This document shows positions 1-64,000 of a DNA stretch of 64,000 nucleotides, in pieces. The notes below the pieces were generated by a model. The model was not told where the DNA came from. It was given only the letters and a program-made list of their open reading frames with translations, and did no database searches. Numbering within the stretch: position 1 is the stretch's first letter; each line of letters begins with the position of its first letter. This DNA is from Gammaproteobacteria bacterium. Lineage in GTDB: Bacteria; Pseudomonadota; Gammaproteobacteria; Pseudomonadales; Pseudomonadaceae. The DNA lies in the NCBI GenBank assembly GCA_012728315.1, contig JAAYFI010000026.1, forward strand, positions 1 through 64,000, read 5' to 3'. The translations under genes were made by a program, and so were the position numbers.

Positions 1-1536
1 CAGTACAGGTGTATCAGGAAATAAGATTTGCAAGCGCTCTTCCGCACGTTCGGTGCCGGCACCAATCGGGCGTAAATCAACGGTATTGCAGCTCGGGCAT
101 TGATGTGGGCGCGCTTCTGTGTGCCCGCAATGGTGGCAACGCAGCTCGTTGTAGCGCTGATGATAGGTCAAGCGCGCATCGCACTCCGAGCATTGGCTCA
201 TCCAGCCGCAGTCATTGCACATTAATACCGGCGCAAAACCACGGCGGTTGAGAAACACTAAAACTTGCTGACCGGCTTCTAGGGTTTTGCGAATTTCTTT
301 TTGCAGTGGCGCGCTGATGCCAGAATCTAATGGCAAGCTGCGCACATCTAAACGAATAAACTTGGGCTGGCTGGCACCACCGGCGCGGCGCGTTAAACGC
401 AATAAGGCAAAACGACCGCTGTGGGCGTTATGCAAACTTTCTAAACAGGGCGTGGCTGAGCCTAAAACAATCGGTACATTGGCTGCGCGCGCGCGCACCA
501 AGGCCAGATCACGGGCATGATAGCGCAGACCTTCTTGCTGTTTATAGGAGGCATCGTGCTCTTCATCAATGATGATCAGGCCGAGTCTTTTTAGCGGGGT
601 AAACAATGCTGAGCGCGTACCGATAATAATATCGGCATGCCCTGAGCGCGCGGCCAGCCAAGCTTCTAAACGTTCGCGGTCATTGACGTTGGAATGCAGT
701 AAGGCAATGCGGGCATTAAAACGCTTGGTAAAACGCTCAAGGGTTTGTGGCCCTAAATTGATTTCCGGAATCAACACCAGCACTTGCTTGCCCGCCGCTA
801 AAACTTCGCGGATCAGTTGTAAATAGACTTCAGTTTTACCACTGCCGGTCACGCCGGCTAACAAGTAAGCTTTGTACTCTTGGTTATTGGCATGGATGGC
901 ATTAAAAGCCGCTTGCTGTTCATCATTGAGCGGCAGTTCGGGTTGCGCAAGGCTTGGGGTTTTATGTGGGAAATCTTGCAGTTGACGGATCTGCTCAGTG
1001 ACGAAACCTTTGCTCAGTAACGCGCTGACACTGTCTTTACTGATACCAAAGTGCTCAAGACGTTCATGGGCAATGCCTTGATTGTGCTGGGCTAACACCT
1101 GCAAGGCTTGGAGTTGCCGAGGTGCGCGAGTGAGCAGAGGGTCATCCAAGTGCAGCGGCAGCTTGGCCTGCCACATTCTTTGCTGGCGCGCTTCAGCAGG
1201 CTCGCCTTGACGCAGCAGTGCGGGCAACGCCCAGCTAAAGGTGTCGCCTAAACTGTGTTGATAATACTGCGCGGCCCAAATGCACAGACGCATAATACTT
1301 GGCGGCAGCAAGGGCTGCTGATCCAATAGCTCCAGTGCATCTTTAATTTTGTCGGCAGGGACCGAGGTTGTGCTGACTGTTTCGACCAGAATTCCGACCA
1401 ACTCACGTCGGCCAAAGGGCACGCGCACGCGCACACCAGGCTGCCATGCACTCACCGACACTTGCGCTGGCGCACGGTAATCAAATAACCGGCGCAACGG
1501 TGACGGTAAGGCAATACGTAAATAGAGATCAGACAC
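1..1536 (-). CDS. priA: Primosomal protein N' (replication restart helicase PriA), C-terminal part runs off the window
   Basis: Reverse-strand translation from a GTG at 1536 gives VSDLYLRIALPSPLRRLFDYRAP..., with GVTGSGKTEVY (Walker A), DEEHD, and Cys-rich CNDCGWMSQCSECDARLTYH...LRCHHCG motifs. Absent from the ORF track, which only shows antisense shadows here. Confidence 0.93.
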   Translation of the reverse strand, partial: MSDLYLRIALPSPLRRLFDYRAPAQVSVSAWQPGVRVRVPFGRRELVGILVETVSTTSVPADKIKDALELLDQQPLLPPSIMRLCIWAAQYYQHSLGDTFSWALPALLRQGEPAEARQQRMWQAKLPLHLDDPLLTRAPRQLQALQVLAQHNQGIAHERLEHFGISKDSVSALLSKGFVTEQIRQLQDFPHKTPSLAQPELPLNDEQQAAFNAIHANNQEYKAYLLAGVTGSGKTEVYLQLIREVLAAGKQVLVLIPEINLGPQTLERFTKRFNARIALLHSNVNDRERLEAWLAARSGHADIIIGTRSALFTPLKRLGLIIIDEEHDASYKQQEGLRYHARDLALVRARAANVPIVLGSATPCLESLHNAHSGRFALLRLTRRAGGASQPKFIRLDVRSLPLDSGISAPLQKEIRKTLEAGQQVLVFLNRRGFAPVLMCNDCGWMSQCSECDARLTYHQRYNELRCHHCGHTEARPHQCPSCNTVDLRPIGAGTERAEERLQILFPDTPVL

Positions 1537-1653
1537 AGCGGCATCCTTCAGCTTGATGGAGGTATCTTAACGCATCAGTTGCGAAGTTGCTTAACGAGAC
1601 ATGGCACCTACAGGGAGGTTTATTCTGTGTCAGGCATGATAATTCTGTTGATT

Positions 1654-1699
1654 AAAAAACCGCAGGCAACGGCGTAGCGGTCACCTGCGGTGGTTTTAT
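1654..1699. terminator. Inverted repeat / Rho-independent-like terminator between priA and the codA-like gene
   Basis: AAAACCGCAGG ... CCTGCGGTGGTTTT palindrome flanked by A and T tracts. Confidence 0.6.
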
Positions 1700-1736
1700 T
1701 GTGGCCTTATTCTGTCAGTATTAAAGGCCGTCTTAT

Positions 1737-2993
1737 CTAGAGTGTCTTTCTAAAGAGATCCAGCTCAATCTCATAGCTGGGCTCTGGCTTTTTAAACAGA
1801 TACTCGCCATTGCGGATGGAGGCCAGTACATCAGCGCGCTGGCGCACCGCCTCAAAAGGGCTGTGGGCATCCAAGACCAAGAAGTTCGCTGGTTTGCCGA
1901 CTTCAATCCCATACTGAACTTCGACGTTTAGCGTTTTGGCACCGTTAAAGGTGATCAAATCCAAGCAGGTGTCCAGTTGTGGTAAAGACATGGTTTGCGC
2001 CATATGAATGCCGTTATCGAGAATATTCATCAGGTTACCGTTACCGGCGGGGTACCAAGGATCATTAATCGAGTCCTGACCGAAGCACACGTTAATACCG
2101 CTTTCCCAAAACTCTTTGACGCGAGTCATGCCGCGGCGTTTCGGGTAGCTGTCTTGGCGGCCTTGCAGGTAAGCGTTTTCTGTAGGCAACGCAATAAAGT
2201 TTAAACCGGACTTTTGGAATAAACCCATCATGCGGAACGCATAGGCGTTATCGGCTGAACCAAAGGAGCAGGTATGGCTGGCTGCGGTGCGCGAGCCGAT
2301 ACCTTCTATCATGGCTAGGGCATTGAGTAACTCAACAAAGCGACTCATCACATCGTCGGTTTCATCGCAATGCACATCAATCAGCTTGTCGTACTTAACT
2401 GCCAGCTCCACGGTGCGATGGATGGATTTTTCTCCAATCTCACGCGCCCATTCAAAGTGCGGGATGCTCCCCACGCAATCGGCGCCCATTTTTAAGGCTT
2501 CTTCCACCAGTTCATCACCGCCTTGATAGGCGTACATGCCTTCCTGTGGAAAGGCGACAATCTGAATGGTGACGTTGTCTTTTAGCTGCTCACGAATTTC
2601 TAGCATGGCCTTTAAGCCGGTCAGCTTCGGGTCGCAGACATCAATGTGGGTACGAATAAACTGCACACCTTTGGAAACTTCTTCCTCAATCCCTTTAAGG
2701 GCGCGGGCTTTAGCGTCCTCGAAGGTCTGCTTGTCTTTAATGTCATGCCAGCGGGCAATGCCCTCAAATAGGGTGCCGGTATCGTTTTTAGCACCGGCTT
2801 GGCCGCCTGTGTACACATAGTCCAAATGCAAATGGGCATCCACATAAGGTGGCACTAGCAATCGGCCTTTAAGGTCGATGACCTCGTCAGCGGCAGGTAA
2901 GTTGTTGCCAATGGCTGTGATTACGCCGTTTTTCACCAGGATTTCATTGGCATCGCTGTTGCGGTAGATATGTGCGTTAATAAATTTTTTCAT
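1737..2993 (-). CDS. CodA-like cytosine deaminase / amidohydrolase
   Basis: Metal-binding HLHLD, IVAFPQEG, DVHCDETDD, ASHTCS and NVCFGQDSINDPWYP motifs as in CodA-type amidohydrolases. Confidence 0.8.
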   Translation of the reverse strand: MKKFINAHIYRNSDANEILVKNGVITAIGNNLPAADEVIDLKGRLLVPPYVDAHLHLDYVYTGGQAGAKNDTGTLFEGIARWHDIKDKQTFEDAKARALKGIEEEVSKGVQFIRTHIDVCDPKLTGLKAMLEIREQLKDNVTIQIVAFPQEGMYAYQGGDELVEEALKMGADCVGSIPHFEWAREIGEKSIHRTVELAVKYDKLIDVHCDETDDVMSRFVELLNALAMIEGIGSRTAASHTCSFGSADNAYAFRMMGLFQKSGLNFIALPTENAYLQGRQDSYPKRRGMTRVKEFWESGINVCFGQDSINDPWYPAGNGNLMNILDNGIHMAQTMSLPQLDTCLDLITFNGAKTLNVEVQYGIEVGKPANFLVLDAHSPFEAVRQRADVLASIRNGEYLFKKPEPSYEIELDLFRKTL

Positions 2994-3018
2994 TACTGAT
3001 CCCTCGTATCAATGTTGA

Positions 3019-4206
3019 TTAAGAGCGTAGAGCACGTGTTGCCATGTAAGTGATGAGCATGGCCGGAACAAAACAAATAATGGATAAGTAAACAATCCCA
3101 AATACGCCAACCTGTGGCAGATGGGTGAGAATTAAACCGCCCACCCAAGTGGCGATCATAATGGAGAAGTTAAAGACGCTGGATTGCACTGAAGTGGCCA
3201 CCGCTTTGGCATGCGCCACGCGTTTGCTGATTGCGGTTTGATACATGGTCACTAATGGACCGAAGGCTAAACCCCAGAGGAAAAAAGCGATATGCGCTGC
3301 GCCCCAGCTGCCGGCAAAGAAGACAAAGAGCAACATGGCGAGTAGGCCGCAAGCGAGCATAGCGAGAATCAATTGACGTAAGTAATGGTCGATAATCTTG
3401 GCCGATAGCAGCACAGAAACAACCGAGCCTATCCCGAAAATCAGCAGGGCCAAGCTGATACCACCGACAAAATCGATGGTCTCTACCAGTAAGGTGATAT
3501 AGGTGTAAGCACCATAGTGCGCCACTACCGTTAGAAATGTTAGCCATAGCACGATCAAAACGGACGGGTTTTTTAACATCGCCAGTGGTGAGTTGCTTTG
3601 CGTCAGCTTTTCACCCTCGACGGCAGGTAGAAACTTAACGCAGAGCAGCATAATGCCCGCGCCTAAAGCGGCCAGCGCAAAGAAGGTGGTGCGCCAATCC
3701 ATTTCAGTACCAATAAAAGTCATCAGCGGCAGACCCAGACTGACGCCAAAAGTATTGCCCGACATGATGATGGTAATGGCGCGGCCCTGCATATTTTCCG
3801 GCACCAGCGCGGCACCATAAGCAGCAATCATCGGCCACATAATACCGGCGCAGATACCGCCGATAATGCGCATGGCAACAATCAGCGGGTAAGACGAGGT
3901 TATGGCTACCACTAAGTTAGATAAGGTAAAACCCAGTAACAGAGCCAGCAATAGGGTTTTGCGATTCATCCACAGCGTCATGCTGATCATGGGAATGGCA
4001 AAAATCGCGGAGGCTAAAGCATAAATACCCACTAAAAAACCCACTTGGGTTTGCTCAATGGCTAAACCTTGCGTCATTTGCGGCAAGATGCCCGATGGCA
4101 CCAGCTCAGACAAAATACCGATAAAGGTGACACTGGCCATCAGGCCAAGGATGAACCACGAAGCGTAGTTCTGCCCAGAAGGGGCGCTATGAGTAGTACT
4201 CGACAT
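3019..4206 (-). CDS. MFS transporter (YdhP/AraJ-like 12-TM efflux type)
   Basis: 395 aa with many hydrophobic helices; GILPQMTQGLAIEQTQVGFLVGIYALASAIFAIP and IIGGICAGIMWPMIAAYGAALVP typical of the DHA1 MFS. Confidence 0.8.
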   Translation of the reverse strand: MSSTTHSAPSGQNYASWFILGLMASVTFIGILSELVPSGILPQMTQGLAIEQTQVGFLVGIYALASAIFAIPMISMTLWMNRKTLLLALLLGFTLSNLVVAITSSYPLIVAMRIIGGICAGIMWPMIAAYGAALVPENMQGRAITIIMSGNTFGVSLGLPLMTFIGTEMDWRTTFFALAALGAGIMLLCVKFLPAVEGEKLTQSNSPLAMLKNPSVLIVLWLTFLTVVAHYGAYTYITLLVETIDFVGGISLALLIFGIGSVVSVLLSAKIIDHYLRQLILAMLACGLLAMLLFVFFAGSWGAAHIAFFLWGLAFGPLVTMYQTAISKRVAHAKAVATSVQSSVFNFSIMIATWVGGLILTHLPQVGVFGIVYLSIICFVPAMLITYMATRALRS

Positions 4207-4454
4207 GTCGACTCCTAGTTAAAAGTGGCCACAGGGTGCTGCGGCATCTTTAGTGAGAAGCATGCTCATTTTTCGACCGAAGCCGTCGTAAGATGTTAAG
4301 TGCGAGCTTTAAGGAGAAGGGCGGGCTTAAAACTCTGGACTACGAAGATTCGTCCAAGATTCGTGTTGCAGACAACCTTATCTAAGACAGAATTCATGGT
4401 GTATTGCAAGTGGATACTGGATTGAGATGCGCAGATGGAACGCGTCAAAATGGC

Positions 4455-6371
4455 TTATTGCTTAGGCTTAGAGCGTTTTGTGGTTCGGCGGCGCGGTGCT
4501 TTGCCATGCCCTTGTAGGCCGCTAAAGCGAATCTGCCTGACCTGCTCAATCAGGCTGTTTAATCCATCCAGCATCGGCGACATAAACTCGTTGTAGCTGA
4601 TGCGCTTTTCAGCAATGGCTTCCAGTTGTGATTCCCAGTGCGCGGTCATATCCGGTCGCGCCATTACTTCTGGCAGAGACAAGATCAGGCTACGGCCGAC
4701 TGCAGTGGCATGGATTTCTTTGCCCTGTTTTATCAGAAAGCCACGTTTAAACAGCAACTCAATAATCCCCGCGCGCGTGGCTTCGGTGCCGAGGCCGTCG
4801 GTGTCGCGCAGAACCTTTTTGATTTCAGGATCAGAGACATAGCGGGCGATGCCGGTCATGGCGGCCAGCAAGCTTGCATCAGTGAAGTGTTTGGGTGGGC
4901 TGGTTTGCTTTTCATCCAGACGGCCGTCAGCGCAAAGCACGCTTTCGCCTTTAACGACCTTGGGCAGTTGTATTGCAGAGAACTCTGCGTCTTCAGCGTC
5001 TGCTTTGCGTTCGGGTAGCAGTGCTTTCCAGCCCTTGTGCACGACTTCCTTTTGCCGACTGATAAATAAGCCACCCGCAACTTCGCTATCAATTTGTTTC
5101 TCTTGGTAGGTAAAGGGCGGGTAAAACTGCATCAGATATTGTCGAGCGACTAATTCATAAATTTTTTGTTCATCGGCAGCTAAGCGACTGGCATCAATTG
5201 CACGGCTCGTTGGGATAATCGCGTGGTGAGCACCCACTTTGGCGTCATCCCATGCTTTAGATTTGATGGATAAGTCAGCGTGCTGCACAGCTTTATCGAG
5301 TGCAGGGCTGGTTTTTGCAATGGCCTGAGTCACAGAGCCCTTTTCGCTATAGTGACCTTGAGGTAAGTAACGGCAATCTGAGCGTGGGTAGGTAATTAAC
5401 TTGTGTGTTTCATAGAGTTTCTGGCAAATATCTAGAGTTTTTTGTGCATTGAAATTAAAGCGTTTCGATGCGTCGATTTGCAATGAGGATAAGTTATAGG
5501 GCAGGGGTGGTGCTTGTTTCTTTACGCTTTCATTGACGGCAAGCACGTGTCCGGTTTGCTGAGTCACTTTTCGCAATACGGTTTCGGCTAACTTTCTTAA
5601 TAATACGCGGCCCTCTTCATCCATATAGGCTTCGCAGGCTGCGCTGGGCTTCCATTTGGCTGAGTAGGTTTCGTTGTTGTTTGTTTTTAGATCAATAAAA
5701 ACCTCATAAAAAGGCTTACTGACAAAACGCTCAATCTCGATATCGCGATGCACGACCAGGCCGAGGATGGGGGTTTGTACACGTCCTACAGAGAGCACGC
5801 CCTGATAACCCGAGGCTTGGCCCTGTAAGGTGCACAGCCGGGTCATGTTGATGCCATACAGCCAGTCGGCACGCGCACGCGCCAGCGCGGAAGTGGCCAG
5901 CGGGATAAAGTCGCTATTACGACGCAGATCATTGAGTGAGCGTTTGATCGCATCGGGATTCATATCGCTGATTAAGCAGCGCTGCGCGGCCATACGCTTG
6001 GCTTTGGATACACCGCTGTAATTGATCACTTCATCCACAAGGATCTGGCCAACACGATCGGGGTCGCCCATGTTGACCAGCACATCGGCTTGCTTAATCA
6101 GCTTTTTAACCACAGCTAGCTGCTTGCGAGTCGCCGGCTTAACCTGATGCTGCCATTGCGTTGGAATAATAGGTAAATGCTCTTTGCGCCACTTTTTATA
6201 CTCAGGGTTATAAGCTTCAGGTTCTGCTTGTTCTAGCAAATGGCCGATACACCAAGTCACCACATCACCGTTGGCAACTTTAATAAAACCCTCACCTTGC
6301 TGGTGTGGTTGAGGTAAAACGGCGGCCACTGCGCGACCGACGCTGGGCTTTTCAGCTATGTATACAATCAC
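4455..6371 (-). CDS. topB: DNA topoisomerase III
   Basis: MIVYIAEKPSVGRAVAAVLP (TOPRIM), LITYPRSDCRYLP (catalytic Tyr), DGLGTEATRAGIIELLFKRGF. Confidence 0.95.
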   Translation of the reverse strand: MIVYIAEKPSVGRAVAAVLPQPHQQGEGFIKVANGDVVTWCIGHLLEQAEPEAYNPEYKKWRKEHLPIIPTQWQHQVKPATRKQLAVVKKLIKQADVLVNMGDPDRVGQILVDEVINYSGVSKAKRMAAQRCLISDMNPDAIKRSLNDLRRNSDFIPLATSALARARADWLYGINMTRLCTLQGQASGYQGVLSVGRVQTPILGLVVHRDIEIERFVSKPFYEVFIDLKTNNNETYSAKWKPSAACEAYMDEEGRVLLRKLAETVLRKVTQQTGHVLAVNESVKKQAPPLPYNLSSLQIDASKRFNFNAQKTLDICQKLYETHKLITYPRSDCRYLPQGHYSEKGSVTQAIAKTSPALDKAVQHADLSIKSKAWDDAKVGAHHAIIPTSRAIDASRLAADEQKIYELVARQYLMQFYPPFTYQEKQIDSEVAGGLFISRQKEVVHKGWKALLPERKADAEDAEFSAIQLPKVVKGESVLCADGRLDEKQTSPPKHFTDASLLAAMTGIARYVSDPEIKKVLRDTDGLGTEATRAGIIELLFKRGFLIKQGKEIHATAVGRSLILSLPEVMARPDMTAHWESQLEAIAEKRISYNEFMSPMLDGLNSLIEQVRQIRFSGLQGHGKAPRRRTTKRSKPKQ

Positions 6372-6583
6372 TTGAGTTTTCCACGGATAAGGGCAATGCC
6401 AAGCTCAGTTGCACCAGTATAGGGGCGGGCTGGCTTTTTCTTAAGGATAGACCACTTTTAAGTTTTGTCTTGCCGCAACGCGCCAGCTTAATTTTAGGCT
6501 TGCACGACATCAATCGCATTGGCGTATCGCGGTGGCGCGTGGTATGAATAAAGCAATTATCTAAACAAATGAGGAGAAGCGTC

Positions 6584-7237
6584 ATGAGTAAGAAAGTAGC
6601 GATCATCTTATCGGGATGCGGTGTTTTTGATGGCGCAGAAATTAACGAAACCGTGCTGACGGCGTTGAGCTTAGATCAGCAGGGTGCGCAGGTTGAATAC
6701 TTCGCTCCAAATATTGTCCAGCATCATGTGCTTAATCATCTCACCGGTGAAGAAATGCCGGAGCAGCGCAATGTCTTAGTTGAGTCAGCGCGAATCACCC
6801 GCGGTAAATCACGAGATGTGCGTGAACTAAAAGCCGCAGACTTTGATGCGGTGATTTTGCCCGGCGGCTTTGGTGTGGCGAAAAATCTATCTGACTTTGC
6901 CTTCAAGGGTGCTGACTGCAGGGTGCAGGAGGATACTTTGCAGGCTATTTTGCAGTTTAAAGCTGCGCGCAAGCCGGTCGGTTTGATCTGTATCGCGCCA
7001 GCCTTATCCGCCAAGATTTTTGCAGAGGGCGTGCGCTGCACCATTGGTGATGATGCGGATACCGCTGCGGCAATTACCCAGATGGGCGGTGTGCACCAAG
7101 ACTGCGCAGTGGGCGGCATTGTGGTTGATGAGCAAAATCGTTTAGTCACAACCCCTGCGTACATGTTGGCGCAGTCGATCAGTGAAGCGGCGCAAGGCAT
7201 TGATAAGCTTGTCGAACAGGTTTTAGCTATGGCTTAA
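6584..7237 (+). CDS. elbB: Isoprenoid biosynthesis glyoxalase ElbB (DJ-1/PfpI superfamily)
   Basis: MSKKVAIILSGCGVFDGAEINE..., ITRGKSRDV, DAVILPGGFGVAKNLSDFAFKG. The ORF track start at 6569 is probably 5 codons too early. Confidence 0.93.
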   Translation: MSKKVAIILSGCGVFDGAEINETVLTALSLDQQGAQVEYFAPNIVQHHVLNHLTGEEMPEQRNVLVESARITRGKSRDVRELKAADFDAVILPGGFGVAKNLSDFAFKGADCRVQEDTLQAILQFKAARKPVGLICIAPALSAKIFAEGVRCTIGDDADTAAAITQMGGVHQDCAVGGIVVDEQNRLVTTPAYMLAQSISEAAQGIDKLVEQVLAMA

Positions 7238-7391
7238 TGCCCTGCGAAGTGTGCTGAGTCATTGTGGTGCCGTCGGCGCAGATGACTGAGCACGCGCTTA
7301 GATATTCCATTCAATAATAAAAAGAGTGCTGGAAACGCGAGTGTATGGCTACACCGTGATTATCGAGCACCATACGCAGGATCAATCCCTA

Positions 7392-7856
7392 ATGAGTGCG
7401 ACAGAACTGGCTCCCGAATTGCTGCAAGCGGCGCAGTATTTCTTCGATCAAATTCCTTTTAATCACTTAGTGGGGATTCAGGTGGATTCGCTGTCCACAG
7501 AAAAAGTCTGCATGCATGTGTCGATGCGTGAAGAATTAATCGGCAATCATATCCAAGGCATTTTGCATGGCGGCGTGATTGCCTCGATTCTCGATGTGGC
7601 AGGTGGGGCGATGGCATTGATTGGGGCTTTTCAACGCTTGCCGGAGTTGCCAGCGGTGGAGCGGATGATGAGTTTATCGAAGCTGGGCACCATTGATATG
7701 CGCGTTGATTATCTCCGCCCAGGTCGCGGCAAACGTTTTGATGCGGTGGCGACCTTGTTGCGTACTGGTAATAAAGTCGCAGTGGTGCGCACCGAATTGC
7801 ACAATGATGATGGCTATTTAATTGCGGTGAGCACCGGCACCTATTTAGTCGGCTGA
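7392..7856 (+). CDS. Hotdog-fold thioesterase family protein
   Basis: GILHGGVIASILDVAGGAMAL and VDYLRPGRGKRFDAVATLLRTGNKVAVVRTEL motifs. Likely ATG at 7392 rather than the track start at 7326. Confidence 0.75.
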   Translation: MSATELAPELLQAAQYFFDQIPFNHLVGIQVDSLSTEKVCMHVSMREELIGNHIQGILHGGVIASILDVAGGAMALIGAFQRLPELPAVERMMSLSKLGTIDMRVDYLRPGRGKRFDAVATLLRTGNKVAVVRTELHNDDGYLIAVSTGTYLVG

Positions 7857-8318
7857 AGCATTGCTGGGCAGTTTGGCTAAGCGCGTCAGAATACGGTCTA
7901 AGGCATTAGAAAACGCTTGCTTGTCACGCTCGTCATAGCCGCGTTGACCGCCAGACATCTGCCCTTGATCACGCAGGTCAGTGAATAAATTGCGCAAGGC
8001 TAAACGGTCGCCCATATTGTGTTCGGTAAACTCATTACCGCGCGGATCCAGCGCTACCGCTTGTTTTTTCAACAGGCGATCAGCCAAGGGGATGTCGCTG
8101 CAAATCACCAGTTCGTTGGCTTGCACGTTGTCGACAATGTAGTCATCTGCCGCATCTGGGCCGCTGGGTACGACAATCAATTGCACGCAAGCAAAGTTAG
8201 GCCGCGGCTGCGCTTGCCCAGCCACTAAAATCACTGAGAATTTACGCTTTAAAGCAAATTTAATCACTTGATCACGGGCCAAGCGTGGGCAGGCATCGGC
8301 ATCAATCCAGACGCGCAT
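7845..8318 (-). CDS. YaiI/YqxD family protein (DUF188, PIN-like)
   Basis: MRVWIDADACPRLARDQVIKFALKR ... DDYIVDNVQANELVICSDIPLADRLL...DPRGNEFTEHNM. Confidence 0.92.
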   Translation of the reverse strand: MRVWIDADACPRLARDQVIKFALKRKFSVILVAGQAQPRPNFACVQLIVVPSGPDAADDYIVDNVQANELVICSDIPLADRLLKKQAVALDPRGNEFTEHNMGDRLALRNLFTDLRDQGQMSGGQRGYDERDKQAFSNALDRILTRLAKLPSNASAD

Positions 8319-8339
8319 AGCAATAACTCCTGTGTTGAA

Positions 8340-8363
8340 CCTCAGCGCAGTGAAGCGCTGAGG
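8340..8363. terminator. Perfect hairpin upstream of the DUF188 gene
   Basis: CCTCAGCGC-AGTGAA-GCGCTGAGG, 9-bp perfect stem; no strong T tract. Confidence 0.4.
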
Positions 8364-8386
8364 TGGCGATTATAACGCGGCGTGCT

Positions 8387-9148
8387 CTAGGTGGCTGAGT
8401 CTTGCTGAGCCTGCTCGGAGGCTTGCAAGGCGCGTTTGTTTTTCATCGCGCTACGCATCTTAATATTGAGTGCTTCCACGCCTAATGAGAACGCCATGGC
8501 AAAGTAGATATAGCCTTTCGGTACATGCACGCCAAAGGCTTCAGCGATTAATAAGGTGCCGACGACGATTAAGAAGGATAAAGCCAACACTTTTAATGAT
8601 GGGTGCTTCTCAATAAAGGCGCTGATAGTGCTGGCGGCCAGCATCATCACCATGATAGAAATCATAATCGCCGCAATCATCACCGGGACATGTTGGACTA
8701 AACCTACGGCAGTAATCACCGAGTCCAAGGAGAAAATAATATCAATCACGGCAATTTGCAGAATCACGCTGATAAAGCCGGCTTTAACACTGCTGCCATG
8801 TTCAGCCTCTGCTTCGCCTTCAACGCTGTGCCAAATCTCCACGGTGCTCTTAAATAGCAGGAATAAGCCACCGAACAGCAGAATCAAATCACGCCCAGAG
8901 AAGCCTTGGCCCATGAACTCAAACAGATCGGTGGTGAGGCGCATAATCCAGGTGATCGACAGTAACAGCAAAATGCGCGTGCCCATCGCCAGACTTAAGC
9001 CAATGATGCGACCTTTAGCTTGCTGGTGCGCCGGCAGACGACTGACGAGAATCGAAATAAAAATAATATTATCGATGCCCAAGACAATCTCGAGCGCGGT
9101 CAGGGTGAAAAAAGCGATCCAGATTTCGGGGTTAGTTAACCATTCCAT
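8387..9148 (-). CDS. TerC family integral membrane protein
   Basis: ALEIVLGIDNIIFISILVSRLP and VIDIIFSLDSVITAVGL signature repeats. Confidence 0.92.
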   Translation of the reverse strand: MEWLTNPEIWIAFFTLTALEIVLGIDNIIFISILVSRLPAHQQAKGRIIGLSLAMGTRILLLLSITWIMRLTTDLFEFMGQGFSGRDLILLFGGLFLLFKSTVEIWHSVEGEAEAEHGSSVKAGFISVILQIAVIDIIFSLDSVITAVGLVQHVPVMIAAIMISIMVMMLAASTISAFIEKHPSLKVLALSFLIVVGTLLIAEAFGVHVPKGYIYFAMAFSLGVEALNIKMRSAMKNKRALQASEQAQQDSAT

Positions 9149-9157
9149 GCAGGGCTA

Positions 9158-9727
9158 TTACTCTTTGGGTTGGGGGAATTCAGGTCCGCGCCAGCGGCGG
9201 ATGACTTTCTGGAAAAATAAACTATTGGGGACTTGTAGCAGCGCACCCTCATTGCCCTCTGATAAGTCTTCCAGAGTGGTATAGAACACATTAATGGTGA
9301 TGACGCGGCCTTTAACACCAGGTTTGTCTGCGCTTTCCATTACCTCGACACGATCCCCGAGACGAAACGGCCCCACGGTAAAGATCAGTGCGGCACAAAA
9401 GATATTTGACAGCACACTCCAGATCGCAAAGAAAGCAATAGCCGCCACGGCCACAAAGCCGGTTAGCGCGGTCCACAGCACGCTGGCAGAGACCCCTAAG
9501 CGCTCAAGGATCATCATCAGCGCACTGCCTATGACCAGCCAGCGAATGGCACCGCGCAAAGGGAGTAGCATGCTGGGCGGCATATTGTAGCGCCCCGCTA
9601 GGCTGGTTAAGCCGCGGGCTAATAAACGCTGCAAGAGCCATGCGGCCAGTGCGATGATTAGAATTTGTGCACCGGGAATCAGCAAACTAAACCAGTCTAC
9701 CGCCCACTCTTCAAACCACTGTGTCAT
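9158..9727 (-). CDS. Small mechanosensitive ion channel (MscS family)
   Basis: AIAFFAIWSVLSNIFCAALIFTVGPFRLGDRVEV...GRVITINVFYTTLED...LLQVPNSLFFQKVIRR. Confidence 0.88.
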   Translation of the reverse strand: MTQWFEEWAVDWFSLLIPGAQILIIALAAWLLQRLLARGLTSLAGRYNMPPSMLLPLRGAIRWLVIGSALMMILERLGVSASVLWTALTGFVAVAAIAFFAIWSVLSNIFCAALIFTVGPFRLGDRVEVMESADKPGVKGRVITINVFYTTLEDLSEGNEGALLQVPNSLFFQKVIRRWRGPEFPQPKE

Positions 9728-11643
9728 ACCTTTGCCTCAAGTTCGGTTTGCAATGCTTCCAGTTCTTCTAAGCTATTGAGCCAGTTTTCTTCCAGCTCAG
9801 CTTGTTGTTGCAGCAAGCGAGTTTGCACGCTGAGGTGTTGCTTAAGCTGATCTTTTTGCGACTGCTCATACAGACTGTTGTCGGCCAAAATGGTTGCTAA
9901 GGCTTCCAGTTCTTTGTGCACGCTATCCAACTGCTTTTCGAGCGTATCGGTTTGTTTGCGCAGCGGCGCTAATTGCTTGCGCATTTCCGCTGCGGCTTGA
10001 CGTTGGGCGCGTCGGTCGACTTTATCTGTGGCGGGCTCTTCGGTCGTCAGCGCTGCAGACAGCTGGCGCAGCCGGTAGTCGCTCAGCCATTTGCTGTAGT
10101 CTTCAAGGTCACCGGCAAACTCTTGCACACGACCTTCGGCCACTAAATACAGCTCATCGACAGTGCTTTTAATTAAGTGACGGTCGTGGGACACCAAGAG
10201 TAATGCGCCGGAGAAGTCTTGCAGAGCCATACTCAGTGCTTGGCGCATTTCTAAATCCAAGTGGTTGGTCGGCTCATCGAGTAACAGCAGGTTGGGTTTG
10301 CCCCAGGCAATCAGCGCCAAGGCTAAACGGGCTTTTTCCCCGCCAGAAAAATTCAGCACCGGTTCTTCACAGCGATTACCGCGAAAATCAAAGCCACCTA
10401 GAAAATCACGCAGCACCTGTTCGCGCTCACTGGGTGCAATGCGTTGTAGGTGTAAGAGTGGGCTGGCTTGAGGGTCCAAAGAGTCCAACTGGTGCTGGGC
10501 AAAGTAACCAATCACGAGGTTTTCGCCGCAGGTGAGGGTGCCCGATAGCAAGGGCAAATCATTCATAATGCTTTTAATTAGCGTGGATTTGCCGGCACCG
10601 TTGGGGCCGAGCAACGCAATGCGCGCTCCAGGGGCAAGCTGCAGTTTGACTTGGCTTAAAATCGGTTGTGCAGCGTTATAGCCGAGTACCGCTTCATTGA
10701 GATCAAGCAATGGGCTGGAGACTTTATCGGCTTCACGAAAAACAAAGTTGAAGGGCGAGTCAAAGTGCGCCGGTGCCAACTCTTCCATGCGCTCCAAGGC
10801 TTTAATCCGACTTTGCGCTTGACGTGCTTTAGTGGCCTTGGCTTTAAAGCGACGGATAAAGTCTTCCATATGGGCGCGTTGCGCTTGTTGTTTTTCGTGG
10901 GCTTTTTGCTGCTGCATGATGCGTTCAGCGCGGGCACGCTCAAAAGCTGTGTAACCACCGCTGTAAAGTGTCAGTTTTTGCTGATCAACATGGACAATAT
11001 GGCCCACCACTGCATCGAGAAAATCGCGGTCGTGGGAGATCAGCAATAGAGTGCCTTGATAGTTTTGTAGCCAGGTTTCCAGCCATAAAATCGCATCAAG
11101 GTCCAAGTGGTTGGTCGGCTCATCGAGCAGCAGTAAATCCGACGGGCACATCAGCGCTTGCGCTAGATTTAAACGCATGCGCCAGCCACCGGAGAAACTG
11201 TTGACTTGATGCTCCATCTGTTCTTCTAAAAAACCTAAACCTGCGAGTAATTTGCGCGCTCGGGCGTCAGCGGTATAAGCGTCGGCACTGTCGAGTTCGG
11301 CGTGCAAACGCCCCAGCTCTGCACCGTCTTGCTGTTCTTCAGCTTTAGCTAAGCGCTGCTGAATATCGCGCAGTAGGGTGTCGCCATCGAGCACATAATC
11401 AATGGCGCTGCGATCAGGCGCATCAATTTCTTGACGCATATGGGCAATGCGCCAAGTGGCTGGCAGATCACAGTTGCCTGCGTCGGGGTGGAGTTCACCA
11501 CGCAACAGTGCGAAGAGGCTGGATTTGCCAGCGCCATTGGCGCCGATTAAGCCGACTTTATGCCCTGGGTGCAGGGTTAATTCTGCATTTTCCAGTAAGC
11601 GTAGTGGGCCACGTTGTAAGGTCAGTTCTGAGATTCGTATCAT
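9724..11643 (-). CDS. ABC-F family ATP-binding protein (YheS-like)
   Basis: Two Walker A motifs (GANGAGKSS, GPNGAGKST), two signature motifs (SFSGGWRMR, NFSGGEKAR), DEPTNHLDL twice. Confidence 0.92.
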   Translation of the reverse strand: MIRISELTLQRGPLRLLENAELTLHPGHKVGLIGANGAGKSSLFALLRGELHPDAGNCDLPATWRIAHMRQEIDAPDRSAIDYVLDGDTLLRDIQQRLAKAEEQQDGAELGRLHAELDSADAYTADARARKLLAGLGFLEEQMEHQVNSFSGGWRMRLNLAQALMCPSDLLLLDEPTNHLDLDAILWLETWLQNYQGTLLLISHDRDFLDAVVGHIVHVDQQKLTLYSGGYTAFERARAERIMQQQKAHEKQQAQRAHMEDFIRRFKAKATKARQAQSRIKALERMEELAPAHFDSPFNFVFREADKVSSPLLDLNEAVLGYNAAQPILSQVKLQLAPGARIALLGPNGAGKSTLIKSIMNDLPLLSGTLTCGENLVIGYFAQHQLDSLDPQASPLLHLQRIAPSEREQVLRDFLGGFDFRGNRCEEPVLNFSGGEKARLALALIAWGKPNLLLLDEPTNHLDLEMRQALSMALQDFSGALLLVSHDRHLIKSTVDELYLVAEGRVQEFAGDLEDYSKWLSDYRLRQLSAALTTEEPATDKVDRRAQRQAAAEMRKQLAPLRKQTDTLEKQLDSVHKELEALATILADNSLYEQSQKDQLKQHLSVQTRLLQQQAELEENWLNSLEELEALQTELEAKV

Positions 11644-11903
11644 GCGGCGCAGTTTAGCAGTTTCACCGCGGTTACCAATATGGGGCGCGATATATTTAAT
11701 GCAGTTTGCGCCGCAAAGTTATAAGGCAGGCAAGGGTGTGGCTGCCTTTTTACAGGGAAGGCGCAAACCTTGCCTGACCTCGTGGGTATGGCAATAGCCG
11801 CTCAATTGATCAACCCATTAGAGCTGCGTCCAGCCGAGGCGCATGCTTAAATGTTAAGCATTAAGTGCGTGCTGATTTAAGGTTGGCGCTGCGCTGCGCT
11901 TGT

Positions 11904-13139
11904 TTAGCCTGTTGCGCGCGCCTGCTCTACATACGTATGCAATGCTTGCTGCCGTGCGGCAGTCAGTGCAAGCCCTAATTCGGCACCTTGTAGGCCTTGC
12001 TCGAGCAGCGGTTTAACATCAACAGCACGCAATACCTGTGCAGCATTACGCAGATAGTCAGCCTGCGGATAATCACGATCTTCCAAGCCAAGGCGACCAC
12101 GGGCATCCATTTCGCTGGCAGCAATAAAGTCAGCAAAGCGTTGTGGGCGGCGCATAATGTCGAACTTCATTAATAATTTTAATAAAGTCGCAGGGCGTAA
12201 TTCTAACGCGCGATGAGCATGGGTGTGATATTCACCGACCAATAAAGCCAGTTGTGCGCAGTCGTTGGGGACTTTAAAGCGCTTATTAACTTTTTTAATC
12301 AACGCCAAGCCGCGGGTTTCATGGGCTATATGTCGTGGCCATTGTGTCGGGTCGGTGGTGCCTTTACCTAAGTCATGCAGCAAACAAGCCCAGCGTACAT
12401 TCAGCGGCTGGGCAAAGCGTACACATTGCTGCAGCACGCTCATAATATGTATACCCGTATCGATTTCTGGGTGATGCTCCACAGGCTGTGGCACGCCAAA
12501 TAAAGCATCCAGTTCTGGCAATAAAGCCTTGAGGGCGCCGCAGTCACGCAGTACCTGAATAAAGACTTCGGGGTTGTCTTCCATTAATGCGCGGGAGAAC
12601 TCCTGCCATATACGCTCAGCGGTTAAATGCTGTAACTCGCCGGATTCTGCCAGCTGGCGCATCAGATCCATGGTTTCATCGGCTACACGGAAACCTAAAT
12701 AAGCATAGCGCGCAGCAAAACGCGCCACGCGCAGCACGCGCAGTGGGTCTTCCGCGAAAGCCGGCGAAACATGGCGTAAAACACGATCGGCAAGATCCTG
12801 TTGGCCGCCGTATGGATCATATAAAGTGCCGTCAGCAGCTTGAGCCATGGCATTGACGGTCAGATCACGGCGCAGTAAATCTTCTTCTAAGCTGACGCTG
12901 GGGCTGGTGTGAAACGTAAAGCCGCCGTAGCCGTGACCACTTTTGCGTTCGGTACGTGCTAACGCATATTCTTCACCGGTTTCAGGGTGCAAAAAAACGG
13001 GGAAATCGTCACCCACTGGACGAAAGCCCTTGCTACGCATCAGCTCAGGTGTTGCACCGACTACCACCCAATCAATATCTTTTATTGTGCGGCCTAAAAG
13101 TTGATCGCGAACTGCTCCGCCGACCTTGAAAATCTGCAT
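11904..13139 (-). CDS. cca: Multifunctional CCA tRNA nucleotidyltransferase / phosphohydrolase
   Basis: [34 protein letters not shown]...RDLTVNAMA...HDLGKG. Likely start is the internal Met at 13139. Confidence 0.95.
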
Positions 13140-13312
13140 ACAGAGACGTACCTTAACTGAATATGGCTGCAAGGATACCGACAAATATTGAGCCTTGGTA
13201 ATTGGCGTGTTGTGTCGTTTAAGCCATTGTGTAAATGTTAACGATTATTGTAGCAGGGTTGGCTATGGGTCTAGTGTAAGGCGCGGACGGCACAGTGCCA
13301 GAATATAGATCG

Positions 13313-13349
13313 ATTGAGAAAAGCTATCGATGCTATGATATCAATCAAT
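13313..13349 (+). promoter_or_regulatory. Candidate OxyR operator upstream of ahpC
   Basis: ATTG-N7-CTAT-N7-ATGA-N7-CAAT spacing resembles the OxyR motif ATAG-N7-CTAT-N7-ATAG-N7-CTAT; about 70 bp upstream of the ahpC start. Confidence 0.45.
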
Positions 13350-13417
13350 TATACCTAAGCATGCAGATGTACTAGTATTAATAGCGTAAGTTCTTAACCA
13401 CTGAGAGGAATTATTGA

Positions 13418-13981
13418 ATGTCATATATTAATAGCGAAGTTAAAGCGTTTAACGCAACAGCATTCCACAACGGTGAGTTCGTTGAAGTCAGCGAAGCAGA
13501 TCTGAAAGGTAAGTGGTCTGTAGTGTTTTTCTACCCAGCCGACTTTACCTTTGTTTGCCCGACTGAGCTGGGTGACTTAGCGGATAACTACGAAGAGTTT
13601 AAAAAGCTTGGCGTAGAAATCTACTCAGTATCAACTGATACACATTTCACCCACAAAGCATGGCACGACACTTCAGCAGAAATTGGCAAGATCCAATACC
13701 CAATGATTGGTGACCCAACGGGCCAAATCACCCGTAACTTCGGCGTAATGATTGAAGAAGCTGGCCTGGCAGATCGCGGTACTTTCGTAATCGACCCAGA
13801 AGGCAAAATTCAGATCGTTGAAATCAACGCTGGTGGTGTAGGCCGTGACGCACAAGAGTTGCTGCGCAAGGTTAAAGCAGCACAGTACGTTGCCGCTCAC
13901 CCAGGTGAAGTGTGCCCAGCTAAGTGGAAAGAGGGTGAAGCAACATTGTCTCCTTCACTGGACTTAGTCGGTAAAATCTAA
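13418..13981 (+). CDS. ahpC: Alkyl hydroperoxide reductase subunit C (peroxiredoxin)
   Basis: [51 protein letters not shown]-terminal [14 protein letters not shown]. Confidence 0.97.
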
Positions 13982-14041
13982 GGAGCACTCCTTACATTTT
14001 ATCTCTGCTTGCTAGGTTGTAATTCAACTCGGTAAGCCCGA

Positions 14042-14076
14042 CGCCCGGGCGCTCACCGCTCGGGCGTTTTATTTTC
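14042..14076 (+). terminator. Hairpin with T-rich tail between ahpC and ahpF
   Basis: CGCCCGGGCGCTCACCGCTCGGGCGTTTTATTTT. Confidence 0.7.
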
Positions 14077-14104
14077 AAAAATTACAATTTGGAGCGTATT
14101 AATC

Positions 14105-15658
14105 ATGTTGGACGCTAATTTAACAGCACAATTAAAGGCTTACCTAGAGAAGGTGACGCAGCCATTTGAAATCGTTGCGTCCCTTGATAATGGCGCCAAA
14201 TCAACCGAATTAAAAACCTTGCTGGAAGAAATCGCCAGCTTGAGTGACAAAATCACCTTACGTACCGATGGTGATGATGCACGTAAACCTTCATTTTCTT
14301 TAAACCGTATTGATGGTGATATCAGCTTACGTTTTGCTGGTATTCCAATGGGGCACGAGTTCACTTCATTGGTGTTGGCGCTACTGCAAGTTGGCGGACA
14401 CCCATCGAAGTTAGGCCAAGAAGTGATTGAGCAGATTGCCAAACTACCCGGCAAAATGCATTTTGAAACTTACTTCTCACTGTCGTGCCAGAACTGCCCA
14501 GATGTGGTTCAAGCACTGAACCTCATGGCGGTGCTGAACCCAAATATCAGTCACGTCGCTATTGATGGCGCACTTTTCCAAGAGGAAGTTGAACAGCGTC
14601 AAGTGATGTCTGTGCCAATGGTCTTCTTAAATGGCGAAATGTTTGGTCAAGGTCGCATGGGCGTAGAAGAGATTCTCGCCAAAGTCGACACCGGCAGTGT
14701 TGAGCGTGATGCGGCTAAAATGAACGAAAAAGAGCCGTTTGAAGTGCTAGTCATCGGTGGTGGTCCTGCCGGTGCTGCAGCTTCAATCTACTCAGCACGT
14801 AAAGGTATTCGTACCGGTATTGCTGCAGAGCGTTTCGGTGGTCAAGTATTGGATACCATGTCGATTGAGAACTTTATTTCTGTCACAGAAACTGAAGGTC
14901 CAAAGCTGGTTCGCGCGATGGAGCAGCATGTGCGTGAATACGATATTGATGTGATGAACCTGCAAAAAGCCAGCCGCTTAGTGCCAGCTAAAGAAGAGGG
15001 TGGCCTGCACACGGTTGAGTTTGAATCCGGCGCTAGCTTAAAAGCTAAAACGGTGATTCTGTCGACCGGTGCACGCTGGCGCGAAATGAACGTACCTGGC
15101 GAGCAAGAGTACCGCACCCGTGGTGTGGCTTACTGCCCACACTGTGACGGTCCTTTGTATAAAGGTAAGCGCGTAGCAGTCATTGGTGGTGGTAACTCAG
15201 GTGTTGAAGCCGCGATTGACTTAGCTGGCTTGGTGAAACATGTGACCTTGCTTGAGTTTGCTGACACTTTGCGTGCTGACGACGTCCTGCAGAAAAAACT
15301 GAAAAGTTTGCCGAACGTCACTGTGATTAAGAGTGCTTTAACCACAGAAGTGATCGGTGATGGCAGCAAAGTAACAGGTTTGATCTACCAAGATCGCACC
15401 ACGGAAGAGCTGCACACGATTGAGCTGGAAGGTATCTTCGTGCAGATCGGCCTGTTACCTAACACTGAATGGCTGAAGGATACAGTTGCATTATCCAAGC
15501 ACGGCGAAATTGAAATCGACGCCCGCTGCGCAACTAACATCCCAGGTGTGTTTGCTGCTGGTGATGTCACTACTGTACCTTACAAGCAGATCATCATTGC
15601 CATGGGTGAAGGTTCAAAAGCGTCACTGAGCGCCTTTGACCACATTATTCGCTCGTAA
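14105..15658 (+). CDS. ahpF: Alkyl hydroperoxide reductase subunit F
   Basis: [28 protein letters not shown]..., [68 protein letters not shown]. Confidence 0.97.
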
Positions 15659-15703
15659 TAGATAAGATGCCGCAGACACCTCGAATGCGGCAGCGGTAAA
15701 GTA

Positions 15704-15740
15704 AAATGCCCGATGTATTAAGTTGCATCGGGCATTTTTT
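15704..15740 (+). terminator. Rho-independent terminator downstream of ahpF
   Basis: AAATGCCCGATG-TATTAAGTTG-CATCGGGCATTTTTT. Confidence 0.8.
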
Positions 15741-16028
15741 GTGAGTACAGCCATAGCGCTATCGCAGACGAATCAGGGTTTTTGTGCCTGACCGTGCAGG
15801 CTATCACTGCGTTAATATTCAGGTTTGTCGGTGCGTCGGCTAATCTGTGCTGCTGGGTCTTTTATAACTAAGCCGCTTTGCAAGCATTAAGTTATAGTCT
15901 GCTCTGAAAAGCAGCAGGCATGGTGTGTAAGTTCTTGTATGCCGGATCATCTACATGTTTTTAGCCTGTGCTAGCACATGACTTCACCGCGACCAACCCT
16001 TTAAAACCTCTAACTACGACGAGCCAAC

Positions 16029-16724
16029 ATGAAGCCTTTAAACAAACTCGCAACAGCGATAATTCCCAACAATGGTGGTGAGCTGACTTTGTATCGCCGT
16101 GAAAATGAGTTTTCTATTCGGCTGTCCGGCGTGCGCGGCGAGTTAATGAATAGCAGGGTTTATAATTCCGAGGAGGAGTTGGCCAAGCTCGGCTGTGCTC
16201 ATATTCAAGATAAAGACAATGCAGAAGTCTTGGTGGGTGGTTTGGGGATGGGTTATACCTTGGCCGCAGCACTGGCCTGTGTGACGGCAAACTCGCGGGT
16301 GATTGTGGCAGAGCTTATTCCAGACGTGCTGGAATGGAATCAAGGCCCGCTTGGTGAGTGCGCTGGTCGACCATTGGCAGATCCGCGCTGCCATGTGCGC
16401 TTAGGTGATATTGCCGAATTGATCAAAATGCAGCAGCCTGCTTTTGATGCGATTTTACTGGATGTCGATAATGGCCCAGAAGGCATTACCCACAGCAATA
16501 ATAATTGGCTGTATTCCACCAGCGGTTTAGAAGCCTTATATGACAGTTTACGCCCTGAAGGGATGTTAGCCGTGTGGTCGGCAGGTGCAGATTCAATGTT
16601 CGTGATCCAGCTTAAAAAAGCCGGATTCGTTGTCACAGTACAGACCGTCCGAGCTAGACCTGGTAAAGGCAGCAGACACACCATTTTCCTAGCAAAAAAA
16701 CCTTGGCGTTCGTCGCTAGCCTAA
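16029..16724 (+). CDS. Spermidine synthase-like SAM-dependent methyltransferase fold protein
   Basis: EVLVGGLGMGYTLAAALA...VIVAELIPDVLEWNQGPLG...DAILLDVDNGPEGITH. Confidence 0.8.
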   Translation: MKPLNKLATAIIPNNGGELTLYRRENEFSIRLSGVRGELMNSRVYNSEEELAKLGCAHIQDKDNAEVLVGGLGMGYTLAAALACVTANSRVIVAELIPDVLEWNQGPLGECAGRPLADPRCHVRLGDIAELIKMQQPAFDAILLDVDNGPEGITHSNNNWLYSTSGLEALYDSLRPEGMLAVWSAGADSMFVIQLKKAGFVVTVQTVRARPGKGSRHTIFLAKKPWRSSLA

Positions 16725-16736
16725 CTAAGTTGAAGT

Positions 16737-16862
16737 CTACGCCAGCACAACAAAATCAATCACAATCGCGCCCGGTTCACGCTGCTGATAGATGACTTTG
16801 ACTCGCTCGCTGTAACGCTGCTGCATTTGCAGGCTCCGCAGCACCATCACCATCAGCGGATG
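16737..16862 (-). pseudogene. C-terminal remnant of an unidentified protein
   Basis: Reverse-strand frame HPLMVMVLRSLQMQQRYSERVKVIYQQREPGAIVIDFVVLA* ends at TAG 16739-16737 and has no upstream gene body; it abuts the truncated DUF2135 gene in the opposite orientation. Confidence 0.4.
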
Positions 16863-16864
16863 TC

Positions 16865-17866
16865 ATGCTGATGGTAGAAGAAGAAAGCGTGATGGATGTA
16901 GAAACCTCCAGTGCTAACCAGAGCAGTGAGCCAGCTTCGAGCAAGACAGCGCCAGAGATTAAGATTGGCTTAAAGAAGTGGACACCTGATGCGCCGTATC
17001 TGACTCGGTTACGCGAGGCGAGCGATGCAGACCTCTACGCCATCTATCTGGATCAGCGCGCCGACTGGATCAACAGTAGCGCTTACTATCTGGATGCCGC
17101 CGATGAACTGATCGAGCGCAAGCAGACTGAGCTGGGCTTGCGCGTGTTATCCAATCTTGCGGAAATGGATCTGGAAAATCGCGCCATCTTACGCATTCTT
17201 GGCTATCGATTATTGCAAGCTGGTAAGCCCGCTCTGGCTGTACCCGTGTTTGAGCAAGTGCGTGATCTTGCACCGTTCGAGCCGCAATCGTTCCGCGATC
17301 TCGGTCTGGCCTATGCTGACGTAGGTGAAATGCAGAAAGCTGCAGATGCACTTTACGAAGTTGCCAAGGGCGAATGGGACGGACGCTTTGCCGAAGTTGG
17401 CCTGATCGCTCTGACGGAATTAAATGCCTTAATCGCCACTCACCCGAACACGATCGATACCTCAGGTTTTGACCAGCGCCTGTTGCGCAACCTGCCAGTC
17501 GATCTGCGCGTGGTGCTCAACTGGGATGCTGACAACACCGATATGGATCTTTGGGTCACCGACCCAAACGGCGAACGCGCCTACTACGGCAATCGCTTGA
17601 CCCATCAGGGCGGGCGCATGTCGAATGACTTAACCGCAGGCTACGGCCCGGAAGATTTTATGCTCAAGAAGGCGATACCCGGCACCTACACAGTTGAGGC
17701 CAACTACTACGGCAGCCAGCAGCAACTTATTTCAGGCAGCGTGACGCTACGTTTGGCTTTGATTACTGATTTCGGTAAGCCCAAGGCCAAACAGCAATCG
17801 GTGATTTTGCGGTTGGAAGAGAAGCAGCAGACGGTGCTGGTGGGTGAGTTTGAGGTTAGTCCTTAG
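16865..17866 (+). CDS. DUF2135 (YfaP-like) domain protein, probably the 3' part of a larger gene
   Basis: TPR-like middle plus C-terminal VLNWDADNTDMDLWVTDPNGERAYYGNRLTHQGGRMSNDLTAGYGPEDF, typical of DUF2135. No clear RBS; begins at a rearranged junction. Confidence 0.6.
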   Translation: MLMVEEESVMDVETSSANQSSEPASSKTAPEIKIGLKKWTPDAPYLTRLREASDADLYAIYLDQRADWINSSAYYLDAADELIERKQTELGLRVLSNLAEMDLENRAILRILGYRLLQAGKPALAVPVFEQVRDLAPFEPQSFRDLGLAYADVGEMQKAADALYEVAKGEWDGRFAEVGLIALTELNALIATHPNTIDTSGFDQRLLRNLPVDLRVVLNWDADNTDMDLWVTDPNGERAYYGNRLTHQGGRMSNDLTAGYGPEDFMLKKAIPGTYTVEANYYGSQQQLISGSVTLRLALITDFGKPKAKQQSVILRLEEKQQTVLVGEFEVSP

Positions 17867-17873
17867 TAAAGTC

Positions 17874-17910
17874 CGAAAATCTAGCACTGTTATTGAGTGC
17901 TAGATTTTCG
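17874..17910. terminator. Perfect 15-bp-stem hairpin after the DUF2135 gene
   Basis: CGAAAATCTAGCACT-GTTATTG-AGTGCTAGATTTTCG. Confidence 0.75.
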
Positions 17911-18195
17911 TTATACCTATGCATGCGTGTTTCCCTTTTGGGTTGTGCACAACTTCCTGATCTGTTTTATATAAAGTACTTTCAAAACAATAAGTTATAG
18001 TCCGGCCGAGAAAATAGCAGGCATGACTTTAAGGGTGTTTTTGTGCATACTCGTTTGTATTCTGCTAGCTGGATTGCAGGCAGGGTAAAAGCTGAGTATA
18101 AATAAAGACATAGTTGTAATTTTTTGAATTTGGCATGACAGAGAAACGCGCATGCTTACTAATATAATGTTAGAAATTTACGGGAGGACTTTAAG

Positions 18196-18723
18196 TTGTC
18201 TGAAGCAGGGAAGTTGTTTGAGTATTCAATAAAAGACGCAGAAAAATTATTGGCGCGATTCGATTCGGATAAGCACGATCCATCGAACGGATCAGAAACC
18301 TTAAAAAGAGCGGGAATGATCATCGCATTGGCTGCTTGGGAAACCTATATTAAGGATCGGTTTCGTGAGGAGATTGATGTTTGGCTTTGTTCCTTAAAAG
18401 GAAGTCAAATCTCGAATTTTGTATTAAAAAAAGTCGATGAAGATCTTAAACGCTTTTTTAATCCAAATCACGAGCGTACGAAGCACCTATTCAAAACATA
18501 TTTTGATATTGATATCACTGAGTATTGGAAATGGGATAATTATCTCCAGCCTCAAGCAAAGAAGGCATTAAATGAGCTTATTTCAAAGCGAGGGGATGCT
18601 GCGCATCAAGCCAATACAAACGCCTATTCAGCACATATTGTTAAGCGAGATGACTTGGAAAAAGCTATAAGGTTTTTGAAAGGACTGGTAAGTGCAACTG
18701 AGAAAGTTAAAATTGCTAAATAG
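18196..18723 (+). CDS. Cassette 1: HEPN-like protein (RiboL-PSP-HEPN / MAE_28990-like), possible RNase
   Basis: 175 aa, TTG start after GGGAGGA. All-helical pattern with ALAAWETYIKDRF and a C-terminal KRGDAAHQ, which fits the HEPN RX4H motif (R-GDAA-H). Confidence 0.65.
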   Translation: MSEAGKLFEYSIKDAEKLLARFDSDKHDPSNGSETLKRAGMIIALAAWETYIKDRFREEIDVWLCSLKGSQISNFVLKKVDEDLKRFFNPNHERTKHLFKTYFDIDITEYWKWDNYLQPQAKKALNELISKRGDAAHQANTNAYSAHIVKRDDLEKAIRFLKGLVSATEKVKIAK

Positions 18724-18781
18724 TTTTAACAAGTCACAGAAGATGGACGCGTAAAACGCGCCCCTTCGTTCAGCGTTAGGC
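18724..18781 (+). other. attC site 1
   Basis: TTTTAACAAGTCACAGAAGATGGACGCGTAAAACGCGCCCCTTCGTTCAGCGTTAGGC; imperfect inverted symmetry, R'' and R' boxes. Confidence 0.85.
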
Positions 18782-18811
18782 TCCATTTTTCTACCAGAAG
18801 GTTAAGTACCG

Positions 18812-19648
18812 TTGTCTATACAAAAAAAAGGGAAGATCTGGTTCGAAAGGGCTCAAACCCTCTGTTTAGATCTCAATCGAAGCCAGAAATTCTTCTTCTT
18901 CGGTGTGATTATAGGTTTGGTAGCACTTCTTTGGCGGTTAACACCATTTGATAAGGCGTTCCTTTCCGTTGCCATATTGAGTGGTTTACTCCTGGTCTCA
19001 GGGGTGATTTCTGACCTTCTATCAATTTACGCTCGGACTTTTAGCACGACTCTAGGAAAAGGGGGACTCCTACTTTTATATGCGCTAGCTACTACCACCG
19101 CCTATGCGTTGGCAACCCAAATTGTTAACCAAGTTGTTGCTTTTGAGGCGTCAAATCTTAGTAACGCGATTGTCTTTGTTGCAATCCTCCTCGTTCCCCT
19201 ATTTATATTTGGCTTAACGTATATTCTGTTCGCCTTAATATTCATCTTAGGACAGGTGTATCTTATTCTTGCCATGTTTGCTAAGTCGTTGAGAAATGAC
19301 GAGTGTTTCAAGCATTTGATACCGATAAATTTTGAGTGCTACCCTGGGGTTACATTTTTTGCGAGGCTTATCATATACCCTGCGACATTGGGGTTTATTT
19401 GGGGTCTCGGTGGAAGCCTTCTGCCAAAGTACGAAGATTTTGTTAACGAGTCGGCCGCTGCCTTTATCTATCACTTAGAGGCTGTGAAATTCTCTAGATG
19501 TGAAAACGTGCCCACTGACGCAAAGGTTCTCCATATCAACGAGATGGAAATTTTAATAGCAACTGTGACAGATGGGGAGTATGTGTTCGAACCAATGGCA
19601 TGTGTTCCACGTATTGTGCCTAACAAATCACGGAAGGCGGACGCGTGA
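18812..19648 (+). CDS. Cassette 2: multi-TM membrane protein of unknown function
   Basis: 278 aa, TTG start. Hydrophobic stretches FFFFGVIIGLVALLW, AFLSVAILSGLLLVSGVI, GGLLLLYALATTTAYAL, AIVFVAILLVPLFIFGLTYILFALIFILGQVYLI. The stop lies inside attC2. Confidence 0.65.
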   Translation: MSIQKKGKIWFERAQTLCLDLNRSQKFFFFGVIIGLVALLWRLTPFDKAFLSVAILSGLLLVSGVISDLLSIYARTFSTTLGKGGLLLLYALATTTAYALATQIVNQVVAFEASNLSNAIVFVAILLVPLFIFGLTYILFALIFILGQVYLILAMFAKSLRNDECFKHLIPINFECYPGVTFFARLIIYPATLGFIWGLGGSLLPKYEDFVNESAAAFIYHLEAVKFSRCENVPTDAKVLHINEMEILIATVTDGEYVFEPMACVPRIVPNKSRKADA

Positions 19649-19675
19649 GATGCGCCGCTTCGTTCAGCGTTAGAA
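19618..19675 (+). other. attC site 2
   Basis: GCCTAACAAATCACGGAAGGCGGACGCGTGAGATGCGCCGCTTCGTTCAGCGTTAGAA; same 58-bp length and right half as attC1. Confidence 0.9.
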
Positions 19676-19713
19676 GGTTATCAGCTGCAATTTTCAGCTA
19701 ATCTAGGAGCGAT

Positions 19714-20640
19714 ATGGAACTAAAAACTATAGATGAAGCGTACCGCCCACATATTGACCGGATTATTCGGGAATCATCTGGTATCAAGTACGAGGCTATG
19801 TTTCTCGAACCGAATCCTGCCGCATTTGATCCTCATAACGCGATTGAGATGTTTCAGGAAGTGCAATCTGTATATGTTCGCGGGATACTTGAGAGATCGC
19901 ACTTAGCATGCATCACTTCATTGGCCAGGACGTCTCGGTGGCTCTCATCCACTATTCGCTCAGTTGAAGACGGGAATGCGCTATCTTTTTCTAGCTCATT
20001 GCGAGGTTTGCTGGAATCATCATCCGATTCCTTTCATTTGCTGCAGCATCTTTTTGCGACTTTAGAGCCTTCGTGCAAGTACATATATATTGCCCTCAAT
20101 TATCCCAAGGATCTTCAGAGCGGATTTATAAATTTTGAAAGCCTAGAGAACCTCCTTATCCATTATGCTTATGCCAAGCGCTGGAATAAAGGCGAAGAGC
20201 CACCGCCGCAGCACCGTAATAGGTCCAATTCAGAGTATATCCAATGTTTGGAAAACTTTGGTGTTTCTGGGCTTTCGGAGCTTTATTCTGAGCTGTGCCA
20301 GTTGACGCACCCGGCATCGCCGTCAGTTTTTTGCTTTGTAGATGAGAATGAAAGGGAGCTTATCTTTAATCCGAACCGAGATTTGATCGTAATTAACGAT
20401 ATTTTGAATCGGTATCAAAGCTCAATTGTAGGCCTCATTCAATATCCCTTGAATTCGGCGTTAATGGCGCTCGCGTTACTCCATAGGCTGGTACCCGATT
20501 GGCCTGCAATGTCTGATGAAGGTATGAGCACAATCGGTAAGACGGCTAAAATCCTTAGTGATTTCGACAAGTTTTCTAATGAATACCGGCCAGGCACTGG
20601 GATTTCAGGTGCGGAACTTAAATCGGCGAGCGGTCACTGA
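19714..20640 (+). CDS. Cassette 3: 308-aa protein of unknown function
   Basis: ATG after AGGAGCG. Mostly helical; SSSLRGLLESSSDSFHLL and LYSELCQLTHPASPSV resemble the R...E / Y..L...H pattern of DUF5677-like proteins (tentative). Confidence 0.6.
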   Translation: MELKTIDEAYRPHIDRIIRESSGIKYEAMFLEPNPAAFDPHNAIEMFQEVQSVYVRGILERSHLACITSLARTSRWLSSTIRSVEDGNALSFSSSLRGLLESSSDSFHLLQHLFATLEPSCKYIYIALNYPKDLQSGFINFESLENLLIHYAYAKRWNKGEEPPPQHRNRSNSEYIQCLENFGVSGLSELYSELCQLTHPASPSVFCFVDENERELIFNPNRDLIVINDILNRYQSSIVGLIQYPLNSALMALALLHRLVPDWPAMSDEGMSTIGKTAKILSDFDKFSNEYRPGTGISGAELKSASGH

Positions 20641-20649
20641 TAAGCAGTC

Positions 20650-20698
20650 TTCTAACAAGGCCATGCGCGCGACAAGCGCGTGCATGGCGGCGTTAGCA
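20650..20698 (+). other. attC site 3
   Basis: TTCTAACAAGGCCATGCGCGCGACAAGCGCGTGCATGGCGGCGTTAGCA; strong inverted repeat GCCATGCGCGC/GCGCGTGCATGGC. Confidence 0.9.
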
Positions 20699-20717
20699 CC
20701 ATATTAAGGATATAAGT

Positions 20718-21456
20718 TTGAGCCCAAAATCACATACGCTTTTTCATTTTACTAAAACGAACGATGTGTTAAAGATGGTTATAAAAAATGGTTTCTGGCC
20801 TAGATACTGTTTAGAGGATGTTGGGTGGCTTGGTTATCCAGAGTTCGATTTCATTGCTTATCCAATGGTTTGTTTCTGTGATATTCCATTATCTCGTGTT
20901 AATGAGCATGTAAATTTTTACGGTGAATTTGGAATTGGGCTGACAAAAGAATGGGCAAATAGTAACAAACTCACACCTATATTATACGTAGCTCCCAACA
21001 ATAATATTCCCAAAAAATTTAGAGATATCGTTGATTTTACTCATAAAATAGAGGGCGCAGCAAAAGAAGATGCCAAACAAACAGTTCGTTATTTGCTAGC
21101 ACATGCTAAGCCTACTGAAGGGAAAATGGTTATTAGTGGTGAGTTTATCGATAAAGAATTTCATCAGGAGTCAGAGTGGCATTATGTTCCAAAAAATGTA
21201 GAGATTAAAGACTATTTAAAGCGCCCTGAATTTGAAAAATGAAGAAATAATCGAGGTTAATAACAATCTAACTAAACAGTATTGTTCAATTAAATTTACA
21301 CCGAAAGATATAAAATATATTTTTGTAAAAAGTGATTCGGACATACCGAATATTATAAACTTTATACAAACTGAATTAGACTATTTCCCTAGCTCTGATC
21401 TTAAGGTATTAATGTCTCGTGTTACATCACTGGAAAGTATTCGCCGTGATATTTAG
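20718..21456 (+). pseudogene. Cassette 4: AbiGi-like abortive-infection protein, split by a +1 frameshift (track ORFs 20718..21242 and 21232..21456)
   Basis: ORF1 HTLFHFTKTNDVLKMVIKNGFWPRYCLEDVGWL...PMVCFCDIPLSRVNEHVNFYGEFGIGLTKEWANSNKLTPILYV matches the AbiGi pattern. ORF2 IKFTPKDIKYIFVKSDSDIPNIINFI...RVTSLESIRRDI looks like its C-terminus. Removing one A from the GAAAAATGAAG run joins them as ...RPEFENEEIIEV... Confidence 0.7.
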
Positions 21457-21532
21457 TGCTAACAAAGCCAATCACAATCGCCAGAAAGCTGGCTGGACTC
21501 GCTGACGCTCGCCTGTGTTGGCGGCGTTAGGA
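21457..21532 (+). other. attC site 4
   Basis: TGCTAACAAAGCCAATCACAATCGCCAGAAAGCTGGCTGGACTCGCTGACGCTCGCCTGTGTTGGCGGCGTTAGGA (76 bp). Confidence 0.88.
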
Positions 21533-21559
21533 TGTGCAGCCCGCTAGCTAGTAACCATC

Positions 21560-23536
21560 TCAGCGCAGCTGAATACCGCCAGACTCGTTGTGCAGCTGCC
21601 GTAATTGCCGTGAGAGCAGGTTGATATTAGCGCCGGTCGCGTCTAGTTGCTGGCGCTGTTCTGCGCTCATCAGTGTGAGCAGGTGTTGTTCCAGGTCTTC
21701 AGTACTGGTCAGTAACATCTGCTGCCGAGCTGCGGCAATTTTGAGGAATTGCTGTGATTCCTGTGGTTGCGGCAAACCATAACCCTCGCTCAACAGCTCT
21801 CCGGGGCGGCTCAAAAAGCTGCTGCCACTCAGTAGCCCTTGCATCACCTGCGCGGCTTCGGTCAGCTCCGGTGGCGCATCGTTGGAGAGGAAGCGCAGTT
21901 TGAGATCCTGCTGTATGTCCAGCACATGCCGACGCTGAATAGCTTCTTCAAGCACTAGCAAGGCAGCTGTGGAGCGGGTGTTTGCTGCTGCAAACCAGGT
22001 TTGTCGGTTGCTGGCTGGGCTGCTGAGCCAGTCTTCTAAGCGTGCAAAGGGTATTTGTAACTGGCGGCGTAGTACCTCGAACATCTGGTTGTAGCGTTCG
22101 CGGTAGGAGTCGAAGTAGTAGCCTTGGCGTAGCGCTGCCTGACGATCCTGCAATGGTTTCAGGTCAGCCAATCCGCGTGCGTGAAGCAATGCCAGCAGAC
22201 CGGTAGGGGTTTGACTGTCGAGGCTCTGCAGTTGGGGCAAGGCACTGCCGCTGCGCAGTAATTTCAAGGTTTCCACTGCACAGTTGTTGCTCACGAAATA
22301 ATAGGTGCCGTCATAACTCCAGTGCAGGGCAGTGGCCTGTTGAGCCAGCCGCTGACGGGCTTGGGCATCCAGCCGTAGGGGAACCGAGCTGAGACCACGC
22401 AGTTCAAGCTGAGTGTATTCATCCACGACTTTTTGCAGCGGCAGCAGGAACAGGCGGGATGGGTAATTGCCCATTAAACCATCCCAGCTGGATAGCTGCA
22501 CATCATCGACAAAGGCGCGAAAGGACAGCACTAGGTGGTGCTCCAGATCCAGCAGGCAGTCGGGCCCCGGCGTTCGACCCGGAGCACAGATGACCAACCG
22601 CAACATGCTGTGGCCCCAACGGCCCGCCCAGCTTTCATCCGGTTCAGCCAGTAGATAATGCACCTGATAAATACGTTCCGGATCGAGCCAGGCCAGTGCT
22701 GGTTGGTTGCTGTCCAGACTGGTATTTAAATAGGGGAGCTCCGTTGCACATGGCTGGGTGTGGGCGGGAGTCCAAGCAAAATGTGCTTGCAGATAATCAG
22801 CTAAAGCTGGGCGACGGCAAGCGTACTGCGGATCCAGTAGAAAATACTCTAGATTGACCGCCAAAAACTCCTGTGGGTTGTGGAGTTCGTAGGTGTCTGG
22901 GCTGCGCAGGTGTTGGAAGTTGTCTGAGTCGCGTAGCCCGCGTTTGCCGACCTGCTGCTGCCAGCCAGCCAGATCCTGCCAATGGGGTGCGTCGCTAAGG
23001 GTAAATTGCCTGTTGGTCTGGCCTCGGCACTCGCTGGGCAGGCCGATATGACCTTGGACGCGTTCGCGACTACGGCAGTACTGCAGCAGTGAGCGCTCAT
23101 CGGCTAGCCAGAAAAGCCCGCGGTCATACAGGTGCGCGAGTTCATGAATGAGTGTCGCTTTGAGCTCTGAGCGTAGAGTGGGGTGTTGGCGACTGGGGAT
23201 ATTCTGGGTGTCGCTTGCGGAGAGAAGATCCGGCAGCCAGCGTTGATTCAGCGTGATTTTTCCGCCTGGGCTGGCACGGCCGATCACGTTATCCGGCAGA
23301 CGCTGGCTCCAGCTGACCGATACTGTCTGATTCAGTTGCTCGACCATCCTTGGCGGCAAGACTGTAAACACCTCATCCAGCAATTGCTGGGAGGCGTGCA
23401 GTTGATCTTCTGTTAGTTGCTGCTGCTCAAGCTGTAAGCGCAGAGCCGCCTGTACAGGCAAGACTGTTAGCAGCAAGAGGCTGAAGAGCAGTGCATAGGT
23501 GGATAGCCTCTGCTGTTTCCATCCACGGTGACTCAA
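21560..23536 (-). CDS. DUF4105 / Lnb N-terminal periplasmic domain-containing protein
   Basis: Signal peptide, ELKATLIHELAHLYDRG, ESWAGRWGHSMLRLVICAPG, YDGTYYFVSNNCAVETLKLL. Confidence 0.8.
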   Translation of the reverse strand: MSHRGWKQQRLSTYALLFSLLLLTVLPVQAALRLQLEQQQLTEDQLHASQQLLDEVFTVLPPRMVEQLNQTVSVSWSQRLPDNVIGRASPGGKITLNQRWLPDLLSASDTQNIPSRQHPTLRSELKATLIHELAHLYDRGLFWLADERSLLQYCRSRERVQGHIGLPSECRGQTNRQFTLSDAPHWQDLAGWQQQVGKRGLRDSDNFQHLRSPDTYELHNPQEFLAVNLEYFLLDPQYACRRPALADYLQAHFAWTPAHTQPCATELPYLNTSLDSNQPALAWLDPERIYQVHYLLAEPDESWAGRWGHSMLRLVICAPGRTPGPDCLLDLEHHLVLSFRAFVDDVQLSSWDGLMGNYPSRLFLLPLQKVVDEYTQLELRGLSSVPLRLDAQARQRLAQQATALHWSYDGTYYFVSNNCAVETLKLLRSGSALPQLQSLDSQTPTGLLALLHARGLADLKPLQDRQAALRQGYYFDSYRERYNQMFEVLRRQLQIPFARLEDWLSSPASNRQTWFAAANTRSTAALLVLEEAIQRRHVLDIQQDLKLRFLSNDAPPELTEAAQVMQGLLSGSSFLSRPGELLSEGYGLPQPQESQQFLKIAAARQQMLLTSTEDLEQHLLTLMSAEQRQQLDATGANINLLSRQLRQLHNESGGIQLR

Positions 23537-23850
23537 AGAGCGAGGATAGCCTCGGCCAGTTGCATGTCAGTCGCCTCAAGAGTAGGCAGCTGTTGACGAA
23601 TGTGGTTCAGGGCGGCTTCAAGGTTCACACCACGCAACTCACCGGCACTACCGACAAAACTGGCGGCATCACCTTTGGCGGCAAGGATAACCTTGTCCTT
23701 GCCAATGCTCGACGTAGCGTCGCTGGTGCTCTCGGACGTATTGGCTAATGAGCTGCCAATGGTGTCAGTGGTGGCAATAAAACTACTCGCTGATACAGCG
23801 CCGGCGAAGCTCAATAGACCCGCTGCGATGAAAAGAGAAATGCGCTGCAT
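23533..23850 (-). CDS. DUF2388 domain-containing small exported protein
   Basis: Signal peptide then SSFIATTDTIGSSLANTSESTSDATSSIGKDKVILAAKGDAASFVGSAGELRGVNLEAAL. Confidence 0.8.
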   Translation of the reverse strand: MQRISLFIAAGLLSFAGAVSASSFIATTDTIGSSLANTSESTSDATSSIGKDKVILAAKGDAASFVGSAGELRGVNLEAALNHIRQQLPTLEATDMQLAEAILAL

Positions 23851-23869
23851 AAAAGTATCCTTATAGAAG

Positions 23870-24073
23870 GTGCATACAATAAAAACTCGGCGATCCGAGA
23901 CTGTTCGTGCTCATAATATCAGTCTGATCAGACCGCTACCAACGTTACCTGCTGGGCGACAGCATTATTATTGCAAGGACTGCGGTCAGATAAGTACGAC
24001 GTCAGAACAGGTCGCGGTATTGATACAGCACCAAGGGTTGAGTGGGGCAGGCTGCGATTACTGCGGATGCTGA
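23870..24073 (+). CDS. Possible small zinc-ribbon protein
   Basis: 67 aa with HYYCKDCGQ...CDYCGC (two CxxC knuckles), divergent from the DUF2388 gene; no clear RBS. Confidence 0.3.
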   Translation: MHTIKTRRSETVRAHNISLIRPLPTLPAGRQHYYCKDCGQISTTSEQVAVLIQHQGLSGAGCDYCGC

Positions 24074-24283
24074 CTGTTAAAACCAAGCGTAAAACGCTTC
24101 CATACACCAATCGTTCTTGCATGATGCTCGTCAGATAGACTCAGTAGCGAATGTGTGTGAAGTGACAGAGTTTTGCTCGAGTTAAAAATGTATGTTTCTT
24201 GATGGCTGACAAGGTAAATGTCCTACTAATTAACTAGGATAAGTGCCGAGCAATTTAAAAGAGTTTGCACATCAGGAGCCAGT

Positions 24284-24847
24284 ATGACCGACCTACATCG
24301 CCGCTATGGTTTAACTGCTGCACATAGTGAAGTGGTGCTCGCCAGTGAGCTTATTCAGCCGTGCGCCACTTTAGATATGGGCTGCTCGAATGGCCGTAAT
24401 GCCTTATTTTTAAGCCAGCTTGGTTTTCAAGTGACGGCAGTGGATAACAATCCCAGCGCGATCGGCGCACTGCAAAGCATTGTCGAGCAGGAAGGTATCA
24501 GCAATCTGCAGGCGCGCGTCTACGATATTAATGCTGCGGCTTTAGACGGTTCTTATGGCTTTATTGCTTGCACTGTCACCTTGATGTTTCTTGACCCTGC
24601 GCGGGTGGCTGAGGTGATTGCTGACATGCAGCGCAGCACGCTAGCCGGTGGTTACAACCTGATTGTGTGTGCCATGAGTACCGCTGCACATCCTTGCCCA
24701 GCGAGTTTCCCATTTACCTTTGACCAAGGCCAGCTCAGTGCTGCTTATGCCGGCTGGGAGGTGCTAAAATACAACGAGGATATCGGCACGATGCACAACG
24801 GTATGCAGATGCAATTTGCAACTTTACTGGCGCGTAAGCCTGAATAA
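24284..24847 (+). CDS. tehB: TehB-like tellurite-resistance / SAM-dependent methyltransferase
   Basis: TLDMGCSNGRNALFLSQLGFQVTAVDNNPSAI...YDINAAALDGSYGFIACTVTLMFLDP. Confidence 0.85.
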   Translation: MTDLHRRYGLTAAHSEVVLASELIQPCATLDMGCSNGRNALFLSQLGFQVTAVDNNPSAIGALQSIVEQEGISNLQARVYDINAAALDGSYGFIACTVTLMFLDPARVAEVIADMQRSTLAGGYNLIVCAMSTAAHPCPASFPFTFDQGQLSAAYAGWEVLKYNEDIGTMHNGMQMQFATLLARKPE

Positions 24848-24868
24848 ATAACCCGCCGCGTGGGGATT

Positions 24869-25015
24869 ACCGACTCCTTGAGGTTTGAAGTGGCGCCCTT
24901 TGGTATACGAGTGCACTCCGTGCTGGCGGGTTTGTTTGAAACCAATTGTGTAAAAAAGGGCTGGTTGCCAACAGCAAGACCACCAGTGACGCCTCACCTT
25001 ATAAAGCGCTCGTAG
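24869..25015 (+). pseudogene. Short-chain dehydrogenase (SDR) internal/C-terminal remnant
   Basis: Frame TDSLRFEVAPFGIRVHSVLAGLFETNCVKKGWLPTARPPVTPHLIKRS*; resembles SDR 'SLRLELAPFGIRV..V.PG...T' but has no N-terminal half. Confidence 0.6.
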
Positions 25016-25144
25016 CCCACTTCCATTTACATAGTATTCGATAATCCGTATATTCGTTTTTTCATATATATGGTTTAGCGTATAAGCTCCTCTGCTTGCC
25101 GCTTAATCTTGGTTTCACTACCTGGCTCTAGAAGGACTTTCTGC

Positions 25145-25495
25145 ATGCAGCTGTCGCCCACTGAGGTTTTTAAAAGTCTCGCCGATGATACGCGGCTGCG
25201 GATTGCACTATTAATTGCCAGTGCAGGTGAGCTTTGTGTGTGCGAGTTGAGCGAAAGCCTGCAGGAAAGTCAGCCAAAGATTTCCCGGCACTTATCCTTA
25301 TTGCGTACTGCAGGTGTATTGCTGGATCGCCGCCAAGGGCAGTGGGTGTATTACCGTTTGCATCCGCAACTGCCGGCTTGGGTGCTGAGCATTCTGCAGC
25401 AAACGTTAGTGGCTAATCAGCAATGGCTGGCGGATGATCTACGGCGCTTGCAGGCGATGCCGCGCGGCTCGCAAAACCAACCTGTATGTAACTAA
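25145..25495 (+). CDS. arsR: ArsR/SmtB family arsenic-responsive repressor
   Basis: MQLSPTEVFKSLADDTRLRIALLIASAGELCVCELSESLQESQPKISRHLSLLRTAGVLLDRRQGQWVYYRL; ELCVCEL metal-binding motif. Confidence 0.93.
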   Translation: MQLSPTEVFKSLADDTRLRIALLIASAGELCVCELSESLQESQPKISRHLSLLRTAGVLLDRRQGQWVYYRLHPQLPAWVLSILQQTLVANQQWLADDLRRLQAMPRGSQNQPVCN

Positions 25496-25522
25496 ACCCT
25501 TTTAACTGTTTCCACGGACTGA

Positions 25523-26815
25523 GTGTTGCTCATGCTGATCGCGTTGCTGATTTTTCTGATTACGATTGTTCTAGTTATTTGGCAGCCGCGCGGGCTGGGG
25601 GTCGGTTGGAGTGCTTCTTTTGGTGCGCTGCTGGCGTTGCTCAGCGGTGTAGTTGAGTTGGCGGATATTGCCTTGGTTTGGCAAATTGTCTGGAATGCCA
25701 CAGCAACCTTTATCGCCATTATTATTATCAGTTTGCTGCTCGATGAAGCCGGTTTCTTTGAGTGGGCGGCCTTGCATGTGGCGCGTTGGGGCGGCGGCAG
25801 TGGGCGCAAATTGTTTGCCTTTATTGTGTTGCTGGGCGCTGCGGTGTCGGCGTTATTTGCCAATGATGGTGCTGCGTTAATTATCACGCCCATTGTGATG
25901 ACCATGCTGTTGGCGCTGCGATTTTCTCCGGCGGCCACCTTGGCGTTTGTCATGGCTGCAGGCTTTATTGCCGATACCGCCAGCTTGCCCTTTGTGGTAT
26001 CGAATCTGGTCAATATCGTTTCTGCGGATTACTTTAATCTCAGTTTTAATCAGTACGCAGCGGTTATGGTACCGGTGAACTTTGTCAGTATTGCTGCCAG
26101 TTTGGCAATGTTGCTGTGGTTTTTTCGTAAAGATGTGCCGGCCACTTATGCCCTGAATGAACTGAAACAACCCAAAGAAGCGATCCGTGATCATGCTACT
26201 TTTGTGGCGGGTTGGTGGGTGCTGGGCTTATTGCTGTTGGGTTTCTTTGTGATTGAGCCACTGGGTGTGCCGATCAGTGTGATTGCTGCGGTGTGTGCCG
26301 TATTACTGTATTTAATCGCTGCCCGTGGTCAGGTGATTGGCACCACTCAAGTGCTGCAGGAAGCACCTTGGCAAGTAGTGGTATTTTCGTTAGGGATGTA
26401 TCTGGTGGTCTACGGTTTAAAAAATGCCGGACTCACCGACTATATTGCCCAACTGTTAAATATCTTTGCCGAGCAGGGCTTGTGGGCGGCCACTCTGGGT
26501 GCCGGTCTGCTCACTGCTTTGTTGTCCTCCATAATGAATAACATGCCGACAGTGTTGGTCGGAGCCTTGTCGATTGATGCAGCGAATGTTGATGGCGTGA
26601 TTCAGCAGGCAATGGTGTATGCCAATGTGATCGGTGCCGACTTGGGGCCGAAAATCACCCCAATTGGTAGCTTGGCCACTTTGCTGTGGCTGCATGTGTT
26701 GGCACGTAAAAACATTAAAATCAGCTGGGGTTACTATTTTAAGGTCGGTGTGGTGCTGACGCTGCCGGTGTTGCTGGTGACTCTCAGCGCCTTAGCGATT
26801 CGCCTAAGTTTTTAA
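25523..26815 (+). CDS. arsB: ArsB arsenite/antimonite efflux transporter
   Basis: Ion-transporter superfamily protein; [18 protein letters not shown]...[20 protein letters not shown]...[11 protein letters not shown]...[21 protein letters not shown]. Confidence 0.95.
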
Positions 26816-26830
26816 TGAAAGGAGTGCGTT

Positions 26831-27301
26831 TTGAAGGTTTTATTTATGTGCACGCACAACAGTTGTCGCAGCATTTTATCAGAGGCGCTATTTAATCATT
26901 TGGCACCAGCCGGCTTTTTGGCTGTCAGCTCTGGCAGTCATCCCAGTGGTCGAGTGAATCCTCGAGCCTTGCAAACCCTGGCAGCTGCTGGAATTGCGAC
27001 TGCAGGTTTAAACAGTAAAGCTTCAGATGCTTTTGCACAGAATCCACCGGATATCGTGATTACTGTCTGTGATAACGCGGCGGGTGAGGCGTGCCCCTTG
27101 TATTTTGGTACGGCGTTGAAAGCGCACTGGGGGTTAGTTGATCCATCTGCGCTGACCGGTTCTGAGGCCGAGATACAAACCGCCTTTGATCAGTGTCTCG
27201 CGAAGATTGCCGAACGGCTACAAGCATTTTTTGCTTTACCGCTTGCGACTTTAAAGGGCGCTGAGTTAAGCATCGAGTTGGACCGTATCGGTCGGTTGTA
27301 A
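26831..27301 (+). CDS. arsC: Arsenate reductase (low-MW phosphatase type)
   Basis: MKVLFMCTHNSCRSILSEALFNHL...SSGSHPSGRVNPRAL...VITVCDNAAGEACP. TTG start. Confidence 0.92.
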   Translation: MKVLFMCTHNSCRSILSEALFNHLAPAGFLAVSSGSHPSGRVNPRALQTLAAAGIATAGLNSKASDAFAQNPPDIVITVCDNAAGEACPLYFGTALKAHWGLVDPSALTGSEAEIQTAFDQCLAKIAERLQAFFALPLATLKGAELSIELDRIGRL

Positions 27302-27337
27302 CAGTGATTAATAACAAGATTAGAAGAGCACACTCTT

Positions 27338-28051
27338 ATGTACGAAGATTTACCTAATATCAGCGCTGACTCATTGAGTATTCCAGCGCTGGAACAGTTA
27401 CAACCAGCACAGCAGTCTGCGCATAAGCCGCGTATTTTATTGTTATACGGCTCTACGCGTCAGCGCTCTTTTAGCCGTTTAGTGGTGCAAGAAGCAGCGC
27501 GTTTGCTAGAAACCTTTGGTGCAGAAACTCGTATCTTTAATTCATCTGGCTTGCCTTTGCCGGATGATGTTGAGCCAACCCACCCTAAAGTGGCTGAACT
27601 ACGTGAGTTGATGCAGTGGTCGGAAGGTCAGGTCTGGTGTTCGCCGGAGCGGCATGGTGCTATGAGTGCGGTATTTAAAGCACAGATTGATTGGGTGCCG
27701 TTGAGTATGGGCGCGGTGCGTCCGACTCAAGGTAAAACCTTAGCCGTGATGCAGGTCTGTGGTGGTTCGCAGTCCTTTAATGTGGTCAATCAACTGCGGG
27801 TGTTGGGGCGCTGGATGCGCATGTTTACCATCCCCAATCAGTCTTCAGTGCCGAAAGCCTTTACTGAGTTTGATGACAACGACCGTATGCAGCCGTCGCC
27901 CTATTACGATCGCATTGTTGATGTGATGGAAGAGCTGGTGAAGTTCACCTTATTGTTACGCGACCGTCAGGATTACCTGGTGGACCGTTATTCAGAGCGT
28001 AAAGAAAGTGCAGAAGAATTATCGACGCGGGTCAATCAGCGTTCGATTTGA
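27338..28051 (+). CDS. arsH: Arsenical resistance flavoprotein ArsH
   Basis: [46 protein letters not shown]...[23 protein letters not shown]-type motif. Confidence 0.96.
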
Positions 28052-28181
28052 TCGGTGCGCTGCATAATTACGCGCAATAGGCACTGGTGTTACTGCTATG
28101 CTGTTTGGTAGATAAGATGTTTCTGTATGGGTTTTGGCGGCATGCAGCAGGGCTGGCAAATAGATTTAAAAAGCGAGGTTT

Positions 28182-28643
28182 ATGATGAAATTAGCGGAAG
28201 CATTGATTCTGCGCGCAGATTATCAAAAGCGTGCAGCGCAGTTGCGCCAGCGCATTGTCAGCAATGCCAAAGTACAAGAAGGTGAAGAGCCAGCGGAGAA
28301 TCCGCAACGTCTGCTTAAGGAGTTTGAGCAGCTGGCGGAAGGTACTTTTGATCTGATCAAGCGTATCAATAAAACCAATATCAACACTCAGTTTGACGCC
28401 GAGCGCAGCTTAACCGATGCCTTAGCTGAGCGTGATATTTTGGCTGCACGGCGCAAGGTGTATGCTGATCTGGTTGAAGCCGCTTCAGCCTCGCAAGACC
28501 GTTACAGCCGATCAGAAATTAAGTTTGAAAGCACCGTTAGTGTCAAAGAGATACAAAAACAGGTGGATGCTTTAGCCAAAGCCTACCGCGAGTTGGATAC
28601 GGCAATTCAAGGATTGAACTGGAGTACAGACTTAGTAAGCTAG
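28182..28643 (+). CDS. DIP1984 family protein
   Basis: MMKLAEALILRADYQKRAAQLRQRIVSNAKVQEGEEPAENP...INKTNINTQF...LDTAIQGLNWSTDL. Confidence 0.85.
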   Translation: MMKLAEALILRADYQKRAAQLRQRIVSNAKVQEGEEPAENPQRLLKEFEQLAEGTFDLIKRINKTNINTQFDAERSLTDALAERDILAARRKVYADLVEAASASQDRYSRSEIKFESTVSVKEIQKQVDALAKAYRELDTAIQGLNWSTDLVS

Positions 28644-28929
28644 CAATGTAGTAGGTAGCCGCATTGATCGAGGCGAACGCACCCGCCAACTGGGTTAAGT
28701 TGGCAATCACGGCTCGGCCGTTAACCGGTAGGTGTGAGGGGCAACACCTTTGCTAACACGTTTTGCCTTGCACAAATTACACGGGTATTGAGCATTGTTA
28801 CTGTGCATTACCGCGCGTTGATCGATCAAAGAGGTGAGGGTGGGTTTGGGGACTACATTTAGCAACATATCCTGCTGGAATACTGGATAATAGCCGCCAT
28901 TCTTTTGCTATGTATTCTGGTGATTCGCT

Positions 28930-31125
28930 GTGGAAATCAAGGTTAACTTTCTCGACAACTTGCGTCTTGAAGCCAAGTTCGACGACTTTACTGTGGTGGC
29001 TGATCAGCCAATTCGCTACAAAGGTGACGGCTCAGCACCGGGACCGTTCGATTACTTTTTAGCCTCATCGGCGTTGTGTGCGGCGTATTTCGTCAAGTTG
29101 TATTGCCAGGCCCGCGATATTCCAACGGAAAATATTCGCCTGTCGCAAAACAATATCGTTGATCCAGAAAACCGCTATAAGCAGATATTTAAAATTCAGG
29201 TTGAGTTGCCAAACGATATATCTGATAAAGATCGCCAAGGCATTCTGCGCTCCATCGACCGCTGTACGGTTAAGCGCGTGGTGCAGACCGGGCCTGATTT
29301 TGTCATTGATATTGTCGATAACCTCGACGCTGATGCGCAGGCGCTGCTGGGCACGTCAGTGGATGAAAACAGTCAGACTTTTATTCCCGGTAAAGACCTG
29401 CCGCTGGAAAAAACCATCGCCACCATGTCGGGTCTTATTGCTAACCTCGGCATGAAGATTGAAATCGCTTCGTGGCGCAATATTGTGCCCAATGTGTGGT
29501 CGCTGCATGTACGTGATTCGCAGTCGCAGCTGTGCTTTACCAACGGTAAGGGCGCAACCAAAGAAAGTGCGCTGGCTTCAGCCTTGGGTGAGTTTATTGA
29601 GCGTCTCAACTGCAACTTCTTTTACAACGATCAGTTCTGGGGCGAAGAGCTGGCCAATGCTGACTTTGTCCATTACCCCAATGAGCGCTGGTTTAAGCCG
29701 GGTCCCAATGATGAACTGCCTGTTGAAATTTTAGATGAGCATTGCCTAGCGATTTATAACCCAGACGGCGAGCTGCGCGGTTCTCATTTATACGACACCA
29801 ACTCCGGCAATATTGAACGTGGTATTTGCTCTATACCTTATGTGCGTCAGTCCGATGGTGCAGAGGTGTTTTTCCCCTCGAATCTGATTGAAAACCTCTT
29901 CTTAAGTAACGGTATGAGTGCCGGTAACACCCTGGAGGAAGCGCAAGTACAGTGTTTATCAGAGATTTTTGAACGCGCAGTGAAGCGTGAAATTATTGAA
30001 GGCGAAATCGCGCTGCCGGATGTACCGCAAGAGGTATTGGCCAAATACCCCAGCATTCTCGCTGGTATTCAGGCACTGGAGGAGCAAGGCTTTCCGGTGT
30101 TGGTCAAAGACGCCTCGTTGGGCGGCCAGTTTCCGGTGATGAACGTGACGCTGATGAATCCGCGTACCGGCGGTGTATTTGCCTCCTTTGGTGCACATCC
30201 CAACTTTGCAGTGGCACTGGAGCGCACCCTGACAGAACTGCTGCAAGGCCGCAGCTTTGAAGGCTTGAATGATCTGGCTCGTCCAACCTTTTCGAGCCAT
30301 GCGGTGACCGAGCCAAATAACTCGGTGGAGCACTTTATTGATTCCAGCGGCGTGGTGTCATGGCGTTTCTTTAGCGCCAAAGCGGACTACGATTTTGTCG
30401 AGTGGGATTTCACCGATGGCGGTAATAACAGTAATGCGCAGGAAGCAGAGCTGTTATTTGGCCTGCTCGAAGACATGGGTAAAGAAGTCTATATGGCGGT
30501 GTTTGAGCATCTCGGTGCGACCGCCTGCCGAATTCTGGTGCCGGATTATTCCGAGGTGTATCCGATCGATGATTTGATTTGGGATAATACCAATAAAGCG
30601 CTGTTTTTCCGTGAAGATATTCTCAATCTGCATCGTCTAACTCAAGCTGAGCTGAAAGCCTTGGTTGAGCGTTTAGAAGAAAGCGAGTTGGATCATTACA
30701 TCGATATTAAAACCTTGATTGGTGTCGAATTTGATGAGAACACCGTCTGGGGGCAGCTGACAATTTTGGAACTTAAATTGCTGATTTATTTAGCCTTAAA
30801 TCAGCTGGATGAAGCCTTAGAGTTGGTGGAAGAATTCCTGCAGTTTAACGACAACACGGTGGAGCGTGAGCTGTTCTATCAGGCGATGAATGCTGCGCTG
30901 GAAGTGGCGTTGGACGATGAGCTAGAGATGGACGATTACGAGCCGAACTTTCGACGGATGTTTGGTAACGAGCGCATGGATGCGGTGCTTGGTTCGATCA
31001 CGGGCAGCGTGCGTTTCTACGGTTTAACGCCAACCAGCATGCAGCTGGAAGGTTTGGATAAGCATCTGCGTTTGCTCGATAGCTTGAAAAAGCTGCATGC
31101 GGCGCGGGCGCGTTTCGTTAGCTAA
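28930..31125 (+). CDS. ycaO: OsmC-YcaO fusion protein (YcaO-type ATP-dependent cyclodehydratase-like domain)
   Basis: N-terminal OsmC-like region (APGPFDYFLASSALCAAYFVKLYCQARDIP), then YcaO (GKGATKESALASALGEFIERLNCN...EAQVQCLSEIFERAVKREII). GTG start. Confidence 0.9.
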   Translation: MEIKVNFLDNLRLEAKFDDFTVVADQPIRYKGDGSAPGPFDYFLASSALCAAYFVKLYCQARDIPTENIRLSQNNIVDPENRYKQIFKIQVELPNDISDKDRQGILRSIDRCTVKRVVQTGPDFVIDIVDNLDADAQALLGTSVDENSQTFIPGKDLPLEKTIATMSGLIANLGMKIEIASWRNIVPNVWSLHVRDSQSQLCFTNGKGATKESALASALGEFIERLNCNFFYNDQFWGEELANADFVHYPNERWFKPGPNDELPVEILDEHCLAIYNPDGELRGSHLYDTNSGNIERGICSIPYVRQSDGAEVFFPSNLIENLFLSNGMSAGNTLEEAQVQCLSEIFERAVKREIIEGEIALPDVPQEVLAKYPSILAGIQALEEQGFPVLVKDASLGGQFPVMNVTLMNPRTGGVFASFGAHPNFAVALERTLTELLQGRSFEGLNDLARPTFSSHAVTEPNNSVEHFIDSSGVVSWRFFSAKADYDFVEWDFTDGGNNSNAQEAELLFGLLEDMGKEVYMAVFEHLGATACRILVPDYSEVYPIDDLIWDNTNKALFFREDILNLHRLTQAELKALVERLEESELDHYIDIKTLIGVEFDENTVWGQLTILELKLLIYLALNQLDEALELVEEFLQFNDNTVERELFYQAMNAALEVALDDELEMDDYEPNFRRMFGNERMDAVLGSITGSVRFYGLTPTSMQLEGLDKHLRLLDSLKKLHAARARFVS

Positions 31126-31181
31126 AAGCTTCTTTTACTCAGTTTTGCGCGAAAGACCCCGTACTTTTAGTGCGGGGATGG

Positions 31182-31247
31182 ATCGCGGTCGGGCATGGCC
31201 GTCTAGCAGTAGGAATCACCCTCTATTTAGAGCGGTGAGGGTGTCAA
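31182..31247 (+). mobile_element. IS200/IS605-family right-end (TnpB 3' terminus) remnant, copy 1
   Basis: TCGCGGTCGGGCATGGCCGTCTAGCAGTAGGAATCACCCTCTATTTAGAGCGGTGAGGGTGTCAA, encoding IAVGHGRLAVGITLYLER*; near-identical to the 3' end of copy 2. Confidence 0.65.
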
Positions 31248-31446
31248 TCCTATACCAACAAGACTGTATCGTCCGTCTTTAGCTTGCTTGACTGTTAATC
31301 AGGGGGCGGTGTGAAAACAGCGATCAGGTTATTGCCTGATGTTCTTGCAGTTGTGCTTAAATGGATCAAACCGCGATGGCCAAGTGTTGCTCACCGTCTC
31401 GCGTAACCTACTCTAATTTAACAATGAAAATACCGGGAGACAGGCC

Positions 31447-32007
31447 ATGTTGAGATTACTATTCGGTGCAGCGTTAATGCTTGCGCTAGGTTCTACCCCC
31501 GCGTTAGCGGATGAAAGCGTGGCATGCCCAGCGTTTCTTGACCACGCTTTACCTAAATTGCACTCTAAAGACACTGTTAACTTGTGCGACTTGGCCGCCG
31601 GTAAGCCGATGTTAGTGGTGAACACGGCCAGCCACTGCGGTTTTACCGGCCAGTTTAAAGGGCTGGAAGCTTTGCACCAGCGTTATGGCAAGCAGGGTTT
31701 AGTGGTGGTTGGTTTTGCCAGTGATGACTTTAATCAGGAAGCCAAAACTGAAGAAGAAGCCGCAACGATTTGCTTTAAGAACTTTGGCGTGACCTTTACC
31801 ATGATTGCACCGGGTCCGGTGACTGGCGCTGATGCAACACCGGTGTTTGCCCACATTAATCAGCAAGCCAAAGCGCCGCGCTGGAACTTCAATAAATATC
31901 TACTGAATACCAAGGGTGAGGTAGTAGAGTCTTTTGGCAGTACCACAGGTCCTGAGAGTAAGGCGCTAACCCAGGCGATAGAGTCAGTTTTACAGCAGAC
32001 AAACTGA
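31447..32007 (+). CDS. Glutathione peroxidase-family protein, exported
   Basis: Signal peptide; LCDLAAGKPMLVVNTASHCGFTGQFKGLEALHQRYGKQGLVVVGFASDDF...WNFNKYLLNTKGEVVESFGS. Confidence 0.9.
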   Translation: MLRLLFGAALMLALGSTPALADESVACPAFLDHALPKLHSKDTVNLCDLAAGKPMLVVNTASHCGFTGQFKGLEALHQRYGKQGLVVVGFASDDFNQEAKTEEEAATICFKNFGVTFTMIAPGPVTGADATPVFAHINQQAKAPRWNFNKYLLNTKGEVVESFGSTTGPESKALTQAIESVLQQTN

Positions 32008-32161
32008 CATCATCCCAAGTATTGCCATGGGGCGCTGATCAATACCCGCGCTGGCCGCTATTTTGCTCGCCTTGCTGGGGCTGTTTGCCTTGGGCACTCT
32101 ACTGTCTGCATTGAGAAGAAAGCCTGCCCCCTAAATATGTAGGGTTGCAGGCGATCGGCTG

Positions 32162-32575
32162 TTATTCGAGGCCTGTGGTATCAACAGTTAAACCTTGCTC
32201 TGTGAATATTTGCTTGGCCACAGTTAATGCATTTAACACGCTTGGAAAACCTGTGTAAGGGATCAGATGCATAATGCAGCCAACGATTTCTTCAGGGGTT
32301 AAGCCAACAGTGAGCCCTGTTTTGATATGCATGCCAATTTGCGGCTTACCTTGGGCAACCAACGCAGTGATGGTGGTCAGCACTTTTTGTTTATTGTCCA
32401 ATCCTGGTCGCGAATAAATGCCACCAAAGGCAAACTCAACCACGTACTTCTTTAAGTCCGGTGCAATATCCTTAAATGCTTCGCCAATGTCCATTTCACC
32501 GGTGGGGTTGTCATCCGGTGATGCCGTTAATTCTTGGATTTTTTTGATACCTTTTTGATACAAGTCGTCTGACAT
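32162..32575 (-). CDS. Carboxymuconolactone decarboxylase family protein
   Basis: FAFGGIYSRPGLDNKQKVLTTITALVAQGKPQIGMHIKTGLTVGLTPEEIVGCIMHLIPYTGFPS. Confidence 0.88.
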   Translation of the reverse strand: MSDDLYQKGIKKIQELTASPDDNPTGEMDIGEAFKDIAPDLKKYVVEFAFGGIYSRPGLDNKQKVLTTITALVAQGKPQIGMHIKTGLTVGLTPEEIVGCIMHLIPYTGFPSVLNALTVAKQIFTEQGLTVDTTGLE

Positions 32576-32707
32576 ATTTAAGTCTCCCTTGGCGTATTGA
32601 GGTGTAGTCTGCTACAGACTTCTGCAAGATATGCAGGTGCCTAGGGTAGCAAACTGTTAGGGTTTATTCGGTAAGGGCAAAAATATAATCTAAATTTTTA
32701 AGCTGAG

Positions 32708-33016
32708 GTGATGGCGATGATCAAGTGTTTAACGGTAACAGAGATCGACACAGCGCTGGCGGCGCTTAATCAGAGTTCTGCAGCAGCCTGGTCTATTAAG
32801 GAGGGGAAGCTGTATCGGGCCTTTAAATTTGCTGACTTTATTGCGGCGTTTGGCTTTATGACTCAAGTCGCGATACTGGCAGAAAAAGCCGATCATCATC
32901 CTGAGTGGTTTAATGTGTACAACAAAGTCAACATCAGCTTAACCACCCATGACGCTGGCGGCATCTCAGTGCGAGACTTTGCCTTGGCTGAGCAGATATC
33001 GGCTTTAATTCCATAG
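32708..33016 (+). CDS. phhB: 4a-hydroxytetrahydrobiopterin dehydratase (PCD)
   Basis: [40 protein letters not shown]. Confidence 0.93.
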
Positions 33017-33028
33017 TCTAAACGAGCG

Positions 33029-35506
33029 TTACTCGTAACGCTTCTTTACGCCTTGCTGCGCTGGTGCAGTCAGCGGGTCTTCTGGCCATGGGTGCTTCGG
33101 ATAACGACCACGTACATCTTTACGCACTTCTGGGTAGACATTGCGCCAGAAGTTGGCCAGATCAGCGGTGACCGCCAGCGGTCGTTGTGCCGGTGAGAGC
33201 AGGTGAATCAGCACTGCAACTTTACCATCTGCCACTTTGGGGGTGTCGAACCAACCAAACAGTGCCTGCAGCTTGGCCGCCAGGACTGGGCCGTTTTCAG
33301 CGGTGTAGTCGAGCCTGATAGTCTGCCCAGTGGGAATCGTCAGGGCCGTTGGCGCTAAAGTGTTAAGTTGTTGCTGTTGGGGATAAGTGAGCAGGCTGTG
33401 CAGGGCTTCGGTTAGATTGAGTGTCTTCAAATCAGACCAGCGTTGCATGCCCATTAAAAAAGGCAGCAGCCACTCTTCTAATCGATCTAACAAAGCCGTT
33501 TCGCTGACATCCGGCCAGTCATCGGGGTAAACCTTGGCCAGCAGTTTGACCCGCGCGCACCACTGCGTTGCGGTTTCAGTCCACGGCAGACTGGCCAGCC
33601 CCTTGTTGCGGATGGCATTGAGCAAGCCTTGCTGGATCAGCGCAGGATCGGGTTTGGCGAGTTCTTTTTTCTCCAAAACCAGCTCGCCGAGTTTGCGCAG
33701 GCGGCGCGCAATGACGGTGCCGCGTTTATCATCCCACAGCGCTTCTTCGCTGGTGCGAATTAAGTGCGCTAAGTCGTGCTCGATATCGGCAATATCCACC
33801 GGTGCGGCCAGATAGATTGTCGCTTCACGGGTTTTACCATCCAGATCGGCGGCCACTAACCACGCATGGCGCACCAGACTGTCATCGGCGCGTAAAGTCG
33901 CGCCTTTACCGTTGCTCAGTTGGTAACGGGCTGATTGATCAGCGCGGCGTTGGCCAATGCGGTCGGGGTAGGCCAGCGCTAACAGACGACCTGTTGTGTT
34001 GGCACTGGGGAGCTGGGCTGGCGCGTCACCTTTGCTCATTATGCGTTTAGCCATCTGCCGGATGCTGCTTAAGCGCGCAGTGTCTAAGCGTGCGGGCTGG
34101 TATTCGCCGTGCAGCACGCGCAAACGCTCGTGCAGGTCAGCGCCCGAGTTGGCTCCGAACAGATCACGCTCGTCCAATAGGGCGGCCAGCTCAGCGGCAG
34201 TGGCGCCAAGTCCCAACTTGCGCCCGTGCAACACCATATTGGCTAAACGTGGGTGAATGCCTAAATCACGCGCGGCTTTGCCATGTTCAGTAATAGCACC
34301 TTCTTTATCGAGCATCCCAAGCAGTTGCAGTAGATCGCGGGCCTGGTTCCAATGCGCAGGTGGCGGCGGATCAATCCAAGCCACCTGCGCCGGATCGCGT
34401 GCGCCCCATTGGGCTAACTCCAGCACCAGTGCGACTAAATCTGCTTCTTGGATTTCAGGTGGGGTGAATTCCGCCAAGGTTGCTTGTTCTTCAGCGCTCC
34501 AGAGTCGATAGCACACGCCCGGCTCAATACGTCCCGCCCGGCCTTTGCGTTGTTCGGCAGATGCTTTGGAGACTCGGGTGGTTACCAGTCGCGTCATGCC
34601 GCTATTGGGATCAAACACCGCGCGGCGTTGTTGGCCGCTATCAATCACCACACGTACGCCTTCGATGGTCAGGCTGGTTTCGGCAATAGCCGTGGCCAAT
34701 ACCACTTTACGGGTGCCGTGCGCAGCAGGAGAAATAGCGCGATCTTGTTCCTCAGCTTTGAGGTTGCCGTATAAAGGCGCGATCAGTACATTCTCGGCAA
34801 CTTGTGTGCGCAATTGGTTTTCGACGCGGCGAATCTCGCCAGCGCCGGGTAGAAAGACCAGTAACGAGCCGCTTTGCTCCGCTAATGCTTCATGGATGAC
34901 GGCAACAACTGCATCTGTCTGCTGCCTGTTTCTCAGCTGCACTCGGCGATACATCACCTCTACTGGAAAAGCACGGCCGGCACTGCTGATCACCGGCACA
35001 TCACCGAGTACGCGGGCAATGGGAGCGGTGTCTAAAGTGGCCGACATCACCAGGATGCGCAGGTCTTCTCTGAGCGCTTGTTGCGACTCGCGCACCAAGG
35101 CCAAGCCCAAATCGGCATGCAAGGAGCGCTCATGAAACTCGTCAAACAAAACGGCAGCGTAATCCTCCAGCATGGGATCGCTTTGAATGATGCGGGTCAA
35201 AATACCTTCAGTGACCACTTCAATCTGGGTGCTGGCGGAAATCTGGCTGTCCAGTTTGGTGCGGTAACCGATGGTTTGCCCGGCTTTCTCGCCGAGCTGT
35301 TGCGCCATAAAACGTGCCGCCGAACGCGCTGCCAGCCGCCGAGGTTCCAGCATCAGAATTTTCTTGCCGGCACGCCAAGGCGCATCCAGCAACGCCAGTG
35401 GCACGCGGGTGGTTTTACCCGCGCCGGGCGGCGCTTGCAGCAGTGCGGTGCTGTACTGCTCAAGGGTGTGCTGCAGTTCTGACAGGATTGCATCGATGGG
35501 GAGCAT
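33029..35506 (-). CDS. hrpB: ATP-dependent helicase HrpB
   Basis: MLPIDAILSELQHTL...APPGAGKTTRVPLALLD...DEFHERSLHADLGLAL...QRKGRAGRIEPGVCYRLWSAEEQ; C-terminal RKDVRGRYPKHPWPEDP. Confidence 0.95.
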   Translation of the reverse strand: MLPIDAILSELQHTLEQYSTALLQAPPGAGKTTRVPLALLDAPWRAGKKILMLEPRRLAARSAARFMAQQLGEKAGQTIGYRTKLDSQISASTQIEVVTEGILTRIIQSDPMLEDYAAVLFDEFHERSLHADLGLALVRESQQALREDLRILVMSATLDTAPIARVLGDVPVISSAGRAFPVEVMYRRVQLRNRQQTDAVVAVIHEALAEQSGSLLVFLPGAGEIRRVENQLRTQVAENVLIAPLYGNLKAEEQDRAISPAAHGTRKVVLATAIAETSLTIEGVRVVIDSGQQRRAVFDPNSGMTRLVTTRVSKASAEQRKGRAGRIEPGVCYRLWSAEEQATLAEFTPPEIQEADLVALVLELAQWGARDPAQVAWIDPPPPAHWNQARDLLQLLGMLDKEGAITEHGKAARDLGIHPRLANMVLHGRKLGLGATAAELAALLDERDLFGANSGADLHERLRVLHGEYQPARLDTARLSSIRQMAKRIMSKGDAPAQLPSANTTGRLLALAYPDRIGQRRADQSARYQLSNGKGATLRADDSLVRHAWLVAADLDGKTREATIYLAAPVDIADIEHDLAHLIRTSEEALWDDKRGTVIARRLRKLGELVLEKKELAKPDPALIQQGLLNAIRNKGLASLPWTETATQWCARVKLLAKVYPDDWPDVSETALLDRLEEWLLPFLMGMQRWSDLKTLNLTEALHSLLTYPQQQQLNTLAPTALTIPTGQTIRLDYTAENGPVLAAKLQALFGWFDTPKVADGKVAVLIHLLSPAQRPLAVTADLANFWRNVYPEVRKDVRGRYPKHPWPEDPLTAPAQQGVKKRYE

Positions 35507-35886
35507 GGTTGTAGAGGTCTGAAAAAATAAGCGTATTAGAACCCGATAACAGCAGGCCGTCCAAGTGATGGGTGGCTGCGGTTAAGGTCGTGGCTATAGC
35601 GATAATAAGCTAAGTATAGCTGAGCCGTCACCGCTATAGCGTACTGGGCTGTTAAGACTGTCTAGGCAGGTGCGCGGCTGATTGAGTGCGGCTTGTGGTT
35701 GGCTCTTGTTGCCGTGTTGGCAGGTGAGCGTTTTTCTGAGAACGGGATGAGCGTTAATATTTCTGCTTACAGCGGTTTAACGCGTGGCCTCTGCGTATAG
35801 TATAGGCAGACCTCTCATCAGTGCGGCAGGCGACGCGATGACATGTTTGTGAGTCGCCAAACGCAGGTTTTGCCTAAGGAATCGAT

Positions 35887-36402
35887 ATGAAGAATACACC
35901 ACAAAAGCACAACCATCATTTTAGATTTCATCTGCCGTTTGCTCATGTTTTTTCAGTTTTTGGCGACGACTGGTTTGCTTTAAAAGCTGAAGCCTTTGCA
36001 AGGTTTTTTGGTACGCCGTTTTTTCTGGTAGCGCAAACCTTGGTTGTCGTTGTCTGGATTGCACTCAATATAATGGGGGTCGTGCAATTCGATTTGTATC
36101 CGTTTATTTTATTGAATCTAGCTTTTAGTTTGCAGGCTGCTTATGCGGCCCCTTTAATTCTTCTGGCGCAAACGCGCCAAGCGGATCGCGATAAAGCGCA
36201 TGCAGAAGCAGATGCTTTGCACCGAGAAGCGATTGCCGCTATCAGCGAGGAAAGAGCATTATTAATCAGCCAGCAGTCGGCCCAGTTATTAGAACTGATG
36301 GAACAAAACACTCAGCTGACTGAAGTGACCAAGGCTCTAAGCGAAAGAATTGAATCGCTAACCCGAGAAATTCACAGCAAATTTGTCTGTGAAACACCGT
36401 GA
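35887..36402 (+). CDS. DUF1003 family membrane protein
   Basis: FGTPFFLVAQTLVVVVWIALNIMGVVQFDLYPFILLNLAFSLQAAYAAPLILLAQTRQADRDK. Confidence 0.88.
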   Translation: MKNTPQKHNHHFRFHLPFAHVFSVFGDDWFALKAEAFARFFGTPFFLVAQTLVVVVWIALNIMGVVQFDLYPFILLNLAFSLQAAYAAPLILLAQTRQADRDKAHAEADALHREAIAAISEERALLISQQSAQLLELMEQNTQLTEVTKALSERIESLTREIHSKFVCETP

Positions 36403-36419
36403 AAGAGGGTAAGGCGTAG

Positions 36420-36614
36420 TTGTGTGAGCGCTGAGTTGAATTGCCTGAGTCGAGGCAGAAAGGTATCGCAGGGCTTGGGGTAAGAGAATGGACGTGCAGT
36501 GCGTGTGGTGTCACGCACGACCCTGATGTTAATGCGGCACAAAATATTCTCGCGGTCGGGCATGGCCGTCTAGCAGTAGAAATCACTGTCTCTTTAGGTC
36601 GGTGAGGATGTCAA
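36420..36614 (+). pseudogene. TnpB (IS200/IS605 OrfB) C-terminal remnant with right end, copy 2
   Basis: Frame VELPESRQKGIAGLGVREWTCSACGVTHDPDVNAAQNILAVGHGRLAVEITVSLGR*: TnpB zinc-finger half plus RuvC-III-like HDxDxNAAxNIL; no N-terminal portion. Confidence 0.8.
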
Positions 36615-36641
36615 AGTTGGTATGAGCATCCTAGCGATACT

Positions 36642-36974
36642 TTATTCCACTCCGCGCTCAACCTGCTCCGGCAACAGATGTTGCCATTCTTCAAAGCCGC
36701 CATCCATGCTGTATAGATCGCTAAAATCTTGGCTGTGCAAATAAGCCGCAGCGCTTTGGCTGGAGTGGCCGTGGTAGCAAATCACGATAGTGGGTGCATC
36801 GAGATCAGCTTGAGCGATAAAGTCAGCTAGAGAATGATTATCGAGATGGATGGCGCCTGTCGGATGGCCGTTAGCAAAACTTTCAGGGTCGCGGATGTCG
36901 ACCATGACCGCGCCCTCAGCGCAGAGTTGTTGGGCTTGGGCAACACTGATTCGTTTAAACGCGTCCATTAGCAC
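36642..36974 (-). CDS. glpE: Thiosulfate sulfurtransferase GlpE (rhodanese)
   Basis: [39 protein letters not shown]...[16 protein letters not shown]. Confidence 0.93.
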
Positions 36975-36985
36975 CTCGTGATGAT

Positions 36986-37813
36986 TTATGATTTAGCGGC
37001 TGCTGCGCAAGAGCAGCGCTCAAAGTGTTGTGTATCGATATTGTATAGAGACATCTTGCCGCCCCACACGCAGCCTGTGTCCAAAGCAATGGTATTGGGC
37101 GCGGGGCAGCGGCCTTCCAAAGCCGCCCAGTGGCCAAATAAGATAGTGTCATCTCGCGTTAAACGCTGTGGGTGACTGAACCAAGGCGCAAAACCTTGTG
37201 GCGCTGTTTCAATGCCTTCTTTTCCAGCTAAATCCAGCACGCCATTTGCAGTGCAAAAGCGCATACGGGTGAAGTAATTGGTAATGACGCGTAAACGCTC
37301 AATGCCCGTTAAAGTATCGCTCCAAACCGTAGGTTGATCGCCATACATGCCGTCTAAATAGGGGACAAATAAGCTGTCATCGCGCAGCACAAGGTGCATT
37401 TCTTCAGCGCGTGCGAGGGCGTCTTGAATGCTCCACTGCGGCGGGATACCGGCATGCACCATACTGATATTACGCTCGGCATCATGGTGCATCAGCGGCA
37501 GCTGGCGGAGCCAAAAGAGCAGGTCTGCGCAATCGGGAGCATTTAATACTGCGCGTAAGGTGTCTTTCTTTTTTAAGCGTGCCGTATGGTTGGCAATCGC
37601 CAATAAATGTAAATCATGGTTACCTAAAACGCTGATGACAGAGTCGCGCATGGCATAGAGGAAACGCAGTGTTTCCAGCGACTGAGGACCACGATTGACC
37701 AAGTCACCGACCAACCAGAGGGTGTCTTGGCTGGGGTCAAAATTCACGCGGTCAAGTAAGCGTTTGAGTGGCTCTAAACAGCCTTGTACATCGCCTACGG
37801 CGTAGGTTGCCAT
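36986..37813 (-). CDS. apaH: Symmetrical bis(5'-nucleosyl)-tetraphosphatase
   Basis: [52 protein letters not shown]...[12 protein letters not shown]. Confidence 0.96.
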
Positions 37814-38193
37814 TAATGCAAAGCTCCCGGAACGGCTAAACTAAAAGGGGCAATCGGAGCTTCAAATTCTTCACCCTCTTCAGTGCGCATGGTGAAACTG
37901 CCTTGCATGCTGCCGACCGCGGTGGTCATGAGAGTGCCGCTGCTATAGCTGTACTCATCATCGGCTTGGATAACCGGTTGTTCGCCCACTACGCCTGAGC
38001 CACGCACCTCTTGGGTCTTGCCATCACCGTCGGTGATGATCCAATGACGACTCAAGAGCTGTGCCGATTCTGTGCCGTTATTGCGGATGGTAATGTCATA
38101 GGCAAACACATAGCGGTTATCGGCAGGCTGTGAGTGCTCGGCTAAATAGCGCGTATTTACATGGATATCAATGGTATTACTCAGATCAGTCAT
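37813..38193 (-). CDS. apaG: ApaG family protein
   Basis: [62 protein letters not shown]. Confidence 0.96.
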
Positions 38194-38200
38194 AGTGTTC

Positions 38201-39013
38201 TCAAGGTGAATCTGCAGCTTGTTGCGCTACAAATTGGTCAGCGAGGCGCACAAAAGCAGCCATATCTAATTGCTCGGGTCGTAAGCTGCCGTCGACGTCA
38301 GCTGCGCTAATCGCTTCAGCAGATAAGATGTTTTTTAAGGTGTTACGTAAGGTTTTACGCCGCTGATTAAAAGCTTCGCGAACAATACGATCTAACGCAC
38401 GAACATCTTGTGCCTGGTGGGGTAACTGGGCATGTGGCGTTAAGCGCACAATCGCTGAGTCCACTTTAGGTGGCGGATTAAAAGAGCCGGGGCCCACATT
38501 AAATAAATGCTCAACACGGCAGTGGTACTGCACCATAATTGATAAGCGTCCCCAATCGCCACCGCCGGGTTGAGCTGCCATGCGTTCGACCACTTCTTTT
38601 TGCAGCATAAAATGCATATCGCGCACTAAATGAGCATTATTTAACAGGTGGAAAATGAGCGGTGTAGAAATGTTGTAGGGCAGGTTGCCTACGACCCTTA
38701 AGCTGCTTGGCGCTGGCGCAAGGCGGTTAAAATCAAATTTTAAAGCATCCCCTTGGTGCAGCGTAAAGTTGGGTTGTAACGCAAACTTTAACTTCAGTAG
38801 CGGAATTAAATCGAGGTCAATTTCAATGACATCGAGCTGAGCGCCACTATCGAGCAGGCTTTCGGTGAGTGCGCCTTGGCCGGGGCCAATTTCTAGGATG
38901 TGATCGCCTTCACGAGGAGCAATAGCGCGAATAATGCGATCAATCACGCCTGTATCGTGCAAGAAGTTTTGACCAAAACGCTTACGGGCGCGGTGTTGAT
39001 AGATCTGGGACAT
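38201..39013 (-). CDS. rsmA: 16S rRNA dimethyladenosine transferase
   Basis: HRARKRFGQNFLHDTGVIDRIIRAI...ILEIGPGQGALTESLL...VVGNLPYNISTPLIFHLL. Confidence 0.97.
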   Translation of the reverse strand: MSQIYQHRARKRFGQNFLHDTGVIDRIIRAIAPREGDHILEIGPGQGALTESLLDSGAQLDVIEIDLDLIPLLKLKFALQPNFTLHQGDALKFDFNRLAPAPSSLRVVGNLPYNISTPLIFHLLNNAHLVRDMHFMLQKEVVERMAAQPGGGDWGRLSIMVQYHCRVEHLFNVGPGSFNPPPKVDSAIVRLTPHAQLPHQAQDVRALDRIVREAFNQRRKTLRNTLKNILSAEAISAADVDGSLRPEQLDMAAFVRLADQFVAQQAADSP

Positions 39014-39078
39014 TCGGCTGCTCCAATTAACAAGCGCAGTAGTTTAGCAAAAAACCAGCAATGCTTCGCTTTTATCGA

Positions 39079-40110
39079 TTATTGATGCTGAAAAATAGGT
39101 AGGCGTGAGCCCGACATCTTGAGCAATAGCGAAGCCATGCCGATCCAAGCATCACCTATGGTTTGGCCTTTACTCTGCTCGTCAATTAATTGCGCGTCTT
39201 TTAGCAGCAGTTGCCATTGCGATGCAGAGAGGCGTTTCAGGGCGCGAGTAAATAAAGGTTTACGCGTTGCCGGCCAGACGCGTGCGAGCGCGCGATCCAT
39301 GCTGACGCCTTGGCTGACTTGTTGGGCGAGGGCGCCCAGCTGTCGAATATCTCGAGCAATTGCCCAAAGAATCATTGGGATATCGACACCTTCACTGCGC
39401 AAACCGGCCAAAATGCGTAAGCTGCGTTGTGCATCACCCTCGAGCGCTGCATCGACTAAGCCAAATACATCATAGCGAGCGCTATCGGCAATGCTGGCTT
39501 GGATGCTGTCTAAATCAAGATGGTTGCTAGGGCTGAGTAATTTAAGTTTTTCGATTTCTTGCACAGCAGCCAAGAGATTGCCTTCAGTGCGCGCGACAAT
39601 TAAATCGATTGCTTCAGGGTCCGCACTCAGCCCTTGTTGGGCTAAGCGCTGATTAATCCAATTGGGCAGCTGCTCAATATTGACACTGGGTAACTGAATA
39701 AACCCACACAGGGGGCTGTCCAGCAAGCTTTTGGCCCATTTGGTTTTTAAAGTGTTGCCATCTAAGCGCGGCACATTGATCAGCAATACGGTATCTTCTG
39801 CTGGACGGGCTAAGTATTCGAGTAATACAGCGCTGCCCTGATCACCGGGCTTGCCTGAATTGATGCGCAGCTCCAGTAAGCGTTTTTCGGCAAACAGCGA
39901 TAAGCTCGCATTGGCTTCACGAATACTATTCCAATCAAAGCCACGCTCTACATGAAAAACTTGCCGATCACTGTAGTTGGCTTGGCGGCATGCACTGCGA
40001 ATAGCATCGCTGGTTTCTTGGGCCAAGAGTGGCTCGTCACTGCTGACCAAGTACATGGGAAGCAGTGTTTGTTTGAGCTGACTGGCGAGTTTTTCAGGAT
40101 AAAGACGCAT
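39079..40110 (-). CDS. holA: DNA polymerase III subunit delta
   Basis: MRLYPEKLASQLKQTLLPMYLVSSDEPLLAQE...NYSDRQVFHVERGFDW...DVFGLVDAALEGDAQRSLRILAGLRSEG. Confidence 0.93.
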   Translation of the reverse strand: MRLYPEKLASQLKQTLLPMYLVSSDEPLLAQETSDAIRSACRQANYSDRQVFHVERGFDWNSIREANASLSLFAEKRLLELRINSGKPGDQGSAVLLEYLARPAEDTVLLINVPRLDGNTLKTKWAKSLLDSPLCGFIQLPSVNIEQLPNWINQRLAQQGLSADPEAIDLIVARTEGNLLAAVQEIEKLKLLSPSNHLDLDSIQASIADSARYDVFGLVDAALEGDAQRSLRILAGLRSEGVDIPMILWAIARDIRQLGALAQQVSQGVSMDRALARVWPATRKPLFTRALKRLSASQWQLLLKDAQLIDEQSKGQTIGDAWIGMASLLLKMSGSRLPIFQHQ

Positions 40111-40153
40111 AAGAGCAAGTTACGGGTCTTATTTGCATAAGACCCGTCCATCC

Positions 40154-40756
40154 TTAAGGAAAGGAGATGGGTGACTGTTGCGGTTCATCCAGTTGCTGTG
40201 CACGGATGGCTGCTTCACGTGCCTGTGCTTCAGCGTGCTCTTTGCGTTGTGCTTGTTCTTTTAGATCTTGCAATTGCTGTGGTGTAATGGCTTGCAGACG
40301 CATCATCAGTTGCATCACTAAATCACGACGCATTTCTTCACGCAGTAAAGCTTCTTCTTGGCCTGAACCTGTGACATTGTCCTGGTTGTAGGCATAGGTA
40401 CGCTGTACTTCAACGCGGTCCTGTAATAATGTCGGTAGGCTACCCGCGCGTAGCTCATAGGTCACAGCACTGGTCAGTGTGTACTCTGCACTGCGCGTAC
40501 CGGCTGTGAAGCTGGCGGTGCGACGGCTGGTTTCTTCAGGGCCTAAGTACAGGGTGAAAGGAGCGGAGTTTGCGATCTGTACTTTGCTATTTTTGAGGCT
40601 GCTTTGGACTTCTTTGCCCAGTGGGCTTAAGGCATCACGCGCGGCGAAGTTGAGTTCAGTCAGCGCCATTTGCATGGTGCCTGTGCCGCGTAGCTGGAAA
40701 CCACAAGCTGTCATTAAAAAAGCGAGACTCAGTACAGTAATAGAGCGTTTCAGCAT
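40154..40756 (-). CDS. lptE: LPS-assembly lipoprotein LptE
   Basis: Lipoprotein signal LAFLMTACGFQLRGTG...; C-terminal LREEMRRDLVMQLMMRLQAI; between leuS and holA. Confidence 0.9.
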   Translation of the reverse strand: MLKRSITVLSLAFLMTACGFQLRGTGTMQMALTELNFAARDALSPLGKEVQSSLKNSKVQIANSAPFTLYLGPEETSRRTASFTAGTRSAEYTLTSAVTYELRAGSLPTLLQDRVEVQRTYAYNQDNVTGSGQEEALLREEMRRDLVMQLMMRLQAITPQQLQDLKEQAQRKEHAEAQAREAAIRAQQLDEPQQSPISFP

Positions 40757-40818
40757 GGTATATCCTCTGTGCCTAACTCCAAGCTGAAGTTAGGCATGGG
40801 GTGAGTAAAAAATCTCAA

Positions 40819-43449
<2,631 letters not shown>

Positions 43450-43727
43450 TTATCGTCAAGAAAGTCATAAGGAGGATGCACCGCGGCGCAACCATGAAAA
43501 ATATCTGCCTAGCATACATGAGGCGGGCGCATTCAGGGAAACAGCATATAGGTATCTAGACGGTTTGTTGTGTATGGCAATCTTATCGAGCTCTGATTGA
43601 AGTGGCATTGATCACCTCAGAATTGTGGCATTGCAAGGCAATCTTATCTATGCTGCAGCAACCGCATGGGCTAGCGCAGAAGACGCTATTGTGAGTTGCC
43701 TGTGTTGTTTTTAAATCGTTTAGATAG

Positions 43728-44123
43728 GTGTTTTCCTTGACTGCAGTATCGCCACAGCGCGTATTGATTCTGGTAACCAGTGGCCCCAGCACACCTGCGC
43801 GCTGTGCTGCGCCTTTTCATATCGCTACATTGCTGGCTTGTATGGACGCTGAGGTGACCCTCTATCTGACTGGAGAAGCGGCAGAGTTTGCACGACCGGG
43901 TGTGGCTGAGTCAGTTTTTCCTGAAGCCAATGGTGCGCCGGTGATTCACTTTATTCGTCAGGCTAAGCAGATGGGGGCGCGTTTGTTGTTATGTCGCAAA
44001 CCCCCAGCGCCTGGGCAAGCACATCCGCCAGAGCAGGTGTTGATTGATGAAGTGGATGATTTTGGTAGCGGTGGTGAGCTGGCAACGATGATTCTCGAAT
44101 ATGAACGGGTGCTTTCATTATGA
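43728..44123 (+). CDS. DsrE-family protein
   Basis: RVLILVTSGPSTPARCAAPFHIATLLACMDAEVTLYLTGEAAEFARPG...FIRQAKQMGARLLLCRK. Confidence 0.7.
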   Translation: MFSLTAVSPQRVLILVTSGPSTPARCAAPFHIATLLACMDAEVTLYLTGEAAEFARPGVAESVFPEANGAPVIHFIRQAKQMGARLLLCRKPPAPGQAHPPEQVLIDEVDDFGSGGELATMILEYERVLSL

Positions 44124-44587
44124 TTCTTGAGGGTATGAGTTTTCCCAATGAGCTCTGGTATGCACCAGAGCATAGTATGTGGCTGCGTGAGGACGACGGC
44201 GGTGAAGTGACTTTGGGATTGACCCAGTACGGTGTGGCTTTATTTGGCGATATCTTCGCCTTTACTCCGAAGCGACTGGGTTGGCATATTGATGTTGATC
44301 GCAGTTTGGGTGTGGTGGAGTTTGCCAAAGCAGCGGCTTCAGCCAAAAGCCCGATTGCCGGTACAGTGGTTGCGCATAATGAACAGCTGCTAAAGCGACC
44401 CGCGCTGATCAATCGAGATTGTTACGGCGAGGGCTGGATGATTCGCTTGCGTCCCGACGACTGGGACACTGCAAAGCTGCAGTTGTTGCGCGGTGAAAAG
44501 GCGCTCACGGCCTTTGTTGAGCAGGCGCGGCAAGACGGCTTTGATCCCAATGATGAAAGTGTTCAGGCGCTGAAGCTGAAGGACTGA
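44120..44587 (+). CDS. GcvH-like lipoate-binding protein
   Basis: LWYAPEHSMWLREDDGGEVTLGLTQYGVALFGDIFAFTPKRLGWHIDVDRSLGVVEFAKAAASAKSPIAGTV; GcvH fold with Lys at the lipoylation position. Confidence 0.82.
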   Translation: MILEGMSFPNELWYAPEHSMWLREDDGGEVTLGLTQYGVALFGDIFAFTPKRLGWHIDVDRSLGVVEFAKAAASAKSPIAGTVVAHNEQLLKRPALINRDCYGEGWMIRLRPDDWDTAKLQLLRGEKALTAFVEQARQDGFDPNDESVQALKLKD

Positions 44588-44610
44588 GTGAGACGCTTTG
44601 GGTGGATGGA

Positions 44611-44706
44611 TGGCGGAGGGCAGTGGGAGTCGAACCCACCTAGGAACGGCTGCCGTCCCCATCCGGATTTGAAGTCCGGCCACACCACCGGATGTGATTG
44701 CCCTCC
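44611..44706 (-). tRNA. selC: tRNA-Sec (anticodon TCA)
   Basis: Reverse strand GGAGGGCAATCACATCCGGTGGTGTGGCCGGACTTCAAATCCGGATGGGGACGGCAGCCGTTCCTAGGTGGGTTCGACTCCCACTGCCCTCCGCCA: long variable arm, CTTCAAA anticodon loop, encoded CCA. Confidence 0.97.
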
Positions 44707-44720
44707 GTAAGCGCAACATA

Positions 44721-46646
44721 CTAGCGCGTTTTAATACGCAAAACCAAGCTACTTTCCTCGCGTACGCGACGCTGATTGCCAAAGCGCCGTGTTACGCCAA
44801 GGCGATCGAGGTATTCCAGCAGCTGCACGCAACGTTTGCGGCCTAAACCTAAGGCATCACGGAACTCCACGACTTCCAGCTGGTTATCGCCTTCAGCCAA
44901 GGTTATTGCGCATTGTGCCAGTTTTTCAATGGTGGGTTCGGGGTAAAATAAATCGCGCACCACTTGATGCAATTGTCCTAAACGCGCCAGTTTGAGCAGC
45001 AGTGCGCGTACTTGATTCTCGTCACAGTTTTCTAAGCGCGCCAAGTCGCGTACCCAAGGTGGGTTAATACCACCGGCTTCGAGATGTGGCCACAGCCGTG
45101 CTTTTAATGCGTTTTCGGCGTCGCTCAAGCGTACTTGATGCTCCGGCAGATGCAGCCAAGGGCCGCTGGCGGCGATACAGGTTTCGCTTAAAGCTTCATC
45201 CAGTAAAGCACTGAATACTGCCGGCTCTAGAAAGGGGAGGCCGTAACGCCGTAAACGGCTGCGATCAGGGCCGGGCTCGTCTGGCTGTTCCTGATGAAAG
45301 CGTGTCAAGGCTTCAAGGAGTGTTGAGCGATGCTGTTGCCAGAGTGCTGCGTCGAATAAACGAGGCCCGCTGGCGGTGTTTTTGCTCAGGGTACCTTGCG
45401 GTAAGTGCCAACTGTGCTGCGGGCGGTTGAAATGGCGCTCTAATGATTCTGGCGCCAGACCGTTATCGGCAGTGCTGAGTAATGTGGGCAGTGCGCCTTC
45501 AAGGCCACCTTGAGCTAAAGCGTGCAACTGTGTCAGTCGCGTGGCTGTTCGCCGTTGACGGGTTGGCGCACTTGGGTCCAATACAATACCTCCACCTAGC
45601 GTGTGCCAAGCGGATTGGTCGCGCAGCACAACCCGATCACCGTAGACGGCTTGGGTGTGGCTGTCGAGTACCAGTTGTGCAAGACCACTGCTGCCCGGAG
45701 CCAAGCGAGTCTCCTCTAACAGTGCTACACGGCCAGTTAATCGTTGTGCTCCTAAGTGTACGTGGACGGGGGTCCAATGCTCCAAGGCGCGAGCGGCATC
45801 GGCCAGTACGTTGAGGTGGATATCAAGTCTGCGGCTTGGATTGAGCAATGCTTGAGGGAGCAGCCAGTTACCGCGCTGAATCTGTTGGGCTTTAAGCCGA
45901 TCTCCAGCCAGATTTAATGCTACCCGCTGGCCTGCTTGAGCTGTTTCAGCGGTATGGTTTTGGGCGTGCAGGCCGCGTACTCGCACCTTTTGGTAAGCAC
46001 CGCTGCTATCGACCAGCAGCAGGTTATCGTCTACAGAGATGCGTCCAGATAGAGCCGTGCCGGTGACTACAGTACCAGCGCCAGACACACTAAAAGCACG
46101 ATCCACAGATAAGCGAAAGTGATTTTTGTCGGCATCTTGTGCAATAGTCCGAGCCTCGGCTAGCAATGCGTCACGCAAGTGACTCACGCCGTAACCGGTC
46201 AGGCTGGAAAGGGCAAAACAAGGCGCCTGCGCATAAGGTCCTGTGGCCAGCAATGCTTTGATTTCTGCTGTAGCCGCCGCTTGACGTTGTGCATCGACTC
46301 GATCGCATTTGCTCAGCACTACCCATAAACGGGCAATGCCTAGCAAAGCCAGTATTGCTAGATGTTCACGGGTTTGTGGCATAACCCCGTCATCTGCCGC
46401 CACGACCAGCAACGCCAGATCAACGCCTGCGGCACCAGCCAACATGTTATGTACGAAACGTTCATGACCGGGGACATCGATAAAACCGAGTGTGACTGCA
46501 CCGCCTAGGTCGGCATAACGGTAGCCCAGATCAATGGTAATGCCGCGCTCTTGTTCTTCGCGGCGGGTGTCTCCGGAGTGACCAGTGAGCGCCTCTAATA
46601 GCGCGGTTTTGCCGTGGTCGATGTGCCCTGCTGTAGCGATAATCAT
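44721..46646 (-). CDS. selB: Selenocysteine-specific elongation factor SelB
   Basis: [45 protein letters not shown]-terminal winged-helix region. Confidence 0.97.
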
Positions 46647-48058
46647 GCAGTGGTCACCTTGAGTTCAAGCAATTGTTCAATGAATAGAGCCTCGTCATCC
46701 AGTTGGCGCAGATCAAGCCACAGTGCATCGTCATCAAGACGGCCAATCACCGGAACGGGAAGCGCTCGCAATGCCGCCATTAGGGCGGTTAAGGCACGAT
46801 TGCGCTCACGGCGTGGTCCTTGTGGACGCAAGCACAGGGCGGCGCTCTGCAGCCGTGCGACCGGTTGTGCGCCACTGCCGATCATGCCCAAAGTGGCTAG
46901 CGTTTCCACTTGCCAGTGGGCACCGAGCTGTTGTGCCATTAAAGGTGCTAAGCGCTGCGCTTGCTTGTGGATGTCGGTTGCGCAGCGGGTCAGTAGGCGC
47001 AGACTGGTTAAACGCTCAGCCAAGCGGTCGGGGTCTTGGTAGAGACGCAGCACTGCTTCTAACGCGGCCAGGGTTAATTTATCCACGCGCAGCGCACGCT
47101 TAAGCGGATGAGCTTTGATGCGCTCAATTAAGTCGCGTCGCCCCACAATCAGGCCCGCTTGAGGGCCGCCGAGCAGTTTGTCGCCGCTGAACGTGACAAT
47201 GTCAGCACCGTCCGCTAACGACTCCTGCACCAGAGGTTCTCGTGGTAGACCCCAACGTGATAAGTCGAGCAAACTGCCGCTACCCAGATCCTCCAGCAGG
47301 GGGAGACCTTGTGCATGGGCGAGGGTGGCCAAGTCTTTGGTGGCGACGCTGGCGGTAAAGCCTTCGATCAGGTAGTTACTGGGATGGACGCGCAGGATCA
47401 GTCCTGTCTGCTCGTTAATGGCGGCTTCATAGTCACGGGGGTGGGTGCGATTGGTGGTGCCCACTTCGCGAAGAATAACGCCAGCCTGAGCCATAATATC
47501 TGGAATGCGAAAAGAGCCGCCGATCTCAATTAACTCGCCGCGCGAGATCACCGCTTCTGTACCTGCCCCAAGCGCGCTGAGAGCCAGTAGCACAGCGGCA
47601 GCGTTGTTATTGACAACGGTGGCGGCTTCAGCACCTGTCAGTTCGCAGATTAATTGCTCCACTAAACTATCGCGATCGCCGCGTTGGCCGGTGCTTAAAT
47701 CAAACTCTAGGTTGGTTGGATAACGCGCGGCCAGCGCCATCGCTTGGATGGCTTCTTCCGGCAGTAGAGCGCGACCCAGATTGGTATGCAGGACAGTGCC
47801 GGTTAGATTAAACATGCGCCGCACATTGGGTGTGTGCAGGTGTTCTAAGCGAGCGGTGATTTCCTCCAGCAACGACTTGGCCTGCAGTGTTGCAGGTTGC
47901 AGCGCGTTATGACGGTAGGCCTCCCCTAGCTCGGCCTGATAGTCACGCACTGCTTTACGTAGCAACGAGCGCCCATAACGTTCCTGCAGGGTGGTCATAC
48001 CATCGGTATTAAGGAGCTGCTCCACCGAAGGCGGATGCGGACGTTGCGGCGCACTCAT
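46643..48058 (-). CDS. selA: L-seryl-tRNA(Sec) selenium transferase SelA
   Basis: [33 protein letters not shown]...[20 protein letters not shown]...[19 protein letters not shown]. Confidence 0.97.
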
Positions 48059-49002
48059 TAGTTATGCTCCCCTTGCTCACCTTCACCGCCGGGTGCCAGC
48101 AGTAGGTTTGGCGCGCGGCGCTGTAAGTTTTGTTCAGCCAAACATAGATCCAGATCAAGACTGGCGAGATCCGCGGTGAGCGCTTCACCGTTTGGAGCAA
48201 TCTCTAGATAGAGTTGCTTGAGATAGGTATGGCAGTCAGGGCAGGCTTCAGCTTTGATACCGTGCGGGCTGTCGTCGAAATGCAGGTAGTCGAGTTCGCG
48301 TGTACTTAAGCAGTGGCTGCATTTGAGACGTACGTAGTGCCACTCAGTGGCGCACAGTGAACAGAGCAGGTAGCGTACACCATCGATGGGGCGACGATGG
48401 CGGATGACTCCGGCAACCGGTAAGGAGCCGCAGCAAGGGCACTCCGTTTGATCTTCGCGCTCACGGATACTCTCAGCATCAATGCTTTTCAGCCAATGCC
48501 GCCAGGCAAGCTGCAAGGCTGCTCCGAGGAAAGGCACCAGTGCTTCAGGCACTTCACTAAAGCGGCCACCCAGCAGTGCAGCGGCCCAAGTATGGCGCTG
48601 CGCGGTGTCAGCTTGACGCAGGCGCTGGAGTGCGGCGCGCACGGCATCGGGTAAATCTTTATTGCTTGTTTCGAACACTTCAAGCCAAGCGTCCAGTTGA
48701 ATTTGCCAGTCGTTTTCGTGCAGTAAGGTATCCACTGCCAGTGGCGGCATATCATGTGTTAAGGAAGCGCTAATCCGTGCGTTATCGAGCTCGGGCAGCT
48801 CGGGAGGGTTATCCAATACGGCTTGTTGTGCGCGGCAGATTTTGTCCAGCAAGTTGAGATAAGCAGCCATTGGGTGGCCTTCAGCTAAGGCGGCAAAACG
48901 CTCTGCACGTTTGGAAAACAGATCTATTGGGGGCAGTTGCACAAAAGGCGGTGTCATGGCCGCACTTTCGATTTCACCCGGTTCGAGGATTTTTGAGGAC
49001 AT
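48058..49002 (-). CDS. fdhE: Formate dehydrogenase accessory protein FdhE
   Basis: [45 protein letters not shown]...[11 protein letters not shown]. Confidence 0.96.
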
Positions 49003-49162
49003 AGGCTGATTCCTTGTCTAGCGAGGCCTGACGGCCAGAATGGGCGTCGTTGAGATACTGAGTACAAATAAATAGGCAGCGCACAAGTGCGCTGCCCAAG
49101 ATTACCACCCGTGTTCGAGTGCCGCGGTCAGTCTCTTGTTGTGCGAGCCTGACCTGCATGAC

Positions 49163-49798
49163 TCAACGTTCTTTCTTACGCATTTCGTCATACCATAGGC
49201 GGTGGTGCTTGCGCGCCCATGCCGAGCTGACTTTACCAGATAGCATGGCGCCCACTGAGCCTTTAACCCAGATGGCTGCGTAAATGTGCACAATGATGCT
49301 CGATATTAGCACAAAGGCAAAAAACGCATGCAGCACGCTGGCCAGGCGGATGACCTCAATGCCAAACAGGCCACTGAAGTATTCCCGCCAGATCACAACG
49401 CCGCTGACCAGTAAAATCAGCATGCTGAGCACCAGCACCCAGAACAGAAGTTTCTGGCCGCCGTTGTACTTGCCTACTGCAGGTACGCCGTCTTCGCGGT
49501 TGTTAATGATCTTGCGCCATTGCGACAGCCACTGTCTGTCATGGGCTTTAATCCGGTTACGTCCGGCAAAGCGCAAACTCATCAGGGCGAATAGAACAAA
49601 CATTGCGATCCCAATAAAGGGATGCAAGATGCGTGTCCAAGTGCCGCCACCAAACAGATTGCTGAGCCAGAACAAAGCCGGATGGAAAAGCGCCAAGCCG
49701 GACAGTCCTGCGAGGATAAACAGTAAAGCTACCCCCCAGTGATTGGAGCGCTCGTTGGCACTGTAGCGTTGCAGGTCTTGGTTCATGTCATTGTTCAT
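49163..49798 (-). CDS. fdoI: Formate dehydrogenase cytochrome b556 (gamma) subunit
   Basis: LQRYSANERSNHWGVALLFILAGLSGLALFHPALFWLSNLFGGGTWTRILHPFIG. Met at 49798 preferred over the track start at 49948. Confidence 0.93.
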   Translation of the reverse strand: MNNDMNQDLQRYSANERSNHWGVALLFILAGLSGLALFHPALFWLSNLFGGGTWTRILHPFIGIAMFVLFALMSLRFAGRNRIKAHDRQWLSQWRKIINNREDGVPAVGKYNGGQKLLFWVLVLSMLILLVSGVVIWREYFSGLFGIEVIRLASVLHAFFAFVLISSIIVHIYAAIWVKGSVGAMLSGKVSSAWARKHHRLWYDEMRKKER

Positions 49799-49799
49799 G

Positions 49800-50729
49800 T
49801 CATTCTCCTCCCGGTCTTGAGTCACGCTGCTCGGTAGGATCATAGTGCCCGACCGAGGTTGACGTGCCTTGGCTTTCCTTGTCGTCTTCGACGCGGTTAG
49901 GCCCGACGCGTACATAATGGAAGAATCCAGCCAACGCTGTGGCTGCAATAGCTGCCATTGCCAAAGGTTTGGTTACGCCTTTCCAGACGCCTACCATCGG
50001 ACTGATCGTCGGATTTTGCGGCAGACCACTGTAAAGCCCAGCTTTGTCGGCATGGTGCAATACATACATCACGTGGGTTCCGCCCACACCTTGAGGGTCA
50101 TAGAGGCCGGCGTTGTCATAGCCGCGTTGTTTGAGATCATTAATCCGCCAGTCCGCATGTGCCTTCATATCGTCCTTGGTGCCGAAAACAATGGCTCCGG
50201 TTGGGCAGGTTTTCACACATGCAGGCTCAAGCCCGACAGCGATTCGATCAGAACATAAAGTGCACTTATAGGCTTTATTGTCCTTTTTCGAGATGCGCGG
50301 TACGTCAAACGGACAACCAGTAATGCAGTAGCCGCAGCCAATGCATTTATCCTGATTGAAATCGACGATGCCATTAGCGTACTTGATGATCGCCCCTGGG
50401 CTTGGACAAGCCTTAAGGCAGCCTGGATCTTCGCAATGCATGCAGCCGTCTTTACGAATCAACCATTCGAGGTCTTCATCGCTGGTCTCATGTTCGGCGT
50501 AGCGCATGACTGTCCATGAATCGGCCGTCAAGTCGCTGGGGTTGTCGTACACCCCAACGTTGTTGCCGACCTCATCACGTAGATCATTCCATTCCGAGCA
50601 CGCCACCTGGCAGGCTTTGCAGCCAATGCACAGAGTGGTGTCTATTAGTTTTGCCACCTCATCGACTTTACGCACCGAGGGACTCGGTGTGGTGGTGGCA
50701 GAGCGTGCGATTATGTCTTGTGTAGCCAT
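49800..50729 (-). CDS. fdoH: Formate dehydrogenase iron-sulfur (beta) subunit
   Basis: [28 protein letters not shown]...[21 protein letters not shown]-terminal TM helix. Confidence 0.96.
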
Positions 50730-50731
50730 GA

Positions 50732-53700
50732 TTACACCCTTTCCACGTTAACAAGGAAGGATTTGAACTCTGGGGTATGGGTATTACCGTCTCCAACAAA
50801 AGGCGTTAGCGTGTTGGTGAGGTAACCGTTTTTCGCCACCCCGACAAATCCCCAGTGCAGCGGAATACCGACGTGGTGCACGGTCTTGCCATCCACCAAG
50901 AGCGGTCTGAGCCGTTTGGTGACTACCGCTACCGCTTCGATATAACCACGGTTGGACGATACTCGCACTCGATCGCCCGCCTTGATGCCGAGCTCTTCGG
51001 CCATGACTGCGCCAAGTTCGACAAACTGTTGTGGCTGGGTAATCGCGTTGATCCGGCTGTGCTTGGTCCAGAAGTGAAAGTGCTCCGTCAGGCGATAGGT
51101 GGTCGCTGCATAAGGAAACTCCTTCGCAGTGCCGAACACATCCATATCGTTACGGAACACCCGTGCTGCTGGATTGCTGGTGACGCCCGGTGAGCTCGGG
51201 TGCAAGGGGTTACGGCCAATAGGCGTTTCGAACGGTTCATAATGCTCAGGGAATGGGCCTTCGGCCATGTTGCCACGAGCAAAGAAACGCGCCACACCTT
51301 CAGGGTTCATAATGAACGGATTCATTTTGTCTTCTGGCGCTGAAGTGAGGGCAAAGTCAGGGACATCGGTACCCGTCCACTTGCTGCCATCCCACCAGAT
51401 CAAGCGTTTGTCCTTATCGTTCCAAGGTTTGCCCGAAGGGTCTGCCGAGGCACGGTTGTAAAGGATGCGGCGGTTGGCTGGCCATGACCACGCCCAACCC
51501 AGTGTCTGACCCATATCATAAGGGTCAGCGTTGTCACGCCGCGCCATTTGGTTGCCTGCTTCGGTCCAGGAGCCGCAGAACAACCAGCAGCCACTGGCTG
51601 TGCTGCCGTCATCACGTAGCTGGCTGAAGCCGGCTAACTGCTGACCTGCGCGCAGGAGCAACTCGCCTGTATTAGGGTCTTTAAGGTCGGTTAAAGCTTT
51701 ACCGTTGAACTCTTTGGCGATTTCTTCGGGGGCCGGTTCGTCGGGACGTTGATACGACCAGTTCAAATTCATGATCGGCTCAGAGAAAGCGCCGCCTTCT
51801 GCTTTATACAGCGCCCGCAGACGATGGAAAAGTCCACCCATAATGGCCACGTCAGGGCGTGCTTCACCCGGAGCTTCACCGCCCTTCCAGTGCCACTGCA
51901 ACCAACGGCTACTGTTAACCAGAGAGCCATTTTCTTCAGCGAAGCAGGTGGTAGGTAAGCGGAATACTGTGGTTTGAATACTCGCCGTATCTACATCGTT
52001 GTATTCATCAACGTGCTTCCAAAACTCCGAGGTTTCAGTGATCAGCGGGTCCATGATGACCAAGTACTTGAGGCGTGCCAGTGCTGCACCTACTTTTGCC
52101 TTGTTGGGGAAGGCTGCAATAGGGTTGAAACCTTGACAGAAATAACCGTTGACCTTGCCTTCGTACATCATGTCGAAGTACTTGAGTACGTCATACATCG
52201 GCTCGTCGAGCTTGGGTAGCCAGTCGTAGCCCCAGTTATTTTCTTTCGTGGCCGCGTCGCCGTACCAGGCTTTCATCAGGCTGACATGGAAACGGCCATA
52301 ATGCTGCCAATAGGACATTTGCCCAGGGCGTAAAGCCTGTGGCGCACGTTTGGCAATATAGGCGTCGTAGTCCTGCTCATGATCACGAGGCAGTGTTAAG
52401 TACCCGGGTAGCAGATTAGACAGCAGGCCTAAGTCGGTCAGCCCCTGAATATTGGAGTGGCCGCGCAAGGCGTTAACCCCGCCACCTGGCATACCCATGT
52501 TGCCGAGCAACAGTTGCAGCATAGCGCCGGCGCGAATCATCTGCGAACCAACCGAGTGCTGTGTCCAGCCCAGAGCATAGAGGATGGTCATGGTTTTGCC
52601 GGGCACGGCAGTCTCGGCAATGGTATCCCACACCTGCATCATACGCTTCAGAGGCGTACCACAGATCTGGCTGACCAACTCCGGTGTATAGCGGCTGTAA
52701 TGTTTTTTGAGCAACTGATAGACGCAGCGCGGGTGGCTTAAGCTCGGATCAACCTTGGCGTAGCCATTTTCGTCAAGCTCATAGTCCCAGTCGCTTTTAT
52801 CAGGATAACTGCGCGAATCTGCGTCATAACCGTTGAATAAGCCATCTTCAAAGGTAAAACCTTCTTTTACGATAAATGGCATATCAGTGTAGTTACGCAC
52901 ATATTCGTGCTGAATCTGATCAGTTTCTAATAAGTAATAAATCAAACCGCCTAAGAAGGCGATATCCGTACCAGTACGAATAGGCGCGTACAGATCGGCC
53001 AGTGAGGCGGTACGCGTGAAACGCGGATCAACCACCAATAATTTGGCTTGATTGTGCGCTTTGGCTTCAGTGACCCACTTAAAACCACAGGGGTGCGCTT
53101 CTGCGGCATTGCCGCCCATCACTAACACCAAGTTGGCGTTTTTGATGTCGCTCCAATGGTTTGTCATGGCTCCACGGCCAAACGTCGGGGCAAGACCTGC
53201 CACCGTCGGACCGTGTCAAACGCGCGCCTGGTTGTCGAAACCCAGAATACCTAGCGAACGCACCACTTTGTGCGTCATATAGCCGGCTTCGCTAGATGCT
53301 GCTGATGCGGCCAGGAAACCTGTAGTCAACCAACGGTTAACGGTTTGTCCTGCAGCATTTTTCTCAACGAAGTTGGCATCGCGATCATCTTTCATTAAGC
53401 GCGCAATGCGGGTTAGGGCATCGTCCCAGCTGATGCGCTTCCATTCATTGCTACCGGCTTCACGTACTTCAGGGTACTGCAAACGATTAGGGCTGCGAAT
53501 AAAGTCAATCAGACCAGCACCTTTTGGACATAAAGTGCCACGGTTTACAGGGTGGTCAGCATCGCCTTCAATATGGAAGATTTCTTGAGTGACGTTCTTA
53601 CCACCACTGCCACGGCTGTACATGATGAGGCCACAGCCCACAGAACAGTAAGGGCAAGTGTTGCGCGACTCTTTGGTGTTGGCTAGTTTGAAGTGGCGAA

Positions 53701-53806
53701 CAGACTCAGCGAATGCCGGCTCAGGTGTCATACCGAGTGCGGCAAGGCTGGATGTGGCAACTCCCACCCCGCAAAATTTAAAAAACTCTCGACGGTTAAT
53801 ATCCAT
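50732..53806 (-). CDS. fdoG: Selenocysteine-containing formate dehydrogenase alpha subunit (UGA at 53218-53216 read as Sec)
   Basis: Track ORFs 53216..53806 and 50732..53203 are one frame separated by TGA: ...[31 protein letters not shown]. Tat signal [29 protein letters not shown] cluster; sel genes adjacent. Confidence 0.97.
53180..53218 (-). promoter_or_regulatory. SECIS-like hairpin immediately 3' of the UGA
   Basis: TGACACGGTCCGACGGTGGCAGGTCTTGCCCCGACG; GGCA-GGTCT-TGCC apical stem-loop resembles the bacterial fdh SECIS (loop AGGUCU). Confidence 0.85.
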
Positions 53807-54030
53807 CGTGATGACCTCCTCTCATGCTTTGACAAGGTTGCAGTTGCCGCTTTTTATGGAGCGGCTGATTGACAAACCTTTCTAAGCAGACCAGAAAAAT
53901 AGCCCGCCAGCATATTGGCAATGGGCTGGGTATGCATTGACTATAATCAGGCAAATACACACACCTTGCATAGAAGCTAACAGACAAATATTTCTTTGAC
54001 TGCTTAGCCAAAAGATTAAATCAGCTTTTA

Positions 54031-54044
54031 TTGATCTGGATCAA
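54031..54044. promoter_or_regulatory. FNR/ANR box upstream of the formate dehydrogenase operon
   Basis: TTGATCTGGATCAA matches TTGAT-N4-ATCAA exactly; about 225 bp upstream of the fdoG start. Confidence 0.8.
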
Positions 54045-54244
54045 TAATTGATGTTTTATAATGTTGTTTAGGAGCGCAAGGGGTGATACCTCAGCGCGTG
54101 CTAAATCAATGAGGCGGAACCATTAAGAGGTTGCTGCGCTAAGGCAAAAGCTGCACATAAAAAGTGCCCCGTTGTATTGACGCAGGGGCGGTGTGACTGC
54201 TTTTTTCAATATAAGACTCGCACGTCGCTGCGCTGTATCGACCG

Positions 54245-55012
54245 TTACTTAGCGCTGTAGGTTAAGCGGTACAGCGCGGCGCCAATGGCTTCATTTAATA
54301 GTGCAGTGTTTTGCCATACGGCTTTGCTTTCAGGTAACCAGCCGTTCAGTGGGCGACGGTTGGCGCCGCTTAAAAACCCCACCGGCGCACTGATCACGGT
54401 AAAACCAAATTGCTCATAACTCCAGCGCGAGCGTGGCATATGCCACGCATTAGTGACCAGCACGATGCGCGTGATGCCTTCTGCTTGCAGCATGGCAGCG
54501 GTGAACTGAGCATTTTCCCAGGTGGTGCGGCTTTCACCTTCCTGCCAGCGCGCTGCGACGCCAAAATCTTCGGCTAAAGTGTCCGCCATAATCTGAGCTT
54601 CACTGGGTGGCTGGCCAAAATGCAGGCCGCCACTGACCAATACAGGGAGTTGTGAGGCTTTAGCTAAACGGGCAGCGTAGCGTATACGTTGCATAGCCAT
54701 CAGTGAGGGTTGGTCATTTTGCCAAGCAGGATCATCGGTTTCACGGCCGCCACCGAGTATCACAATGGCATCGGCATGTTGTGCTAGTGTTGGCCACTGC
54801 TCTGCAGTGAGCGCTACGTCCGTTTCCAGCGCACGCGCAGCATGCTCAACGGTGATGGGTAAACTCATGATATAGAGCCCACCGATGCTGATGATAAAGC
54901 TGATAACAGCCGTTTTAGGCCAGCGTTTGCGTAATAAAAAACCACAGAGTAGTAGCAGCAAAAAGCCGCTGGGCGGGAACGCCAGCTGCTTGAGAATATA
55001 GCGCCAAGTCAT
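54245..55012 (-). CDS. YdcF/ElyC family protein (DUF218)
   Basis: ADAIVILGGGRETDDPAW...VLVSGGLHFGQPPSEAQIMADTLAEDFGV...ESRTTWENAQFTA...VTNAWHMPRS. Confidence 0.9.
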   Translation of the reverse strand: MTWRYILKQLAFPPSGFLLLLLCGFLLRKRWPKTAVISFIISIGGLYIMSLPITVEHAARALETDVALTAEQWPTLAQHADAIVILGGGRETDDPAWQNDQPSLMAMQRIRYAARLAKASQLPVLVSGGLHFGQPPSEAQIMADTLAEDFGVAARWQEGESRTTWENAQFTAAMLQAEGITRIVLVTNAWHMPRSRWSYEQFGFTVISAPVGFLSGANRRPLNGWLPESKAVWQNTALLNEAIGAALYRLTYSAK

Positions 55013-55153
55013 AGGGTATCCAAATGTGTATTGTCAGTTTTGCTATTGTGCCCGTATCTTAAATAAGAAGACATCAATTGGGCGCTGCTTGACCCTAGCC
55101 GGTTGGCTGGGCATGCTTTGCACCAACAATTCAAACAGCCTTGAGTAAAAAGA

Positions 55154-56428
55154 ATGAAACCAGAAACGATTGCGCTCCATGTCGGTTACAAATCTGATCC
55201 AACCACTAAGTCTGCCGCGGTGCCGATTTATCAAACGACATCTTATACTTTTGATGATACTCAGCATGGTGCCGATCTTTTTGACTTAAAAGTGCCAGGC
55301 AATATCTATACGCGGATCACGAACCCAACCAACGATATTCTTGAGCAACGTGTTGCTGCTCTGGAAGGTGGTGTTGCGGCACTGGCTATGGCTTCAGGTA
55401 TGGCGGCGATTACTGCAGCCATTCAAACCATTGCTGAAGCCGGCGATAACATTGTTTCAGTCGCTAAGTTGTATGGCGGTACCTACAACCTGTTTGCCCA
55501 CACCTTGCCGCGCCAAGGCTTAGAAGTGCGTTTTGCTCCGCACGATGATATTGCGGCATTAGAGAAGCTGATCGATAGCAAAACCAAAGCGGTATTCTGT
55601 GAAAGTATTGGTAATCCAGCGGGCAATATCGTTGATATTCAAGCGCTGGCCGATGCTGCCCATCGCCATGGTGTACCGCTGATTGTAGACAATACTGTGG
55701 CCACGCCAGTACTGTGCCGCCCATTTGAGCATGGTGCAGATATTGTGATCCATGCGTTGACCAAATACATGGGCGGGCATGGCACCACCATTGCGGGTGC
55801 GATTGTTGATTCAGGTAAGTTTCCATGGGCTGAGCACAAAGAGCGCTTCCCGCTGTTAAATACCCCTGATGTCTCTTACCATGGCGTGGTTTACACTGAA
55901 GCCTTTGGCCCTGCTGCCTTTATTGGTCGTTGTCGTGTGGTGCCGCTGCGTAATATGGGTGCTGCTTTGTCACCTTTTAATGCGTTCTTAATTATGCAAG
56001 GCATGGAAACATTGTCTTTGCGCATGGAGCGCCATTGTTACAACGCGCAAAAAGTTGCCGAGTTTTTAGACGCGCATGAGCAAGTGGAATGGGTGCAGTA
56101 TGCTGGTTTGCCGAGTCATCCGGATCATGCTTTAGCACAAAAATATATGGGCGGTAAGCCATCATCAATTTTGTGCTTTGGCATTAAAGGAGGCCAAGCA
56201 GCTGGCGCTAAGTTTATTGACGCGCTGCAGCTACTGTACCGTTTGGTTAATATCGGTGATGCAAAATCCTTGGCATGTCATCCAGCCACCACTACACATC
56301 GTCAGCTGACTGAAGAAGAGATGGCGAAAGCGGGCGTCAGTCTCGATTTGATTCGCTTATCGATCGGTATTGAGCATATTGATGATATTTTGGCCGACTT
56401 AACGCAAGCGCTCGAAGCGGCTAAGTAA
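55154..56428 (+). CDS. metY: O-acetylhomoserine aminocarboxypropyltransferase / Cys-Met metabolism PLP enzyme
   Basis: MKPETIALHVGYKSDPTTKSAAVPIYQTTSYTFDDTQHGADLFDLKVPGNIYTRITNPTNDILEQRVAALEGG...HALTKYMGGHGTTIAG. Confidence 0.95.
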   Translation: MKPETIALHVGYKSDPTTKSAAVPIYQTTSYTFDDTQHGADLFDLKVPGNIYTRITNPTNDILEQRVAALEGGVAALAMASGMAAITAAIQTIAEAGDNIVSVAKLYGGTYNLFAHTLPRQGLEVRFAPHDDIAALEKLIDSKTKAVFCESIGNPAGNIVDIQALADAAHRHGVPLIVDNTVATPVLCRPFEHGADIVIHALTKYMGGHGTTIAGAIVDSGKFPWAEHKERFPLLNTPDVSYHGVVYTEAFGPAAFIGRCRVVPLRNMGAALSPFNAFLIMQGMETLSLRMERHCYNAQKVAEFLDAHEQVEWVQYAGLPSHPDHALAQKYMGGKPSSILCFGIKGGQAAGAKFIDALQLLYRLVNIGDAKSLACHPATTTHRQLTEEEMAKAGVSLDLIRLSIGIEHIDDILADLTQALEAAK

Positions 56429-56439
56429 GTGTCTTTTTG

Positions 56440-56463
56440 GCGCGCAAGCGAAGGTTTGCGCGC
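56440..56463 (+). terminator. Hairpin downstream of metY
   Basis: GCGCGCAA-GCGAAGGT-TTGCGCGC followed by TTTTCTT. Confidence 0.75.
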
Positions 56464-56495
56464 TTTTCTTAGGTTTAAATTAGGACGGCACCTTT

Positions 56496-57305
56496 ATGCA
56501 ACATATTATGGTGGCCCATGACCTCAGTGATAAGGCCAAAATTGCATTACAACGTGGTGCGCAATTAGCTCAGCAGCATGCAGCGCGTTTGAGCGTTATT
56601 TATGTGTTAGAAGATCACTTGCCAATGGCAGTTATCGAAAAACAAATGCTTGCTGCAGATGCATTGTTGACTCAGCAGCTCAAAGATTGTGGCGCTAAAG
56701 ATGCGCAAATTTTAATTAAGGTGGGGCGACCTGCGCAAACGATTGTGGCTGCGCAAAAAGCCCATAGTGTTGATTTTTTAGTGATGGGTGATCACCATCA
56801 AGACTCCCCTGAATACTTCTCTGGTACCACTTTAGAGCGTGTTTTACAGCGTAGCCTAGTGCCTGTGTTGTTAGCTGTTGAGCCTGGCGCTGCCAGCTAT
56901 CAGCATGCTTTAGTGCCTTTAGATTTCTCGTTGTGCGCCTGTCATGCATTGCACCATGTCTTTAAATTATTGCCGCCTAGTGCAACTATTTATGCCCTCC
57001 ATGTGCTGGAAATGGCTGAAGTGCATGGAGCCGATAGTGACTCGGAGCTGTCTTGGCAAACATCGCTGTTTGACCAGTTGGTCATGGATGAGCGAGCAAA
57101 ATTACCCGCAATAGGGCCGCAAATTGAGCATGAACTACGTCAAGGCGAGCTTCATAATTGCTTAGCGCAGGTGATTGCTGAACAAAAGCCGCAGATTTTA
57201 GCTATTGGTAAGCATGGGCGTGGTGTATTGGCTGATGCGCTGCTGGGCAGTCTAGCGCAGTATTTTCTTGAGCATCCGCCTTGTGATGTGCTGGTCGTTA
57301 AATAA
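56496..57305 (+). CDS. Universal stress protein (tandem UspA domains)
   Basis: MQHIMVAHDLSDKAKIALQRGAQLA...VDFLVMGDHHQ...ILAIGKHGRGVLADALLGSLAQYFLEHPPCDVLVV. Confidence 0.9.
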   Translation: MQHIMVAHDLSDKAKIALQRGAQLAQQHAARLSVIYVLEDHLPMAVIEKQMLAADALLTQQLKDCGAKDAQILIKVGRPAQTIVAAQKAHSVDFLVMGDHHQDSPEYFSGTTLERVLQRSLVPVLLAVEPGAASYQHALVPLDFSLCACHALHHVFKLLPPSATIYALHVLEMAEVHGADSDSELSWQTSLFDQLVMDERAKLPAIGPQIEHELRQGELHNCLAQVIAEQKPQILAIGKHGRGVLADALLGSLAQYFLEHPPCDVLVVK

Positions 57306-57350
57306 CCTGCAGGGTTAAGGGCATGGCTTAGCGTTACTTGATGGGGTCGC

Positions 57351-57986
57351 TTAGTTTTGCTGGTATTGATCGAGCATTGTATTAATGGCTTTGCGTAGGG
57401 CCGGCTCCGCTACTTGTGCATTGTGGTCGCTGCTGACTGTGCTTTGTCCACGCCAAACCAGTAAGCCGCTTTGTGCATCGCTAAAAGTTAAACTGAGCTG
57501 TTGGTAGTATTCAGTATAAGTCTGTGGCAGCACCGGAACACTCAAGCCTATGCCTGAATAACCGTAGCGATCGTAGGGGTGTCGATGCGTACCGTAACCG
57601 TAGCCAAAGCTGGCTGATGGGTAAGGACTGTCATAATAGCTGCGCTGTATAAGCTGGTTGTTCTGGCGAGTGAATTGTACTTTGAGTTGGCATTGAGCCG
57701 GGCTGGATGCAGCGCGCAATCCGTACTGTTCAAGTTGTTCGGCGACAATGCTTGCAGCTGTATCTTGCGCGGCCAGCGTATCGTTTGGGTGTGTCTGTTG
57801 GTTATGCCAGCACCAGTAAGTATAGGATTTTAACTGGGGCGCTACTGGGTAGGCGCTGGCGTCAAAATGTGTTGCAGCTGCAGGTGGTGCCGGCGGCAGC
57901 GCTAAGCCGCTGGCTTGATAAGGGTTGCTGGCTTGGCAGCCCCATAAAGCTACTAATGCCATGCTGAATGCTAAATAACGCAGCAT
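57351..57986 (-). CDS. DUF4136 domain-containing lipoprotein
   Basis: Lipobox-like ALWGCQAS; LSLTFSDAQSGLLVWRGQSTVSSDHNAQVAEPALRKAINTMLDQY. Confidence 0.75.
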   Translation of the reverse strand: MLRYLAFSMALVALWGCQASNPYQASGLALPPAPPAAATHFDASAYPVAPQLKSYTYWCWHNQQTHPNDTLAAQDTAASIVAEQLEQYGLRAASSPAQCQLKVQFTRQNNQLIQRSYYDSPYPSASFGYGYGTHRHPYDRYGYSGIGLSVPVLPQTYTEYYQQLSLTFSDAQSGLLVWRGQSTVSSDHNAQVAEPALRKAINTMLDQYQQN

Positions 57987-58016
57987 ACGGTGCCTGCAAA
58001 GAGACCTGATTGAGTT

Positions 58017-58781
58017 TCAGTCTACTTGGATTGTGCGCGGCTGGCAAAGCCAATGCAGATAGCGTCCTAAGCCTGATAAAGCGGGGTGGCGACGGTAGCT
58101 GAGCTCGGTGCTGAGCAATTCTTCTGGAGCGATTTTCTGGCGAAATTGCGCAGGCATATAATCATGGAATACCCGAATGCCGCTGCGCTGCTGAATATGC
58201 CAAAGCGACTCGACTTGGACCGCCAGTTCGCGTGGGTCCAGTGGTTGTTGCGGCGTGAGTCCTCCGGCATCACCGGTAAAACGCTGTTGGCTTAATTTGC
58301 GCAAATTGCCCTTAAGTAAGTTTTGTAAAATGAGCCCATCTTTGTTGTAAAACGCCAGTGAAAGCCAGCCATGTGCTGCGGTAAGGCGGTGCAGAGCTGT
58401 CAAAATCGCACTGGGTTCTGCGAGCCACTCTAACACGGCATGACATAACACAAGATCGTATTGGCTAGTGTTTTGTTGCGCAAAAGACTGCCAGTTACTG
58501 TGGATAAAGGTCGCTTGACACTGTGCCTCAGCAAAGCGTTGCTGCGCTGCTTCGAGCATGGCTTGCGCGGGCTCAACTAAAGTCACCTGATGACCTTGTT
58601 CAGCCAGCCATAACGCCATATGTCCAAGTCCCGCGCCAATATCTAAAACGCGCAAGGGTTGTTGTGCCAGCACCTCATTAAGGTCCGCCTGTAGAACGGC
58701 TAAGCGTATTGCACCTTTATTGCTGCCATAGATTTTCTGCGCAAAACGAATGGCGAGCTCATCAAAATGTTGGTCGTGCAT
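58017..58781 (-). CDS. cmoM: tRNA (cmo5U34) carboxymethyl methyltransferase CmoM-like
   Basis: DELAIRFAQKIYGSNKGAIRLAVLQADLNEVL...VLDIGAGLGHMALWLAEQGHQVTLVEPAQAML...GIRVFHDYMP. Met at 58781 preferred. Confidence 0.9.
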   Translation of the reverse strand: MHDQHFDELAIRFAQKIYGSNKGAIRLAVLQADLNEVLAQQPLRVLDIGAGLGHMALWLAEQGHQVTLVEPAQAMLEAAQQRFAEAQCQATFIHSNWQSFAQQNTSQYDLVLCHAVLEWLAEPSAILTALHRLTAAHGWLSLAFYNKDGLILQNLLKGNLRKLSQQRFTGDAGGLTPQQPLDPRELAVQVESLWHIQQRSGIRVFHDYMPAQFRQKIAPEELLSTELSYRRHPALSGLGRYLHWLCQPRTIQVD

Positions 58782-58866
58782 AGTGTTACTCTTGAAAAAT
58801 GCGAGGCACTCTAACAAAGAGCGCAGTTGTGCGGCAAACCGCAGTCTGGGCTGCGATGGGTGTCAA

Positions 58867-59502
58867 TTAAGACTTGAAAAAAGGCAAAGTGGCAGGCTTG
58901 TCTTTAGGCTTATCTTTTAACGGGCATTCTGGCCGTATTCCATACTCGCCTTGCTCACAGGGGCGCACTCGACGTTTATCACTTAAAGTGATTTGTCGTA
59001 AGTGGAACGGTTGCGCCGGTGTGCGCTCGAGAACAAAGCCTTGCTCATTGATGATTTCAACGGCTAACCAATGCGTACCACGATCAATGTCTTGCAGCCT
59101 GAAGACAGGGCTGCGGCTAGGGTCAAGTGCAGGCTCGCCATCTAAAATTAATCGATAGCGATGCCCTTCTAGCAGTGTTGGTTCACTGCTAATGGTGACA
59201 ATCAGCTGCCGATCATTGGCGCGCAAAGTGGCGTCGGGTTCTGGCGTTAAAATACGCAGCACTTGATACTGAGGCGTTAGCGGCTCAGCGCTATCTTGAT
59301 ACACCGGTGGCGGTTGAATAACAGGTGGTGATGGCAGTCGGTTGGATGGAGCTGCCTGAATGGTTTCAAAGTGCTGCTGTCGCGGGGGCTGGTCGGTAAA
59401 GACACGCTCACCGTTGGCATCGATATAGGTATAAATTGCTGCCCAAGTTGAGGGGGCAGCGCAGAGCATTAAAAGTATAAAAAAGCTGCGTAATATCATC
59501 AT
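58867..59502 (-). CDS. DUF4124 domain-containing exported protein
   Basis: Signal peptide; IYTYIDANGERVFTDQPPRQQHFETIQ... Confidence 0.85.
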   Translation of the reverse strand: MMILRSFFILLMLCAAPSTWAAIYTYIDANGERVFTDQPPRQQHFETIQAAPSNRLPSPPVIQPPPVYQDSAEPLTPQYQVLRILTPEPDATLRANDRQLIVTISSEPTLLEGHRYRLILDGEPALDPSRSPVFRLQDIDRGTHWLAVEIINEQGFVLERTPAQPFHLRQITLSDKRRVRPCEQGEYGIRPECPLKDKPKDKPATLPFFKS

Positions 59503-60029
59503 TAGGGAGCACGGTTGCCGACGTGCACACGCTGCACGGTAATGATCTGTTCGCTGCTGATTTGCAGCACTTTGCCATTGGCCAGTACTTGGACGGCTAG
59601 ACGGTGTTCGCCTCGAGCAAGATTTGTAACAGCTAAGTGGGTAGAGGTGCTGGCTGCTCCATAGGCTTGTCCATCGACCAGTAACTGTAAGCGGTGTTGG
59701 TTGCCTAATTGAGGCTCGATTTCAACCTGCACGTTAAAACTGCCATTGTTAGCGCGTAACGCTTCATTGTCTGGCAAGCCCGTGAGTTGCAGTACAGCGT
59801 ACGGCGCTGCTTGTTGCGCTGCCTCTGGTGTGTCTGTGTGCTGGGTGTCTGCCGGAGTGTTTGTGAGCGGCACGCTATTAATCGCAGGCAGCTCGACACT
59901 GCTGGCATCTACACCAAGTGGTGGCTGGTCGGTGTAGACACGGTTGCCTTTATCATCAGTGTATTGATAAATCTGAGCAGTGACAGGCAGTGTTATCGCG
60001 AGCAAAGCAGTGGCAAATAATAGACGCAT
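59502..60029 (-). CDS. DUF4124 domain-containing exported protein (tandem paralogue)
   Basis: Signal peptide; IYQYTDDKGNRVYTDQPPLGVDASSVELPAINS... Confidence 0.85.
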   Translation of the reverse strand: MRLLFATALLAITLPVTAQIYQYTDDKGNRVYTDQPPLGVDASSVELPAINSVPLTNTPADTQHTDTPEAAQQAAPYAVLQLTGLPDNEALRANNGSFNVQVEIEPQLGNQHRLQLLVDGQAYGAASTSTHLAVTNLARGEHRLAVQVLANGKVLQISSEQIITVQRVHVGNRAP

Positions 60030-60340
60030 AACCCATTCCTTGTAATGATTGTTTAAGCGTTACACGCTCTGCATCGTTAGGCAAGTGTTTCGCCGATTTG
60101 CTGTGTAAAAGTCGACAAAAACAGCGCGTATTTACAAGTTTGTCAGCAAAGAATAAAAAAACTGAATTGTATCGCTGTGCCGCGTACACTATGCCAAGTT
60201 ATGTCTTGTTGATTTGAGGCCGGTTGCGCTCATTATTACGCAATTTTTTTTGCAATAGTGAGCATTAGGGGCTAGCGCTGGCATTGGGCAGCAGTCAAAA
60301 TAGCAAGCTGAATATAATTACGCGTCTCGCCCTCGGTTAT

Positions 60341-60356
60341 TGGCACACTCCTTGTC
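60341..60356 (+). promoter_or_regulatory. Candidate sigma-54 promoter for glnA
   Basis: TGGCAC-ACTCC-TTGTC versus TGGCAC-N5-TTGCW; about 90 bp upstream of the likely glnA start at 60443. Confidence 0.6.
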
Positions 60357-60442
60357 TTGCCGAGACAGGATCTGTGGCGAGCGTACTGCCCGGAAGCCTG
60401 TTGCTGGGTGGGCACCTCGTTTATGAAGTCTTGGAGACCATG

Positions 60443-61846
60443 ATGTCAAAGTCGCTCGAACTGATACAAACCCATAATGCAAAATGGATCGATTTGCGTT
60501 TTACCGATATTGGTGGGCAACAGCACCATATCACGATGCCAGCTCGGGATGCTGATGAAGATTTTTTCGAGCAAGGTAAAATGTTTGATGGTTCCTCAAT
60601 GGCGGGCTGGAAAGGCATTGAGGCGTCGGACATGATTTTGTTGCCAGATGACAGCACTGCAGTGATGGATCCTTTCACGCAAGAGCCGACTTTGATTTTA
60701 GTGTGTGATGTCATTGAGCCCTCTACCATGCAGGGTTATGACCGTGATCCGCGTGCCATTGCGTCGCGAGCAGAAGAATATTTAAAGTCGACTGGTATTG
60801 GTGACACGGTTTTTGTCGGTCCAGAACCTGAGTTTTTTATTTTCGATCAGGTCAAGTTTAAGTCTGATATCTCTGGCTCTATGTTTAAAATTTATTCTGA
60901 GCAGGCCGCTTGGAATAGTGATGCGGATATCGAGGGTGGCAATAAAGGTCACCGTGTGGGTGTTAAAGGCGGTTATATGCCAACGCCACCAAACGATTAT
61001 GATCATGAGCTGCGCACTGCCATGTGTAATGCGCTGGAGGAAATGGGGCAGTTTGTTGAAGTGCACCATCATGAAGTAGCCACCGCAGGTCAAAATGAAA
61101 TTGGCACACGATTTAACACCCTTGTTGCTAAGGCCGACGAAGTGCAGGCGCTGAAGTATGTCGTACACAATGTTGCTGATGCTTATGGCCGCACTGCCAC
61201 TTTTATGCCAAAGCCGCTGTATGGCGATAATGGTTCAGGTATGCATGTGCATATGTCTATTGCTGCAGGCGGCAAAAATATTTTCTCTGGTGAAGGCTAT
61301 GCGGGTTTGTCAGACACCGCTTTGTACTTTGTCGGCGGCATTATTAAGCATGGTAAGGCATTGAATGCGTTGACTAACCCGTCAACCAACTCCTATAAGC
61401 GCTTAGTTCCAGGTTTTGAGGCGCCAGTGATGCTGGCATACTCTGCGCGTAACCGTTCAGCTTCGATTCGTATCCCTTATGTGACCAGCCCTAAAGCGCG
61501 TCGCATTGAAGCGCGTTTTCCGGATCCGTCAGCTAACCCTTACTTAGCCTTTGCTGCGCTATTAATGGCGGGCTTAGATGGTATCCAAAATCGAATTCAC
61601 CCAGGTGATGCCGCGGATAAAAATCTGTATGACTTACCACCGGAAGAGTCGAAACAGATTCCTCAGGTGTGTGGCAGTTTAAAAGAGGCTTTGGAGGCTT
61701 TGGACGCCGATCGCGACTTCTTATTGCGGGGTGGTGTCTTCAGTAATGAATTTCTCGATGCCTTTATTGCTCTTAAAGCTGAAGAGGAACTGCGTGTGCG
61801 GACCTTTGTACATCCGTTAGAATATGAGCTGTATTACAGCTGCTAA
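60443..61846 (+). CDS. glnA: Glutamine synthetase type I
   Basis: [34 protein letters not shown]...[18 protein letters not shown]...[34 protein letters not shown]. Track start at 60284 lies upstream of the putative promoter. Confidence 0.97.
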
Positions 61847-61863
61847 CTTAAATAATCAGCGGG

Positions 61864-61926
61864 CGAGCAGGGCGGTGTGCTATTGGATGCACAGTGTGCT
61901 GCTCGTTGTTTGAGCATTTTTTTGAA
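61864..61926 (+). terminator. Likely terminator downstream of glnA
   Basis: CGAGCAG ... CTGCTCG inverted repeat followed by TTTTTTT. Confidence 0.5.
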
Positions 61927-61995
61927 AAAGCTGCTATCATTTGCGCCCATTTTTGCGGTTGCTTTGGTAACCCTTCTTAGCGACCTGTTTGCACA

Positions 61996-63486
61996 ATGAA
62001 ATTAATTCTAAAATCTTTTGCTGAAATCACCATTAAAAGCCGCCCTGTGCGTCGACAGTTTTTACGTCAGCTGGGTAAAAATATACGCACGGTACTGCGC
62101 GATCTTGATCCTCAGGTCAAGGTTGAAGGTGAGTGGGATAACTTAGAGTTATTGACGACGCTGGAAGACCCTGCCGATTTACAAGAGCTGTATGCTCGCT
62201 TGCGTTGTACGCCGGGTATTGCGCATTTCTTTCAAGTGCTTGAGTACCCCTTAGGTGATTTAGACGATATTGCTTTGCGCTGCAAAGATCATTACTGCGA
62301 ATTAATTAAAGGACGAACCTTTGCTGTGCGCTGCAAACGTATTGGCAAACATCCTTATTCTTCCGTGGATGTTGAACGCTATGTGGGCAGCCAGCTGCGC
62401 CAACAGTGCGGAGCATCAGGTATCGACTTGACTCGACCTGAGGTTGAAGTGCGCTGTGAAGTGCGTCATCAGCGTTTGCTTATCGAATATGAGCGACACC
62501 AAGGTATTGGTGGTTATCCGCTTGGTACGGTTGAGCAAGCGCTGGTGTTAATGTCCGGTGGTTTTGACTCAACCGTAGCTGCCTACCAAATGATGCGTCG
62601 TGGTCTATTAACGCACTTTTGCTTTTTTAATTTAGGTGGGCGTGCGCACGAACTGGGTGTTAAAGAAGTTGCATATTATTTGTGGAAAAAATATGGCAGC
62701 TCCCATCGTGTGCTTTTTATCAGTGTGCCTTTTGAAGAAGTGCTCGGTGATATTTTAGAGCATGTCGATAATGGCCATATGGGCGTTGTGCTTAAGCGCA
62801 TGATGCTGAAGGCTGCAGAACAGATTGCCGATGATTTAGAGCTGGAAACCTTGGTGACCGGTGAGGCCATTTCACAAGTAGCCAGCCAGACGCTCACCAA
62901 TCTTGCTGTGATTGATAAAGCGACCAGTAAGTTGGTGGTGCGCCCACTGATTACGGAGCATAAGCAAGATATTATCAGTACGGCGGTTGAAATTGGCACT
63001 GCAGAGTTTGCTGAACATATGCCCGAATATTGCGGTGTAATTTCAGTAAACCCCAAAACCCGCGCCAAGCTCGGGCGCGTTGTGCATGAAGAAAGCCGTT
63101 TAGATGCTGACATTTTACAGCGTGCGGTAGACCGCGCAACTCGGGTCACTATGGACAAAGTGCTCGAAGAGCTCGGTAACGATGTGCATGTTGAGCAGAT
63201 CAGTGAAGCGCTGCCAGGCCAGATTGTTATTGATATTCGCCATCCGGATGAAGTGGATGAGCACCCGTTAATTCTAGAAGGCATTGAGCAAATGGCAGTG
63301 CCTTTTTACGCTATTAATGGACGATTTAAAGACTTTGATCCTAATCGGCAATACTTGCTGTATTGCGATCAGGGTATGATGAGCAAACTGCATGCTCATC
63401 ATTTATTGCATGAAGGTTATGCAAATGTGCGTGTTTACCGCCCTGAGCAAGGTGGCAGCCGCGCGCAAGCAGTCACGCATGATTAG
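61996..63486 (+). CDS. thiI: tRNA 4-thiouridine synthase ThiI with C-terminal rhodanese domain
   Basis: [38 protein letters not shown]...[20 protein letters not shown]...rhodanese [20 protein letters not shown]. Confidence 0.97.
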
Positions 63487-63627
63487 ATACTTATTATGGA
63501 TTCGTTTGTGGAGCTGTGTGGCGATGCCGCAGCAGTTACGCCCACCTGATCCATAAAGCCTGATCCACTTTGATTCGATCTGACGCGCTTTGCGTGCAGC
63601 CTAGATATTTTTATTTGAGATAAACTT

Positions 63628-64000
63628 GTGATTGAGAATTTACGCAACATTGCCATTATTGCCCACGTTGACCACGGTAAAACCACCTTGGTTGATGCCC
63701 TGTTACGCGCCTCTGGAACTTTAGACCGTAAAGAGTTGGACTCTGACCGTGTGATGGACTCCAACGACCAGGAAAAAGAGCGTGGTATTACTATTTTGGC
63801 GAAAAATACCGCCATTAAGTGGCACGACTACAACATCAACATCGTAGACACCCCAGGCCACGCCGATTTCGGTGGTGAAGTTGAGCGTGTGATGAGCATG
63901 GTTGACTGCGTTTTGTTGGTGGTTGACTCCATTGATGGCCCAATGCCGCAAACGCGCTTCGTTACCCAGAAAGCCTTCCAGTCTGGTTTGAACCCTATTG
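63628..64000 (+). CDS. typA: GTP-binding protein TypA/BipA, truncated at the window end
   Basis: GTG start; [65 protein letters not shown]. Confidence 0.96.

Follow-up and report, generated by a model that had tools for sequence, protein, structure and literature searches.

The gene analysed here is, by the recombination sites around it, the sole gene of the first cassette in a four-cassette integron array. Its product is a stand-alone HEPN protein of the RiboL-PSP family, probably a solitary RNase serving, with no second gene, as an effector of abortive infection or dormancy. The array lies in a stretch of 64,000 nucleotides, the whole of which is hereafter called the window, and coordinates of its features are collected in Table 1.

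Table 1. Features of the integron array and its flanks in the window
Feature	Position	Strand	Remarks
Left flanking chromosomal gene, TPR + DUF2135 protein	16865-17866	+	Pfam DUF2135, E 2.8e-16
intI-less integron platform (attI region)	17911-18169	+	Homologue of the attI region that adjoins the intI remnant of contig C122
attI-type core, GCATGCTTACTAATATAATG followed by TTAGAA	18150-18175	+	Cassette insertion point between G18169 and T18170
Integron gene cassette 1, single ORF	18170-18775	+	606 bp, bounded by attI core and attC1
HEPN_RiboL-PSP protein	18196-18723	+	175 aa, R132-x4-H137; PF18735, E 2.2e-24
attC1	18727-18779	+	Pattern match; 85% identical to attC2
Cassette 2	18776-19669	+	278-aa hydrophobic, probably membrane protein (18812-19648), function unknown
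attC2	19621-19673	+	Bottom strand folds with paired outer arms
Cassette 3	19670-20692	+	308-aa protein (19714-20640), function unknown
attC3	20653-20696	+	Bottom strand folds with paired outer arms
Cassette 4	20693-21526	+	AbiGi-like gene in two frames, 20718-21242 and 21232-21456; PADLOC AbiGi
attC4	21460-21530	+	Outer arms paired in bottom strand; similar attC sites on contig C100 and in G007
Right flanking chromosomal gene, DUF7844 + Lnb_N protein	21560-23536	-	658 aa

Organization of the cassette array

An attC pattern matched five times in the window, against about 0.1 matches expected from shuffled windows, and four of these matches are consecutive within 2.8 kb, in the same orientation and each 3′ of a gene. 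The fifth match (50749-50809), alone and far from the array, was taken as due to chance. A finder demanding full complementarity of R″ and R′ missed the sites of the array, since R′ belongs to the next cassette. Cassette 1 has the make-up of an integron gene cassette: a single ORF, an attC with R″ and R′ cores, and a bottom strand that can be folded, although for attC1 this concerns the inner part only, the unconstrained MFE structure leaving the outer arms unpaired. The sequence 3′ of the HEPN stop codon, TAACAAGTCAC...AGCGTTAG, corresponds to attC1.

Besides the 528 coding bases of the HEPN ORF, cassette 1 has just 78 other bases, which include the ribosome-binding site and non-coding attC sequence, so that no antitoxin or MNT gene fits. 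The adjacent MNT nucleotidyltransferase gene of HEPN-MNT toxin-antitoxin systems is thus missing from the locus, and the neighbouring cassettes gave no MNT match. The sequence-only reading, which had called the gene a single-gene cassette lacking an obvious MNT partner, was literally right on both counts, the attC sites themselves being absent from it.

Among the other cassettes, the protein of cassette 2 matched no family above threshold in profile searches, and a relative of the cassette 3 protein (33% identity over 249 aa, E 4e-34) is encoded by cassette 1 of another platform, in genome G009. The two pieces of cassette 4 matched the PADLOC AbiGi model with E-values of 1.5e-44 (model positions 18-177) and 8.7e-9 (191-259). 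The frame change that splits them sits at an A-run and could reflect a genuine frameshift, slippage or an error of assembly. AbiGi was considered as the antitoxin of the HEPN protein and rejected: it lies in a separate cassette, is frame-broken and is a homologue of AbiGi, one of the two halves of AbiG. The same genome carries another cassette array, with at least five attC sites, on contig C100 (L019, 85-2352).

Family, motif and selection of the HEPN gene

The ORF starts with TTG, seven bases downstream of the ribosome-binding site GGGAGGA. Its product matched Pfam family PF18735 (HEPN_RiboL-PSP) with 86.9 bits, against a cutoff of 28.4, over residues 12-170, corresponding to positions 3-187 of the 191 in the profile. 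This bears out the assignment to HEPN proteins made beforehand from the letters, as well as the C-terminal sequence and the R-GDAA-H motif on which it was founded; of the two types then proposed, RiboL-PSP stood and MAE_28990, a separate HEPN family in PMC3710099, did not. Across 23 aligned homologues, 39–96% identical, R132 and H137 of the RX4H motif are invariant in all, as are K131, G133 and, in the 'AWETYxxDR' stretch of predicted helix 2, E49. With such invariance, a chance occurrence of the motif can be discounted, and these residues fit the HEPN active-site pattern, which consists of RX4-6H and an acidic residue in helix 2 (PMC3710099). Other functions are known for certain HEPN families in which the motif has been lost (PMC3710099), and the protein could by analogy bind RNA or nucleotides, or act as a scaffold, with no nuclease function; the conservation of all five residues down to 39% identity makes this very unlikely.

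The HEPN fold is a four-helix bundle whose motif closes helix 3 and lies at a dimer interface. Structure prediction gave two AlphaFold2 models, all helical and of low confidence (mean pLDDT 49.8 and 47.8). With the first of these low-confidence models (pLDDT 49.8), Foldseek found no significant match, HepT-type HEPN toxins recurring at E-values of about 0.9 and worse, an outcome that was given no weight. No relevant match was obtained when the PDB was searched by sequence and by profile; PHROGs gave marginal matches only, to families of unknown function, and an Rfam scan of the locus returned nothing. Homologues were found neither in the E. coli genomes searched nor in viral contigs and phage records, and for the latter reason the gene is not obviously phage-borne.

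Comparison of the window gene with its Marinobacter copy yielded a dN/dS of 0.021 at a dS of 0.83, and the values for the Marinobacter and Aestuariibacter copies together ranged from 0.014 to 0.021. Judged by these ratios, the gene has been under strong purifying selection.

Homologues and movement of the cassette

Closely related copies, 87–96% identical in amino acid sequence, were found in Marinobacter (L023, L024), Aestuariibacter (L025) and Gilvimarinus (L026); relatives within the bacterial family of the window are about 40–51% identical. In L023, L025 and L026 the cassette has the same boundaries as in the window, starting with GTTAGAA and ending with TTCTAAC..., arms that are complementary as a circular cassette needs, and in each it sits in a different array context. 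The occurrence of one cassette in different contexts in three genera points to excision and insertion mediated by IntI, and the sequences show that it moved horizontally between genera, among several marine bacteria. The Gilvimarinus copy (L026, 5998-6520) is a pseudogene that has lost its start codon and carries a frameshift near its 3′ end, so the HEPN gene is dispensable.

As judged by eye, an attC lies directly downstream of about 14 of 26 homologues. None was seen by eye beside those of L029, Aeromonas (L030), Vibrio (L032), L045, L047 (in G005, of the same genus) and others, and thus some relatives lie outside cassettes. On a Klebsiella IncC plasmid, a homologue with 43% identity adjoins an intact intI and lies between two near-identical attC-like sequences. 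At L041, two HEPN cassettes of the RiboL-PSP family stand in tandem with an attC between them.

Single-gene cassettes of the form attC-HEPN-attC recur beside unrelated neighbours. The protein might be a stress-dormancy RNase, or an addiction-type toxin with no dedicated antitoxin, kept for slowed growth under stress or for stability of the array and not for defence against phage. Anantharaman et al. proposed in 2013 that a different integron HEPN family induces dormancy (PMC3710099), and sister platforms carry toxin-antitoxin cassettes (RelB/ParE in G007, Phd/YefM-RelE-like in G005). An addiction toxin standing alone needs an antidote, whereas the non-coding bases of cassette 1 leave no space for an antitoxin gene; the unrelated neighbours of such cassettes also count against this explanation, which is given a low probability.

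attI platform and missing integrase

The 260 bp preceding cassette 1 align with the attI region of contig C122 and with copies at other loci, amounting to 11 platforms plus that of C122. The match on contig C125 to the window platform is 75%; the copies include L075/L103 (C125:7293-7379), L098 (C122:566-588) and L077-L105. A search for the core GCATGCNTNCTAATANNNTRTTA that allowed one mismatch found 19 sites, distributed over 7 of the 12 genomes of the genus; the 187 further genomes from the family had none, and the reversed core used as a control gave no match. About 300 bp upstream of 5 of the 19 cores, an N-terminal stretch of intI or a remnant of it is present, which makes the platforms look derived from an intI-attI unit that was copied and in most cases lost intI.

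No intI was found at the window locus, which therefore does not have the intI adjoining attI of a complete integron, and no full-length intI was found in the genome. The only trace there, on C122 (L002, 877-1240), joins model positions 1-48 to 249-315, a large internal deletion; genome G010 has a full-length intI. By these sequence features, the platform of the array is a relic that has lost its integrase. This raises the possibility that the HEPN gene is a silent passenger, an unexpressed relic cassette in a frozen array and functionless in its present host. In addition to the state of intI, the broken frame of cassette 4, the decayed Gilvimarinus copy and the failure to find a consensus promoter upstream of the HEPN ORF are in keeping with it. 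Yet the window copy is intact, and its dN/dS near 0.02, at a dS of 0.8, speaks against such a fate, with the limit that this selection may date from earlier hosts. We regard a functionless gene as unlikely.

Among the cassettes located 3′ of attI platforms are those for CSD, Mrr, Cap15, Phd/YefM and the relative of the cassette 3 protein. The gene for Cap15, a CBASS effector, lies within 0.7 kb of an attI platform (L101/L087, G007:C5). Two other attI cores, L095 and L096 (G007:C4 and G005:105k), are followed by nearly identical sequence, TTGCACATAGCCGCT, after which G007 has a Y2_Tnp (IS91-like) transposase, suggesting insertion at attI. The dispersed, mostly intI-less platforms point to a storage of integron cassettes that can extend over a chromosome instead of being confined to one array. 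Literature searches found no description of these platforms, which is weak evidence of novelty, and they may be a more novel finding than the HEPN cassette.

Chromosomal context

On the left side, the stretch homologous to the same-genus genome G001 ends at 17925. In G001 an ABC-3C system occupies the interval that separates the DUF2135 gene from the Lnb_N gene, and in G007 the same right flank is accompanied by a RelB/ParE cassette and parts of a group IIC intron. Compared across these genomes, the interval is a variable, defence-rich spot. Group II intron pieces (Rfam D1-D4) were detected at L071 (808-1188) and, as a weak match at a contig end, at L002 (1-150); they stand directly 3′ of an attC site, as in group IIC-attC introns, and may explain contig breaks.

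Proposed function

For the HEPN protein we infer an RNase fold and activity, a trigger and a part in phage defence. The protein would dimerize, and at the dimer interface the two RX4H motifs would together make up an RNase site that needs no metal. The enzyme would stay silent until a signal of infection or stress released it; it would then cut RNA (mRNA or tRNA) and arrest growth, so that phage would not be propagated. Next to attI, cassette 1 is expected to have the highest expression in the array, a position that would suit a gene harmless until triggered. The effector reading is favoured by the AbiGi-like array neighbour and by the ABC-3C system and RelB/ParE cassette at the corresponding loci of G001 and G007, and disfavoured by the broken Gilvimarinus copy, the relatives without attC, the absence of a match for the protein in PADLOC-DB and the lack of a consensus promoter.

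A more far-reaching version, which we put forward tentatively and hold to be rather improbable, is that of a portable HEPN immune effector, encoded by one gene, complete in itself and itself sensing infection, within a decentralized integron in which many attI platforms, mostly without intI, are spread over the chromosome of the genus and receive defence-type cassettes in trans.

Comparison with known systems

These observations tie the little-studied RiboL-PSP HEPN family to integrons. They describe a single-gene, partner-free HEPN protein that moves between genera, a clinical-type conjugative plasmid included. One-gene cassettes of this kind are easy to test and directly raise the question of what keeps a HEPN RNase inactive when no antitoxin is present.

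The protein resembles the RiboL-PSP-HEPN family (PF18735; Anantharaman et al. 2013, PMC3710099) in its match to nearly the whole domain profile and in its conserved RX4H. Members of that family were described as fusions with endoRNase L-PSP or in operons with ParB, whereas the window gene is a stand-alone, single-gene cassette. With the abortive infection proteins Abi2/AbiF/AbiD it shares the HEPN character and the single-gene format, and RiboL-PSP HEPN has been called distantly related to AbiF/AbiD (PMC3710099). Unlike them, it gave no Abi_2 match in Pfam. As in CALIN, cassette arrays lacking intI such as those of Xanthomonas (PMC12444791), the attC cluster is remote from any intact intI and occupies a locus that recurs within the genus; unlike CALIN, it retains a recognizable attI platform that is multi-copy in the genus.

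Anti-phage cassettes and a different HEPN family were already known from integrons (PMC12409362 and PMC3710099, respectively). That HEPN family (PDB 3jrt, PMC3710099) likewise has RX4-6H inside an integron cassette, although phmmer and profile searches at E ≤ 10 detected no sequence relation to the window protein. At least 16 of 179 Vibrio cholerae integron cassettes have proven anti-phage activity (PMC12409362). The window cassette is, like the anti-phage cassettes of Darracq 2025 and Kieffer 2025 reviewed there, a small, single-ORF, defence-type cassette in an array, with the difference that activity was proven for those and is presumed for this one. Taken with the known anti-phage cassettes and the known integron HEPN family, the window cassette adds to known kinds of system.
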